From Coffea arabica (lineage: Eukaryota > Streptophyta > Magnoliopsida > Gentianales > Rubiaceae), in NCBI RefSeq assembly GCF_036785885.1, contig NC_092329.1:8432001-8496000 (forward strand): a stretch of 64,000 bases of DNA, read 5' to 3'. The position numbers and the translations under genes were made by a program. The notes under the pieces are model-generated. The model saw only the letters and a program-made list of their open reading frames with translations. It was not told the origin of the DNA and did not search any database. Shown piece by piece: positions 1 through 64,000 of the stretch (its first letter is position 1; the number at the start of each line of letters is the position of its first letter).

Positions 1-182
1 TCACCTATTGTGACAATTGATAGGAGGTAAGGATTCAATCCTTAATTTTGCACCCCACCGGTGACCACTAACCCAAAGAGAAACCAGTCAAACGCATCTT
101 TATAGGGCTAGTAACCAGTCCCACTATTGTACTATTGACAACTTGTAATGTCAACAGACCGGAAACGGTAGTTTAAATGATT

Positions 183-357
183 TTTTTTTTTTTTTTGTCA
201 ACACAGATGTCCGAGTCAAAATTCGAAAGCGGCCCGACTAATTTCCTGCGCCTGGAGTACAGCGCCACTCCAATCGCACCCAGGCGTTAAGTGAGGTTCA
301 ACCCCACGACCTGCGAGTGCCGGAAGCAGCCACAGACCACGTGATCTAGCCTCAGGC
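183..357 (-). mobile_element. SINE, tRNA-derived, poly(A)-tailed
   Basis: A short retroposon lying in reverse orientation. Its poly(A) tail appears as the T run at 183-196. The body, read on the minus strand, has a tRNA-type box B (GGGGTTGAACCTC, 293-305) and ends GTGTTGAC before the tail. It is flanked by a 13-bp direct repeat AGTTTAAATGATT at 170-182 and 358-370, the target-site duplication expected of L1-driven retroposition. The ATTAGTC motif and the 3' end resemble the two other SINEs in this window (23333-23513 and 33703-33906). It has no coding capacity. Confidence 0.8.
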
Positions 358-370
358 AGTTTAAATGATT

Positions 371-1279
371 CATTGGGTTCTAAATAGTAAACCCCGTACT
401 CTATGATGCAAGAAAGACTTGGAAAGGACTGGTAATGATTTCCATGCCCACTGAAAGGACCTCCAGATTTGGTGCGTACAGCTAAGCTAAGCCAAATTCA
501 AATGGTTGTAGCGTATTATTGATATGCTAAAGCATTACAGCTATCTTCCAACACCCTTAATGACATGATGATTTTAATCATCCCAACACTTCAGTTTTCA
601 AACCTTGCGTGCAGGCAACATCATCCTCCATCTGCCCCATCGTCAATTGACATTACTTCATTTCACAATTTGATTATGATTAGTAACTTATCTCTCTGTT
701 TTTTTTCCAATTTTCAACTGACCTACTCCACAAGGACAACAACAATAATGTGATTAACAAACAAATATCACATATGTAATGGAGTCAAGCCCGCATAACG
801 CAGAAGAATACTCAGCAGAAAAGTGTAATACATTACCTCAAGAAAAGACCGAACAAAAGAATTACGTACCATCTAGAAAATCACTTCAACGTATGCTCAA
901 ATTAACGCAAGCGTTATTTAGTTAGGCGATTAACTTGGACAGATATTATCACAAGAAGAAAAGAAGAAACCACCCTTGACAAACCAAGAAATGGTAAAAC
1001 CCAAGGAAAAAAAATTACATTTAATTAGCCACACACCTAACAAAAAAACAGGGGTGCCCTGTCAGTCCCAAGTCTTCCACTCTCTCTTATACACAAATCA
1101 AATGCTATATAGGCTATAGGCCTATAGCAATCTCTCGTTAGTACTACTACTACTAAAAACTAATCGCCATTAGACAATCTCCTAAACGACGACGGATCAC
1201 AAAAAACCATCATCTTTTTAATTTCTTTTTACCACTCGCAAATACCCCTAAACAATTAATGTAATGTAAGTAAAAATGA
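371..1279. other. Intergenic / 3' flank of the DUF1005 gene
   Basis: AT-rich DNA downstream of the minus-strand DUF1005 gene. Short open frames here (for example 565-753) have no recognisable protein features. The part nearest 1279 is probably 3' UTR. No other structure was seen. Confidence 0.5.
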
Positions 1280-3223
1280 TCAGCAGAGTAAATCCTGTGG
1301 AGGGCACAATTCTTTTCGCAACTTTTGAGAGAAAAGCCGACACGCATCCATGCTAAGATCAACGGCAGCTGACAGAGCCACGTATGCAGCTGCATCCTCC
1401 GTGCAGTTCACGTGCTGCACACTAACTTCCACCGTAGGTTTATTACATTTGCTTTTTCTGCTGTCACCCACCCCTGCCACCCTGGCAGACATCACAAACC
1501 CCCTGTACATGCAGTAGGGCCACAACCCATATCCGAAGTCCCCGCTGCTCCTAGGGCTACACGCCGGTGACGCAACGCTCCCAGGGGTCGCCCTCCCATT
1601 GGCCGTTCCGCCGGCAGCACCCGTGGGTGACCCTGAGCCCAGGTCTATCACGAACTTCCCGCCTTTGCTGCTGCTCAAAGTCGACTCGGCTAAGACTATC
1701 CCGGCAGCCGCGGCTGAGTCGGGGATGAGTTCGAACCGGTAGCCGAGGCCGTCCGCTGAGCCGCGCTCTCGCCAGGCCTCCAGCCGGCCCCACGGCTTCC
1801 AGGTGCCGTCCCCGGGGCGTAGGATGAGCCACGAACCGGGATTGGACCGGCTCACCCGGTCTGAACCGGGTGAAGCCACAAATGGAGTGACCATTGAAGC
1901 AGCTGCCACGGGCGAACCGGACAGGTCGTGGACCGTAATGGACCATCCTTTTCGCTCCTTTCCGGGCCTCTCCCTTTCGCTCCCAAATGAACTTAGCCAG
2001 CTCCGTGAACAACTCAGCTCCGACGGCAACGACCTATATTTATTATTATATAATAATAATAATAAAGCCCAAACAGGACCCAAAAAAAATTTAATTATTA
2101 CGTGTAAAACACTAAGATTAATTAAACAAAGTAAACAGTAGTAATTAAAAGCGTGACAGAAAATAAAGGTAGGGATCTTTGCTTTAAATTGAACCTAGGG
2201 AGCTCGAACAAGATACTTGTATAATTAGGCCCTGTAAAGATATCTTACTAATGTATTAAGTACCCTTTTAAGCTCTAATTTTGTTATAAAAGAAGAGTAA
2301 AGTAAGTTCTACCTAGTAAAAATTTGCCTTTACCGTACAATTCCAGCAAGCATTTATTCTTCACTTTCACACTTTTTTTTCCTATTTTTTACCAAAAATA
2401 GTATGCATCGAATTAATACTACTTTGGTAGAGAGATTATTAAATACTAGTAATGCTCAACAACAGAAAAGGCCAGTAGAGATTATTTTAAGTATTCATGC
2501 AAAATTAAAAGCAAATTGTTGAAACACAGAAAAGAAAAGGAAGGAAATTAGGGGGAAAAAAAAAGTAGTAAAAACTGACCAGGAACGTTGATTGCGGTCG
2601 GGGGCGGAGCGGAAGCTGAATTTGCAAGTGAAAACAGGTTGACGGATGCTTCCTTGAATCTGAAACACTTGCGGGCTGCATTCGGGTTCTCCGTCGAACT
2701 GGAAAACGAACCTCGGGTCGGGTTCCGACTTGACGTTCAGGTGAAACTGGGCACTGGAGTTTTTGGATTCTTTGCCCACATTAATCCACCCGTTATGGAA
2801 AATCACAGCCCTAGTCTCGGTTCCCGCCAGATCCAGCGGCACTCTAATTTTCCCCAATAATCTCCCGGAATTCACGCCGCAAGTGGTGCCCCGGCCGCCG
2901 GTGTAGATCGAGACTGTGAGGTGAAGCCTTTTCGAACTCCCACCGAAGAGTGATTTTCCGGCGAGCTTCTCGAGATCCGACTTGCCGAGATGGAACGTCG
3001 CCGCGGCTGCTGAGGTCTGGACTTGTGCGGCGCCGTCAGGGGACTGAGGCTCCGGAGTAATGTACGGGACTACAGCCGTCTGGAGAGGGAAATTCTTGAG
3101 CTTTATCTTACAATAACACGGCGACGACGAGGGGTGAACCACGGACCTCGCCGGCTTCGCCGCCACAGGGATTTTCAGCCCCAGATTACCCACAGTAAGT
3201 CGCACGAAAGGACACGGATCCAT
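1280..3223 (-). CDS. DUF1005 family protein (plant-specific, function unknown)
   Basis: Two exons, 2580-3223 and 1280-2033, joined across a 546-bp intron (donor GTCAGT, acceptor ATATAG). Together they encode 465 residues, close to the family's usual size. The start is the ATG at 3223 (MDPCPFVRL), which matches the conserved N-terminus of the family; the frame stays open upstream but offers no ATG. The N-terminal half carries the motif VGNLGLKIP and a hydrophobic, beta-rich region. The second exon begins SLPSELSCSRSW and contains the strongly conserved blocks GWSITVHDLSGSPVA, WLILRPGDGTWKPWGRLEAW and GYRFELIP, then a low-complexity Gly/Ser/Ala stretch and FVMSARVAGVGDSRKSKCNK. DUF1005 proteins occur only in plants and have no established biochemical role. 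Identification of the family is firm; function is not assigned. Confidence 0.9.
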
Positions 3224-4230
3224 GTGAAACACTCGTGCCCTCCGGAGCGAGTTGAGTCAACCCAGCTCGGAGAACAAACCCCAAGACTAAAGCAGCTACG
3301 ACTTCAGGAGGGTTTTTATTGTTAGGCTCTAAAGTGAAGAGGCAAAGGAGAGAAAAGGGCTTAAGGGAAAAGGAAGGAGAGTCATGGGAAAGCGTGAAGT
3401 CGAGCTCCTCTAAATGCTCCAAAACGATAACCAAAATTTGACGTTATATCAGAAACTTCAGCCATGTTTTTGGAGCCATCGTCGAAGAGTTTCTTATCTG
3501 GATTCTGATTTTAGGTCACAAGCCTAAAAAAAAGAAACTAGTATAGATTTTGTACAGTAGGATTTTGGTTGGAGGGTTTTGGAGTTTTGCTCAAGCAGAT
3601 GAGATGAGTGTACGGGGAAGCGGAGGAGGTTACCAAATTAAAACGAACTGTGGGCCGGAGGGAAGCCTTGGGGCGGGGCAGTGGATTACAGCTGTGTACA
3701 AGCTGGAATTTGGAATTAATTAATGAGTGGGACCCATGATGTAGGGCATCTCTTATCAGTCCACTCTTCTCCCTCTCTTTTTTTTTTTTCTGGGCCCGCA
3801 TTTTTTTATTTTCACCAAATCGCCCCTGCTTTGTTTGGCAATGCTTTTCATGTCCTCCCACTGATATAAGCTAAACTCATCAAGTTTCGAGTTCCAAGAC
3901 CCTTTTGAGTAATTTTCTTTACTCTTTCCACCAATAAGAAATGCTAGTTTTCATTTCATGCTTTGAATCATACATGCAAGTTTTAAATTGATGCTAATTG
4001 AATAGTAGTGCAGTCCTTAGACGTCTATCTAAAATTTCTATTATATATAACTTATCATACATAGTAAATTTCTATTATATATAACCCATGGTGTGTTTAC
4101 TCAAAACATTAAAAAAAATATATTTTTTTTCCAGAAAACTCCCTACCGCCCTTCACTCGCATGGCATCCTTCGCCACCCGCACTACTAGCAGCCACTAAT
4201 ATTCTATCTAATACATTTTTTAATACATTA
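3224..4230. other. 5' flank of the DUF1005 gene
   Basis: Upstream and promoter region of the minus-strand DUF1005 gene. It includes a T-rich tract near 3778 and, at 4036-4087, a directly repeated AT-rich unit containing TTTCTATTATATATAAC. No second gene was recognised; the reading frame continuing upstream of the start has no ATG. Confidence 0.4.
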
Positions 4231-4769
4231 TTAAGGATTAATCTTATCTATAAAAGCTGATAATATATGCATTATCACCGTCAAATGTTTGACAACTAGG
4301 GCTGCAAACGAACCGAACCGCTCACGAGCAGTTCGAGTCAAGCTCGAACTCGAGCTCAAGATATTAGGTTCGCGAGCTCAAGTATATATATATATTTTTA
4401 TTTTAAGTATATATACTTTTTTTTATTTTTTTATTTAATAGTAAAATTACATATATATCGTTAATATTTTATTATTTATTAAGAAAAAAATATTATTTTA
4501 TTTATTTTTTAAAAAATAAAATAATTATTTTTTATTTTTTTCAAGCTCGGTCGAATCAAGTCGAGCTCGAGTTCGAGTTTACTAAAATTATGTCAAGACT
4601 CGATTCGATTAGGCTAAAACTCGACTCGACTCGGCTCGTTTGCAGCCCTATTGACAACTAATGTGAATTTTAAACCGTAATTCAAATTTTATATAGTTAT
4701 CAAATATCCAACAATTATGATATTGTATAAGCTGTTAGTTAGTGTATATAAGATTAATTTTATTCTTAA
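4231..4769. mobile_element. MITE, first of two abutting copies, interrupted by a hAT element
   Basis: Begins TTAAGGATTAATCTTAT and ends near ATAAGATTAATTTTATTCTTAA, so the ends are inverted copies. Without the hAT insertion (4297-4650) and its duplicated target, it would be about 175 bp. The adjoining copy at 4766-4928 has the same ends and the same internal words (TGTTTGA-AACTAATTTAAA, TATCCAA). It is non-coding; the superfamily is not resolved. Confidence 0.6.
4297..4650. mobile_element. hAT-type MITE
   Basis: A 354-bp element with terminal inverted repeats TAGGGCTGCAAACGA and TCGTTTGCAGCCCTA. It is flanked by a perfect 8-bp target duplication TTGACAAC (4289-4296 and 4651-4658), the hAT signature. 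The subterminal regions are dense in overlapping TCGAGCTC / GAACTCGAG words, plausible transposase-binding repeats. The centre is AT-only filler. No open frame. Confidence 0.88.
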
Positions 4770-4928
4770 AGGATTAATCTTATGTACACCAATAGTGTAT
4801 ATCTATCATCGTTGGATGTTTGATAACTAATTTAAATTTGAAATTGAAATTTTGTATTGTTTTAAGTATCCAATCGTAATCTTATGTACACCGTTAGTCA
4901 GTGTATATAAGATTAACTCATTCTTAAA
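4766..4928. mobile_element. MITE, second abutting copy
   Basis: About 163 bp. It starts TTAAAGGATTAATCTTATG and ends ATAAGATTAACTCATTCTTAA, inverted copies of each other and of the ends of the element at 4231-4769. The two copies share the junction TTCTTAAAGGATTAA, consistent with tandem insertion into the same site. Confidence 0.6.
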
Positions 4929-5128
4929 ACTTGTAAGTAATTTAAAAATGTAATTGTAAATACTGCATGCATTAGAATGAAAGCTCGTTATTTTCATCTA
5001 AATTACTACTTTTCTTAAACTCATGCGGACAACATGTGCCAAGATTAGGTATTTAAGTGGCGAACTAAATAGGGATTGGAGTTGACATAACTCATCTTGT
5101 TTGCGAAAAATGAATAGTTCTTGCATTT

Positions 5129-5320
5129 GTTTGGATTGCGATTTTTCTTCCAACAAATTTTGAACTAATCTTTCTTATGCTACTATCACCTGTATACACC
5201 GACAGAGTTGAATAAATATCACGTTATTTAAATTCGATATTTGAACATTAAAATTTATATACGTGACATGATACGGAGCATTTATCTATGAAAATTTTAT
5301 AAAAAAATAGCAATCCAAAA
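5129..5320. mobile_element. MITE with TTTGGATTGC ends
   Basis: Terminal inverted repeats: GTTTGGATTGCGATTTTT at the left, and GTTTTGGATTGCTATTTTTT when the right end is read in reverse. About 190 bp, non-coding. Related fragments with the same ends or the same internal words (ATCTCACATATATCA) occur near 6300, 21350, 32700, 57740 and 58690. Superfamily not settled. Confidence 0.55.
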
Positions 5321-6914
5321 CCGTGAACTCCCTCGGAGTTTGTGCACCATCGTCCGTGACGGGAGCCGAAAACAGAAATAAGGGTCTACGAGGTGAGAAA
5401 TGCACGTGCGACGCAGGCTGGTGCGAGAACTTGAGTACTGGTATAAGAGAGAGACCAGCGGATGTGAACGTGGGGATTAGCTTGAATGATGGTACGTAGC
5501 TGCGTCACCATGGTGTCACGTCCTTGTAGTGGCGTTGGAGTTATAATAATAAAAAACAGAATGAATATTAGTACTAGCTTGATTTTAATTTAAAAAAGAA
5601 AAAAAAAGATGATGCAATTAAGTGATTTAACTGTTTCGAAAAATATGTACAAGGTAAGAAAATAAATATTTTTAATATGAGCGTGAGATACCTAAATGCT
5701 ATGCTTTTCTTTCTATAATGAATCCTATCTTGTTTCATCGTCAATCCAAGCTGTTTATGGTTCTATCTATCTCTGTTAATGGCAATTTAATCATTTTAAA
5801 ATTCGTTGAAGTGGGAAAGTCAGCAAAGATTGAGGTATTAAATTCGTTAACCTCAGATTTGCGTCTTGGTATCTGTATCCATCTGTATCGTTTTGGTAAT
5901 AATTAAACAATTGGTATTGGATTTGGGGCTCTGGCAAACAGAGGAGCGTATAATTTATTTGTACCAGTATTTCTTTGCTGTCCCGATGGAGCGTATAATT
6001 GCTAGAAGATCCGATGGTTTACCAAATTGCTGTTGTCCTAGTATGATTCCTCTTTTTTTTTTTTTTTCCTTTTTTAATAGGATTTTTCTAGCGGGTAACA
6101 CTCATTATCACGTTCAAATTTTACATAACCTATCATGTATATATATATACTAATAATTATACATTTTATCTAATTAATTTTAACTTTTCAAAAATCTAAC
6201 ACCTGATATATAGCTTAACAACCGTTAGAGAGATCATTTTCAATTATATTAATCCGTTTAGGTTGCTGTTTTCTGAAATTGTTATAGAAAAATATATTGT
6301 AACGATTTGATGTATATGAGATAAAAAAAAGGTGCTCGAGAAATGTGATCACAGAAAGTAAAAAAAAATTTTTGACGAAAAAAGGCAATCCAAAACAGGT
6401 AAGAGTACTAAAGTCACGAGAACCTAATGTGATACTTTTGTATTTTTACTCTTGACAGCAGGAATAAATGAGTTTGGAATTGGTAAAAGGTTTTTGTTAT
6501 TTGGTATACCCTTTCTTGAATGCTCTAGAATGGTTAGTTCACGTGACAAAAGAAAAAGAGTGCAATATTGGCTGGTGCATTGCATGGCCCTTCGCATTAA
6601 ACCCCTTTGAAATTCTAGTAGATTAGGATGCGCAGTCTTCTTGCTGACCGTCAGATTCAATATGAAAATATGAATTCCCCCACTTTTTAGTAAATTATTT
6701 CGTCTGAAATGTGCAACTCCTAGCCAACAATTATTCTTGAACAGCAAAATGTTGGAAATGGTAGATTAAACATGCGATTGAGATTTTGAGTTATAGCAAA
6801 TTTTGCTTTTTCAAGTGGCTATTGCTTAGATAGGTTTTCGTGCTCATATTTAATTTACCAGTTAAACTACTTGCAAAGGGCTATAATCTTCCCAATTATC
6901 AGCACCTCACCCGC
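5321..6914. other. Intergenic, repeat relics
   Basis: AT-rich DNA with no recognisable gene. It holds a G/C-richer patch at 5330-5540, a poly(T) tract at 6054-6067 followed by a CTAGCGGGTAACACTCA segment resembling a MITE end at 45669, and a MITE fragment around 6290-6400. Open frames here are short and featureless. Confidence 0.4.
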
Positions 6915-6923
6915 TTATAAATG

Positions 6924-7545
6924 GGCTAATTGATTAGAATATAGGTGTAAAAAAGAAAAGTCACACACTTGTGGATCTGACAGAGTCCATGTATAAAATT
7001 ATGGGTACCGGGCTGAGACAGCCCGGCACCTGACAGAAACTTTTTTTTTTTTTAACATGTCAGACAGCCCGGCACCTGACATATTTTTTTTGACAAAAGA
7101 TGTCAAGTGCCGGGCTGTGTCAGCCTGGCACCTGACATCCAATTGAGTGAATTGCAATTCATCCAATTGAGTCAATTGAGTGAATTGCAATTCACTTTAT
7201 TTGTTAAGCTAGTTGATAAATGCAATTCACTTTAATTAGTTTAGTGGATTAATTAGTTTAATTAATTGAGTGAAGTAATTTTAAGAGATTCGATTAAATG
7301 CATTTAATTAAGGTGATGGTTTAATTTATTATTTATTAAATATTCATTTATTTGTTATAAATGATTTAATTATTTAATTATAATGCATTATTTGTTGTTA
7401 TTTGTTATTATTAGTTGTTATTTAATTACACTTTATTTGTTGTTATTTGTTATACTATTTGTTATTATTCGTTGTTATTTAATTACCCTTTAGTTGTTGT
7501 TATTTGTTATTTATTTGTTATTATTTCTTATAATTATAGAATCGC
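6924..7545 (+). repeat. Left inverted arm of the foldback element
   Basis: Matches the reverse complement of 9008-9634 over nearly its whole length with small indels. Near the tip are the palindromic units at 7004-7035 and 7098-7137 and a half unit at 7056-7081. They are followed by TTGAGTGAATTGCAATTCA repeats and an AT-rich stretch of TTATTTGTTGTTATTTG words. Confidence 0.85.
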
Positions 7546-7662
7546 AATTATTTATTTATTTGTTATAAATTATATATATTTGATTCAATTAATTAATTAT
7601 TCAAATAAGCATATTAATGAGGTTCTAAAATGCTATCAACACTCATCTCTAATAGGTATAAC

Positions 7663-7884
7663 ATGTCAAGTGATAATTGCTTGGTCATTCAAGTATATTG
7701 GGGTGAAAAAATTATAAACGAAGGAGGGTCAATTTCATATGATCCTTCTATACCGAAACAAGTGTTGTTCCTTACAGAGATGGTAGGTTATGATGATTTG
7801 GTAGACAAAATATACAATCTTTTGGGTTTAGATCGGAATCTTCTGGGTAGACAAAATATACAATCTTCATTACATGTTTGCTAA
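7663..7884 (+). pseudogene. MULE transposase N-terminal remnant
   Basis: A 73-residue open frame beginning MSSDNCLVIQVYWGEK, then GGSISYDPSIPKQVLF and MVGYDDLVDKIYNLLGLDRN. Its position inside a 9-bp-duplication element and its style (short basic start, then VYWGG-like and GYDDLVDK blocks) resemble the N-terminal segment of plant MuDR-type transposases. This is family recall, not a search result. The frame stops after a short duplicated piece (LLGRQNIQ), and the DDE catalytic part is missing. It is not expected to be functional. Confidence 0.5.
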
Positions 7885-8488
7885 ATATCAAATATTATAA
7901 TATGGGAATTTAGCCTTTTATTATTTGAATGCTTATCATTATTTTTATATCTAGCCATTTCACCGTTGTCACGCTATGCATTTTTTCCTCTTTTTTTGGT
8001 CCTTTTTTTTATATATTGCACAATAAATTTAGTTTTACAAAATTATAGTGAACATTAAAAATTACATAAAAATTCTAACAAATAATTTCTCAACAATTTG
8101 AGAACTACATCTTATTACAAAATGAATGGTATATTTTGTTTGAAAAAATTTTCATAGTTTAACATTCTATAGGAGTAATTAGTGATTTTGCACAAATCTA
8201 TTTTCTTCTTTTTCTTACGTTTCAACTTTGAAATGTAAATTAATTAACTTAAATTTCAAAGTATTTAGTACTTCAGGTCGACTCAGCTTTTTATTAAACT
8301 TTTTTTCTTGTTTTGGTTTTTTGATTTTTTTTTGTATGGGAGATTTATGAAATTATCCTCACAATACAAACTACGAAAAAAATTCAAAACTTAAATAGAT
8401 GTTCTATTAGTATGCATTATGTTCAATTGGTAAAATGCAAAAATTCAATATAAGTACCAACACGAGAATGAATACAAAATCTAAAATG

Positions 8489-8669
8489 TTTAGGGTTTAG
8501 GGTTTTGGGTTCAAGGTTCAGGGTTTAGGGTTTAGGGTTTTGATCTTTAGGGTTTAGGCTTTAGGCTTTAGGGATTAGGGTTTTTAGGTTTAGGGTTTAG
8601 GGTTTAGTGTTTAGGGTTTAAAGTTTAGGGTTTAGGGTTTAGGGTTTAGTGTTTAGTGTTTAGGGTTTT
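8489..8669 (+). repeat. Interstitial telomere-like (TTTAGGG)n array
   Basis: About 180 bp of perfect and degenerate TTTAGGG units (plant telomere sequence), with variants TTTAGTG, TTTAGGC and GTTCAGG. It ends next to TTTTGATCTTT, which also interrupts the array near 8540. It lies in the middle of the foldback element, not at a chromosome end. Confidence 0.9.
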
Positions 8670-9007
8670 GATCTTTTGCATGATGCAACGTGTCACAAAT
8701 TGCGATTGATAATTACTAATCATATCACAATTTCAGCCTTACGATATTTTCTTGCGAATAAAATGAGAAGCTATAAATGAAAGAGGAAAATTCAAAATTA
8801 AAAGAATATGAATACTAGATAATTGTATTTCAAGTCAAGTGATTTGAATTCTACTGGGAAAGTTTCACTAAGAAATTTTTGTTATTCGGCACATTTTGTT
8901 TGGTAGACTTATTAATTTTTTTTTATTTTTCAGAAAAATTCGGTCAGGTACCAGGCTGACACAGTCCAACACCTGATAGATTTTTTAAAAAAATTTCCTG
9001 TCAGGTG

Positions 9008-9634
9008 TGATTCTATAATTATAAGAAATAATAAGAAATAATATAACAAATAACGACAAATAAAGGGTAATTAAATAACAACGAATAGTATAACAAATAA
9101 CAACAAATAAAGTGTAATTAAATAACAACAAATAATGCATTATAATTAAATCATTTATAACAAATAAATGAATATTTAATAAATAAAAAATTAAACCTAA
9201 TTCATCACCTTAATTAAATGCATTTGATCGAATCTCTTAAAATTAATTCACTCAATTAATTAAACTAATTAATTCACTAAACTAATTAAAGTGAATTGCA
9301 TTTATCAACTAGCTTAACAAATAAAGTGAACTGCAATTCACTCAATTCGATGTGAATTGCAATTCACTCAATTGAGTGAATGTGAAATTCACATTCACAA
9401 TTGGATGTCAGGTGCCGGGCTGACACAGCCCAGCACTTGACATCTTTTTTTTTAAAAAAATGTGTCAGGTGCCGGGCTGTCTCAGCCCGGCACCTGACAT
9501 GTTTTTAAAAAAAAAAAGTTTCTGTCAGGTGCCGGGCTGTCTCAGCCCGGTACCCATTGTTTTATACATGGACTCTGTCAGATCCACAAGTGTCTGACTT
9601 TTCTTTTTTACACCTATATTCTAATCAATTAGCC
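9008..9634 (-). repeat. Right inverted arm of the foldback element
   Basis: Reverse-complement partner of 6924-7545. It carries three palindromic units at 9405-9443, 9463-9500 and 9524-9553 built from TGTCAGGTGCCGGGCTG and its complement. The unit that is only half present in the left arm is complete here. Confidence 0.85.
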
Positions 9635-9773
9635 TTATAAATGCACCTTAAATCCTTACCTGCTCATTTTTCTAATTTGTTGCTTTTATTATTGTTTTAA
9701 TCGTAAAATCTCCAATTTACGTGGTATCGGATGCAAGTGTAACCCTCTTTGGCACATAAAACAAAGTAATACG

Positions 9774-11129
9774 TAGGTGTGGCAATTTTCTGATACGACA
9801 TGAATTTAACACGAAATTAATAGATTTTGACTGAGACTTTGCGGGTTCTAAGTAGAATCGGGTCAAACCCGATGAACTCGAAAAGAAAATAGGTCGGATT
9901 CAATTCATTCACGGGTTGACCCGATAACTCGTTTATGAATTAAAAAATAATTTAATAAATGTAAAAAATATTTTATTTAACTAAACTAAGTTATTCTTTT
10001 TTTTTTAGAGGCATTAACCACTTAGGTTCCGTTTGATAAAATTGAATCTGAATTCTAAAGTCTAAATTCTGAAATCTGAATGCTAAAGCAATTAATTTAC
10101 TGAATTAAGCATTGAAAAGAAATATATGAATCTCTAAATTTTAATGCTAAACATATTTATACTGTTTGATAAACATTTATAACTGAATGCTTAGTAACTT
10201 AAATTTGATAATTTTGCCCTTATATCTTTTCATCCAAAAAAGAAATAGAACCTATGATTTAATTAACTTAAAATAGTTAGATATGAAAATGATAATATTT
10301 ATTTTTAAATCAAATTAATATAAAATATGCAATATATTATACGAGGAGTATGAACAAGATTTGAAAGACATTATAAAGGGAGAAAAGATAAATAGAAAAA
10401 TAGAAAAATGTTAAATAGAAAATATCAGACTGTTTGATTAGATAAAAATTTTGAGCATAATTACCAAACAAGGGTAGATTTGGTAGATAAGATAAGGTAG
10501 TTCTAATAATTCTATTGATTCTTTTTAGAATTAAGCATTCAGTTAGGATTTTTGTACTGAAAAAAATATACATAAATTCAGCACTGCATAGCAAGTTCAG
10601 CATATGAATTTTTATTTATCAAACATTCAAAATATCTGAATATCTGAAAAAATTCAGTTTCAATACTTTTTTATGTTATTAAACAGACCCTTAATCCTAA
10701 ATGAATTTATTTAACTTGTATGAAGTTGGGATTGTTATGTTTGGACAAATGATGTATTATATTATTTTCTACTTTTATAGTGTTTTAATTTATTTCAATT
10801 CTAGTTTGGGATAAAAAACATTTACTGTATTTTAATTTATTTCAGATCTGGTTTGGGATTGTTTTATCAAGATTTTTATTGCTTGATTATGTAGTCTTGT
10901 GCGGAATAAGTTTTGTTAGAAATTATAGTGGCAAATTCATAAATTGGAGTTATGTTTCAAGTCATATCAAGTCATTCGAGTAACCCATTCAACTCGAAAA
11001 TTTCGAGTTTAGGTTAGATATCCTGACCCGTCACGAGTTGGAAGGTCAGATTCAAGTCAGCAGGTTTCCTGTTGTACCTAGGTCTCAATTCGACTCATCA
11101 ACCTGTCATCCACCTGATTGCCACCTCTA
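9774..11129. mobile_element. hAT-type element, non-coding
   Basis: A 1356-bp element with ends TAGGTGTGGCAAT and ATTGCCACCTCTA, flanked by a perfect 8-bp duplication GTAATACG (9766-9773 and 11130-11137). Subterminal regions contain repeated GACCCG / GAACTCG-type words. It is enlarged by a nested Tourist-like MITE (10025-10690). It encodes no transposase. Confidence 0.85.
10025..10690. mobile_element. Tourist-like (PIF/Harbinger) MITE, nested
   Basis: Ends are GGTTCCGTTTGATAA and, in reverse, GGGTCTGTTTAATAA, flanked by a TTA trinucleotide on each side (10022-10024 and 10691-10693). The subterminal parts repeat CTGAATTCT / ATCTGAAT words. The 88-codon frame on its minus strand shows no protein family. 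It is inserted in the hAT element 9774-11129 and is therefore younger than it. Confidence 0.65.
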
Positions 11130-11137
11130 GTAATACG

Positions 11138-12010
11138 TAGTTGCACTATAACTCACACCACTTGTATACTTCTCGTAGCATTTAGACCTAGCTTCCTCGT
11201 GAATTTGTTCACGATATTTGTCCACAGTAATAAAGCATTGAGAAGCTATTACTTGTCTCTTTGTTACCCCCTCTTCATTTTTTTTGGCGGAAATTCAATC
11301 AATTTTGTTCTAATTCAAGGTGCAAACAAGTCATATTTAATTGAGCCGTTCGCGAGTTTATTTGGTCGAAACTCAAGTTGATTTTGAAACACTTGAACTT
11401 GAGCTTTACAGATGAAAGTCAAATTTTCGTTAGGTTTAATAGAGCTAAATCAAATATATTTTGGAGGCTTCTTTTTTAATATTTATTGCTATCAAATGTG
11501 TATCATATGCCCTGTTTAAATTTATACAAAATATATATCATTTAAACTTGATTGAATTCAAATCAACTTGATTGGACTCAAGTTTGCTAAGAGTTCAAAC
11601 TCAAGTAAACTAAAAATTAAATTGAGTTCAATTTCGAGTTCAAGTTTTAAGAATTTGACGAACTAAAATCGAAGCATTTTAGCTCGAGTACACGATTCAA
11701 GTAGCACCCATAGTTACAATCCTCTTTGCCTTTCGTTTGGGCCAAGTCAATCGCAAATCCAATTGGTGAGTCGTGATATACCATGACCTACAGAAATACT
11801 GAAATAGAAGCCATCCATTGCAGGCAAGAAACGAAAACAACAACGTTGCTCAATCTGGTGTGCATAAAAAGCCCAAGACCGAAAAGGCCCCATTTTCAAC
11901 TCAACTACAAACGTGCAATCCAATATTTAAAAAAAAAAAAACATATATTAGTGCCCCAACTCCATTATCCTCTCGGAGCTGTGGAGGAGGAAAACCAGAC
12001 ACAAAAGAAA
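11138..12010. other. 5' flank of PSRP6 with a decayed hAT-like relic
   Basis: The stretch 11318-11712 starts AAGGTGCAAACAAGTC, ends TCAAGTAGCACCCATA, and is full of AACTCAAGT / CTCGAGT words. It looks like an old member of the group represented at 4297-4650, but no target duplication was found. The remainder up to 12010 is the promoter and 5' leader of PSRP6. The PSRP6 frame is open back to 11783, but those upstream codons do not look like protein. Confidence 0.4.
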
Positions 12011-12364
12011 ATGTCAGTCTCAGCCATATTCGGTACACGGATGGTGACGATGCGGAACCCAGTTGCGATAAGCGGTGGCGCCACCAAAAACACGGCGGCA
12101 ACAAGAATTGTTCCTGCGGGCGATTTCAGCGGTAGCGGTGGTGTTGGGTTGGTGATAGAATGCTCATCGAGGCCACAGAAGAAGGCAACAGCACATCACA
12201 AGAAGACTCGCCCGCGTAAGTCTCAACCGTGGGACATCCGCCGACGTGGGCCCACTGTTTACCCGCCTCTCCCTCCTCTGCCGCCGGAGTGGACCTTTGT
12301 CACTGAGACCACGGCTGATGGTCAGTCTACCGCTCCTACTCCTCCTCAGCCAGCTGAGTCCTGA
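12011..12364 (+). CDS. PSRP6: Plastid-specific 50S ribosomal protein 6 (PSRP6, cL38), chloroplast
   Basis: A single-exon gene of 117 codons. The start MSVSAIFGTRMV was chosen because it begins the conserved family sequence; the open frame reaches upstream to 11783 through a poly(A) tract and charged filler that is probably leader. Residues 1 to about 50 are Ser/Thr/Ala/Gly-rich and lack acidic residues until the mature part, as expected of a chloroplast transit peptide. The core LVIECSSRPQKKATAHHKKT followed by RPRKSQPWDIRRRGPTVYPP and LPPLPPEW is the hallmark of PSRP6, a plant-specific protein of the large subunit of the chloroplast ribosome. It is nuclear-encoded and imported into the plastid. 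The gene converges with the ITPK gene 1.6 kb away. Family assignment is secure. Confidence 0.93.
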   Translation: MSVSAIFGTRMVTMRNPVAISGGATKNTAATRIVPAGDFSGSGGVGLVIECSSRPQKKATAHHKKTRPRKSQPWDIRRRGPTVYPPLPPLPPEWTFVTETTADGQSTAPTPPQPAES

Positions 12365-13960
12365 TAGTGGCTTCTTTGGTTCATTGGCCTTCTAGGTTTA
12401 CCATTTTATGTCAACATGCTTGAGGGTAAAATTGCTTGAGGTTGTTATTTATTTTACTCCAACTTTTATTTTCAAACTTAAATGCAACTTTAACATATGT
12501 TGGGTATTTTAAAGGAGCACCCTTTTTTTTTCACTGTGCACATTGGTAAATTTGTATCTGCAATCAATGATAACATATGTTTTGTGTGTCAGTCTCGGCC
12601 TTATCACTTGTACCATCAGCTTTGGCGCAACATTTGGTAGAGAATATATTACAGATCATTCATTCAACTGAAACAGTACACAGAAAGTTGCCTCTTAAAC
12701 GGCCAAAACTCTGGGACTTAGTGGCTGGTTAATTGTTTTTTTCCCGCAAATGAGGAAGGGGGAAAAAGGAAAGAAATACTTAAAGAAAGACAGACTGGTT
12801 GGTTCATTTGCCTCTGAAGGACAAAGGACGTGCCTGCATTGCTTCCTGATGATTTGAAACATTTATTTTCGTCCAAATAAGTTTTGATGTTTTGAAACGT
12901 GTAATCTAGACTTTCTCTCGATGCCCAACAAAAAGAAAAAGGAAAACAAAAGAGAAAATGAATTCATCGACTCATCTTATTAACCACAAAGTAATGTGGG
13001 TTGTATTGCCTTAGGATCCTCTTTTCTGGAGTGTTTTTCACACTTTTCTGAGTTTGACGTCCAAACGAAGAGTTGCAACTACTACTGACATGATACGGAA
13101 ATTCTTCTGCTTTTAGTTTTAGCGTGCTTACTGCTGACGAACCTTTCCAAGTTGAGGACTTGAATCGGCCAATATGGAAATTCTCCGAACGAGCAACACT
13201 GACGAGACCATGCTCAGGTTTAGTTCCATATGTCCAGCTGACAGGATAACTGCTTGCCCATCAGATGAACCTTTTTGATTTGCAAGTACAGAACCCAGAT
13301 AGTTTGAAAGCCATGGACACGGTTCTCCCTACTGCAGACCTGTTTCCAGTTTTCACTTGTGCCGCTGAATCCGTGCTTGACACAAAATCATAGTAAGCTG
13401 ATGAACCCGATAACAAATACGAATATGCTACAGAGATGCTACGAGTTCAAAACCGCTCTTCCAAGGTGATTCGAACCACAGGGTCTACACAGAAACTACC
13501 ACAAAAATGAAACCTCATGAAGGCGGGCGAAAACACCATTGTAACACAAAAAGGAAAAATTCTCTGGTAAAACTTAGAAAGACGTATACATTCCACTAAA
13601 AGGATATACAGTTGTGCAGCATTGGCCGCCCACTCCAAATTAGATAATACATAATAGAGAATGTAAACCGGAGAATAAGAAGAAATCAAAAATACAAAAA
13701 GAGATCAACAGATAGCAATGGCTAAGGTGGTTGGTTAATTAGGACTGTACAAGCTGGATCAGCCAAATTCTTCCCTCTACGCTAGCAGGATCAGAAGATA
13801 ACTTGGAAAATCTCCTTCAAATTTCCAGCATAGGAACTGCTTTGCAGCAGCATGGAGTCCACCACATGTACAGTTGGGAATTTCTTCGAGTTGTACAGCT
13901 TTGCTGATAAGCACTCTCTCTCAAAAGCTGCTTCCCAAGCTTCCAGCGCAGTCATCATCT
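12365..13960. other. Convergent intergenic region between PSRP6 and ITPK
   Basis: Contains the 3' UTR of PSRP6 on the left and the 3' UTR of the minus-strand ITPK gene on the right. Open frames are short and unlike proteins. No repeat with recognisable ends was seen. Confidence 0.5.
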
Positions 13961-16900
13961 CTACTTGCTCCCTGCTAGACTCAGGAGAAAATCTGTGAAT
14001 ATATGCTCATATTCTGGCATTTTCCCATAACCTGCAATATAAGCATACCATGTTAGAGGTCATCTGTAACACTGACACCGCCATAACAATTTCTCCAAAC
14101 CTAGTCTCCAATAATATAAAAGAAACAATTACCAGATTCGACATTTACATCAACTAAGGATGTAGCACCAGTTTATATTTTTCCTTACCAGGAAAGTAGT
14201 TGATGTCTATGACATAGTATTTGTCTGCTGATCCATGCTCTCGGATGATGTCTAAATTGAAAAGCCGAAGACCCTACATAAGACAAACCAACAATAAGGA
14301 ATTCAGGAACAATTTCCAATATCGTGATAAGAGGGTCATAAACCAAAAGTCCTTAGTCATGATCCGTTATCATGCAATTTTAGGAAATTACCAATCTTCG
14401 ACGCAGTTCCCTAGCAAGCTTCTCAAGTAATGGTCGCGGAGGAAGCTCTGCAAGGAAAAATATTACAACATAGGAGTCCAGGCGTTAGATCATCAAAATG
14501 AATTCCTTAGATTACAAGAGGTTAACAAGCACTTTTAGTTTAAGGAAATGATAGCATATGAATTTTTGTTAAATACTCCCCAAGTGTATTTAAAATGATA
14601 TAGCATATAAACCTTTGTTTTAAATGTTCTAAGAGTGGTAAGTGAGAATTGCTTCAGAGCTCATTGTTACCAGTACCAGATGTAGCCAAGCTGTACTTAT
14701 TTGGTACAAGAGTTAACACACACATACATGAAAACCATTAAAAATACAAATTGACCAGAAAGGATGATAATCCATGCAAAAATGGGAAAGAAAGAAACAT
14801 AAACAGCCACTTAGCATCAAAAGCTTAAAGGGACAAAATCTAAACTACTGCACAGAAACTAAGGTTTCACGAAAGCTTAGAGATTTTCCATGTATTAGAC
14901 CAAAAAATCTATACAAGATGATCTGCACCTGCAACAGATGGATCTAGATCCGCTTCATCTGCAGTAGCTGCAGCACAGGAAACCCTTGGAAAGCGGAAGA
15001 CACCAGCATTCTTTAACAACTCAGGTTTACTGACATCAGGTAATGAGAAACGCCTGACAACCTTAATTGCTTCTCCAACAATATAAACCTTAAAGAGGAC
15101 ACCACCTACAATCGACACAGGTTAAATGTTTCCTTCACCAATGCCACCAGTAATATACTAGAAGTATCTAATTCCATGTAGATAAAAATTGCATACCATG
15201 ATTAATGAACTCCTGTAGAACAAGTGGCGGCTCTAACTTCTTCAGAGAGTATTGGTCATAAGCCAGCGACAGTTCATGTGACTTTGCAACCAAAGGCTTT
15301 GCAACTGGAAAAAGACAAAAAAATAAAAGGTCAAGCTCTCATTGGAGGGAGAAACTGCAAATATACTCCACATTCCTTCAGGGAACAAGGAGTCTCAGAA
15401 AGAGTAGGAATATCTACTCTTAAGTCTGGAGAAATAAAAACAACACAATAACCATAGAAAGGAACGTATAGAGGTCCATCTATATTTGGAATCTTTCTGA
15501 AATATTTCCCACAATATAATTGGCAATCATGACATACCTAAAGGCAGCCTTAATCCAGCACTGTTAACAGCATCTGGGATTGAAGAAGGATCTTTCTTGA
15601 TAACAAGTTGCCTTGGAACACCAACTTTGCCTTCAGAGGTGAAGAAAATACCAATTAATTTATTTTCAAATGTAGTAAATAAAGTTACTACTTCTTTGGT
15701 ATTTTCATTATTCTACCAATCATGAAGAGTTATTACTTGCCATGTGGGCAAATAATGCCCTGAATATATGGAAGGTGGTAGTTGTATCAATTCTCAATCC
15801 AAATCTAGGTTACTTGCAGTTGCGCTAGAAAATTTTCCAGCAATTCTTTTATCCTCAAATAAGACTATCATATATCCATCACAGAAAAGCTAAAACACAA
15901 TTACCATAAGCATCTGACAAATTCAAGTCAGCAACATCTTCAAGCATGGATTGACGATTGTACACATGCTGTATTGCATCTGGAGGATCAAGTACTGTGA
16001 CATCTGGATGTGTTTGCCTGTAATCCTGCAAAAATAAATAAATAAATAAAAAGAAGCAAGGCAAAGACCATAATCATTTTGAATTATACAAAAGCCATGC
16101 ATGGTAATCATAAAAACTAAAATATGTGCTTGAATATTTTATTTTTGATTTTATTAACTATGTAGCAAGACATAAAACAAACATAGAAAGCAAGAATTAT
16201 TAACACTCCAAGCTAATCTTGACCAAATAAACATACGGTGCATGATCAACCAAAAGTGGGTGTTCACTTCACATAATATGCAAGTGTCCAAAAGGAACAT
16301 CCTCATTAAATATATACCAATCATCAACAATCGCCAAGTACACATCAAACGAAAGTGATACATACCACAACTGAAGTTCATTACAAGTTCAAATTCAGTA
16401 ATTGATAATTTCTCAGGATTGATGTGCCAATCTCCATCTTACCACTCTAAGATAACATAGTTTTACTTCAATTAAGAAACAAAACAAATCCAAAAGCAAA
16501 TAAGATGTTTCAAAGATCCTATTCACGACTTGAGAATTAAGAAACACTTTCAGCAGAAAATTCTAGCTCAAAAAACCATGAATCAGCTTAGCCCTCTCCT
16601 CCTAAGAAGATATTAGAGGATAGACAATGAGTCTGGGACAAAAAAAAAAAGACATTCAATTAGCCCAATGATTTTCCATACACTAGGGGAAACCAGAGAA
16701 CCAGATATCCATGGACGAGAAAGCTCCTCACTGCTGGAATCTTGAGGCTAGGACCTCAAAAATCAAGTCATGATTCATGACGTAGGATAGAGCATCCTGA
16801 TAGCTATGTCAGATGCGAATAGGTTTAAGTAACAAGATTGCTAGTTGTCCACCAGTCACTGTAAATGCATGTCCAATTCATCATGCATAGTTTCCATCAT

Positions 16901-18525
16901 ACCCTATGAAGTCAATGTTGTGTCAAACATTATAGAGCACAAAGATGACTTTATGGGCAATATTGGGCAAAAGTAAAGTTCAAATGACCAACCTCAAGAA
17001 CATGCTGCCACTCCTTCCCTGATAACTGCATCACAAAATAGAAGGAATGATTACTTTGTAAAATGCAAATGAAAAATTAATTGTAGGGTAGAAAGGTCAC
17101 AATGAGCATAGATATATTGTTTAGGAACCAAGACAGAGACATGTCTGCTCACCTTATGCAACACAATGTCAAAAGGGCCCTGATCGGAAAGGGGTTTTGT
17201 CTGGTCAATAGCAACAAAGAGTATCCCCTTATTCCTGCATCATATGAACGTTTTTATAGTCAGCCAGGCTAGTATGATCCGCCATTTCTTAGACCTTAAT
17301 TACAGCTACTTAATAGATCACTAATACATAGCAAAACAAACCAATGGCATTGCAATTTTTACAAGCAATTGTCCAAAATTAAACCCATCCTACATTTTGG
17401 TGAAATAAAGCAAATTAAGAGAAGTTACAGCATTTAACAACCTTAGCATTAGAAGAGCAACAGCATTTGTTAAACATGGCTTTCACAGAAGTACATAGCA
17501 AGTAGAAAACACTAACAAGAGTAGCAAACCAAATGAACAATCACGTAGGGAGAGTGACAGGTAGATCAAGATAGCACAGTTATATCAGGCAGACAATTAC
17601 TTCATCTTATGGATGATAGAGACAACAACACCACAAATATCTTTAAAAAAAAAAAAAACCACAAATATCTTTCCAAAGGAAAGTCGCATTCCAATGGGTT
17701 TCTGCTGAATTACTGGCCACAGGATCAAAGGATAATCAGCTCCGAATATTCACCACTCACAGTCATTGAAGCAGACACAGTTGACGGCAATACCTTAGGC
17801 AATTACCATCTTTTGCTTTTGCTTTAACAAAATATACACCTATAGACCTTCACCACAATCAAAATTACAAAAACTCAACGCAAAGTAACAACATAAAAAT
17901 ACCAAATTTACATGCATATATTTATATAAGAGATTGCACACTCGTTTAACTAAGCCCTAGACAGAGTTGCATCAAAGCTAAATTAAGCACTTTTAACAGA
18001 TACCAAAAAAAAAAAAAAACTGAACCATTGAAAGGCATGCATGAATGCTAAAACAAAGCCCCCCCCCAAAAAAAAATCATACTGGCATAAACTCAGAAAA
18101 AACTTATCACAAAATCAAGAAGATTCTTCCCGGCCGAAAAGAAAAAAGAAGAAGAAGAGCAAGAAAAACTTAAAAAATGACACACGCATGTATAGACGAA
18201 GTAGGAAATGTAAATTTTACTTGCATATCCGGTAATACTCAGTACTTTCAAAAATGGGAGAACAAAAACACCCAAAAAAAAATTTTTTTTTTTACCTAGC
18301 TATGCCTTCCAATTTTGGCTGCAAAAAGCTCTTAATTTTTTTGGAAGTAAGAGCATAACCTACGACCACTATCTTCATCGGCTGTGGTAACTGCCCCACA
18401 GTTGAATTCTTCTTTTGCCCGTCAACTACCGCCACCATTTCCTCCCCACTACGCCTCTCCTCCTCCACCTCCACCTCCTCCTCCTTCGCAACCCCGTCCG
18501 CCGTCTTATACGCCTCACCCCCCAT
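13961..18525 (-). CDS. ITPK: Inositol-tetrakisphosphate 1-kinase (ITPK2/3-like)
   Basis: Ten exons: 18296-18525, 17153-17234, 16993-17025, 15905-16025, 15538-15630, 15197-15304, 14929-15105, 14392-14447, 14189-14273, 13961-14031. They give an unbroken 351-residue protein with GT-AG borders throughout. The start is the first ATG in frame ([11 protein letters not shown]) after an upstream in-frame stop. Residues 1-49 are an acidic extension. The kinase begins [20 protein letters not shown], followed by the ATP-grasp parts [51 protein letters not shown] and VRRFSLPD. The metal-binding strand residues are in NLDIIRE and [10 protein letters not shown], and the end is [17 protein letters not shown]. 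The enzyme phosphorylates inositol tris/tetrakisphosphates in the cytosol on the path to phytate; plant ITPKs also act on InsP6. The N-terminal extension suggests the ITPK2/3 type rather than ITPK1. Exon 3 is a 33-bp micro-exon. Confidence 0.95.
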
Positions 18526-18769
18526 TTTCGTTACCAAAACCCTACCTTCTCCCCTTCCCACCGCCTCGCCACTAGCAAAAACTAACAATGAAATCCCTAA
18601 TTCCAAATCAATGCCGATATTACGAAAAATGTCAGAAAATTTATCCAATCCTTGATGATATTTGTTCCAAATTTTCAATTTTTATCACTTAATTTATGTT
18701 TTCTTTTTTGGGGCGAAACAGCCTCGGTCGGCTTTGGCAGGATATAAACTGAAAAAGCTGTGTGTGTTA

Positions 18770-18803
18770 GAGGGAGGGAGGGAGAGAGAACAAGAGAGAG
18801 AAA
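18770..18803 (+). repeat. GA-rich tract in the ITPK leader
   Basis: GAGGGAGGGAG and GAGAGAGA runs, which read as a CT-rich stretch on the coding strand of ITPK. It lies between the TATA box and the start codon and resembles a plant pyrimidine patch in a 5' UTR. Confidence 0.6.
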
Positions 18804-18861
18804 GCGCTGTACAGTGAACTAGGAATGTGAAGATGCAACGCGTGGAAGAGAGCGGAGGTGG

Positions 18862-18869
18862 TATTTATA
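18862..18869 (-). promoter_or_regulatory. Candidate TATA box of ITPK
   Basis: TATAAATA on the minus strand, about 340 bp upstream of the ITPK start codon and just ahead of the CT-rich leader. It fits plant TATA consensus. The transcription start itself is not visible. Confidence 0.6.
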
Positions 18870-21765
18870 ATGAGTCGGAGATGAGTGGGGGCCTACTATT
18901 CAACGCCGTGGGTGACGTGGATCTCACTTAGGATTTTCTTCTTTATAAAATTGGGAATTTTTTTTTTCATGTTTATAGAAATTACAAAGAAAATGTTTTC
19001 CACATTTAAAGAGAGAAAATTAGTACTAGTGCTTTATATATTAAAAAAAAGTTTTTTGGAATAATTTTTTGTATAATATATAGACTGAGTGTGTTTAGAT
19101 ATTAAATTATTTGAATAATTTTTTTAAAGATACTACAATCCATACATTTGAAGGAAATATTTCACTCGATGTGATTATGGTTTATTGTTACTTTTCATTT
19201 TAAATCTCTTCCTCTAATATATATATACGATATAAAAAGGTCATTAAAAACCATGATCATAAGACAATTAAATGAATTTGTACAAATATATCACTATCCA
19301 AGAAGATCATTAAATAACTCTTTTCATCTAATATATAGGAGATAAAAAGATTATTAAAAATTATGTTTATAATACAAGAAAATAAATTTATGCAAATACA
19401 CCGCCATGACCATCCAAACAAACTCAGCATTTCTTAAAAGGGATTTCTGAGAACAATATAAAGTAGGTAGCTGTGTCGGGGATGGGTTAGAACATGATGA
19501 GTCATGGCATATGTGCGATATGGATTTGAATGAAATATTTGGGAATGAATTGACGAGGAGGGGGAGGAGGAAGGATGAAGTCCACTTGGTCTTTTGATTT
19601 TGGAAATTAACATTTAATATTATTAATATTTGCATAGTTGGAAATTAAATGAGTTTTCAGAGACGGTTTAATTAGTACCCGCCCTATCCTATTGTGTATG
19701 AGATGCTGATTTGTCTGTATGAGGTGGGAACATTCTCATTTCTCTCCCCGTTGAAAAGATCTTCTCATTATTGCACAAGATACTATAGAATCTCTTCCAG
19801 GGCGCTCTTAATTGATCCTAATAGGTCGTAATTAATTTGGTTGGTTCACTTTTAGTCCGGATTAACTCAATTTAGTTTCACTCAAATTTAATCTCAAGTC
19901 GTGCTAGCGATTTCATATGAGCCCGAGTTCAACTATTTATTTTTTGACAATAAAAAAGAATAAAACTTTTACTACGAAACTTGTTCGAAATCGTCCAGCA
20001 CAAAATACGACAAAAGCAACGATAGCCTGCACATGAATACATGATCTCAGCAAAATTTCTAGACTTGTTACGGACCCTTGGTAACCAAAAAAAAAAAAAA
20101 AAACTATTGCGACATTTGCACATTGTGACACAAACTCGAGAGGGTGGGATGAATTGGATAAAACGGAAGTAAGAGATTTCAAATTCAACATTTTTCCCTT
20201 AGGCTTAAGAAAAAACACAAACTCATTGTCGAACGTCTTTTTTACGATTTGACCTAATTGAATTCAATTAAAACGATGGGGATCGCATGCATTGAGTTTG
20301 GATCTAATACTATATAGTATATATTGACTTTAATACCAATTTATTTGTTTGCTATTTTAGTTACCGAGATCTAATGTTATTTGCACATCAATATATTTAA
20401 TGTAATAAGCATGTTATAGTTGAGAGTTCTAGTAGCAAGATTACAACACAAATCACAAAAACATTGAGTCAAGTAAAGATTTAGCCCGTCGAGAACTTTT
20501 CCACACTACGGGAGATTACTCGTAAATGTTTTTAATATACGTTTGTATGGTGTCAATGTTGAGCCTAATGAATGAGAGATCTTCTATTGAATTAAAATAA
20601 AATGGAGATGCCTCAATTCCGCCATACAATTGTGTGAAGCAAACAGAAAGTAGCATTTGCATTTAGTACTAACTCTTTGTTATGCAAACATATATACACT
20701 TACTTATTATTCTGGTAACAATTATCGACACATAAGAGAAGCAAATGCCCTTTCCATCCAAGAAACTGACCATCCCCTGTTTTTGGAGTGTTTTTCAAAT
20801 ACAATAAATTTTTTTAAAAATACTCTAAAAAATAATCTAAAAATTAGTTTAAATTATTTTTAAAATTTTAAAAAATATCTCAAAATATATTCTAGAAACT
20901 CTTCTACTCTTAAATATCTCAAAATATTTTCTAAAAATATTCCAAAATGTACTCTAAAAACTCTGCTACAGCAAAGTTTTTCAAAAACACCTCCAAAAAT
21001 AGCTAATCCAAACGCAAATAATATATAGGTTGCCATGGTTCTATCTGTTTGGATAATAAATTTCTTGTATATATTAAATCCACTATCTATGAATCATATA
21101 AAATGACATGTTGGTTACCACCATTGGAGATTTTTAAAATGGTTAGGTAATCTATTTGGCTGAATGAGCCAAAACTTGATATGCTCCATGCGTGATTGGT
21201 TATTACAAAAACTATTAGTAAATGTATTGAGCAGTGGATGGACGAACATGCCCAGTAGATTACACTAGAAATCAAATAGGTATTTCTTCATCAATTTCTT
21301 ATCCATTTGTGGTCTACCCAAGAAGTTTTTAGTTCTAGTTTCATATGAGTGTGTTTGGATTGCAAATTTATCTCAAATAATATTTCGTTTACATCATAAA
21401 CACATTTTCCAATTCACTTTTTTATATTTTCAACTACTTTTTATCTCACATATATCACATCACAAAAGTGTTACAGTAATTATTCCAAATAATATTTCAA
21501 ATATTGTTCTTTTGTATCTCGTCCCCATACCATACCAATACAAAAAGGTGATGGTTGAACAAGAAATTTTGCATGAAGCATGAATTTTGTCGAATACAGC
21601 TCTCTCATTTTACTTCTACTATTAGCTATAGATGGAATGAGAATGTCACGTTATTAATAACAGTTCTGTTAATAAAAGAATGGAAATTGCAACAATGAGT
21701 TGGATGAGAATAATGTCACTTTATTAATAGCACATGCTTGTAGTTGGTATAGGGTAAATAAATTA
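18870..21765. other. Intergenic, AT-rich, MITE relics
   Basis: No gene recognised. It contains MITE-like debris at 19080-19390 (GATATAAAAAGGTCATTAAAAA words twice), an A18-type run near 20090, and a segment at 20775-21025 starting GTTTTTGGAGTGTTTTTCAAA and ending CAAAAACACCTCCAAAAATAGC (inverted ends). Near 21345-21515 is a MITE fragment beginning GTGTTTGGATTGCAAATTT. Confidence 0.4.
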
Positions 21766-21774
21766 GACATGAGA

Positions 21775-22032
21775 GGACCACGGCAGGAACGGTTGCAGGT
21801 GCAATCGTTTCTAGCGATTTTGTGCATTTTGCATATCGTATAATTTTGTTTCCATATAGTGTAATTTTATTTGCATAATGTGTAATTTTAGAATAAATTT
21901 TTATGAATCCCACACACATTATTAAAAATGAGGTACATGAAATGATTTGAATCATACAATTTTTTGGGATCAAATCTTGGCCATTAACAACTCGGGAGCG
22001 GTCCACCTGATTACTGCTCCTGCCCCTCATCC
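21775..22032 (+). mobile_element. Small Mutator-type MITE (GGAYNAGGG family), copy 1
   Basis: 258 bp, flanked by a perfect 9-bp duplication GACATGAGA (21766-21774 and 22033-22041). Ends are GGACCACGGCAGGAACGG and, in reverse, GGATGAGGGGCAGGAGCAG. The interior carries the repeated words GTGTAATTTTA and CATCGTATAATTTTG. It is related to 62309-62547 (same orientation) and 26128-26327 (opposite orientation). Non-coding. Confidence 0.8.
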
Positions 22033-22041
22033 GACATGAGA

Positions 22042-23323
22042 GATGCTTATCGACTTTAGGACGGACAATACAATACAGTACTGTGTCCCTCACAACATTT
22101 TTGGGCTTTTCAACTGTGTTCTGTAGTGCCTGCTGTATTGCACTAAATTCTCCACTCAAAAATGTTCTCTCTCCTTTGAACCTGTCTCGTCCCAAGAAAG
22201 TAGGAATCTTATCCAAATAAATAAGCCATGGTTTGTTCTGTTTACAATCTTGGATGTAGAATCCGAGTTCGTCAAAAAATATATATATATGAAGTAACCT
22301 ACGGGGTTACTTCAAAAACCCTTAACCGATTCCACCTAGTATCTGAACCATTGGGCATCTGTAAGCAAATTAACCTTGCATTTCTTGCTGCATCATTTGA
22401 GTATAACAACTTAAAAGAATTTAGCTGACTGACGGGTGTTCAGTGAATACCCATTAAGATGGATTTTAAACATTAATTTATTTGAAAAAGTTGTAATTAA
22501 TTTTGGGAAATGTCAAAATGCAGAGGAGGCGAGGCTGTTTTGATATGTGTGTATTAACGAGCATCCAAACTTCAAGTATATATTAACGAGCGTCCAAACT
22601 CTAAGTATTTACCTTCAACATACATTAGGCTACGTCACAAAATGAAGTAAAAACAAAATTTGGTAGCGATGCCAAAACATTTGTAGTTACTGATTTGTCC
22701 CCTTTTGAGAGCCACAAACACCTGTAAGGCACTTTTCCTTGTAAAGCATGTCCCTTTGTGCTGTGAACGATGGAAAAGGAAATGGCACCTGCAATCCACA
22801 CGCACTAGATCGATTCCAGACCATTGATTCAGGACCATTTTTCCAGCTAAAAGGTGGGGGGATTGAATCTTCATGATATGCTGCAATGACAGTGACGAGT
22901 CAATAAATCGATTTGTGCAGACATGCATACAATAGCTTCAGCACGATTTTACATGAACTCATTCACATTCCAAACAAACAAGAAAGAAAGCCAGCTAAAG
23001 TAGTTTTGGTGTAAAAATAGCAAAAGGAATGAATCCCGTCGAAAGTATGTGCTCATGCCAATTGCCGAGGAAAATAAACTCATCCAAGATTACTCAACTT
23101 AAAACACATTTGGAGTCATGCACTAACACTTAGTACTAGTTGCTAGTACTTGTTGGCGGGGCCTAGCGCATGGCTTGAGGTTGTCCGGATGTGTTGATGG
23201 CTAATAATTTGGATGTAATTTATGAAACAAAACAAAATATTCAGATATTATTAAGCAAATTGCGATTGCAAACCAAAAGCTAAGATAATCTCCTGAAGAC
23301 CTCACTATGGATATGTATATTGC
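22042..23323. other. Intergenic, nothing recognised
   Basis: No gene or bounded repeat was identified. A locally repeated phrase TATTAACGAGC-TCCAAACT occurs twice at 22551-22603. Confidence 0.4.
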
Positions 23324-23332
23324 CTCCAATGA

Positions 23333-23513
23333 CTTTTTTTTTTTTTTTTTTGGTCGACACAGGGAGTATTTCAGTTTTATCAGACTAATTTTCCTACATT
23401 TGTACACATCACCTCGCAAAAATACACAAGACGGTAGGAGAGGTGATTCGAACACGCGACTTCAGGACCTAAAGAGGCTACCCTTAGATCATCCGAGCCA
23501 ATCCCAAGGGTCT
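23333..23513 (-). mobile_element. SINE, tRNA-derived, poly(A)-tailed
   Basis: In reverse orientation, with the tail visible as the long T run at 23335-23352. On the minus strand the head begins GAGACCCTTGGGATTGGCTCGG, has a clear box B GTGTTCGAATCACC (23442-23455), contains ATTAGTC, and ends CTGTGTCGACC before the poly(A). A 9-bp direct repeat CTCCAATGA flanks it (23324-23332 and 23514-23522). Confidence 0.78.
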
Positions 23514-23522
23514 CTCCAATGA

Positions 23523-25050
23523 TATTTACATAACTACAATTCCAACCAAAGGAGAAGTTTATATGTTGATCACTTTAACCGTCTAATCAAACCTAACTTC
23601 AATTCAACGCTCAAAATGTACACATCGTACTGCGCACTACTGCGAAATACCGTATGAATTTGGATGGAAAATGATGCACACACCGCACCGCGCGCTATAG
23701 CTAACTAGACTTGACGTTCAATGCTATTAGAATTCAACAGGAGAAAAAGACTACAAAATCAATCCTACATAACACAATCTCCCATGCAAATACGGGGTAG
23801 AGTAGACCAACAAGGATAAGATGGTCAAAAACCAACAGAATGAAGGGGCAATATGTATAAAAAACCGAACACCGCACCGTTAAATCTAACAAACTGATCA
23901 GAAAAAAGAACCCAACAAACTAAACCTTCAACCCAAATTCCCAAAAACTCCACCTACTCATGGTGCTCATAGGGACCATGAGCACTATTCCTAACTCCTA
24001 CTTCCCCTTTTCTATTTTCTTTGACGTAAGAGTTGGAGCAAAGGGGTGGCATAGAAACCCTGGCAATAAAGATACGCTACTTCCATACTCTTGGAAGACT
24101 TTTTTTCATACCCTTTTCTTTTTTTCTTCCCCTAAACTTTGGTGTGTATCCTTTGGATCGGCATGTAATGAAATATTGGACTCATGGAATTGTTTAAGTT
24201 CAAGTTTACTTAATTTGTTACAATGCAATAGAATCGAAAATCTTCTAGATATTAAAAGATTTTTCGATGCGACGATTAAAAGGTACATCTTTTGAAATCA
24301 TCCCTCTTTAACCTATGAATTTAGATACATCTTATCCTAAAAAGCATAGTCAAACTCTATACTCGCAGTATTGATATTTTTGTCATTCTATATAATGCCT
24401 CGTGTGAATTTCTTCTTGTGGAGATAAAGAAAACCAAACAAAATCTTCTCATCTCAACTTTTCTATTTGTTTGCTGTAACCTGGTAGACATTGAACATTG
24501 CTTTTAGCAGACATGAACGCTCGGCATTTGCAGACTTCAGAGGCAACTGTAATGGGAGTAAGTTAATGGCGATGCTGGACTGGACGTGCGTGGCCCTTGT
24601 CTGCTATTTAACGCTTTTTAATTTTTTTGTCCCTGTGGCCTCTGTCTATTATTAGGTCGATGTCAATGGAGGACCTATTCCATGCTCGAGTGGGCAGCAC
24701 TGAAAACAGCTACAAGGCCTATGCCACATTGCCACTTATCTTACTTTTGGTTTTGTCCTGCCTTTTCCTTGAGAATTCCTTATTTATAAGGATGAACCAG
24801 TAGGGATTTGTGCATAAGATACTCTATTATTTGACATAATTGTTAAAGTGTTTTTTATGATTTGATATATATGAAATAAATATGTAATTAAAAATATAAA
24901 AAAATGGATTTCTGTTACAAATAAAATAAGAAAATGTTATTTACACTCTCATTTTTGTTATTCGTACTCTCACTATCATTTTAATTATACAAATTTCAAT
25001 TATTAGACTATATAATAAAATAAACGGTGGGAGTACAAATAACATTTTTA
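23523..25050. other. Intergenic, nothing recognised
   Basis: No gene was identified. The frame at 23960-24295 has no family features. A fragment at 24830-24905 (GATTTGATATATATGAAATAAA) belongs to the dispersed MITE family with TTTGGATTGC ends. Confidence 0.4.
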
Positions 25051-25690
25051 TGGCTCTATTTGGCACCCTAGTTTTTTTGGGTATTTTTATTACACAATTT
25101 TGTCTACAATAATATCTAAAAACACCAAAAAATTTTTGAAATATCCACCCTAAAACACTCAAAAACACACATCCATTCCTCTTTTTTTTTCCCCACCATT
25201 ATCCCAACTCACCCTTCCACCCCTCTCTCTCTCCTCCTTCTTTTTCCTCCTCCACTCATCCTTCCCCCTTTCCCCATCACCTCTCTCTCCCCTTACCATT
25301 CCTTCTTCCCCTTCCCCCTACCGTGTGACAAGACTAGAGTTTGCATGGCAAGGCTCAGGAGAGGGCGTGGCAAGGAAAAAGGAGAAGGAGGAGGAAGGAA
25401 AAAAGGAGAGGATAAGAGGAGGAGTGGAAAGAGGGAGAGAGATGTAAAAAAGAAAAAAAAAAAAAGGAAACAGGGGAGAGGCAAAGAGGAGGAAGAGTAG
25501 TAATGATGTGGGAGAGGAAGAAGAAAAGGGGAAGAATGAGGGAAAAAAGAAAGAAAAAGAAAAGGAAAAATAATAAGAAAGTTCTTTAATTTCTCCAAAT
25601 ACTTAAATATACAAAAGCTTTTTTCACAAATTCTATATATAGTAAAATTTTATGCAAACATCCGCAAAATACACCATCTAAACGGATCCA
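25051..25690. mobile_element. Foldback-type element with pyrimidine/purine halves
   Basis: The left end TGGCTCTATTTGGCACC and right end (in reverse) TGGATCCGTTTAGATGG are weakly inverted. The left half (25170-25320) is almost pure pyrimidine (CTCTCTCTCC, CCCTTTCCCC) and the right half (25345-25570) almost pure purine (GGAGAAGGAGGAGG, AAAAGAAAAAAAA). It resembles the larger element at 46998-49524. The 101-codon frame on the minus strand is low-complexity filler. Confidence 0.45.
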
Positions 25691-26127
25691 TTATTTGAAA
25701 AACTTTTATATGCAAACCCGCCCGCAGCCCTGAACAATCATCAACTATGGTCTCATTCCAAGCTCATCATAACATACATGCATGCACAGGCACAGAGCCA
25801 TGTTTTCACAGGAGACCCCATGGAATTTTGGATATCTTAACCTCTGGGACATATCCGAGTCAGTTGATCACTACCGTGGCTACTTTGGCTTCTTGATTTT
25901 GATGCAGTATCTGTCGTTTGTTTATTTAATCTCCAACGCCCCCACATTTTGGAAGATTCTGTGGTGGCATGTTAAAAATGGGGGGCCGTCCAAATGAGTG
26001 GACACCACCTTTTCTGTTGATATTGTTGCTCGATCTACCATTCAATTCTCTAAATCATTCCACACGTTTTAAAGGAGCAGCTCTGCTAACAAGTAACTGA
26101 GTGGTTCCACCAGCCACCGTGAAGAAG

Positions 26128-26327
26128 GGAAACGGGTGAGCTGTTAATGACCATGATTTGGTCTCAACAAATTGTGCGGTTTAGATCACAAATTTGCATT
26201 GATTTTTACATCGTATGTGGAATTCATAAAATTTTGTATTAAAGTTACACGTTGTGCAAACAAAGTTACGTCGTATGCAATCAAAGTTACGCGCTGTTAA
26301 AAATGACCAAAACCGTTGGGACCGTCC
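26128..26327 (-). mobile_element. Small Mutator-type MITE, copy 2 (reverse orientation)
   Basis: About 200 bp. Read in reverse it shows the same internal phrases as the 62309-62547 copy: CCAAAACCGTT / TTTTGGTCATTTT, GCGCGTAACTTTGATTGCA and GCACAACGTGTAACTTT. Flanks GTGAAGAAG and ATGAAGAAC agree at 7 of 9 positions, a probably decayed target duplication. Confidence 0.6.
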
Positions 26328-26755
26328 ATGAAGAACACTCTGACTCGATTGCCACGGAATTTTTCAGCAGCTGATATCATGATTATTCCTCCACCAACAA
26401 AATCCAAAGAAAGAAAAGGGAATGTAATCTTTGACGTTACCAAATCATCAGAATCATGACATCATTAAATATTTACAATTTATAGCCACATGCATGTCTG
26501 CAGCAAGATATATGGTACTCTTTTAACTACGTAGTTGTAAGTACTGCATTAAGGAATGGATTGGTATTACAATTTATGGCTAAAAAAAGTGAACGAATCT
26601 CGCCATTCAAACTATTCAGCAAGTACACGTTTATAGCTCAAGAGCAGCCGGGCATAGTTGTATATGAATAATTATTAAAAGATGGCGATTGGCGAACTAT
26701 ATGACAAGAATCAGCTGTAGAATAATCCTTCTTTTTTATTCTCGTGCTCCAACTG

Positions 26756-26759
<4 letters not shown>

Positions 26760-26798
<39 letters not shown>
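26760..26798. repeat. (AT)n microsatellite
   Basis: About 39 bp of uninterrupted alternating AT. Confidence 0.95.
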
Positions 26799-26800
<2 letters not shown>

Positions 26801-27903
26801 TGCACTCTAGCCTAGCAAAATCCCATTTCTAGCATTAGAATTCAATTCGACTTTGGAGAAATTTTGGATGAACAGGCTACAAAAAGATTCAAGATGCTGA
26901 TGCACAGAGACAGTAGTATATGATAGGGACTAAGTCCACCAGGACACATTCCATGAATTGGTGAAGTAACAGTAAAAAAGAAAAAAGGAACCTTCAGCGC
27001 AAGCTCTTCCTGCTGGAAGATACTCTCCAAAATAGTAGGAGCAACCAACTAGAATCTACATGGTGGAAACTCGATGCAACAACAGCAGTGCCATAACATT
27101 ATAATCCCTAGCAAACTGGCGAATGATTCTGAGAAAAGATGTTCCTTGCCCACTAAAGAGACGTCGAGTAAGATGTCTAGAGAAAAAGCTTATGGACAGG
27201 TGCAGAGAATAAAGATAAAATTCATCTACACGGCCTTGAAAGATGAATTAAAGAATCAGCCAGCTACTGGCACCGAATTATTTATTTGGGAAAGGAAATG
27301 CTCGACAGCAACTGCAATGAAAGGGCTGTAGGAGATGAGCTATAGCTTGAGACTTGAGTTGACCGGGGACAGCCGGCCCAGCTACCCCGCTAAGTTGCGG
27401 AATAAACGTAGAAACTTCTCACTGTACCGTCAGCAACTGCACTCAAAACTCACAACGTCACAAACCAAACACCACTACATATTCTACTGGATACACAATT
27501 TTGCTCCTGCTACACTCTTTAACTCAAAAGAATGATCTGATACTTCCAATGCGGAACTGGAAATAACTATCATCGACAATATTTTGCTCCTGCACAAAGA
27601 TCCTCGACGTTGTGCACCAGGCTCCAACCAGCGGCAGCGGCAGTTCCCCAAATGACGCAAACTGCATGACTTACTGAAACGGAGCAAAACTCTGCAGACG
27701 CAAAATACAGTAGTACAACCAAGCGAAGAAACAGTCGGGGGAAAAAGAGACCATGCAAGCCAGACCAGCCGGCCTCCAGGTAATACATGCTGCCAAGCAT
27801 GAGATGTCTTGATGACCTTGAGATGATGCTTGAGATGATGGTATATTCATTGACTAACCAGAACGGTTGAGGGAAAAGGAGATTCCCTCCCCCCCCCGGC
27901 GCA

Positions 27904-27922
27904 ACACACACACACACACACA
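27904..27922. repeat. (CA)n microsatellite
   Basis: About nine CA units immediately after a C-rich run (CCCCCCCC) near 27890. Confidence 0.9.
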
Positions 27923-29298
27923 TCTGCAATCGAATCGTGGATTTGGAGCAGGATATGTCATAAAAGGCAAACAGCAACCATCCGTCAAGTCACTAAACTA
28001 GGAAAAATTGTTTGTTAATTAAGTTTAATGCTTAGCCATTTATTCATGTGCTTTCCACTACTAGAGCTCCAAAAAAGAACTAATTACGCAGATTGCCTGC
28101 TAAACTTGGTCTTAAGAGTATCAATCCACTGGGTCCTCTCCTCAACACTTAAAAATATTTGATGGATGACTACAAAATCCCTGCTACTTATCATTCAAAG
28201 CAGATCCACTGCCAAACTTTCCATCTAAAAGCCACTGCAAAAGAGTCAACATCCGACTTAACATTTGAAAGAAAAAATAAAATAAAATAAAACCCAACAG
28301 GAGTTGATTGAGTCAGGCAAATACACCCTAAACAAAACAAAATATAAAAAATAAAAAATAAATAAAAAAATGTTACAGGACTCTAGAGCTGTTGAAACGC
28401 ACTTCACGTGGAGTCTACTCAAGGTCAATGAACCAAACATCCAACTCAATGACTGCAAGAACAGGCCATGCCCACAGCAACAGATGATACACCTCGCCTA
28501 AGTTGTCTTTGATAAGTGTATACGAATGTAACCATAGAAGTTGCGCAAGCATGAAATTATCCTCACTTTAAACATGCCAGAAAGACATTAACTTCAACAA
28601 AAGCCACAACAGGAGGATTGTTAAGGGCATTTCCCTTGAAAACTACCTAGGCATCAAAAGTTTCAAACTGTCTGCCATCAGTATTTTGGTATGCAAATCA
28701 TCCAAATGTCACCAACCTGCATCTTTAACCAGTGTATTGACTTGTTAATATAACCTCCTAATGCAGTGCACCCAACCTCTTATAAGGCCTAAAATTTTAT
28801 TTCTTTTCAATATTTCCAGAAATCCTTCACCTTCGAAGTGCTAGTGACATTGCAACGTGTTTCAGTTTTAATGACCCTTCATGAGTCATGGCCAGACATT
28901 CGCCAGCAATCTACTGTAGTTGCAACAAATTTATAATTTGACTAACAAGAGAATATTCACATAGCATCCCCACAGCATATAACTTGATCCCAACATAAGA
29001 ATTTCTCCTCAAAATTGAGAGGAGGAGGATCATAATGCCAATGAAATTACATAACCGAGCTTTGCTGAAAACAAGTTCTAAATAACTAGAAGCATCACAA
29101 CAACAACAACAAATGTGACCATAACTACAAAAGGAGTTGCGAGAGTAAAATAGTATAAGCCTAAGTTTTCTGCTGTATTTGAGGATTCCCTCCATGATCC
29201 TATCACAGGTAACATTACACGGTCTGTATAAAAAGGAAACTCCAAGTAAGGATAGTTTCTTTGTTTTCCAACATTTTAAAACTAAAAGGACCTCAATC

Positions 29299-31137
29299 TC
29301 AACCACGAATTTCATTAATAGCCGAGCGCAGCATTTCGTCTCCCACAACTGATCTCAACTGTTCCATAAACATATCTTTCCCCACCTTCCCATCCTGTAA
29401 CAGATTTCAGGACTAAAATCAGTCAAAAATAGGAAAAGAAATCTGGTGCATAACCAATATTTTGCTTGAACTAATATAATGTCTTGATCACACTATTTCA
29501 TTGCAATACATACCTTGAGTGAGCCACACAAAGTTTGTAATTGAAGAACTTTGAGAGGAGGAAGAGATCTCCCAAGCTTGGCAAATAACTTTGCAACAAA
29601 GGGACTTGGCACAGGAGAATCCAACTTAACACATGGAGTACCAGTAACTTGACCTGAAAAGACACAAGCAGTTATTTTTTGCACGAACACACAAGTCATC
29701 CAGACTGAGAAGATATGGAAGAATATCTACCTTGCACATGATTGGCAGATTTATAGCTGACCACCAGCTCTGGAAGAATGTGTGTACTCATATTGGTAGG
29801 CCATACCACATACCACTTAGGATCTGTCAACTGATCCACACCAGTATCAAAATCCAAACTTGAAGGCAACTTCTGGTTAGAGCCAGCCTCAATTTTCTCA
29901 CATTTGCCCAACAGGACTCGGCACAAAATTACATGCTTTTCGCCATTATCATCTATGTCTGACATCATGGCACTACAAGTGCACCCAAGCAACAATCAGA
30001 AGAAAAAAAAAGAAGATAGCAGATTAACATAAGAACAGCTAAACCTACTCTACATGGTCAGAATACACCTATAAAAAAAATCAAGTACCTGATATGCGGT
30101 AACTTAGCAGGAGATAAATATACACCAACTCCATGAGGTCGAGGAGTTTGGACCTGATCAGGCATTCCAAACCCATGAGCCAAAATACTATCTACACCCT
30201 CTGCTGACGTCCCATGCCATGCAAAAACCATGTTGGCATCTCCTCTAGCTTTCTTCATTATCTCCATCTGCTTCATAAAAACTTCATATCGCGCCTTGTC
30301 CAACACCCCCGTCCTTGTACACTGATGAATCCTAGTGATTGTAGCATCAGTCTCCACCGATCGCAACCCAGACAAAAACAAATTTTTAACAATGGTATAC
30401 TCCTTCTCCCCTTCCTTCAACAGCTTAGTCTTCTCCCACCTCGCCTTATCCACTTCATTCGCAACAATTTGCCGCCTTTTAGCATCTAGATTCCTGACAT
30501 TGGACGAAGTCCCCTCCGATTTTCCCCTCTCAATTTGCTCGACTTCAATTTCCTCACTGACTCTCTTTCTCTTGCCCGATAAACTGTCCAAATTATCAGA
30601 ATCCTCCAAAATCTTTACCTCAATTTCAATTTTGGGACACTTATTCCCCAAAATTTCCTCATTTCGATCATAACTCACAAAAGCCTCACTAGAATTAACA
30701 AAAACTTTAGGGAAAAAACACTTCCCTTTCACATCAATCCAAGCAATTGACTTTTCATCGCCACTATCAAATTGAATTTCCAACATCCTATAAAAATCAA
30801 GCAAAAAATCACAACCTCGAATATTTACCTCAACCATTGGTTTACCTGCCAAGAAGCTTACCTTCACCAAATCCAAAACCTCCTTCGGATAATCCACCCA
30901 CGACCCGTTCACGTCGTAGTACATGACCCGCATCGGTTCCGCACTCTTTCTGAAATTCTCGTGATTCTGAACTAGGAGCTGCGCTTGGCGGTCACAAAAC
31001 GACGATCCGGAAGCAAATCTCCGCTGCGGAGGAGAAACCCTAATTCTCATTTTATTATTGTTTCTCATATTCACAATTTTTTCCGAGCAGAAATTCCCAA
31101 TTCCCGACATCGCCGAATCGGAACTCATATAATTCAT
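29299..31137 (-). CDS. SRO1: RCD1/SRO-family WWE-PARP-RST protein
   Basis: Four exons (30089-31137, 29731-29972, 29514-29653, 29299-29394) encode 508 residues. The start is the first ATG in the frame (MNYMSSDSAMSG). Residues about 66-147 are a WWE-type domain (MYYDVNGSWVDYP, AWIDVKGKCFFP). A basic patch (KRKR near 189-192, AKRR near 219-222) may be a nuclear signal. Residues about 245-430 are PARP-like: GDANMVFAWHGTS, HGVGVYLSP, VILCRVLLGKCEK, YVVWPTNMSTHILPELVV. Residues about 445-508 are the RST domain, ending SVVGDEMLRSAINEIRG. Members bind transcription factors through RST and integrate stress and hormone signals in the nucleus. The triad reads His308, Tyr340, and Trp403 where active polymerases have Glu, so poly-ADP-ribosylation is unlikely. 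Family placement is firm; the SRO1 symbol rests on domain order (type with WWE) and could equally be RCD1. Confidence 0.92.
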
Positions 31138-33687
31138 GTCCGAAGAAAATAAAAAACAAAAAAGAATTTTTCTGTGCCGCCCTTTTTGAGAAGTTCTGTC
31201 ACAAAATGAGATGAACAAAAGAACTTCTGGAATGAAAGGGTTTCGCCGCCTCAATATATATATACGAGAACAGTAGACTATCACGGGTCAGTGAATTTAC
31301 CGTTTAGACACTGGGTTTAGGTCGGTTGTAGAGAAATGAGTTTGATAAGGCAAGGGTTTTTATGGTATTTCATAGAAGGAGGTAGGAGAATTCTGATACT
31401 CTGACTAGGCATTAGAGAGGTAGAGTTGTGGCGTGGGGTTGGGACTAGGGAAGGTTTGACTTGTGGATTAAGAAAGAGAAAACGGTCCAATGTTGATGAC
31501 GGCTGAAGTGGGCTAGAATGCATGTTTAATGAGGGTTGCTTCGGCCCAAGGAAATGGGTATTTTTACTTTGATAAGGACAGCATTTGCTTGCCGGGCAGG
31601 TAGAACAAGGAGTCTCTTCATTTCAAGGGATTTTAAAAAGTCAATCTTTTGACTTTTCCTTTATTCTATGTTGACAATTGGATCGACAAGTTGTATGGTA
31701 CTTGCACTATGTAGGGTTTTATGGGATTGAAAGGCTATGCTTTTATGTTAAATTAATGGAAGAAGAAAGCATAAAGGGATTTATATGATTTGACGGTAAT
31801 GGTGATGAGAAGAATCCAAGCGGGAGAGATAGGCAAAAGGGGAGAGCTATTTTGTAGTAGTGTGTTTTTGTGTGCTTTTTTGTATTCGTCTTTGCATGTT
31901 TGATTCTCGAGCAAGAAAGAAATATCGTATGGCTTTTTACATGGCGTAGTTGGGTAACCTAGGGCTAGGTTTTGTAATTAAATTGGGATTTGTTAATGTG
32001 AGCACGAAATTCCTTTCATGTACTTAGCGAAGTAATTCAATTAATTTCTATCTCTATTGGTCGTTCACGAATTCGGAATCTAGATTTGTGTCTTTCTTGG
32101 CCAAAAGAAAACACACTAATTAAACTTGAAGAAGGGTTTTGTCGCTAATATGAACTATTATTACCTTTGGATTTGTTACGGATCAAAATGTTTTTTTTTT
32201 TTTAAATAAGATTTGCATGTTTTATAGTGTGTTCAAAGGAGAACTTCCTCGAAAGTATAAACATCTAATGAGGAATTTGAGAAAAGTTCAACATTTTTCT
32301 ATGAAGAAATTTTCAAAACACAAATAGTAATGTGTAATATTATGTAACACCCTAAATGATATTTAACTTGTTTCTTTTTTTTTGGTGAAGGATGAGCCTT
32401 GCATGGTACTATATAGGAACATATAAACTCAAAGTTCTACGTAACATCTTGATTATTAATAAAGTATAAAATATCACTTTTCTAGAAGCTTGCAGTCCTT
32501 TTATTTATGTAATATAACAAAAAATTAATTATGAATATGTAATCATAATTCAGAGTTTGATTTATGAGCAGTATAGTCATATTCACATGAAATTGAAATT
32601 GTTCTTTGAGAAACACACCTGCAGATACAGAAACTTTCCTCCTTTTTTTATTGTAATTTTTTAGAGTTTTTTTTTATAAAAATGTATCATATCCATTTGA
32701 TATTTGTGAAATAAAAAGGTGATAGCAATTTGATATATACGAGATAAAAAGGTGATTAGAAAATATATTCACGAAAAAACGTAGATATATATTTTTTTAA
32801 AATGACTTTCCAAACAAGGTATTTATTGCCTATGCATCTTTGTGGTAGGTACAAACCTTAGAAAGGGCAGTTATGTTGGCAATACATCAAAGAATTTGGT
32901 GTTAAAAGGTTATACTTTAGTTCTTATTAGAATCATTTTCTAACATTTCAGTAACCTTTAATTTATTTTCTCTAGCTGTAGAAAAATATAATACTGAATG
33001 TTATCATCCCCAAAACAGTAGAAACAAGTCAACGACACACCTACTACGGAAAACTTACAGTTGGCTGGTCTCGAAACAAGTCCCTGGGATTTGAAATTTA
33101 AAGCAAAATGTGTGTACCTGCTTATTGAGTTCAATCATTTCACTAATTTTTATTTTGTGACTATGGACAAATTTTTGGCTTTTCTATTCAACAATTATAT
33201 TTTTCTCTCTCTAAGCAATACGAAGATATATGTATATATGTATGTATATATAGCATGCATTCTCGTATTTGCATATGCATGGGAACAAATAATTTTTTTG
33301 TTCCTAAAACGGCAAAAATATATTCATGAAGCAACCTAAATAGGTTGCTCAATTCTATTATTCTTGAAGCAAATGAATACATGTATCTATGTTTAAACGA
33401 ACTAATAAAAGAATTCTGGGTCATATGTATCATTTGTGAAAAACTTCCACCTCATTTAGAAAACTTTTGAGTGTCAAATTAAGACACTAATTAATTAAGT
33501 TAGTCAATGTGAAATGGCAGTTATTTATTGTTTGCTTATTAGAAAATACTACTACGTAATTTTCCTCTATTAATGGTTCTTATTTTCAAAAGCCCAGGAC
33601 AAACTCTAGCGACTAAAAAATTAAAAGAGAAAAAAAACTCTATTCATAGAACTGCTTTTTTATTTTATTTTATTTTATTTTCGGTGT
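31138..33687. other. Intergenic, 5' flank of SRO
   Basis: Promoter side of SRO, then AT-rich DNA without a recognisable gene. A MITE fragment lies near 32650-32800 (GATATATACGAGATAAAAAGG words repeated). TA/GTATA-rich simple sequence occurs at 33228-33255. Confidence 0.4.
31254..31264 (-). promoter_or_regulatory. Candidate TATA box of SRO
   Basis: TATATATATA on the coding strand, about 115 bp upstream of the SRO start codon. Position and sequence fit; simple-repeat character lowers confidence. Confidence 0.45.
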
Positions 33688-33702
33688 CAGAAACAGGTGA
33701 TT

Positions 33703-33906
33703 TTTTTTTTTTTTTTTTTTGTCGACAAAGGGGTGTCCGGGTCAATCCTTACGGGGCTCGACTAATCCCCTGCGGCCCGGGCCCGACGCCCCAACCCGAT
33801 CCAAGCATGATAAGTGCGCGGAGGAATCCAGCAGAGTAGAGACTCGATCTTGGAACCAAGAGGTCACCAGTGGGAGGTGCTATCGCTGGATCATTCACGC
33901 GAGGCA
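33703..33906 (-). mobile_element. SINE, tRNA-derived, poly(A)-tailed
   Basis: In reverse orientation, the tail showing as a 20-T run from 33701. Read on the minus strand it has a GGTTCCAAGATC-type box B region (33847-33862), the phrase GGGGATTAGTCGAGCCC and the 3' end TTTGTCGAC before poly(A). A direct repeat CAGAAACAGGTGATT flanks it (33688-33702 and 33907-33921). It is unusually GC-rich against the surrounding AT-rich DNA. Confidence 0.82.
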
Positions 33907-33921
33907 CAGAAACAGGTGATT

Positions 33922-34788
33922 ACTAGATAGGGAAAACAGGGAGGTATGCTCAAGCCCAGCCCAATTATTCAATGCAACTAGAAATTGGCAGTGTGTGAGA
34001 ATACTCCTGTGAATTTGGTCTTTCCAAAAAATTTGACATGGTTAGTTGGACAAGGAGAAATTTGAAATGATTTTAGTTATTTGAAAGTCTGAATTACAAA
34101 TGGAGTAAAATATATATTTTTAATTAAATTGCAAAGCCAATTTTTTCTCAATAATCATTTGGCCAGAAGCTTTTCAGCTCGTGTAATATATTTTTTTTAT
34201 GTGATTAATATAAATGGACTCGGGGCAAGTTGGTCGAATTAATTACAAATAGGTGCAATTGTTGTATTTCATCCACAACGTGCTGCTGTACGTTGTTAAT
34301 AGATGCAGTTGTATTTTATGCATTCAGTTGATATACACGAATAAAATTTGTGTGTACAATAGAGTCATATAAGAGTAATACACCTTATCATGTATAACTC
34401 CGACAATTGCACCAAAATTCCAACTGCACTTGACTCAAGTTCGATATATTTAGTCAATACTTTCAAAAAAAAAAAAAAGTAGCTGGAAAACATGGATAGA
34501 CAATTTTCAATTTTATTTTCCAAATGCTCTAATTTCTTGCCAAAACAGATTCACGACCTTTTTCCTTCTTGGTTATAAAATAGACTCCTTCATGTACGCT
34601 CGTGTACATAGAAAATGAACGTCAGTTGTACGCTATACTGACCCAAATAAAGGGCTGTGACTGTGAGGGCCAAGATAACAAAATGAGCCCAAAGGGTAAA
34701 ACTGGTAGCTTTGGTAGATTCCTGAACAGTGAACACAGTCGAACCGAATGAAACGGGTCGGTTTAATTCCTGTAAACAGTTGAACCCA
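33922..34788. other. Intergenic between SRO and the KH gene
   Basis: Shared upstream region of the divergent SRO and HEN4-like genes together with 31138-33687. No gene recognised. Confidence 0.4.
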
Positions 34789-34795
34789 TATAAAA
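34789..34795 (+). promoter_or_regulatory. Candidate TATA box of the HEN4-like gene
   Basis: TATAAAA, which would place transcription start near 34820, about 120 bp before the putative leader intron. Confidence 0.6.
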
Positions 34796-34940
34796 CCCTT
34801 TGCCTTCAGGAGGGTTTCACAGTCGAAGTGTAATTCATGCAATTTTCCTGCAAAAGCTCCCCTTCCTGATAAGAAATCTTAACACACTCTGGCCAAAAGC
34901 TCAGTTGAAATCCAAATCAAAGCCGACCCAAGTTAGACCC

Positions 34941-35071
34941 GTAAGTCACCTTACCTTTCTTGATTATTGAAGCTTTAATCAGTATTTTAATTCTGCATTT
35001 TTTTCAATGAATATCCGTTTTTTTTTTTGGTTGGGTTCGGAATTAAAAGTACTTTTTTTTTTTTTGGGAAG
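34941..35071 (+). other. Probable intron in the 5' UTR of the HEN4-like gene
   Basis: A strong donor GTAAGT at 34941 is followed by T-rich DNA with two long T tracts and an acceptor AG at 35070-35071. The ATG at 35073 follows one base later. An alternative ATG at 35007 is in frame, but lies inside this intron-like stretch and would add a Phe-rich stretch unlike the family. Confidence 0.6.
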
Positions 35072-35072
35072 G

Positions 35073-38000
35073 ATGTCTGCTCAATTGACACCATCGAAGA
35101 GACCGAATGAAACAGAGGCAAACGGTAGAGGGAAATGGCGAAAATCTGGGAATTTTAGTTCACCAAATTCTTCAGTAAATGGGACTATGTTGCGGGTGCT
35201 TTGCCCTAGTAACAAAATTGGTAGTGTTATTGGAAAAGGGGGCAGCATTATATCCCAATTGCGCGAAGAAGCCGGTGCGAAAATTCGAGTTGAGGAGCCA
35301 GTTCCGGGATGGGATGAGAGAGTAATTGTTATTGCAAGCCCAGATAAAGGAAAGGAAAATGGAGGAGCTACTGCTGAAGAGCAGCAGCACCAGGGGAGCA
35401 AGGAGGAGGATAATGATGAAAATGGGGAGTCTGATAGAAAGGATGATGGTGGGGAGGAGAATAAGAATGATGATGAGAAGGAGGCTAGTCCTGTTGAAGA
35501 AGTTCGAGGAGGAGGAGGAGAAGAGGATAAGGAAACCGCTTCTGCGGTGCAGAAAGCGTTGTTTCTTGTTGTTGAAAGAATGTTTGAAGGGGATTCGGAG
35601 GAGAAGGACGGAGCAGGGGAGGATGAGGGCGATAAAGATACCTCTTTTGTTGTGAGGTTACTTGTTTTTTCCAGTCAGATTGGTGGTTTGTTAGGGAAAG
35701 CTGGTAGTGTAATTAAGCAGATGGCTTTGGAAAGTGGAGCCCAGATTCGGATTCTTCCCAGAGATAAACTGCCTCCTCCTGCATCTCCTTCTGATGAACT
35801 GGTTCAGGTAATTTACAGTTGCTTTTTTAACTGCTATCGCTTACTGCAGTCTCAACATTAACTTGATATGTGGGTTTAGTTTTAGTTATCTGAAAGTTCA
35901 TTAGAATTGTTTATGACTACTGCTTTCCACTTTTTCCTACCTGTTTCTGCCTTGTTTTGAGTTGTCAAAAATAGTCATTCAAGAGTATTGGTTCTAGTGT
36001 TGTTGCATGGGTGATTGAAAAAGTGACCTTTTTCTCCCCTGTACCTTTGGTTGAAAGAAACGACAGTTCCTAGTTTCTTATTTGGTTCCTTAGCCTAGGA
36101 TGTTGCTTGTCTTTCCTATAAATTTGGAAATAGTGGGAAGCAGAATTTTCATTGCTTTATAAGATAAATTACCTTCCATTTAGATTGGTTCTACCAAAGC
36201 AACAAGGGATGCTGCATTAATAGACAACTGTACTACAAAGACTTTTGGTGCTGAAGGTGCTTGTTCAACCTTTTATTTGATGAGTTCATTGCAGATTTCT
36301 GGGGTGCCAGATGCTGTTAGAAAAGCTCTTACTTCTGTTTCTCAACAACTACTTGGGAATCCCCCTCGGGACCAACGTTCTCAATCCTCTGGACCATCAT
36401 CCCATTCACTTGGCCGTCCTTACAGACAGGAACCCTTTGTACAATCAAACCATGCTTTCCATGGGCAAGGGATGCCTTATTCTGCTGGATATCGTGATGC
36501 TGAAGGCAGTTTTCCTGATCGTATGTATCCTTCTCAGGACATATTAGCATTCCGTTTATGGTGTCCTCATGACAAGATTGGAGGTGTAATTGGAAAGGGG
36601 GGAACTGTAGTCAGGGCAATTCAAAATGAGACTGGCTGTGAGATTAAAGTTCTTGATGCTGCAGCCGACTCGGAGGATCGCATAATTGTAATATCTGGTC
36701 CAGCGGTATAATCTAGCACTCAACCTTTTCTGGATCTGTAGATCCACTGTTTGCTAATATTTTTGTTTCTTGCCTTATGAAATAGTTATTATTGGAATTT
36801 ATTTTACCATTTCAGCACCCAGATGAAAGGATATCTGCACCTCAAGATGCAGTGCTTCGTGTGCAGTCCAGAATATTTAGGTCATCATCTGAAAGTCAAG
36901 AAAAAAATGTGACAGCTAAACTTCTTGTCTCCTCAAATCAAATCGGATGCCTCCTTGGCAAAGGAGGATCCATTATTGCTGAAATGAGGAAGTCTACTGG
37001 AGCTTATATCCGTATACTGGGGAAGGATCAAAACCCTCAAGGTGCTTTAGAAAATGAAGAAGTAGTTCAGGTTTGTTTTTAGTATCTTTGAACGGTGTTT
37101 GTAAGCTTTATTGCTTATGTGTTTGATGTATCTGCCCCAGTCTTAAACTTTTTGCAGTTTTACATTTTTTCTTTAAGGTATTAGTCTTTCTGCTTTAGAT
37201 GTATCTATTACCATTACAGGTAAATGGAGAGCTTGAAACGGTGCACGAGGCCCTTTTGCAGATAACTTCAAGGTTACGGGAACACTTCTTCCGAGATGCA
37301 TTTCCTTCTATGAACTATCCTTCAAATCCTGCCTTTCTTGACCAAGGACCTCCATTTCCACCATATTTGGGAAGGGGAGAACATTCACCTCCAGGGATGT
37401 ATCCGAATCTAGGTCCATCGTTTCGCAAGTTTGATTCTGTTGGTGGCCTGCCTCCTCCAGGAGGTTTTCATCCACTTGATGAGCGACCTCCTTTTATGCA
37501 AAATTTCCACAGACCAGGATTCCCACCTCATATGTCTGAAAGATTTCCACCTTCAGCAGCATGGGGGCCTCAGGTTGTCCATTGATGCTTGTTACTGTTA
37601 TTGCCAAGTACTTTATACGTCATGTCTTGGAAATGATTTTAGTCAGCATATTTTGCATCTACTGGTGCTTTTGTGAAGTTTTTTGCTGACTGGTCCATTG
37701 CTTCTGTGGCTGTTATAATTTTGACTATTTTAATTGTTAAAGCTATAGGCAATTTTCCTACAAGATCTATCTTAGGTTATGCAAGTGAAAGGTCATTCAC
37801 TTGAGGTGTTTGATCCAATGCAGGGGCCAATTGAAGCCGGTGGTCCAATGGGCTTGCCTGACTATGCAGGACCTCCTCCTAGGAGGATTGGTGGATTTGG
37901 AGGGTCTGTAAATTCTACAGTGTTTATGCTCTTCTGTCATGCAGTTTTGATGCTTTTAATATGCGTATTAGTTATTCCACACATAAATAAACAGAACAAG

Positions 38001-38924
38001 CATTATGTCCTTCATGATGCAGAGGAAATCATGCCGCTATTATCACAAGCACTACCGTGGAAGTTGTGGTTCCGCGTTCTGTTGTTCCTGCAATCTATGG
38101 TGAGGATGGTGGATGTCTGAGACAGATACGTCAGGTATAATCATTATGATTTTCCATTCATCTTCAGATTTTCCTGTTGTGGTAGAATTTTTTTTTCTGC
38201 CTTAGTTTTATGCTGTTCTCATGTGAAGAAAGCTGGTTCTCTTTCCATTTAGCTAAAGATCTCATCTAGCATAAATTCTACTGTGTAACCTTCTGTATGC
38301 ATGGACATAAAATGCATTAGAGTATAAATTGCTTTCTTTTGAGATTAGTTTTCCCATTTTTTCATTGCTTTTGTGCATAATAGTTTCTTCCAGCCCCTGG
38401 TTCTTTTAAGAGAATGTTTATTCCTAACCACAGGAAAAGATAATGTCAAGATATGCTTTGCAGTGTCCTTAGGATGACAAATAATAGTTCTTAAACTGAA
38501 GTTCTATATCATCCTGTTGTTCAAGCTGTTTTTAGGTTTCAAATTATTGTTCTTGGAAGTTTCTGATAGGTTAAAACTTCAAGTAGTCAACCTGCGAAAT
38601 TATTCGTGCCTTCAAAATTCTGTACTCAATTTTTTGTATATAAACAGTAGCTAAAAGGAAACTCAAGATGCGTGATTTCCCCTAATAATCATGATTGCAG
38701 ATAGGCTACATATTGTTTGAGCGCTATTTTTGTAATTTTTCCCTGGTAGATCAAGAAACTGACATTACCCACCTGTCCAGATTTCTGATGCAAAAATTAC
38801 TATTACTGATTCTAAACCTGGGGCAACAGAAACTGTGATCATAATATCTGGAACACCAGAACAGACTAATGCTGCACAGAGTCTTATTCAAGCATTTGTA
38901 ATCAGTGAGACAGATGCCACTTGA
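35073..38924 (+). CDS. HEN4: HEN4-like RNA-binding protein with five KH domains
   Basis: Seven coding exons (35073-35807, 36295-36705, 36816-37070, 37220-37573, 37824-37903, 38023-38134, 38781-38924) give 696 residues. KH domains with their GXXG loops: KH1 from about 38 (GKGG 54-57), KH2 from about 192 (GKAG 208-211), KH3 from about 329 (GKGG 345-348), KH4 from about 414 (GKGG 430-433), KH5 from about 622 (GEDG 638-641). Between KH1 and KH2 is an Asp/Glu-rich spacer (about 100-190). Between KH4 and KH5 is a Pro/Gly/Phe-rich region. Five-KH proteins of this layout bind RNA in the nucleus; Arabidopsis HEN4 promotes processing of AGAMOUS pre-mRNA. Exon 5 uses a less usual donor GTCTGT, chosen because it restores the frame into KH5. 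The gene converges with the permease gene. Orthology to HEN4 itself, as opposed to sister KH genes, is not proven. Confidence 0.93.
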
Positions 38925-40186
38925 TTTGTGATATTAAGGTAATACTTCATAGTTGCAGGATGCAAGTTCTAGTTTCTGTCAAGGAAATATGGAAAAGGCT
39001 TTAGCAAGGATCTTTTAGATGTTCACCTCTCATTGGTATCTGTACTGTTTCATCTGGTTGTTCAGGGAGATCGATGTACTTTCTCCTGTTTCCATCTGTG
39101 ACCCCAAGTGAAGATTGTATTGACAGACAGATGATGGCCTCTGCTGACAGCAGGATGCACTTGAATTTTTGCTTGAGTCATTTTCTACCTTGCTGATCAA
39201 TTTTTCTACCTTGCAAGATGCACTTGACTTTTTGCTTGAGCCATTTTTGACAGCAAGATGCACTTGACTTTTTCACTCCTGGAAAGCGTGGTGTTCGGTA
39301 AACATAGCAGTCAAACAGTACTTCTGGTGGTTATCAAATGTTAGAAAAGGGAAAAAAAGAAAATTATGTTAACTGGGATATGCTTGGATTGGATGATTAA
39401 CTTCAGGGAGTGAAATTAGATTTTTTTGTTTGTTTGTTTGTTTGTTTAAGTTTATCTCTTTAAGCTTTGATGGCTTTGCATAATGTATCTGTGATTAATA
39501 CTATAAGTTCAGGGGAAAAAAAGAATTAGAATGGTCATTTTTATTAGAATTTCAAGTGGTTTGAGTTGACATTTCCAGTCTTGTTTGATCTGACAAGTGA
39601 AAACAGAAAACCAGAAAGAATTAGACGAATAAAGGAATAACTAAGGACTAAGTGATGCTGTACCCGTCTAGTTCATTAAACTTTGAAAATTTTTCCTTTG
39701 TGACGAAATGCATCAGTTTGACTTGGTATTTCTGTTGCTTTTGATGATGTGAAAAAAGGTGCAAATTTGGGTCCATTACTTGGTCCTCTACCTAGTATTT
39801 CTCCATAATCTATCAGTTTTTCTTGTCTTTCTTGGGCCATTAGTTGGGTCAATATGGCAGTGCACAAATACTATAAAACTAGGGACTGTTCTCTGTCTAC
39901 ATCTTGTCCCTGCGTCATTTTCTGGCTTATGTTGTGCTAGCAACAGTTGGAATTAAGCATAGGCATACAAGGCTGTAGATTTTAGAAATTTTTAGTATGA
40001 GCACCTTAAGGATAAGTATGATCTCTTTGGTACATGTCAAGTTGAAAGTGCGTTCTCCATTCTACCCTCTAAAGCAAAACCTGCTTATGGTAAAGATAGT
40101 GAAATGACATGGATGCATATTTTGCAAAATTCTTATTATGAAATGCTACATCAAACACATTTCACAAATTGACTATGTTGCAGAAA
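38925..40186. other. Convergent intergenic region, 3' UTRs
   Basis: 3' region of the HEN4-like gene on the left and of the minus-strand permease on the right. It contains a GTTT simple repeat at 39427-39448 and the short direct repeats noted separately. No gene recognised. Confidence 0.5.
39152..39282 (+). repeat. Three short direct repeats
   Basis: Three imperfect copies of a phrase starting GCAAGATGCACTTGACTTTT (from 39152, 39215 and 39253). The first two copies continue GCTTGAG-CATTTT. They lie just downstream of the HEN4-like stop, probably in its 3' UTR or the adjoining spacer. Confidence 0.75.
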
Positions 40187-43100
40187 TTATTGCTGTGTTT
40201 TAAAAGGCTTGTATGTCTTGACATCCTGGGAAAGCCCTTGTATGGATCCTGCAGCAGCAACAAGTGATACAACCAGGCAAGCCCAACTGAGTACTTTAAG
40301 CCATATCCATCTGACAGAATACTTTGGTATCTTTGCCTGTGCGATGTGCATTTCTATGGGGAAATACACAGTCAAAGGATAGAAAGAGCCTGCTCCTATC
40401 AAGCCCAAGAAGTCATTGAAGAATGGGAATATCATAGCTAATACAGCTGTTAGTATAACGTATACTGTCCTCCACACCAATCTGAACAAGTTAATGTAGT
40501 AAGTACCATACAGTGGCACATTAACTGCATGTTCAGTGTTTATGAATTTGTTTTCTGGCCATTTGCTACTGCAACGATTCTCAACAAAGCCAAATATTGG
40601 CTGTGCAAAAACCTGCATGATGGTCAAGTGTGTTGAGATTAGATGGTTGATGGGATTAGATCACTGTAGTTGTGCATTTGGGAAATGAGGATACAGTAAT
40701 CCTACCTGGTAAGCGCCAATTAGGTGAATGGCAATGCAAACATTTGCAAAGTCAATTAGCCAAAAGGGTTCGTAGAAGCCGAATCCGGTGAGGAAATTTC
40801 CTGGAGCATTGTTTCCAAATGCTGCATAGCCAATACAACCACACAGGACATAGAATAGGGTAGTCGTTGAAACTCCAACTCCAGAGGCCCTTTTCATGAC
40901 CTTGCTTTCTGGTGGGTGTGATTTCAGCGTGTCCTGCAGCAGATATAGGTCCACATTTAGCAACAATGGTCCACCATTTAGCAACAACAGCCTTACAGCT
41001 TTCTTGTTCCCTATTTTTGGTGATCGCCAGAGAATTACCAGAAGACTAGCAGAAGGTTTTCAAAGGGGGCAACAATTTCTTGCCTTCTTTGGAGTGTAAG
41101 ATTAAACTATTAGTGGACATGGAAACATTGTCCATGTAAGCCCAGAAGTGTATCTGGCAAACTTAAGATTGAGGGAAGATGCTTACAGCTGCCTTTAGTG
41201 ATGTGAGCACAAGCAGTTTTGCCATATTGGTTTGATCAATGAAAGTGTGTTGATCAACAAATAATACTGCTTGATACTGTTGATGGAATTAAAGCCTTCA
41301 GCAGTGACCCTAAATCAGGTAATGCAAAATGTCGCGATAGAGAATGATATGGTGTCAATTCTAAATTGACACAAAGATGCGACGTAAAGAAAGCCTTAAA
41401 GAGGTTGCAGGGACGGCCAGTTGGAAAATTTGGACCAAATTTTAAAGGGCTTCCCTCCCTTTTGCGAGGACCCCAATTGCTTCAACATTTGGACCAAATT
41501 TGTACATTTGTGGTCCGTAAGGAACAATTTCAGTGTCAGTGCCAAAACGCCTTTACAGTTTAGATAAAAAGTATAAGTCCAGAAAAGCCGTGCTACTATA
41601 ATTTAAGCAAAAAGCACATGACAACACGTATGTTACTATGTTCATGTTTTGTGTGTGTGTGTGTGTGTTTTTGTTTTTGTTTTCCACAGCCCAACTTTGT
41701 TTAGTGGTCCTTATCAGGTCGGCGCGGGCACATGGCCGAAAGAACTAATTTTTGTTCATGTTGTTAACTGGGAGCAGTCAATTATTACCCTTCTGGTTCA
41801 CTTCAAATGGCGGTTTCTTCTAGTTGACAAAACAAATTAGTTCATGAATCTTCTTAATTCATCATACTCTTTCTTGCTTATGTGGGACCTTTTATTTTGT
41901 ATCCTCAGAATTAATATATATGACAAAGGTGACAAAGGTGACATGGGACATGCAGGGCATACAATCATAGAGTGCAAACACACCATTTGGGAAGCAATAT
42001 GGTGGAACGTAAACATCCCACGTTGCCATAGGGTTTGTTTCAGTGACGCCATATGCAGATATCCTTACAAGTTGCAACATCATTGAATCATAGAGCTCAA
42101 AAATCTTCTAAATCTGTGTCTAAGCTCTGCATCTTGAGATGCGTGTCAACTGTCAAGAAAAGAAAGACACTCGAGACAAACTAGCATATGCATAGAGATT
42201 TGATATGTTACGTTCCGTCCTTATGTCTGAGCTGTGGTTTGAAGCTGTGATATATTCTGTGCATATATCTTATGTTTAATCAGTGGAATTTCAACAGGTT
42301 GTGTCTGCAAGTTCTGAAGGCATCCAAAAACCAAAAGGGCTAATTTCAGAAACATCCCATCCCTTGAGGTTTTTCACAATTTCACTTGGTACCCTTGAAA
42401 TTTTTAATATTACACTTTCCTCCCTTGACCCTATAAAAGGACCATAACAATCTTAATATATTAATATTTTTCATTCAATTAAACGATACGCTTCTAACCT
42501 TGTGCATAGGAATGCACCACACAATTAAACGTCTAATGAAAACAAAAACAAGATTCACTCATAGAATTACTGATTACTAGTCCTAAACACAATTCTAATA
42601 TATTACAAATTAATTTTAACTTTGCTTGGAGGATCTAAAGATGAATAGAAGAAGATGTAAGCTAAAGGTTTAAAAAGGACGGAGCATGTGTTGGTACTCC
42701 AACGTTTGAGGTACTTGATGTTATATTAATACAATTAGTGAAAATTTTTAAGTCTAATAGTACCGAATTTTTTTTGCTTTTGTAAACATAGATTGAGGTT
42801 TTATAATTTAGGGATTGATAATGGTGGTGATGATGATAGTACTAATTTGAATCATAGGAATATCAAAGGTTTAAAATAGTAGAGATGAGGGTCGAAAGTA
42901 AATTTGAAATTTTGTGCATATTCCAATATTTTTTAAAAGATTTTATAAGAAGGTAAAATGAACTTCACAAGGGCGTTTTGGGTTATTCAGTCAAAATTTT
43001 GACCATTGAATAGTTTTTGTTATTAAAATGATAAATTCAAGGGAGGTATGCAAAATTTTCAAAACTTGAAGGGCATTAGGTGAAATTGTCAAAAACCTCA

Positions 43101-44984
43101 AGGGAGGTTTCTGAAATTATCCCAAACCAAAAACAAAAACCTTGTGGGCTGCACCTACCTAGGCGATTTTAGTATTATGTATTTGCCATAAATTTAGAGT
43201 ACTGTTACTTTATGCTTTTATTGAAACGAATTAATATGATACATAGACTTGGAGTTTTGAAGGAAATTTCCACTGGTCAATAAAAGTTAGGAAGGTTTTG
43301 ACTCCGATCACTATCACAAGATTGCCAACCAATGCATTTCACACACTGGAGGCGAGCTTTGAACATTCAACCTAAAAAGAAGAATAGCCAACATGTGTTT
43401 GGACTTCGGTCTGCTATTATTATCTGCGAGACATAACTACGTGCCATACTTCAATTGATTAGGCACACAATTCAAGATACGTAAAGGATGCGCCATATGT
43501 TTAGATTTTTCTTTTCCCCCCTTCCTGTGTTATCTATTTCGGCCTCCAGGTCGGCGGGGGATGGGGAGAAGGTATGCAGATCTCTGCTAGTTTAGTGCAT
43601 GGAGCCATGCATAGGCAGACACTTGTGAGAATCATAGATGAAGGAAGAGAATTAGGATTACCTGAATTTCAATAAGGACAGTTGAATAAGCATAAGCAAA
43701 GGCTATATCTCCAATGGCTTGGAAACTTCTCCAAACTTTCTCTGTACCTGACACGTCCACCCCAACTGTTACCCCCGTCAAGGTTGTCTTTGCGACCCCG
43801 TCCCCTTCACAAAATCCATGGACCACAAGATTTAGGACCCAAAGACATCAGCAAATTGTAATAATAATAATAATCGGTTGTGATGTTGGATTTTACCTGC
43901 AACTTTAGCTATGGAGAGTCCAAGGCCAATTGAAGAATAAGCAAAAGACATCACGGCAGCCAAAATAGAGAGCCAAGAGAGTTTGTGAAAGTTTGGTATT
44001 TGGCTGAGGAAAATCTGGATTGCGGCAAAGATGATCATGAAAGGGTTGTTTGATATATGGCATTTCACATGGTGGCCGTTCCTGTGGAAACAATTTGACC
44101 TTTTGACCGCCCTGAAGACAACCGTGGAAGAAACCGTGTCAGAAAACAGTCCTCGACTTCTTCAATTATTGAGCATAGTCATTCATTCATTACTCCTTTT
44201 CACCAAGCTATTTTCATTAAATAAATTCATAGCTAAAAAGGGCAAAAATCTTGAGTTTGTAACTTGAATGCTTACACCATACTAATGGATGCTGTAATTG
44301 TGTAGCCAACCGTAACTCCTATGAGATTGCCATACTGAGCAATTCCACAAAGCTGAACCTTGTAGCCTCCTAAATTCAGCACAAAGAAAAGGGCATAGCA
44401 TATTTGGCTTTTACACAGTGAGAATTTTCTTTCCAGTTTCTTCAAGCATGCATATGGTTAGTATTTCATAAACTTACCCAAGTGAGACCTGACAACATCC
44501 ATGTAAGTGTAGTTTCTTCTGCCGATTATAGGACCAGGAGACCGGTAAGAATCCGCAAGCATAGTTGAAGTGAAGAAGGTGATGCAAGAAAATGCCATGA
44601 GAACAGCAGGACCAGCCACCCATCCCAACTGAGCTATAGCCCATGCTAGAGATAGCACTCCAGAACCAATCACAGCAGTTATGATGTGTGCACTTGCAGT
44701 TATCACCGTCCCTTCACAAATTTTAACAGAAAATAAGAAGAAGAAGATAACTCAAAACTTTTGGTTAACCAGGATGACAAAGAAACCTTTTTTTTTTTAT
44801 CCTTTATTGCCATAACTTTAAGAATGTCATGGCAAGAAACTTATATATATATATACACTATATAGATATATGTACCTGTTCGTTTTGGACGACCGTCATC
44901 ATCAAAATTCTTAAGATCGCCATTCTCTGGAGCTTCTGGATTTTGTTCGAGGTACATGCCATTATTCTGGAACTCTTCCTTCAT
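40187..44984 (-). CDS. AAP: Amino acid permease (AAP family)
   Basis: Seven exons (44876-44984, 44478-44711, 44276-44369, 43897-44111, 43662-43804, 40706-40933, 40187-40612) give 482 residues, the usual AAP length. The only in-frame ATG of the first exon is at 44984 (MKEEFQNNGMYL). Residues 1-37 are a hydrophilic acidic tail, typical of the cytosolic N-terminus. Then come the membrane segments of the AAAP superfamily: TASAHIITAVIGSGVLSLAW, IAQLGWVAGPAVLMAF, YGNLIGVTVGYTITASISM, SIGLGLSIAKVAG, FQAIGDIAFAYAYSTVLIEI, LFYVLCGCIGYAAFG, FANVCIAIHLIGAYQ and later ones, ending near WLKVLSWACLVVSLVAAAGS. About ten or eleven segments are expected. AAPs are proton-coupled plasma-membrane importers of neutral and acidic amino acids. 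Sequence style fits the AAP2/3/4 group; exact subtype is open. Intron 5 is 2.7 kb and contains a Mutator-type element (42337-43123). Confidence 0.95.
41650..41668. repeat. (GT)n microsatellite
   Basis: About nine GT units in intron 5 of the permease gene, followed by TTTTTG repeats. Confidence 0.9.
42337..43123. mobile_element. Mutator-type non-autonomous element, copy A
   Basis: 787 bp, flanked by a perfect 9-bp duplication AAACCAAAA (42328-42336 and 43124-43132). The inverted ends, about 100 bp long, begin GGGCTAATTTCAGAAAC and, in reverse, GGGATAATTTCAGAAACC. They share phrases such as CCCTTGAGGTTTTT and TTTCCTCCCTTGA. The interior is AT-rich and non-coding. It lies in the fifth intron of the amino acid permease gene. 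It is the same family as 56544-57353. Confidence 0.9.
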
Positions 44985-46089
44985 TTTAGTGTGTGTGTAC
45001 GTGTTTTTACTTGTGGTGTATGGTGGGTATGTGTTATGTTGAGAAGTGGGAGGTCGAGAGGTTATATTGGGAACATTCGCGGGAGGAGACAGGAGAGGGG
45101 CCAATGAGTGAAAGTGCAGAAGTGGTCTGAATTAAACAAAGGGTAGGGTGTGTATTTAAGTCAAAGCCAAGTGTTTGGAAATTGAAGGTAGACAAGTTCG
45201 AAAGGCAATGTGTTATTAGAATATGAAAGTCCGTTTGGCACTTTTAGCTTTCTAGGGGGTGGGAGTCATTGGTTAACTGGGCTACGTAATTATGCCAATG
45301 GTTGAAAAAAAACTTGGCTTAGATTTTTCTTATTGTGAATGTTCAATCCAATTATTCCGTTTAGACCATCTTTCCCAATTAAGCATCATGAAACCCAAAG
45401 TCTTCGGAGGCTGTACACCCTCACACACAATGGTGCAAATGGTATGCAGTGAAGATTCAGTGGACAAAGCCTCTGAGATTCCATGAGTCTCAACTAAGCA
45501 AAGATCACCTCAACTATCAAAGAATGGCACCATGAGATTGTGCCAAAACAAATTGGTAAGTGCGACAAATGGATTAGGATATTACGTTTTCGGCATAAAA
45601 GTATTGTGACAATAAAAGAATACGAGTAAATGCAATATTTCATAACTTAATTTTTACTTTTATTAGTTGGATTTTTCCTAACGGGTGCCCTTAGGACACT
45701 CACTAACATATCTCGTATTTACCTAACATATCAAATATATATATACACACACATACTAATAATTGATATTCTCTTTTGATTTTATATATTTTTTCTATTT
45801 AATTTTGCCTACCATACCTTGTATTTATTTATTTTTTTTAATTAATCTTATATTTTAAAAAAAATAATACGTGAAACATATCTTAACGAGTGCAGTATGA
45901 GCACCTATTAGACAAACCGTTATTAGTTAAAGTCTAGGAATTTCTAGAGAGTTATATGGACCTCTGGTTACATATAGGTGAGAGTGCTTTTCACGAGTAT
46001 CTAAGCTATTTATTTAAATTCGGTCCAATTTAAGTTGTTTATTTTGAAATGAGCAGCTTATTTCGGACCAAACTAATGTGATTCAATCT
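44985..46089. other. 5' flank of the permease gene
   Basis: Upstream of the permease start; TTAAATA near 45152-45160 on the coding strand could serve as a TATA element. The region 45669-45921 has inverted ends (TTCCTAACGGGTGCCCTTA and, in reverse, GTCTAATAGGTGCTCATA) and is a probable old MITE. No other gene seen. Confidence 0.45.
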
Positions 46090-46097
46090 AATTTGAT

Positions 46098-46974
46098 TAG
46101 GACTGTCAATGGGGCTGGGCCAGCCCGAGCTCGGCTCGTTCGGTCCGACAGAAAACCCGATGAACCCGATCATTTAGTGAGCCGGTCTGAGCCTGAACCT
46201 AAAAATTAGGCCCGAATTAAATGTGAGCCAAGCTTGGGCCTTATTAGGCTCAAACCCGATATAGGCCTGGCCCTTTAATTATATATATATAATATTTATA
46301 TTTTGATATTATGTATAATTATATATCCAAATATATTATTACTAAATACTAAATATATACATAAATTACAAAACACAAAAATACATCTAAAAACTCTTTC
46401 ATGAGCTTTCTTGAGAGCCAATATTGGTAATGCATAACTAAATCTCTAATTTTTCTTATTGGTTGAGTAAATTTTTGTATTGGCATAATATTGGTTGATT
46501 TTTTTTTGGTCTACAAACACAAAAATCATCAAGCATATTTAGATTTAAATCACAAGATTATAAAAAAAGTTTCAACTTTTAAAGATGTATTGGCTTATGA
46601 TCGCATGTTTTATTACTATTTTTCATGCATTTTGAATGGATTAAATATAAATATTGTTGAAAATTTTTTGGTTTATATACGTTTTAAGAACTATTATTTG
46701 TTCATGTTTAGTTTTAATATTATAGTCTTGTAAATGTTAAATTAGTTTTACAACTTAATAGTTATAGTAATTATATTAAGAAAATAAAGGAGTAATAAGT
46801 GAATTTGGGCTAAACCCGATTAAGGCTCACAACCCGAATATTATATGAGTTGAGTATGAGCTTCACATTTACGAACCCGAAACTCATAGCCCGAAGCCCG
46901 AAAATAATTCAAATTAAATGAGCCGAGCTTGATCTCATCAAAGCCCGGCTCATTAGGCCCGATTGACAGGCCTA
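46098..46974. mobile_element. hAT-type element, non-coding
   Basis: 877 bp with ends TAGGACTGTCAATGGGGC and, in reverse, TAGGCCTGTCAATCGGGC. It is flanked by a perfect 8-bp duplication AATTTGAT (46090-46097 and 46975-46982). Subterminal parts are dense in GCCCGA / ACCCGA words on both sides; the middle is AT-rich. The 80-codon frame at 46491 has no family signature. Confidence 0.87.
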
Positions 46975-47384
46975 AATTTGATGCAGTGCATTATGTAGGG
47001 CTTGTTTGGAAGTCCAAGGTTTTACCAAGTTTTTATTATACTAGTTTTTTAACAACTTGTGCTACATGAACCCCAAAAACTTATCAAAGTTTTTTAATCT
47101 ACACACTTAAAATATCCAAAACACAAAAAAAAAAAACTCCCTTCCCCTTTTCTTCTTCTTCCTCCCCCACCACTACCTCCGTCAATTGCTCCGTCACCGG
47201 CCACCAATGTTTTCAGAACCGGACCGGACCGGCCAGTTCGACCGGTTGGACCGCGAACCGGCCATGTCACCGGTCCGGTCTAATGCTAAATCCGGAAGTT
47301 CATGGAGAACCGTTGAAACCCGGACGAACCGTGCGAACCGTTAAGAACCGTGAACCGGCGGTTTTTTAAATTCTTCAACAAAAT

Positions 47385-47455
47385 ATCAAGAATGGTGTAG
47401 CTAAGATTCGAACCTCTCCAAGTTTAAATATGACAATCTTACCGCTAGACTGTAC
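47385..47455 (-). other. tRNA-like A and B box pair
   Basis: Read on the minus strand: a box A-like GTCTAGCGGTAAG (about 47437-47450), then box B GGTTCGAATCT (47404-47414) about 25 bases later. No full cloverleaf was folded, so this is not called a tRNA gene. It could be a SINE head or a tRNA relic within the hAT element. Confidence 0.45.
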
Positions 47456-48472
47456 TTAAGTTTGTTGAGAATTCTACTTGACTAAAAAATATATTAAAAC
47501 ATTAAGTTCTTCTCTTATTTTTTTTTTCAATTTTTTCTTCTTAACCATTTTTAATCCAAATATCCACAACAAGATTTTCTCAAGTTTTCACCATTATTAT
47601 CATGTTATTATCTTTAGCAGATTGTAAACAAGTTGAAAATTTCAACTTTTCTTGTTTTCCAACATTTTAGTAAGTTTAATTTTTTTCTTTTCAAGGTTTT
47701 TTTCTATATTATTATCTTTAGTTGATTTTTTGCATTTTCTTCTTTTTCCCCTCAATTTTCATATGTTTCCCTCATTTTTGTTTTATTTTTATTCGATTAA
47801 TTAAGGATGAAATTTTTGCAAAAGTAGTGCACATCCGTGTAGGAATTGGGTAGGAATTACAAATAATAACATTGGATTGGTCAAAAATATGGTAGTTGGC
47901 ACATAATCGAAGCTATTGATAATTGAATTTAAAATAATTAATGGTATAGGATCATTGAATTTAATATAACATGTTAATTAGTAATGTTTAGTAGCAATTA
48001 ATTTTTTATGTGTTTAACTGTATATTTGTTTTTCAAAAATTTTTAGTTTTTTTTAGTTTGAGCAATTAGATTTATATTTTTATAATAAAATTTTAACTTT
48101 TTCAGCTTAAGTTGATGAAATTGTGAAGGTGGTGTGGTTGCTTATCATGCCACTGATAAAAGTTTGCTATTCAAATAATTTGTCTTAACTTGAACTCTTT
48201 TATGGATTTTTTTAAGGGTTGTAAAAGAATTTCAATATTTAATTTATTTATTTTTTGTGTTTTTATTTGTGATAATTGGTGCACATTTGGATTGTATCTA
48301 TTTATGTTTATAATGAATTTATGAAAACTTGTGGTGAATTATGATATTTTAATTATATTTATCATTCCATGTTTTGTGTATAACTTTTAGAAAATTTATT
48401 ATTATCATAACTTAAATTAAGTTATGTTGGTAAAGTTCAAGTGTAGAATGAAACCTGCTTAGTACTTAACAC

Positions 48473-48473
<1 letters not shown>

Positions 48474-48513
<40 letters not shown>
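48474..48513. repeat. 40-base A homopolymer
   Basis: An uninterrupted A run just inside the right end of the hAT element 47205-48613. Confidence 0.95.
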
Positions 48514-48514
<1 letters not shown>

Positions 48515-48785
48515 AGTGAACCTTTGAACCGGCCGGTTGGACCGGTCGGACCGGTCGAACCGCGAACCGGCCACCTCTCCGGTTCACTGACCGGTCCGAG
48601 TTTAAAAACATTGCCGGCCACCACCTCCGCCGCCGGTTCCGGCGCCGATCACCTTTTCCGGTGCCGATTTTTTTTTTCCTTTTTCCCTCTTCCCCCGCAA
48701 GTTTTTTTTTTCTCTCTGCGTCTCCCCCTCTCCTCCCCCGCCACCCTTCCTCTTCCCCTCTGGCCGATCTGGTCGCGAGACCAGA

Positions 48786-49310
48786 TCACACCGGGTGAGG
48801 GTGGCGGGGAAAGGGGAGGATAGAGGGAAAGGGGGGATTTGCCCAAAAAAAAAAATTTGACGGGTGGCGGGATTCGGGGGTGGTAAACGGGAAGGGGAAT
48901 AGGGGAGGGGGAAGGGGCCAAGGGGGTGACGGGGGGAGGGGGAAGGTGGCGGGGCAGTGAGGGTGGCGGGGTAGAGGGGGAAGGTAGGCTTGTGTGGAAG
49001 TTGCGGGGGGAGGGGGTGGCGGAGGAAATGCCGAGGGGAGGGTAGAGGGAAGCGGGGTGAGGGGGTGGTGGGGGGAGGGGGAAGGCGGGCTGAGGGGGAG
49101 AAGCAAAGCAGGGGGAAGGCGGGGGGAGGGGGTGGCGGGGGAAGAGGGGATGGCAGAAAGCAGGGGGAAGCAGGGTGAGGGGATGGCGGGGGGAGGGGGA
49201 AGGCGGGCAGAGAGGGTGGCGGAGGAAGGGGGTGGCGGGGCAGAGGGGGAGAAGCAAAGCAGGGGGTGGCGGGAGGTGGCACTGCTGGAGGCAGAGGTAA
49301 CGGGGAAGGG
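48786..49310 (+). repeat. G-rich minisatellite-like purine tract
   Basis: About 520 bp of irregular GGGGGAAGG / GGTGGCGGGG / GGGGGAGGGGG units, more than 60 percent G, with very many runs of three or more G on the plus strand. It is followed by (GAA)n and GAAAGAGAAA purine sequence up to 49420. Long frames on both strands through here are Pro-rich or Gly/Arg-rich artefacts. Confidence 0.85.
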
Positions 49311-49527
49311 GGAAGAAGAAGAAGAAGAAGAAGAAGAAAGAAAAGAGAAAGGAAAGAAAGAAAAAGAAAGAGAAAGAGAAAGAGAAAAAGAAAGAAAAAA
49401 AAAGAAAAGAAAAAAAAGTTTTTAACCCTACAAAAACTTCTACAAAATTTTTTCAAAAACTTTTACAGTGCACTACAGTAAAGTTTTAGACAAACTCCCA
49501 AAAAACTAGGTTCCAAATAGGCCCGTA

Positions 49528-52421
49528 GTTACATGTACAATCACGCGTTCCCTTTATCTGTTATGCTCATATTGAGTTACGCTCTATTCGTAATTATACT
49601 CCACACAACTCCACCTTAAATTTAATAATCCATGCATTACTCACCTGTGGTATGCATCAAAGCATATGCAAATGTGAATTCAAAATGGAGGGCTAGACAT
49701 TCGGACTGTTTAAACCTTTAAATATCCTACATAGGTTAAAAGTCCATTAAACGTTCCCCTAACCAACATAATTATGCTTCCCCAAGCTATGCCCGTAATA
49801 TCAGCAAACAAAAGAATTTAATGTCACAAATCTTAACACAAGTGGTCATCTCTGTGTCCACATTTCATGAAACGAAAAGTAGGTTAAGACATTTGGTTGC
49901 AACTTATATAAGAGTCGTACAAAGTGATCGACATGATGGTGCCTGAGCAGAGGAAATGTGGCTGCAAAGAACCAATACAAAATTGCAAAAATCTGAGCAT
50001 AATTATGAAGAGGGTTTAGAGCATAGGTTCGGTTTATAATGATTGTCAGCTCTCTCCGCCTCTGATGGTGCTTCTTCTGGATCTTTTTGGTCACTACAAT
50101 AAGGTCCCCACTCGGATGTTTGCTTTGGTCCGAACCACTGAATTTGTGTTAGCCACCCACTGGATTCTGAAAAGCAATAAGCAAAATCATTTGCTCAGTA
50201 CTGCGCTGACTTTGATCTCCTTTTCTTGTTTTTTACCTCATCTCTTGCTATTTCGAAGTCAAATGCCCAATTCTTCCCGCAAGCAGGTTTGCTTTTTTGG
50301 TAGAATTTTGGGTAGTGGGATGGAGTACCTTCTCCTTCACTAACTTAAAAAAATGGAAACTAAAGAAGTGATTTTGACTTTGAAAAGTTACCAAGTGTAC
50401 TTAATGACTAATTTTCTTAAGCATATGACTATTCTATCTCCTATTCTTCAAATTTTAGATATTTTCACTCTTTTTTTTTAAACAGGCAAGCAAGTGCTTA
50501 AAATCTCAGACTATGTATGACAAGTAAAGATCTGTGAAAGTTTTATATTCATCTGAAACTTCCAAAGTCGTAATGTCCTGGATGCTACTAGCTAGAATGG
50601 TTAGAAAATTAACAAACAAGAAGAAACACAGCCCTTCCTATGAATATATTAGAGAAGTTCTTGGACAAACAATTTAGAAATGTATCACAATTGATTAGTT
50701 AGTAGAGAGATATTTGTTAGGGACTCGCAAGATTTACTGTTACATGTTGACATATTTCGAACTAAAGTACTGCATAAAATGAATAGTGTATCAAGGATTT
50801 TGGTTGGAAAGTCTTTTTCTTAAAAATCAACAACGTACCAAAAAATTTTGCTGCAATCTTGATCTACATTTTAAACACTTCTCCTTAATTAAGTTCTGTC
50901 CATAGCTTAAGACTAAAACACAACTTCTCATGTTACTAGCAATTATCTCTTTACAGGTATGACAAACACACTAGGAATACAGCGGAGACCTACCTCTTTT
51001 AATCCCTCCCTATTTATGAAATTTTGTAGTTCCCTAAATCAAGCTCTTGATTTGCTTGGTGTCTACTCCTCCATCATAATTAATTATATGCTTCTAGATA
51101 AGCTCTTAGTTAATCTTGGCCGTAAATTTCTGAATGTTAGACAAAGATAAAGATAAGCATGCCATAGATCTTGGAGAAAAGGGATTGTAAATCATTGCCT
51201 GTAGTTGTAGGATATCCCCAAGTGAAGTCCCAAATAACCAAAAAAAAAAAGGGAGAAAAATAATAAGGACCTTTTTTTTTTTTTTTTTGGGTCGTAGTGT
51301 GTGTTGTTATTAATGCAAATCAATTGACATGAATTATTCTTCTTTGGTTTAGACTTCAGACGAAGCAATTAGAGTTTCTTTAGCTGATCAATGAACTGCT
51401 CGAGACTTTGATGTAAAATCTGTGTCGAATGGAAGAATTGCTATCCATTAAAAACGGTGGAGAATTGTTTCCTAGACTTTCAACTTTTTTTGTATTTTGT
51501 CCGTGATGATGCGTTCACGTCATCACATCATAGTTTCAAGAATTGGTTCAACATAAAATATGTATAAGATCGAGTTAGCCCAACAGAGGAAAAAGATGTA
51601 TAAACCCATGCCCCCCCCCCCTCCCCAAACCAAAAAATAATAATAATAAAGAGTGGATTTCAGTTCGAACTTAATCCATATGATAATGATTATTCATCTA
51701 ATAAGGTCAATCCTTTTCACATGAACCACGAAAAAAAATTAATCTTATGTACCTAAAGACAAAAAAATTAATCTTGTGGCTGTCATATATAAGATTTTTT
51801 GGTATTTTAGTTATATAAACAGATTACTGAAACGGATCCATTGCGACCGTACAAGGTATAATTGTACTGTTTCATAAATTAAACCTACTCTTTGCCTGTT
51901 TTGCATGAGTTGACCATGTGTCTTAAAAGGAAAAAAAGGTATGAAAGGAATAGAGTTTAAGAAGAAGGGTGGATAAGGAAGAATAAAGCTCAACATCTCT
52001 AATTTCTAAGATCTTAATTTTAACCATTAGATCATGACCTCCTCAGCGTTATGTCCTTAATTAACATGTACATGAAAGAAAATTTCGATTTCGCGGTCAA
52101 ATTTTCTGCATTATGACCTGAATTGAAGGTACAAGTATACATCGAAAACTATTAGTAGTATCTTCTTTGCTTCTGCTAATCAGGTTATCTTCTTGTATGA
52201 CGGACGCATAGCATCTTTATAAGCTTATCTTCTTGTACCTACCTTGTCTAATGTTTTCATGCCCTCTAACGTTTTCACATTGCTTGATTGCTGATGACAA
52301 TTATATAATCTATGATGAAGATGTAACTAAGGAAGAAATGACAAACATATGTCTGATTAGATAATGACAGATGAAATACACTAGTTTATCCGCTTAATTA
52401 AACACACAAATAATTGAACAG
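49528..52421. other. Intergenic, nothing recognised
   Basis: AT-rich DNA. Short frames (for example 50065-50343 and 50959-51150) show no family features. T and C homopolymer runs are at 51271-51288 and 51611-51620. Confidence 0.4.
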
Positions 52422-52426
52422 CATCA

Positions 52427-52813
52427 TGTCATGGAGCGAGCTAAATAAAAGAAGGCCACGTGTTTGATTCTTATTGGTGTAGTTAGGAGTTTGTTAGAAA
52501 TTGATACCTTTATAAGCAGGCATCTCTGCTTCGTTGTAATCAGCATTTGAATTCATTTTGTCCAGATTCATCAGAATTGGCTTGAGGAGCAATCCTCAAT
52601 TTTCCCTCCCAAATCTTCCTTCAAATTCTTCCACCTTCTTAGCTAAATCCATTATCTCTGTTCTTGTAATACGTTACCAGAATTCAATTAATGAAAGCTG
52701 AAGTTCATTCGCTCACTATTTCATTGATTCATTGTTGACTGATTCCATCTCATTAAGCTTGATTTATTCTGCTTCATGCCAATTCTGGTTCCTCTGGTTT
52801 CTGTACCATAACA
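52427..52813 (+). repeat. 5' LTR
   Basis: 387 bp starting TGTCATGGAGCG and ending CCATAACA. It contains TTTATAAG (near 52510) as a possible TATA element. By eye it is identical to the 3' LTR. Confidence 0.95.
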
Positions 52814-52814
52814 G

Positions 52815-52826
52815 TGGTATCAGAGC
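52815..52826 (+). other. Primer binding site (initiator tRNA-Met)
   Basis: TGGTATCAGAGC, one base after the 5' LTR. This is the complement of the 3' end of plant initiator tRNA-Met and the usual primer site of plant LTR elements. Confidence 0.93.
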
Positions 52827-52848
52827 TAGCTACGAGCCATTGGGAGAA

Positions 52849-53727
52849 ATGACTAAAAATCAAGATGAGATGAGGAAAGAGATAACTGAACTAGGAAGTG
52901 TAGTTAGAACTTTTGCTAACAGAAGTGATGGACTGGAACAAGCTGTGAGGATCATGGAACACAGGCAGGAGAACACTGAAAAGGCTCTCAAAAACCTGGA
53001 TCAGAAATACGAAGGTATGATGAACATGATGGCACAAATGTTAGCAAAGCTGAATGACAAAGGAAGGGAGGTAGAGAGCAGCAGCTCAGAGTCTGATTCA
53101 GGATATAAGGAAGATGGCAGAAGAAGGGAGGCGCAGAAGGGAGTTATGGATAAGTCTGAGGCTAAGGAGAGCAAAATATTCACCAGACTTCCTAAGGTGG
53201 ATCTACCAACCTTCACTGGAGAGAACCCAAAGGAGTGGATCAGCAAAGCCAACAAGTATTTCAAAATCAATGGAATAGAGGAAGAAACGAGAGCTGAAGT
53301 TGCAGAACTTTATCTCAGAGACAAAGCAGATATATGGTTCCACGGCACGTTTTCTGGCAGGAAGGTTATTCATTGGGAAGAACTCTGCAATGCACTTTGT
53401 GAGAGATTTGGAGATGGCTTCCCTGAAGAAGCTATAGAGGAATTCAACAAACTGATGCAGACAGGTTCAGTAGCTGACTACCTGGAGAAGTTCGAAATGC
53501 TCAAAGCCCTGCTATGCAAAAAATTGGCGGCTGAACTGCTTTTGCGCGTGCTTATGGAAGATCAATCTCAGAAGAATCAGCAAGCTTTGCCATTTTCTTA
53601 TACTACTTGCTTGCTGCGAACTGCCAAATATCAATCTGAAGACTTTGTTTGGAAGCCTGGAACTTTGTTTGACATCCTTGAGGACAAGGATTGTTTAAGG
53701 GGGAGGCTTTGTCATGGAGCGAGCTAA
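52849..53727 (+). CDS. Gag-like protein of the LTR element
   Basis: 292 residues from MTKNQDEMRKEI. The open frame extends back into the 5' LTR, so the first ATG after the primer site was taken. Residues 1-75 are predicted coiled coil (heptad-like Leu/Met). A Ser/Glu/Lys-rich linker follows (about 75-115). Then comes the retrotransposon gag core of Ty3/gypsy type: FTRLPKVDLPTFTGENPKEW, AELYLRDKADIWFHGTF, WEELCNALCERFG and FNKLMQTGSVADYLEKFEML. After about residue 225 the sequence leaves gag. The segment ending GTLFDILEDKDCLRGR resembles the junk/terminal part of gypsy polyproteins, suggesting an internal deletion joined gag to the 3' region. No zinc knuckle was seen. The frame closes at TAA, 18 bases inside the 3' LTR. 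Confidence 0.88.
   Translation: MTKNQDEMRKEITELGSVVRTFANRSDGLEQAVRIMEHRQENTEKALKNLDQKYEGMMNMMAQMLAKLNDKGREVESSSSESDSGYKEDGRRREAQKGVMDKSEAKESKIFTRLPKVDLPTFTGENPKEWISKANKYFKINGIEEETRAEVAELYLRDKADIWFHGTFSGRKVIHWEELCNALCERFGDGFPEEAIEEFNKLMQTGSVADYLEKFEMLKALLCKKLAAELLLRVLMEDQSQKNQQALPFSYTTCLLRTAKYQSEDFVWKPGTLFDILEDKDCLRGRLCHGAS
53697..53707 (+). other. Polypurine tract
   Basis: AAGGGGGAGGC, ending two bases before the 3' LTR; the second-strand priming site of the retroelement. Confidence 0.85.
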
Positions 53728-54096
53728 ATAAAAGAAGGCCACGTGTTTGATTCTTATTGGTGTAGTTAGGAGTTTGTTAGAAATTGATACCTTTATAAGC
53801 AGGCATCTCTGCTTCGTTGTAATCAGCATTTGAATTCATTTTGTCCAGATTCATCAGAATTGGCTTGAGGAGCAATCCTCAATTTTCCCTCCCAAATCTT
53901 CCTTCAAATTCTTCCACCTTCTTAGCTAAATCCATTATCTCTGTTCTTGTAATACGTTACCAGAATTCAATTAATGAAAGCTGAAGTTCATTCGCTCACT
54001 ATTTCATTGATTCATTGTTGACTGATTCCATCTCATTAAGCTTGATTTATTCTGCTTCATGCCAATTCTGGTTCCTCTGGTTTCTGTACCATAACA
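53710..54096 (+). repeat. 3' LTR
   Basis: 387 bp, no difference from the 5' LTR found on reading both through; the last gag codons overlap its first 18 bases. Confidence 0.95.
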
Positions 54097-54101
54097 CATC
54101 A

Positions 54102-54545
54102 ATTCTGCATACGAGAACGTACGTGGATGCTGTTCAAATTAATAAGTAATTAGTTAGATCTTAGACTAGCAAAAGAAATCTATAAACGTTGTCCAAACTC
54201 GATAACCGATACGGTTTTTTTAATTAGATGATAATACTATATACGCCATGAAAAGAATCCACGGGACGGACGCTTTGACGACAAGGAAGGCAACCCATAG
54301 TCCAAATTTGTCAATAACACCAGAACACATAGGTATTAAATATTAATCAAACTAGGATGAATATCCTCATGTAAAAAACCGCCCTTGTACTCCATGATTT
54401 GATCTTTGTAGGGTAAGAGTTGATCTTGATTGTATTCAATTTCAGTGTGTTGGCTCTTGATTCTTATCACAATAAATGCAGTGAAGCATCTTGCCTGATA
54501 ATTTATAGAGGGGCCGTTGAAGGACCTGAAATTAAGGTAGCTACT

Positions 54546-54605
<60 letters not shown>

Positions 54606-55276
54606 TAAGCAGGAGTTTTTGAATCTAAAATCTCTTATTTACAATGCTTTTCACGTTTATCATCCAATTCAACTCTTCCCCAGGTTGCTACTTGTTTACT
54701 TGTCATTTGGTTGATGTTTCTTTCTTGCATTTTGCAAAATTGTTTGATGTCAGCTGATCATCTTTTATAAAGCTTCTGCTTTTCTTATTCTCTTCAGATT
54801 TTGTGTTTGTTTTCTTGGTCAGTGTAGTTAAACGAAGACTCCATTTGTCACATAGATAGGAATCAACTTAATGTCTAGTAGTATAAATTAGTTAAAATAT
54901 TTGGAGAGTCAACAAATTTGTGAAACCTAAATAATTAACCAAAATTAGCAAAAGAATATACAATGGTGGTTGGGTTGGCCTTAAGTTTCATTTCCTGTGA
55001 TGTTTTTCACTTTTTCGGTTCAAGGATTTTGAAGGTTTTCACTGGGATGTGAGAACCGAATTGGGCTAAACTCATATTATTTCAACTCATAACCCACAAC
55101 GGTTGCATATCAAATTGGTAAAATCACCATATTTCAACTCATATTATTATTAGACTAAACTCCCATATAATTAGCCTTTGTTTTTTCCATCACCAAACCA
55201 AGAGTGGCTTTGGTGTATAAAGTCTATTTTATAAGTTTTTTCTTCTATAATAATTTCATATTATTCGAAGCACATT
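54102..55276. other. Intergenic, nothing recognised except a microsatellite
   Basis: No gene identified. It contains the (TA)n run at 54552-54601. A Trp/His-poor frame at 54420 runs into that repeat and is not considered real. Confidence 0.4.
54552..54601. repeat. (TA)n microsatellite
   Basis: About 50 bp of uninterrupted TA dinucleotides. Confidence 0.95.
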
Positions 55277-55284
55277 CATGAGAT

Positions 55285-55780
55285 TAGGCCTGTCAACGGG
55301 TCGGGTCCGGGCCAAAATTCATTATTCCGAAACTGGACTTAGACCCGGCATACTATATCGGATCTGAATCCGACCCGTTTACCTGACGGGTCTTCTACTC
55401 TATGTTCCGGATCCTACGGGTCGGGTCTACCCGAAAAAAATCTAACAAAACTTATAATTTCTAACAAAAATGAGAAAAAAATATATTTGTAAACTAATTT
55501 CTAACTAATACAAAAAAAATCAAATAAAAAAAGAAATCAAATTGACCTTACTCAAATACATCACCCTAATCAAATTATATTGATAAATATATATATTTTT
55601 TAAATTATTAATCCATTTATATCCGGATCCGTGTCGGATACGGGTCGGAATACTATATTCCGTATCCGATCCGTTTTTTTGTTTGACAAAACGGATCCAA
55701 ATCTGGGTCCAGGTAACAGAATTAAATCCCTACTCGTACCCGAAATAATTTGACGGATCCGTGGACCGTTGACAGGCCTA
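55285..55780. mobile_element. hAT-type MITE
   Basis: 496 bp with ends TAGGCCTGTCAACGGGTC and, in reverse, TAGGCCTGTCAACGGTCC. It is flanked by a perfect 8-bp duplication CATGAGAT (55277-55284 and 55781-55788). Subterminal words are GGGTCGGGT / GGATCCG / CGGATCC. It belongs to the same broad TAGG-CTGTCAA group as 46098-46974. Non-coding. Confidence 0.9.
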
Positions 55781-55788
55781 CATGAGAT

Positions 55789-56534
55789 GTAATTGGAGAG
55801 GTCCCAATCGTCTAAACTCAGCATTGGACTAGTTCCATCTTCTATATATGCCTAGTCCCCGTCTAAAAAGTAAACATGACCATAAAATTTACCATCTAGA
55901 AACTGAGAGGATCTGAGAAAAACATAGAAATCCAAATGCACAAGCACAAGAAGTCTTTCTCAGTCAAAATTTACCATTTTTCTGGGATGCTAAAACGAAT
56001 GGATCTATGGGAAGATGGTGGAGGAAGAAGCGACAAGGATCATTAAATGCATATGAAGAGTCCTGCTTCCGTCAATAAGAAGAGGCCAAGGCCATGACCA
56101 TCACCCACAATTATTTATTTTGGCACCTTAATATCAAGACCAAGTTGAATGATACTTCAGGGACAACGACAAATATGCCATGGGGTCACCCAACTAATTA
56201 AGAGGAGCAAAATATGCCTGGAACAATGATTTTTTTTTTTCGGTGTCACAGGTAATTCTTGAGCCCCTAAGCTACTCGTTCTCAAGGCCCAACTTTCATG
56301 ACCAGTCTTAAGTTCAACGTAAGACAACTTGGCTATTATTTTCTTTCAACAGTTTCTTTTTCTCCTTTCACTTTAAGATTTTTCAAAGGGGGCCAAAGTC
56401 TTGTTGAGATTTGTCCGAGTAGACCCGGAGTCTTAGTCCTCTATTATTGTACCAATTTCAACGTATGCTTTTTGTGTTAGTCGGGTCCAATCCCAACTTC
56501 TACTCAAGACTTTTATCAGCGGTGTTTTTTCGCA
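55789..56534. other. Intergenic, possible truncated SINE tail
   Basis: No gene recognised. At 56230-56250 a T run is followed by CGGTGTCAC, which read in reverse resembles the 3' end plus poly(A) of the SINEs in this window. No head or target duplication was found. Confidence 0.35.
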
Positions 56535-56543
56535 TAATTTGAA

Positions 56544-57353
56544 GGGATAATTTCAGAAACCTCCACTAAAGTTCTTGACAATTTTGCTGAGCTCACCTGA
56601 AGTTTGAAAAATTACACTTACCTCCCTTGATTTGATAGTTTTAGAAACAAAACCTTAAAATAATATTGATTTGGTCAATTTTTTAAATGAATACCCAAAA
56701 ATGCCCTTATATAATGAGTTTTAATTTATTTTTCTATACAATTATAAGATTATCTAGTATAATTATAAGGAAAAAGTGCCAAATTTTTCATGTCCATACT
56801 TACTATTTGATAAACAACTATAATAATAATTTTATCACTATGATAGGTTACTTTTGATAGTATTTTATTATGAATTTAGATTTATAAGATAGAAAAGAAA
56901 ATATTGAAATAATTCATTTAGAGTTTATGAATTTTTTGAGTAGTAGAATTATCATAATTTAGCAGTGGTTTTGGGCCATTTCTTTTTGATTTATTGTTAA
57001 TTTTAGTGCCAAAAAATAGAAAACAAAGATCAGCAAAAATATTGGATTACATATAAAATTAACTCGTCAAAAAATTATTAGTTCGACATTTGGTTACAAT
57101 AGAAACTAGAAACAACAGTGGTAGTTTTATAGTTTTATTGGAGAAAAATTTAAAAAAAAAAGGAAAAAAAAGGAAAAAAAAAATTTAAAAACTCAATTTA
57201 AGTATAAGTGTACCAAATAAGGGAATTTTATTAAAATATTTAAGGGTAAAATTATCATTTTAAATGATAAGGGAGGTATGTGTAATTTTTTAAATCTCAA
57301 GGGAGTTCAGTAAAATTTTCAGAAACCTCGGAGGAGGTTTCTAAAATTATCCC
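56544..57353. mobile_element. Mutator-type non-autonomous element, copy B
   Basis: 810 bp, flanked by a perfect 9-bp duplication TAATTTGAA (56535-56543 and 57354-57362). It begins GGGATAATTTCAGAAACCTC; in reverse the right end reads GGGATAATTTTAGAAACCTC. It is the same family as 42337-43123 in ends (about 100 bp inverted) and length; interiors are AT-rich and more diverged. Confidence 0.9.
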
Positions 57354-57362
57354 TAATTTGAA

Positions 57363-60300
57363 TTATTGCGAAGATGTTTTCCCACTTCAGCAGAGCAGCA
57401 GCCGGAGGAAAGAGTTAAGAAAATACTAGGCAGGCGCAGGACATCCACGGGATGGCAATTGATTATTATTATTTTTTTCCTTCCAACCTTCTTCCCTCTC
57501 CTAATCCCTCACTGTCCCCAAACTTGGCTATTAGGTGCGAATCTTGATCTCAGGCGGAACTCAAATCCTTGGCTAACAGCCCCAACGGAGCAACTTAATA
57601 TGTGGGTCACGTGACAATTTTCTTTTAAGACGATAAAAGATAAGCTCCACTAGCTAAAGATTGGTTTTACATTGGAAAAGATAAATTCATCATTTTAAAG
57701 GGAATTACTTTGGCATTAACACGAGCTTAAAATAGTTTGGATAGCTAATTTTTTTTAAATAATATTTCGCTTGCATCATAAATACATTTCTCAATTATCT
57801 TTTTATCTCACACATATCACATTATAAAAAGTACTATGGTAATTATTTCAAATACTAATACTCTATCCAAACACACTCACAGTTATTTTTTAAATATCTG
57901 AAATTTCTAACCTAAACGAATGAATTTTTCATTTTGTTTGGTCAGCAAAATTTCTGTTGATTTATTATCAATGAAACCACCAAAAAAAAAAAAAAAAAAA
58001 AAAACCCAGTGCATAGGGAAGACATATGACTTTTGCTGGTTGATTAAATTAAAGAGGATAACGTTTGGATTACGCTGTTGAGTGTTGATAAGGGAAACTT
58101 GTACGTTCCTTTGTTAACTTGGTTAAATAAAATTAAAAGGGTAGAATAGACACTCACAGGTGTAATTAAGTCAGAAAATGATGCCCCAATAATTTATATG
58201 TTCTCAATTGGGATTTAAAGAGACGAAAGACCATGGAAAAATCCATACCCTAAACGTGGATGCACCTTCCTTCTGTCTAGTTATTTTCACAGAAGAACTA
58301 CCATGCAGTTTCAGCTATCTTTCCAGGGTCAATTTGGGCGACTTGATAGATCAGATATATCTCCAACATCAAGTTTCAAAAGCTAGTCAGCCAGATTCGA
58401 GTCCACAGGTTTGGTTTAGCAAATTGGAGAAAAGTTGTTGCAATTTCTCATTCACGGCCTCTTCTAGTGCCTGTAGCTGTTTCAACCTGACCCCATAGCT
58501 TTGGAATTCGAAGCCTCTTGGCAATGCGAATGTATATGTCTTTTGAATAGGAAAGCAACCTAAAGCAATTTGATGATGATCTGCAACTCTAAAGCTTATG
58601 CAAGTGTTCAAGAGAAAATTAAAAAGCACATGCAGTATTAGTGTTTGAATTGCAAATTTCCAAAGAAAAATTGTTATGATTTTTCGTGCACACATTTTTC
58701 AATTACTTTTTTACCTCATATATATCAAATCGCTATAGTAATTTTTCTACAAAAAAAATCATTTCTGCGGCATATTTTGGTATTAATTTTTACCTTATCA
58801 CACTTCCTTATCTTTATAAATATTATTATGTGTATTCTCCAAAAAAGAAAAAAAAATAGAAAAACTGAAAGAGAAGAGGGTTCAACCGTGTATATTCTTA
58901 TTGTAAGTAGTTTAAAGTCTTAAGTATGAGATTATATATTGATTAGTGATTGTACTGAGCAAGACAAAGTTTTGTTCAACTTTTCATGACTAATCACATT
59001 CAACTCCAAAGAAATTCTTAGACAAACAAAGATGATTTGAAACAACTAATCTAGATTGTGTTTGACTTGTCATTTAACAAGTACCTGTTATTGCGGGCAG
59101 GGTATCTATGCTTTGTGGTTTCCAATTTCTACTTCCTACTACCCTGACCGTCTAGCACAGGTGTGTTGTCTAACAGTGACTGGACAATAGTCAATCATCA
59201 TTAGAATAAGCAACATACATAAATAAATTCTTAGTTGATAATGAAGTGATGTGGATGCCTCCATTAAGAGATAGAAGATCAACGCTAGCCAAATCTTCAT
59301 GCTGATATTTACAACTCCAATGAGGGATTCAAGCTCCAGAAATCAGTGAACAAAATTAAGGGACATCATTTTCTTGAAAAAAAAAAAAAAAAACTCTTGT
59401 TTCATCCACAATTACAAGTTTTAGTTTTGAATTATTATTTTTGTTTTTGAAGAAATTCCTTTTCTTTTTTCTTTCACTAAATCCAAGATTCATATGATCC
59501 CTAATTTTTGTACAAATGCAAATTTTTTTAAAGTAATCTATCATAAGTAATGAGTCGATCGCATCATCATTAGATACAATTAATTTTAGAGTTCCTTCAA
59601 GAAAAATCTAAAAAGAATAAAGGTAAAAAAAAAGAGGGAAGAGATCGGATTCGGATGCATTTTAGTTTTAGTTCTCAACTTCTCATCTCATTCTAATATT
59701 CTATGTGTCATGCATGTAGCTGTCAAGAGAGTTAAAAATAGAGTGATAGTCAAGGTCCTTGCCCTTGGCAATACAAATTAAGGCCATTGCCGCATCATGG
59801 TTCAATTTCTACCAATTATTTTATGCTAAAATTCTGTAGACAGGCAAATAGTTACAAATTTGGCACTTGGGGAGCCTGCTCAAAGCGAGAACCCATCAAT
59901 TGTTTGCTAAGTATTCAATGGGAAAGCACGTGAAATTGAATAGAAAAGTTACACGAGGAGAGTAATTTTATAGGATATGGAATGAAGAGTGGAATTCAAA
60001 GTTGAGACAAATATGAAAAACGGTACGTAGTTTTGGACCTTGCTGAAGACTATGCATTAGGCATATTCAACTGTGGAAAGTCCATCTGGAGACTAAAACA
60101 TTTTTGGACAGAAGGACAGAGCAGCATTAGGATTTAGGACTTCTCAAATTTGTGCAAAGGGTTGACTTAAGATAAACTTTGGCATCCCCAAGCTTGCGAT
60201 AATGTTTCATTTAGTTCGTTGAACCACTGAGCATTAAGGAGCATAAGCTAAAAATGCCGGACTCGATTTTGTTGGCCCTAAATATTGGAGGATGTGGACT

Positions 60301-62299
60301 CTACTTTTGATCACATACATGTTCATAAGTTTTCAAGTTAATGATGAGAAGATTCTCTACAAATATGGGACAATGAACATGTTAAATCGGTCTTCTTCTT
60401 AGCGCATTCCTGACGGATAAAGAAAGAAACCGACTGCTGACTGTGATATGTACGTACGAAGTTCCATTGCTAATGCTACCTAAAGGAGTATGTGATGGCA
60501 ATGTTTGGTGAGTGGGTGGGTGGGTCGGTGGTCCATTATTCAGCAATTCTTTTGAGTGGTCTATTATTCCTTTATCATAGTTTTCAAACAATTTTGCAGC
60601 AAAGGTTGAAGCTGCAGGCTGCTGTTCTTAGAATTTCACCAGCCGATATCAGATATGGTCGAACCAATCATTCCATTCTCCTAATCCCGTGTTCAAATCC
60701 CTTTATTCTGTGTCATGCAATGTAAACACACGTAAAATAGTTCATCTTTTAGGCCATGCTTAGGAGTTTTTGGATCTCCGCTCACCTAAGCTAAAGTTAC
60801 TTTAAAAAAGTATGATATGGCTAATCGATAGATACAAACATGAAAATTAGGACGTAAGCCATTTTTTAATATTTGTCTATCGTATTAGTTGCATGTCACT
60901 TAGAGTAAAATTTGCCTAAAAAGAAGAACAATATACGGAAACATCTCTTTTTCTTAATTATGTTTATGCGCGCGTACATTTTTGCATTTTTTTTTGGTTG
61001 CTAATAATGTAGCAACAAGTATGATGTGTCACTTCTTTATTTATTGTCAATTTTGCTGAAATGCGTCAAGAGAGATTTTTAGGAAATAAGGAAAAAGCGA
61101 ACATTTTATTGAGTTATAAACCTTGTTTGAAATCATTAGTTCGGAACTTGTAATGAGTAAACATCTTGAAAAGCCATTGAGATCCTCTGTGCCATTATCA
61201 GGTACCAAATTCAGTTCTAATCCAGACTTATCACATGAGGGTAAAGAAATTTTAAATAAATAGCACATGACAACTTAAATAATAGAATACTTAGCATAAA
61301 TATAGAAATTAATACTGACTTGCCACTGAAAAGTGACACTAAGAATCCCATGTGCTTAAAAAAGTTCACTTAGTGCTCGAAATCACTAATTCGGAACTCG
61401 TAATGAGCAAACATCTTGAAAAGGTTCACTTAGTGTTAGTGCTCGAAAATTATAATCGCCTGGTGTAGTAATTTTGTAGAAAAAGGAGATAAATGGTTTT
61501 CGTACAGTTGTGGGCTGGATAGTCCAAATCGTATAAATTGGAGTGTTGTCGGCTAGAAAACTAAAAAGCCTTTGGGCCAACGAAATGAAAACATGACTTT
61601 TGCAATTGGAAATTGGGCTTTGTAGTTTGCAACTGTGGGCAATCTGTAGCCAGAAACTAGGGGATCATTCTCTAGCTATTCTTATTCTTTCTATGGGCCT
61701 ATTTATAAGCTTTACAAATCTATCGACCTCGACTTTTCATCCGGTGATTTTGAATCGGAAATCAAATAAGACATTTTGTTTCTCTCTCTTTTTTTTCCCA
61801 TGCTTTTTGCTAATGACAATTTATCTTTTTCGTTTTTATAACTTCACTCAGCTCTTTCGTAATACAATTTTATCACTTAGACACTCACTAATATTTTAGA
61901 TGATTTGTTATTGAGTTACACTTTCATAATAAATATATATATTTTTTTACACAAGACTTGCATGGATGACAGACACTCTTTGTCCAACTATAAAGAAATT
62001 CATGAATTATAATTATTAGAAAGGGCAAAATATTTATAGAGTCTCCAAACTATTCAAACTATATACTTTTATCCCCTTATCCATTTTAATTTTAAAATTG
62101 ATCTCTTAATAATAAAAGTGTTGAATTTTGATCCTTTTGTCCATTTCCAGCATTAAAGTTGAAGGGTGTAAAAAATAATTGAAAAATCAAAATTTCAAAT
62201 ATTTGCATTATTGAAAGGGCAATTTGTGATTTGAAATAAAAGAGGGGCCAAAAGTTAATACTTAAAATAGTTTGAAAACTATTGAACTAGTTTACCTAT
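57363..62299. other. Intergenic, MITE relics, no gene recognised
   Basis: A MITE at about 57734-57873 has ends AGTTTGGATAG and CTATCCAAAC. A fragment of the same family lies near 58640-58760, and an A run is at 57978-58003. Frames at 57366-57614, 58208-58498 and 60492-60725 lack family features and are not called genes. The minus strand at 58387-58550 reads as a coiled-coil-like segment (LKQLQALEEAVNEKLQQLFS) without splice context; it could be a gene fragment but is not supported further. Confidence 0.4.
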
Positions 62300-62308
62300 A
62301 CTAGAAAG

Positions 62309-62547
62309 GGACAACGGTTGCACCTGCAAGGTGCAACCGTTCCTGATGGTTTTGGTCATTTTCAACGGCGCGTAACTTTGATTGCATACGGGGTAACTTT
62401 GTTTGCACAACGTGTAATTTTAGTACAAAATTTTGCGAACCCCACACATATTGTAAAAATCGATGTACAACTAGTGATCTGGATCGCACATTTTTTTTTT
62501 GTCAAAATCTGACCGTGAACAGTTCAGACCGCTCCTGCCCCTTATCC
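62309..62547 (+). mobile_element. Small Mutator-type MITE, copy 3
   Basis: 239 bp, flanked by a perfect 9-bp duplication ACTAGAAAG (62300-62308 and 62548-62556). Ends are GGACAACGG and, in reverse, GGATAAGGG. It shares with 21775-22032 the internal phrases GGTTGCACCTGCA / GGTTGCAGGTGCA, GTGTAATTTTAG and GCTCCTGCCCCT-ATCC. Non-coding. Confidence 0.8.
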
Positions 62548-62556
62548 ACTAGAAAG

Positions 62557-63360
62557 GTTATCCCAATGTTTCTGTATCTATCTATCTATATCTATATTTA
62601 TATATAAAGCGTGAGTAAGATTTGGTGTTAGAAAAATATGTCACTTTTTGAATTGTCAATTTTACTCTTATCATTAAGCGTAAAATGATCACAATATAGT
62701 TACAATTAAAAACTTAAAACCACTTTTTCTTCTTCGTTTGTCAATACACTTGCTTTTATTTAATTTCTCTATATTTATCTAAACCTCCATGTTAATACAC
62801 TTGTTTCAATTATTTATGTTTTATCTAAAATATCTTCCCATGTCAATACAGTTGTTTTAATTTGATTTTTTCATGTTTATCTAAACTTTCACGTACAATT
62901 CAGTTGTTTTATTAATTTTCTTTTGCCTAAAATATGCACACACATTACACATTGTTGAGTGTGCCTCAAGGAAATCAATTAAGTTAAAAAAAAAAAAAGG
63001 GTAAGCAATTAAGTAGATATTCAAACTAGTAGTATCCAACATGCATTTTATCCCCTGCATTAAAATTTCAATCTTCATACTTATCCCGTTATCCATACTT
63101 TTTGAATAATTTTTTTAAAAAGGTTTTTTGTGAATAATTTATACATATCAGTACCTAATTTAATGTCTTAAGTATCTGTAATTATCCATTATCCACCTCA
63201 GACTTTGTATCTTCCATTCATCCTGAGCCTCTGATAACGTAAAATCAGGTTTACCTTCTTAGCCATTTCCTACTAAAACTGTCAAATATCGTCAAAATTT
63301 ATTCCTGAACTTATTTTTACTTTCCTGCTCTGCTGTTTACCTTTGCTGATTCGGGCTCCA
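62557..63360. other. 5' flank of the xylulose kinase gene
   Basis: AT-rich upstream region; the last 150 bases before 63361 are probably promoter and leader. No clear TATA box was picked out. Confidence 0.4.
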
Positions 63361-64000
63361 ATGGCGGATTACTCTCTTCCTCAAGGTTCACTCTTCCTTG
63401 GCTTTGATAGCTCCACTCAGTGAGTGATAACTATTTCTCAATTTCAAACTTCAATGCTGATTAAGCAATCATTAGAACCCATATGTGCTAATGGATGATG
63501 TTCAATGCCTCCGTCTCACTCATGCAATTGAATTTTAGATGTTGAAAATTGGTCACTTTTTTAGTGTTAATTGTTCTGGGTTTTTGAATGTTTATTTATT
63601 TGTGATCATAGAGGGAATAAAGAAATTCCAAGGCTGAACTTTTTCTCATTTGTTGTTTTGGGATTAATTCTGATATTTGTAATCATAAAGAAAGAATTGG
63701 CAAGATTGAACGCTGCAAATGACGAAATTTGTTATGCTGTAGGTCGTTAAAAGCAACTGTGTTAGATGGCAATTTCAACATTGTTGCCACAGAAATTGTG
63801 AATTATGATTCTGAATTGCCCCATTACAAAACCAAGGATGGTGTCCATAGAGACCCAACAGTCAATGGTAGGATTGTTTCTCCCACTTTAATGTGGGTGG
63901 AAGCATTGGACCTTGTGCTTCAGAGGTTGAAAAAATCAAATTTGGACTTTGGAAAGATTGCTGCTATTTCTGGTAGTGGACAGCAGCATGGTAGTGTGTT
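63361..64000 (+). CDS. XK2: Xylulose kinase, cytosolic type, N-terminal part (cut by window end)
   Basis: Exon 1 is 63361-63419 (MADYSLPQGSLFLGFDSSTQ), closed by the donor GTGAGT. Exon 2 starts at 63743 after a TGTAG acceptor and runs past the window end. The joined frame continues SLKATVLDGNFNIVATEIVN and later SPTLMWVEALDLVLQRL and AAISGSGQQHGSV. These are FGGY-family signatures: GFDSSTQS is the phosphate-binding loop, and SGSGQQHGS is characteristic of xylulokinase. The enzyme phosphorylates D-xylulose with ATP to xylulose 5-phosphate. No transit peptide precedes the kinase core, which fits the cytosolic XK2 rather than the plastid XK1 that acts on deoxyxylulose. About one quarter of a normal kinase is visible. 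Confidence 0.9.

Follow-up and report, generated by a model that had tools for sequence, protein, structure and literature searches.

The DNA analysed here (the window, 64,000 nucleotides) carries at positions 52427-54096 a complete small LTR element of 1,670 bp. We consider it likely that this is a non-autonomous Ty3/gypsy-type element that was built stepwise. The steps would be the formation of a chimera, splicing of its RNA, copying by a helper, and a second exchange of the R-U5 region of the LTR. Two features are the most informative for this reading, a splice-type junction in the interior and the mosaic composition of the LTRs. Both were overlooked in the original prediction, which was made from the window alone.

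Structure of the element

The element reads on the forward strand. Its 5' LTR (52427-52813, 387 bp, TG...CA) and its 3' LTR (53710-54096) show 0 differences over 387 bp. The target-site duplication CATCA, recognized by comparing the flanks, lies at 52422-52426 and 54097-54101, and the homeologous empty site has one copy of it. The primer-binding site TGGTATCAGAGC (52815-52826) starts 1 base after the 5' LTR. A pattern search of both strands found it only once in the window, and we take it to be a match to the initiator tRNA-Met. The polypurine tract AAGGGGGAGG (53697-53706), read from the sequence, is separated from the 3' LTR by 3 nt. Paired TG...CA LTRs, duplication, primer site and purine tract, the marks of an LTR retrotransposon, are all present, as the original prediction had described them.

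The element contains a chimeric open reading frame of 292 amino acids (52849-53727, ATG at 52849, stop at 53727). Residues 1-221 (52849-53511) derive from gag and end within the capsid region, as judged from Pfam and from relatives. Retrotrans_gag matches residues 152-222 with an E-value of 1.4e-9. The last 71 residues consist of a captured segment of the parental elements and the start of the 3' LTR. In the DNA, this tail occupies 53512-53709, and over its first ~70 bp it can be aligned with a host gene of the ARM-repeat type. The frame is not an ordinary gag protein. The earlier statement that there is only a gag-type frame is right in that the frame is the single gag-derived one and no pol domain was reported for it. 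However, 53512-53709 is non-gag, so the term gag-only is imprecise. Seven of the nine pieces of at least 40 amino acids in other frames were scanned, and none of the seven contained a pol domain.

Ty3_capsid had no match in the window protein; in two fuller relatives the match extends up to residue 315 in one and 266 in the other, counted in the scanned pieces. The CX2CX4HX4C motif is absent in the window protein, and the strict pattern is also absent in the two relatives tested. The Pfam gag match ends at profile position 77 of 97. We rejected this end as a proof of truncation, since the fuller relatives end at 78; the case for truncation comes from the comparison with relatives. We also considered, and rejected, a reading of the tail as a pol C-terminus. 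It has no Pfam match and aligns to the captured fragment and partly to the ARM-repeat host gene. Searches of viral_contigs, genome_contigs and plasmids returned no protein relatives. A PDB search with the protein gave two weak matches (E 0.0024 and 0.3) to molecules named unlike gag.

Part of the captured segment shares 51-59% amino-acid identity with host genes on contigs C13 and C14 that have Arm repeats. Arm and related repeats were found in the host genes that match the segment, and the captured gene is presumably CSI1-like. Relatives of ~3 kb (L010, L012, L017-L019) also contain a captured ARM-repeat gene fragment. A ~170-bp stretch of the host gene, probably an intron, is missing from the captured version in these relatives. 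Because of this absence, the sequence suggests that the fragment was captured from mRNA.

Copies and relatives in the assembly

The host assembly (G000) has 1,197,963,845 bases. The LTR searches scored the best 40 of 162, 40 of 153 and 40 of 140 candidates. Among the best 40 of 162, the same LTR occurs only in the window copy, on contig C20, and in a copy at C7:17131363-17133032; the next candidate is at most 90% identical. The full element with the same LTRs that had been expected did not appear there. The C7 copy (L009:1001-2670) is also 1,670 bp long, its two LTRs are identical, and its flanks differ from those of the window copy. The two copies show 2 differences. These represent a single LTR site changed in both LTRs, the pattern predicted by reverse transcription. 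The 5-bp duplication is absent at the C7 copy, whose flanks share only the 3 bp CAG. The missing duplication could mark recombination between copies.

A protein search of the genome gave 3,356 candidates, with 134 matches listed. A third full-length match lies on C14, and all other listed matches stop at residue 234 or earlier. The C14 copy (L024:1062-2729) has 1,668 bp, 0 differences between its LTRs and the duplication AACAT. A 24-base pattern across the internal junction occurs exactly three times in the genome (window, C7 and C14) and 0 times in the reversed control. Two further sites match it at 3 mismatches. The junction form is present at three insertion sites with different flanks, as copies read from the genome and not as observed movement. 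The search for further gag-only copies that the original prediction proposed has this outcome: the C7 copy, with 2 differences in 1,670, and the C14 copy.

The lineage is Ty3/gypsy. Relatives C20b and L026 carry gag, PR, RT, RNase H and IN in this order, and C20b shares 93% identity with the window copy over positions 28-1088.

Mosaic LTRs and the probable helper

The LTR of the window copy is composed of parts with different affinities. Positions 1-117, on the U3 side (52427-52543), are identical (117/117) to the 5' LTR of a 2,774-bp relative on C22; over positions 118-365 the two LTRs clearly differ, with an identity of 79-80% in a first alignment, ~84% when aligned pairwise and 85% in the genome search. 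The motif TATAA at LTR positions 85-89 (52511-52515), read from the sequence, is a putative promoter. From its position, we presume on general knowledge that R starts at about 115-120. Positions 118-166 (52544-52592), the putative start of R, are of the helper or C14 type at informative sites 124-154 and of the C22 type at 155-157. Positions 167-365 (52593-52791) are identical to the LTR of a family found as a tandem array on C21. Here the identical run covers 188 columns (167-354), and 201-365 match at 165/165. Comparing the C14 and array types, the informative sites are C14-like up to 166 (except 112, 155 and 156, array-like), array-like at 173-365, C14-like at 370-379 and array-like at 382. 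These switches are fewer than in 20,000 shuffles, a comparison that tests clustering only. None of the scored LTR candidates proved to be the exact source of R-U5 in the window copy.

The C14 copy has a simpler LTR. It is C22-like at the informative sites up to 117, except at 112, and helper-like at all informative sites in 124-381. Positions 120-386 show 0/267 mismatches to elements on C12 (L036) and C15 (L037) and 1 mismatch to an element on C2 (L038). The uninterrupted frames of these elements have 1,557, 1,557 and 1,532 amino acids, respectively, and their LTR pairs show 0 differences in two cases and 2 in one. In L026, which is related to them, gag, protease, RT, RNase H and integrase are all present. 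Among the best 40 of 140 candidates, the helper LTR is also present in a second C2 element 127 kb away, which may be a segmental duplicate, and as a single LTR on C12. The same 40 include a helper-type LTR at 97-98% on C20:8018808-8024287. Stop-free frames of at least 1,400 amino acids hold 17 of the 134 listed gag matches. The R-U5 identity points to Ty3/gypsy relatives with 1,557-codon frames as the probable helper of the C14 copy.

The original prediction also held that the element depends on the enzymes of other elements. No pol was found, which agrees with it. On the other hand, the link to an autonomous-looking element runs through R-U5 only, and it is exact only for the C14 copy.

The C14 LTR switches 32-39 nt below the start of TATAA. 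Since R is presumed to begin at about 115-120, a switch at 117-124 would result if minus-strand strong-stop DNA passed from one RNA molecule to another: the RNA on which synthesis was primed would give R-U5, and the accepting RNA would give U3 and the body. In the window copy, R-U5 seems to have been replaced a second time, with more switches.

An exchange between DNA copies might also have made the mosaic LTR. Ectopic recombination near the primer site would give an element a helper 5' LTR, and a normal cycle would then join the U3 of the old 3' LTR to the R-U5 of the new 5' LTR. This explanation applies to the LTR alone and does not conflict with splicing. The LTR composition and boundary that it predicts for C14 are the same, and the surroundings of the primer site are similar between the families. 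Nevertheless, the loci examined (the best-scoring candidates) included no intermediate that joins a helper 5' LTR to a C22-type 3' LTR, and each R-U5 replacement costs one extra event. We regard the exchange between DNA copies as unlikely and prefer the transfer of strong-stop DNA.

The region C21:5312428-5353188 (L015, L023) is a head-to-tail array of a non-autonomous LTR unit. It has 15 LTRs with an exact period of 2,886 bp, and the units are 99.9% identical in two comparisons. Gag matches repeat at ~5,190 bp on C1:3614357-3640984 and at ~5,174 bp on C6:24645544-24672081. These periods suggest tandem arrays of autonomous-size elements.

The internal junction

The junction CTG|CTA of the window copy lies at 53511-53512. 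Aligned to it, the C22 element has CTG, a block of 1,111 bp (GTAATG...TTTGTTTCAG) and CTA. The block starts with GTAATG after CTG and ends in TTCTTTTGTTTCAG. It is the single internal gap of at least 3 nt between the two elements, which agree at 690/698 bases in the gag part (98.9%) and at 194/197 in the tail. An element on C19 is also 2,774 bp long and has no gap of at least 3 nt against C22. The C6a element (2,411 bp) lacks 363 bp relative to C22, with the same CTG|GTAATG donor and another AG. Both gaps relative to C22 end in AG, one after TTCTTTTGTTT and the other, in C6a, after TATGTAC. In these two cases, one or two alternative placements of the gap are possible. A third case is the C21 array unit. 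It lacks 87 nt relative to C4 (GTGAAC...GGAAG), with GT...AG edges in the sole placement.

Five internal gaps of at least 50 nt were compared, and three of them (1,111, 363 and 87) have GT...AG edges. The other two, 192 nt in L033 and 54 nt in C10, do not, so ordinary deletions also occur. The chance that a random deletion can be written as GT...AG is 0.0049 in C22 and 0.0064 in C4 (50-200 nt). The gag donor is the sole GTAA in C22 positions 400-1140. It was found in C20b (L014) and in L025-L028, the four further gypsy relatives consulted, but nothing in the array family (L015) matches at the gag-donor site. The acceptors of the 363-nt and 87-nt gaps have poor pyrimidine tracts. For the 1,111-nt gap, the similarity to the C14 host gene runs on through the acceptor into the first residues of the tail, and for this reason the acceptor looks cryptic.

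A block missing relative to an unspliced relative and bounded by GT and AG is a mark of a retrocopy of spliced retroelement RNA, and this is what the window copy presents. Reverse transcription of a spliced RNA seems to be the simplest reading of the 1,111-bp absence. Two characters unite the C14 and C20/C7 copies: one additional A adjoining the junction and, at internal column 253, a derived G that C22, C19 and C6a do not have. With these two derived characters in common, the spliced form of C14 and C20/C7 probably has a single ancestor.

The element could instead be an ordinary TR-GAG. In that case a gypsy element would have lost its interior by deletion, either through illegitimate recombination or through a template jump, and a partner sharing its LTRs would mobilize it in trans. 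Gag is indeed its sole remaining domain, the Inpactor operational rule in the available text of PMC6022998 applies to it, and two of the five internal gaps of the family are not GT-AG. Against this, the tail is part of the captured fragment and not of pol. GT-AG edges occur in two gaps with the same donor and in a third elsewhere, and the best 40 of 162 candidates included no such partner. We find a plain deletion quite improbable, and splicing accounts better for the junction.

Insertion site and age

The homeologous site on contig C19 (L035) is empty. It is identical at 195/200 bases to the joined flanks of the window copy. Because it has one CATCA and no element, the insertion in the window most likely happened after the two homeologs had separated. 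We dated the insertion from the 0/387 LTR differences with rates of 7e-9 and 1.3e-8 per site per year. The 95% upper bounds are ~0.55 My and ~0.30 My, respectively. The faster rate is quoted in PMC5818461. The LTR identity, these bounds and the absence from the homeolog agree with the recent insertion that was originally proposed.

An assembly artefact or collapsed LTRs are scarcely credible: a consensus error could in principle give perfect LTR identity, but the junction is common to three copies at different places, the site that differs between C20 and C7 differs in both LTRs, and the homeolog has an empty site.

The target site lies at the loop edge of a perfect 12-bp inverted repeat, TTGAACAGCATC/GATGCTGTTCAA (window 52414-52425 and 54126-54137). 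In the empty homeolog both arms are likewise intact, and the empty site folds with only modest stability compared with shuffles (z -1.9). Elsewhere in the window, positions 6924-9634 form a long inverted repeat with longest arms of 128-150 nt, 96-98% complementary. Inside it, positions 8488-8668 contain ~25 degenerate repeats of the plant-telomere type (GTTTAGG).

Proposed origin

A chimeric element of ~2.8 kb, of the C22/C19 type, with the 5' part of gag and the captured ARM-repeat fragment, would first have been transcribed. Next, splicing of its RNA, with the GT donor in gag and an AG acceptor within the captured fragment, would have taken out 1,111 nt. The enzymes of an autonomous relative would then have copied the spliced RNA. 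During this copying, minus-strand strong-stop DNA (R-U5) made on helper RNA would have moved onto the R region at the 3' end of the spliced RNA. The product would have the parental U3 and the helper R-U5 in its new LTR, as the C14 copy has. In a later cycle, most of R-U5 would have been swapped for that of the family now found in the tandem array, and this product would have entered the window site and a site on C7. The C14 type would precede the C20/C7 type. The window LTR needs several switches in this model.

A broader proposal is that the gag-only elements of the family arise by splicing and that spliced RNAs replicate in a two-RNA mode. Since a spliced transcript would be unable to act as its own strong-stop template, helper strong-stop DNA would regularly provide R-U5. 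We offer this generalization tentatively, and it is rather doubtful. If it were true, the last helper could be identified in any genome from R-U5, which would serve as its label. Fusion proteins of gag and captured genes would arise as a side effect and might act on helper particles.

Comparison with known elements

The published systems are compared here as the available portions of the cited papers describe them. Under the Inpactor rule, a TR-GAG has GAG (or GAG and AP) only and no RT, RNase H or INT (PMC6022998). The window element is a TR-GAG by this rule and not by the complete-gag picture of PMC8704663. The complete GAG of AT5TE33540, which goes beyond the rule of PMC6022998, is not found here, where gag ends at residue 221. 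The gag-only form, with three copies of the same junction and different flanks, occupies several insertion sites, as is required of a TR-GAG. The TRIM rule demands no coding domain and less than 2,000 bp (PMC6022998); the element is short enough but has a gag domain.

Transposition of one Arabidopsis TR-GAG has been observed in ddm1 (PMC8704663). Like it, the window element has two LTRs and only a GAG domain, and would be moved in trans. In contrast to the 562-amino-acid GAG of the Arabidopsis element, called full-length, gag in the window is cut at 221 and fused to a captured fragment. The window element also differs in its GT-AG type junction and mosaic LTRs.

Alternative splicing in the gag region produces a subgenomic RNA in EVADE and BARE1, of Ty1/copia (PMC8892269, PMC3735527). 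Those are spliced transcripts, whereas here the splice-type junction is in integrated copies and in a Ty3/gypsy setting. The chimeric LTRs recall the template-switch chimeras of Triticeae, for which a model of co-packaging, with strand switching from one R region to another, was given (Sabot and Schulman 2007; PMC1950507). The Triticeae chimeras are large complexes of two parents. Here the element is a monomer, and the C14 copy has a clean U3 / R-U5 exchange with an R-U5 source that can be named. LTR elements of rice and sorghum have also captured host genes (PMC3726574), while the window element keeps only a short remnant of the fragment after the junction. As BARE2, TRIM and LARD elements do, it would live as a parasite on autonomous relatives (PMC6696364, PMC6022998, PMC3735527). 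TRIM and LARD have no coding domain and BARE2 cannot make gag; the window element is instead without pol. Truncated gag elements of triticale have been proposed, without a test, to interfere with particles (PMC7765848). Our narrow literature search, with subscription journals mostly outside it, found no report of integrated spliced copies with a helper R-U5.

Biological meaning

The idea of trans-mobilization in the original prediction is supported by the sequence, with no whole-LTR-matching partner among the best 40 of 162 candidates. The mover of a non-autonomous element is usually guessed from overall LTR similarity. Here, the mosaic LTR names the probable helper of the C14 copy directly. 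The splice-type junction would show, in concrete terms, one way in which gag-only elements can come about. Work on BARE argues, in its available text, that retrotransposons must avoid replicating spliced RNA (PMC3735527), and the family of the window element looks like a natural exception to this argument. The element looks like a record of one mobile element borrowing the copying machinery of another.
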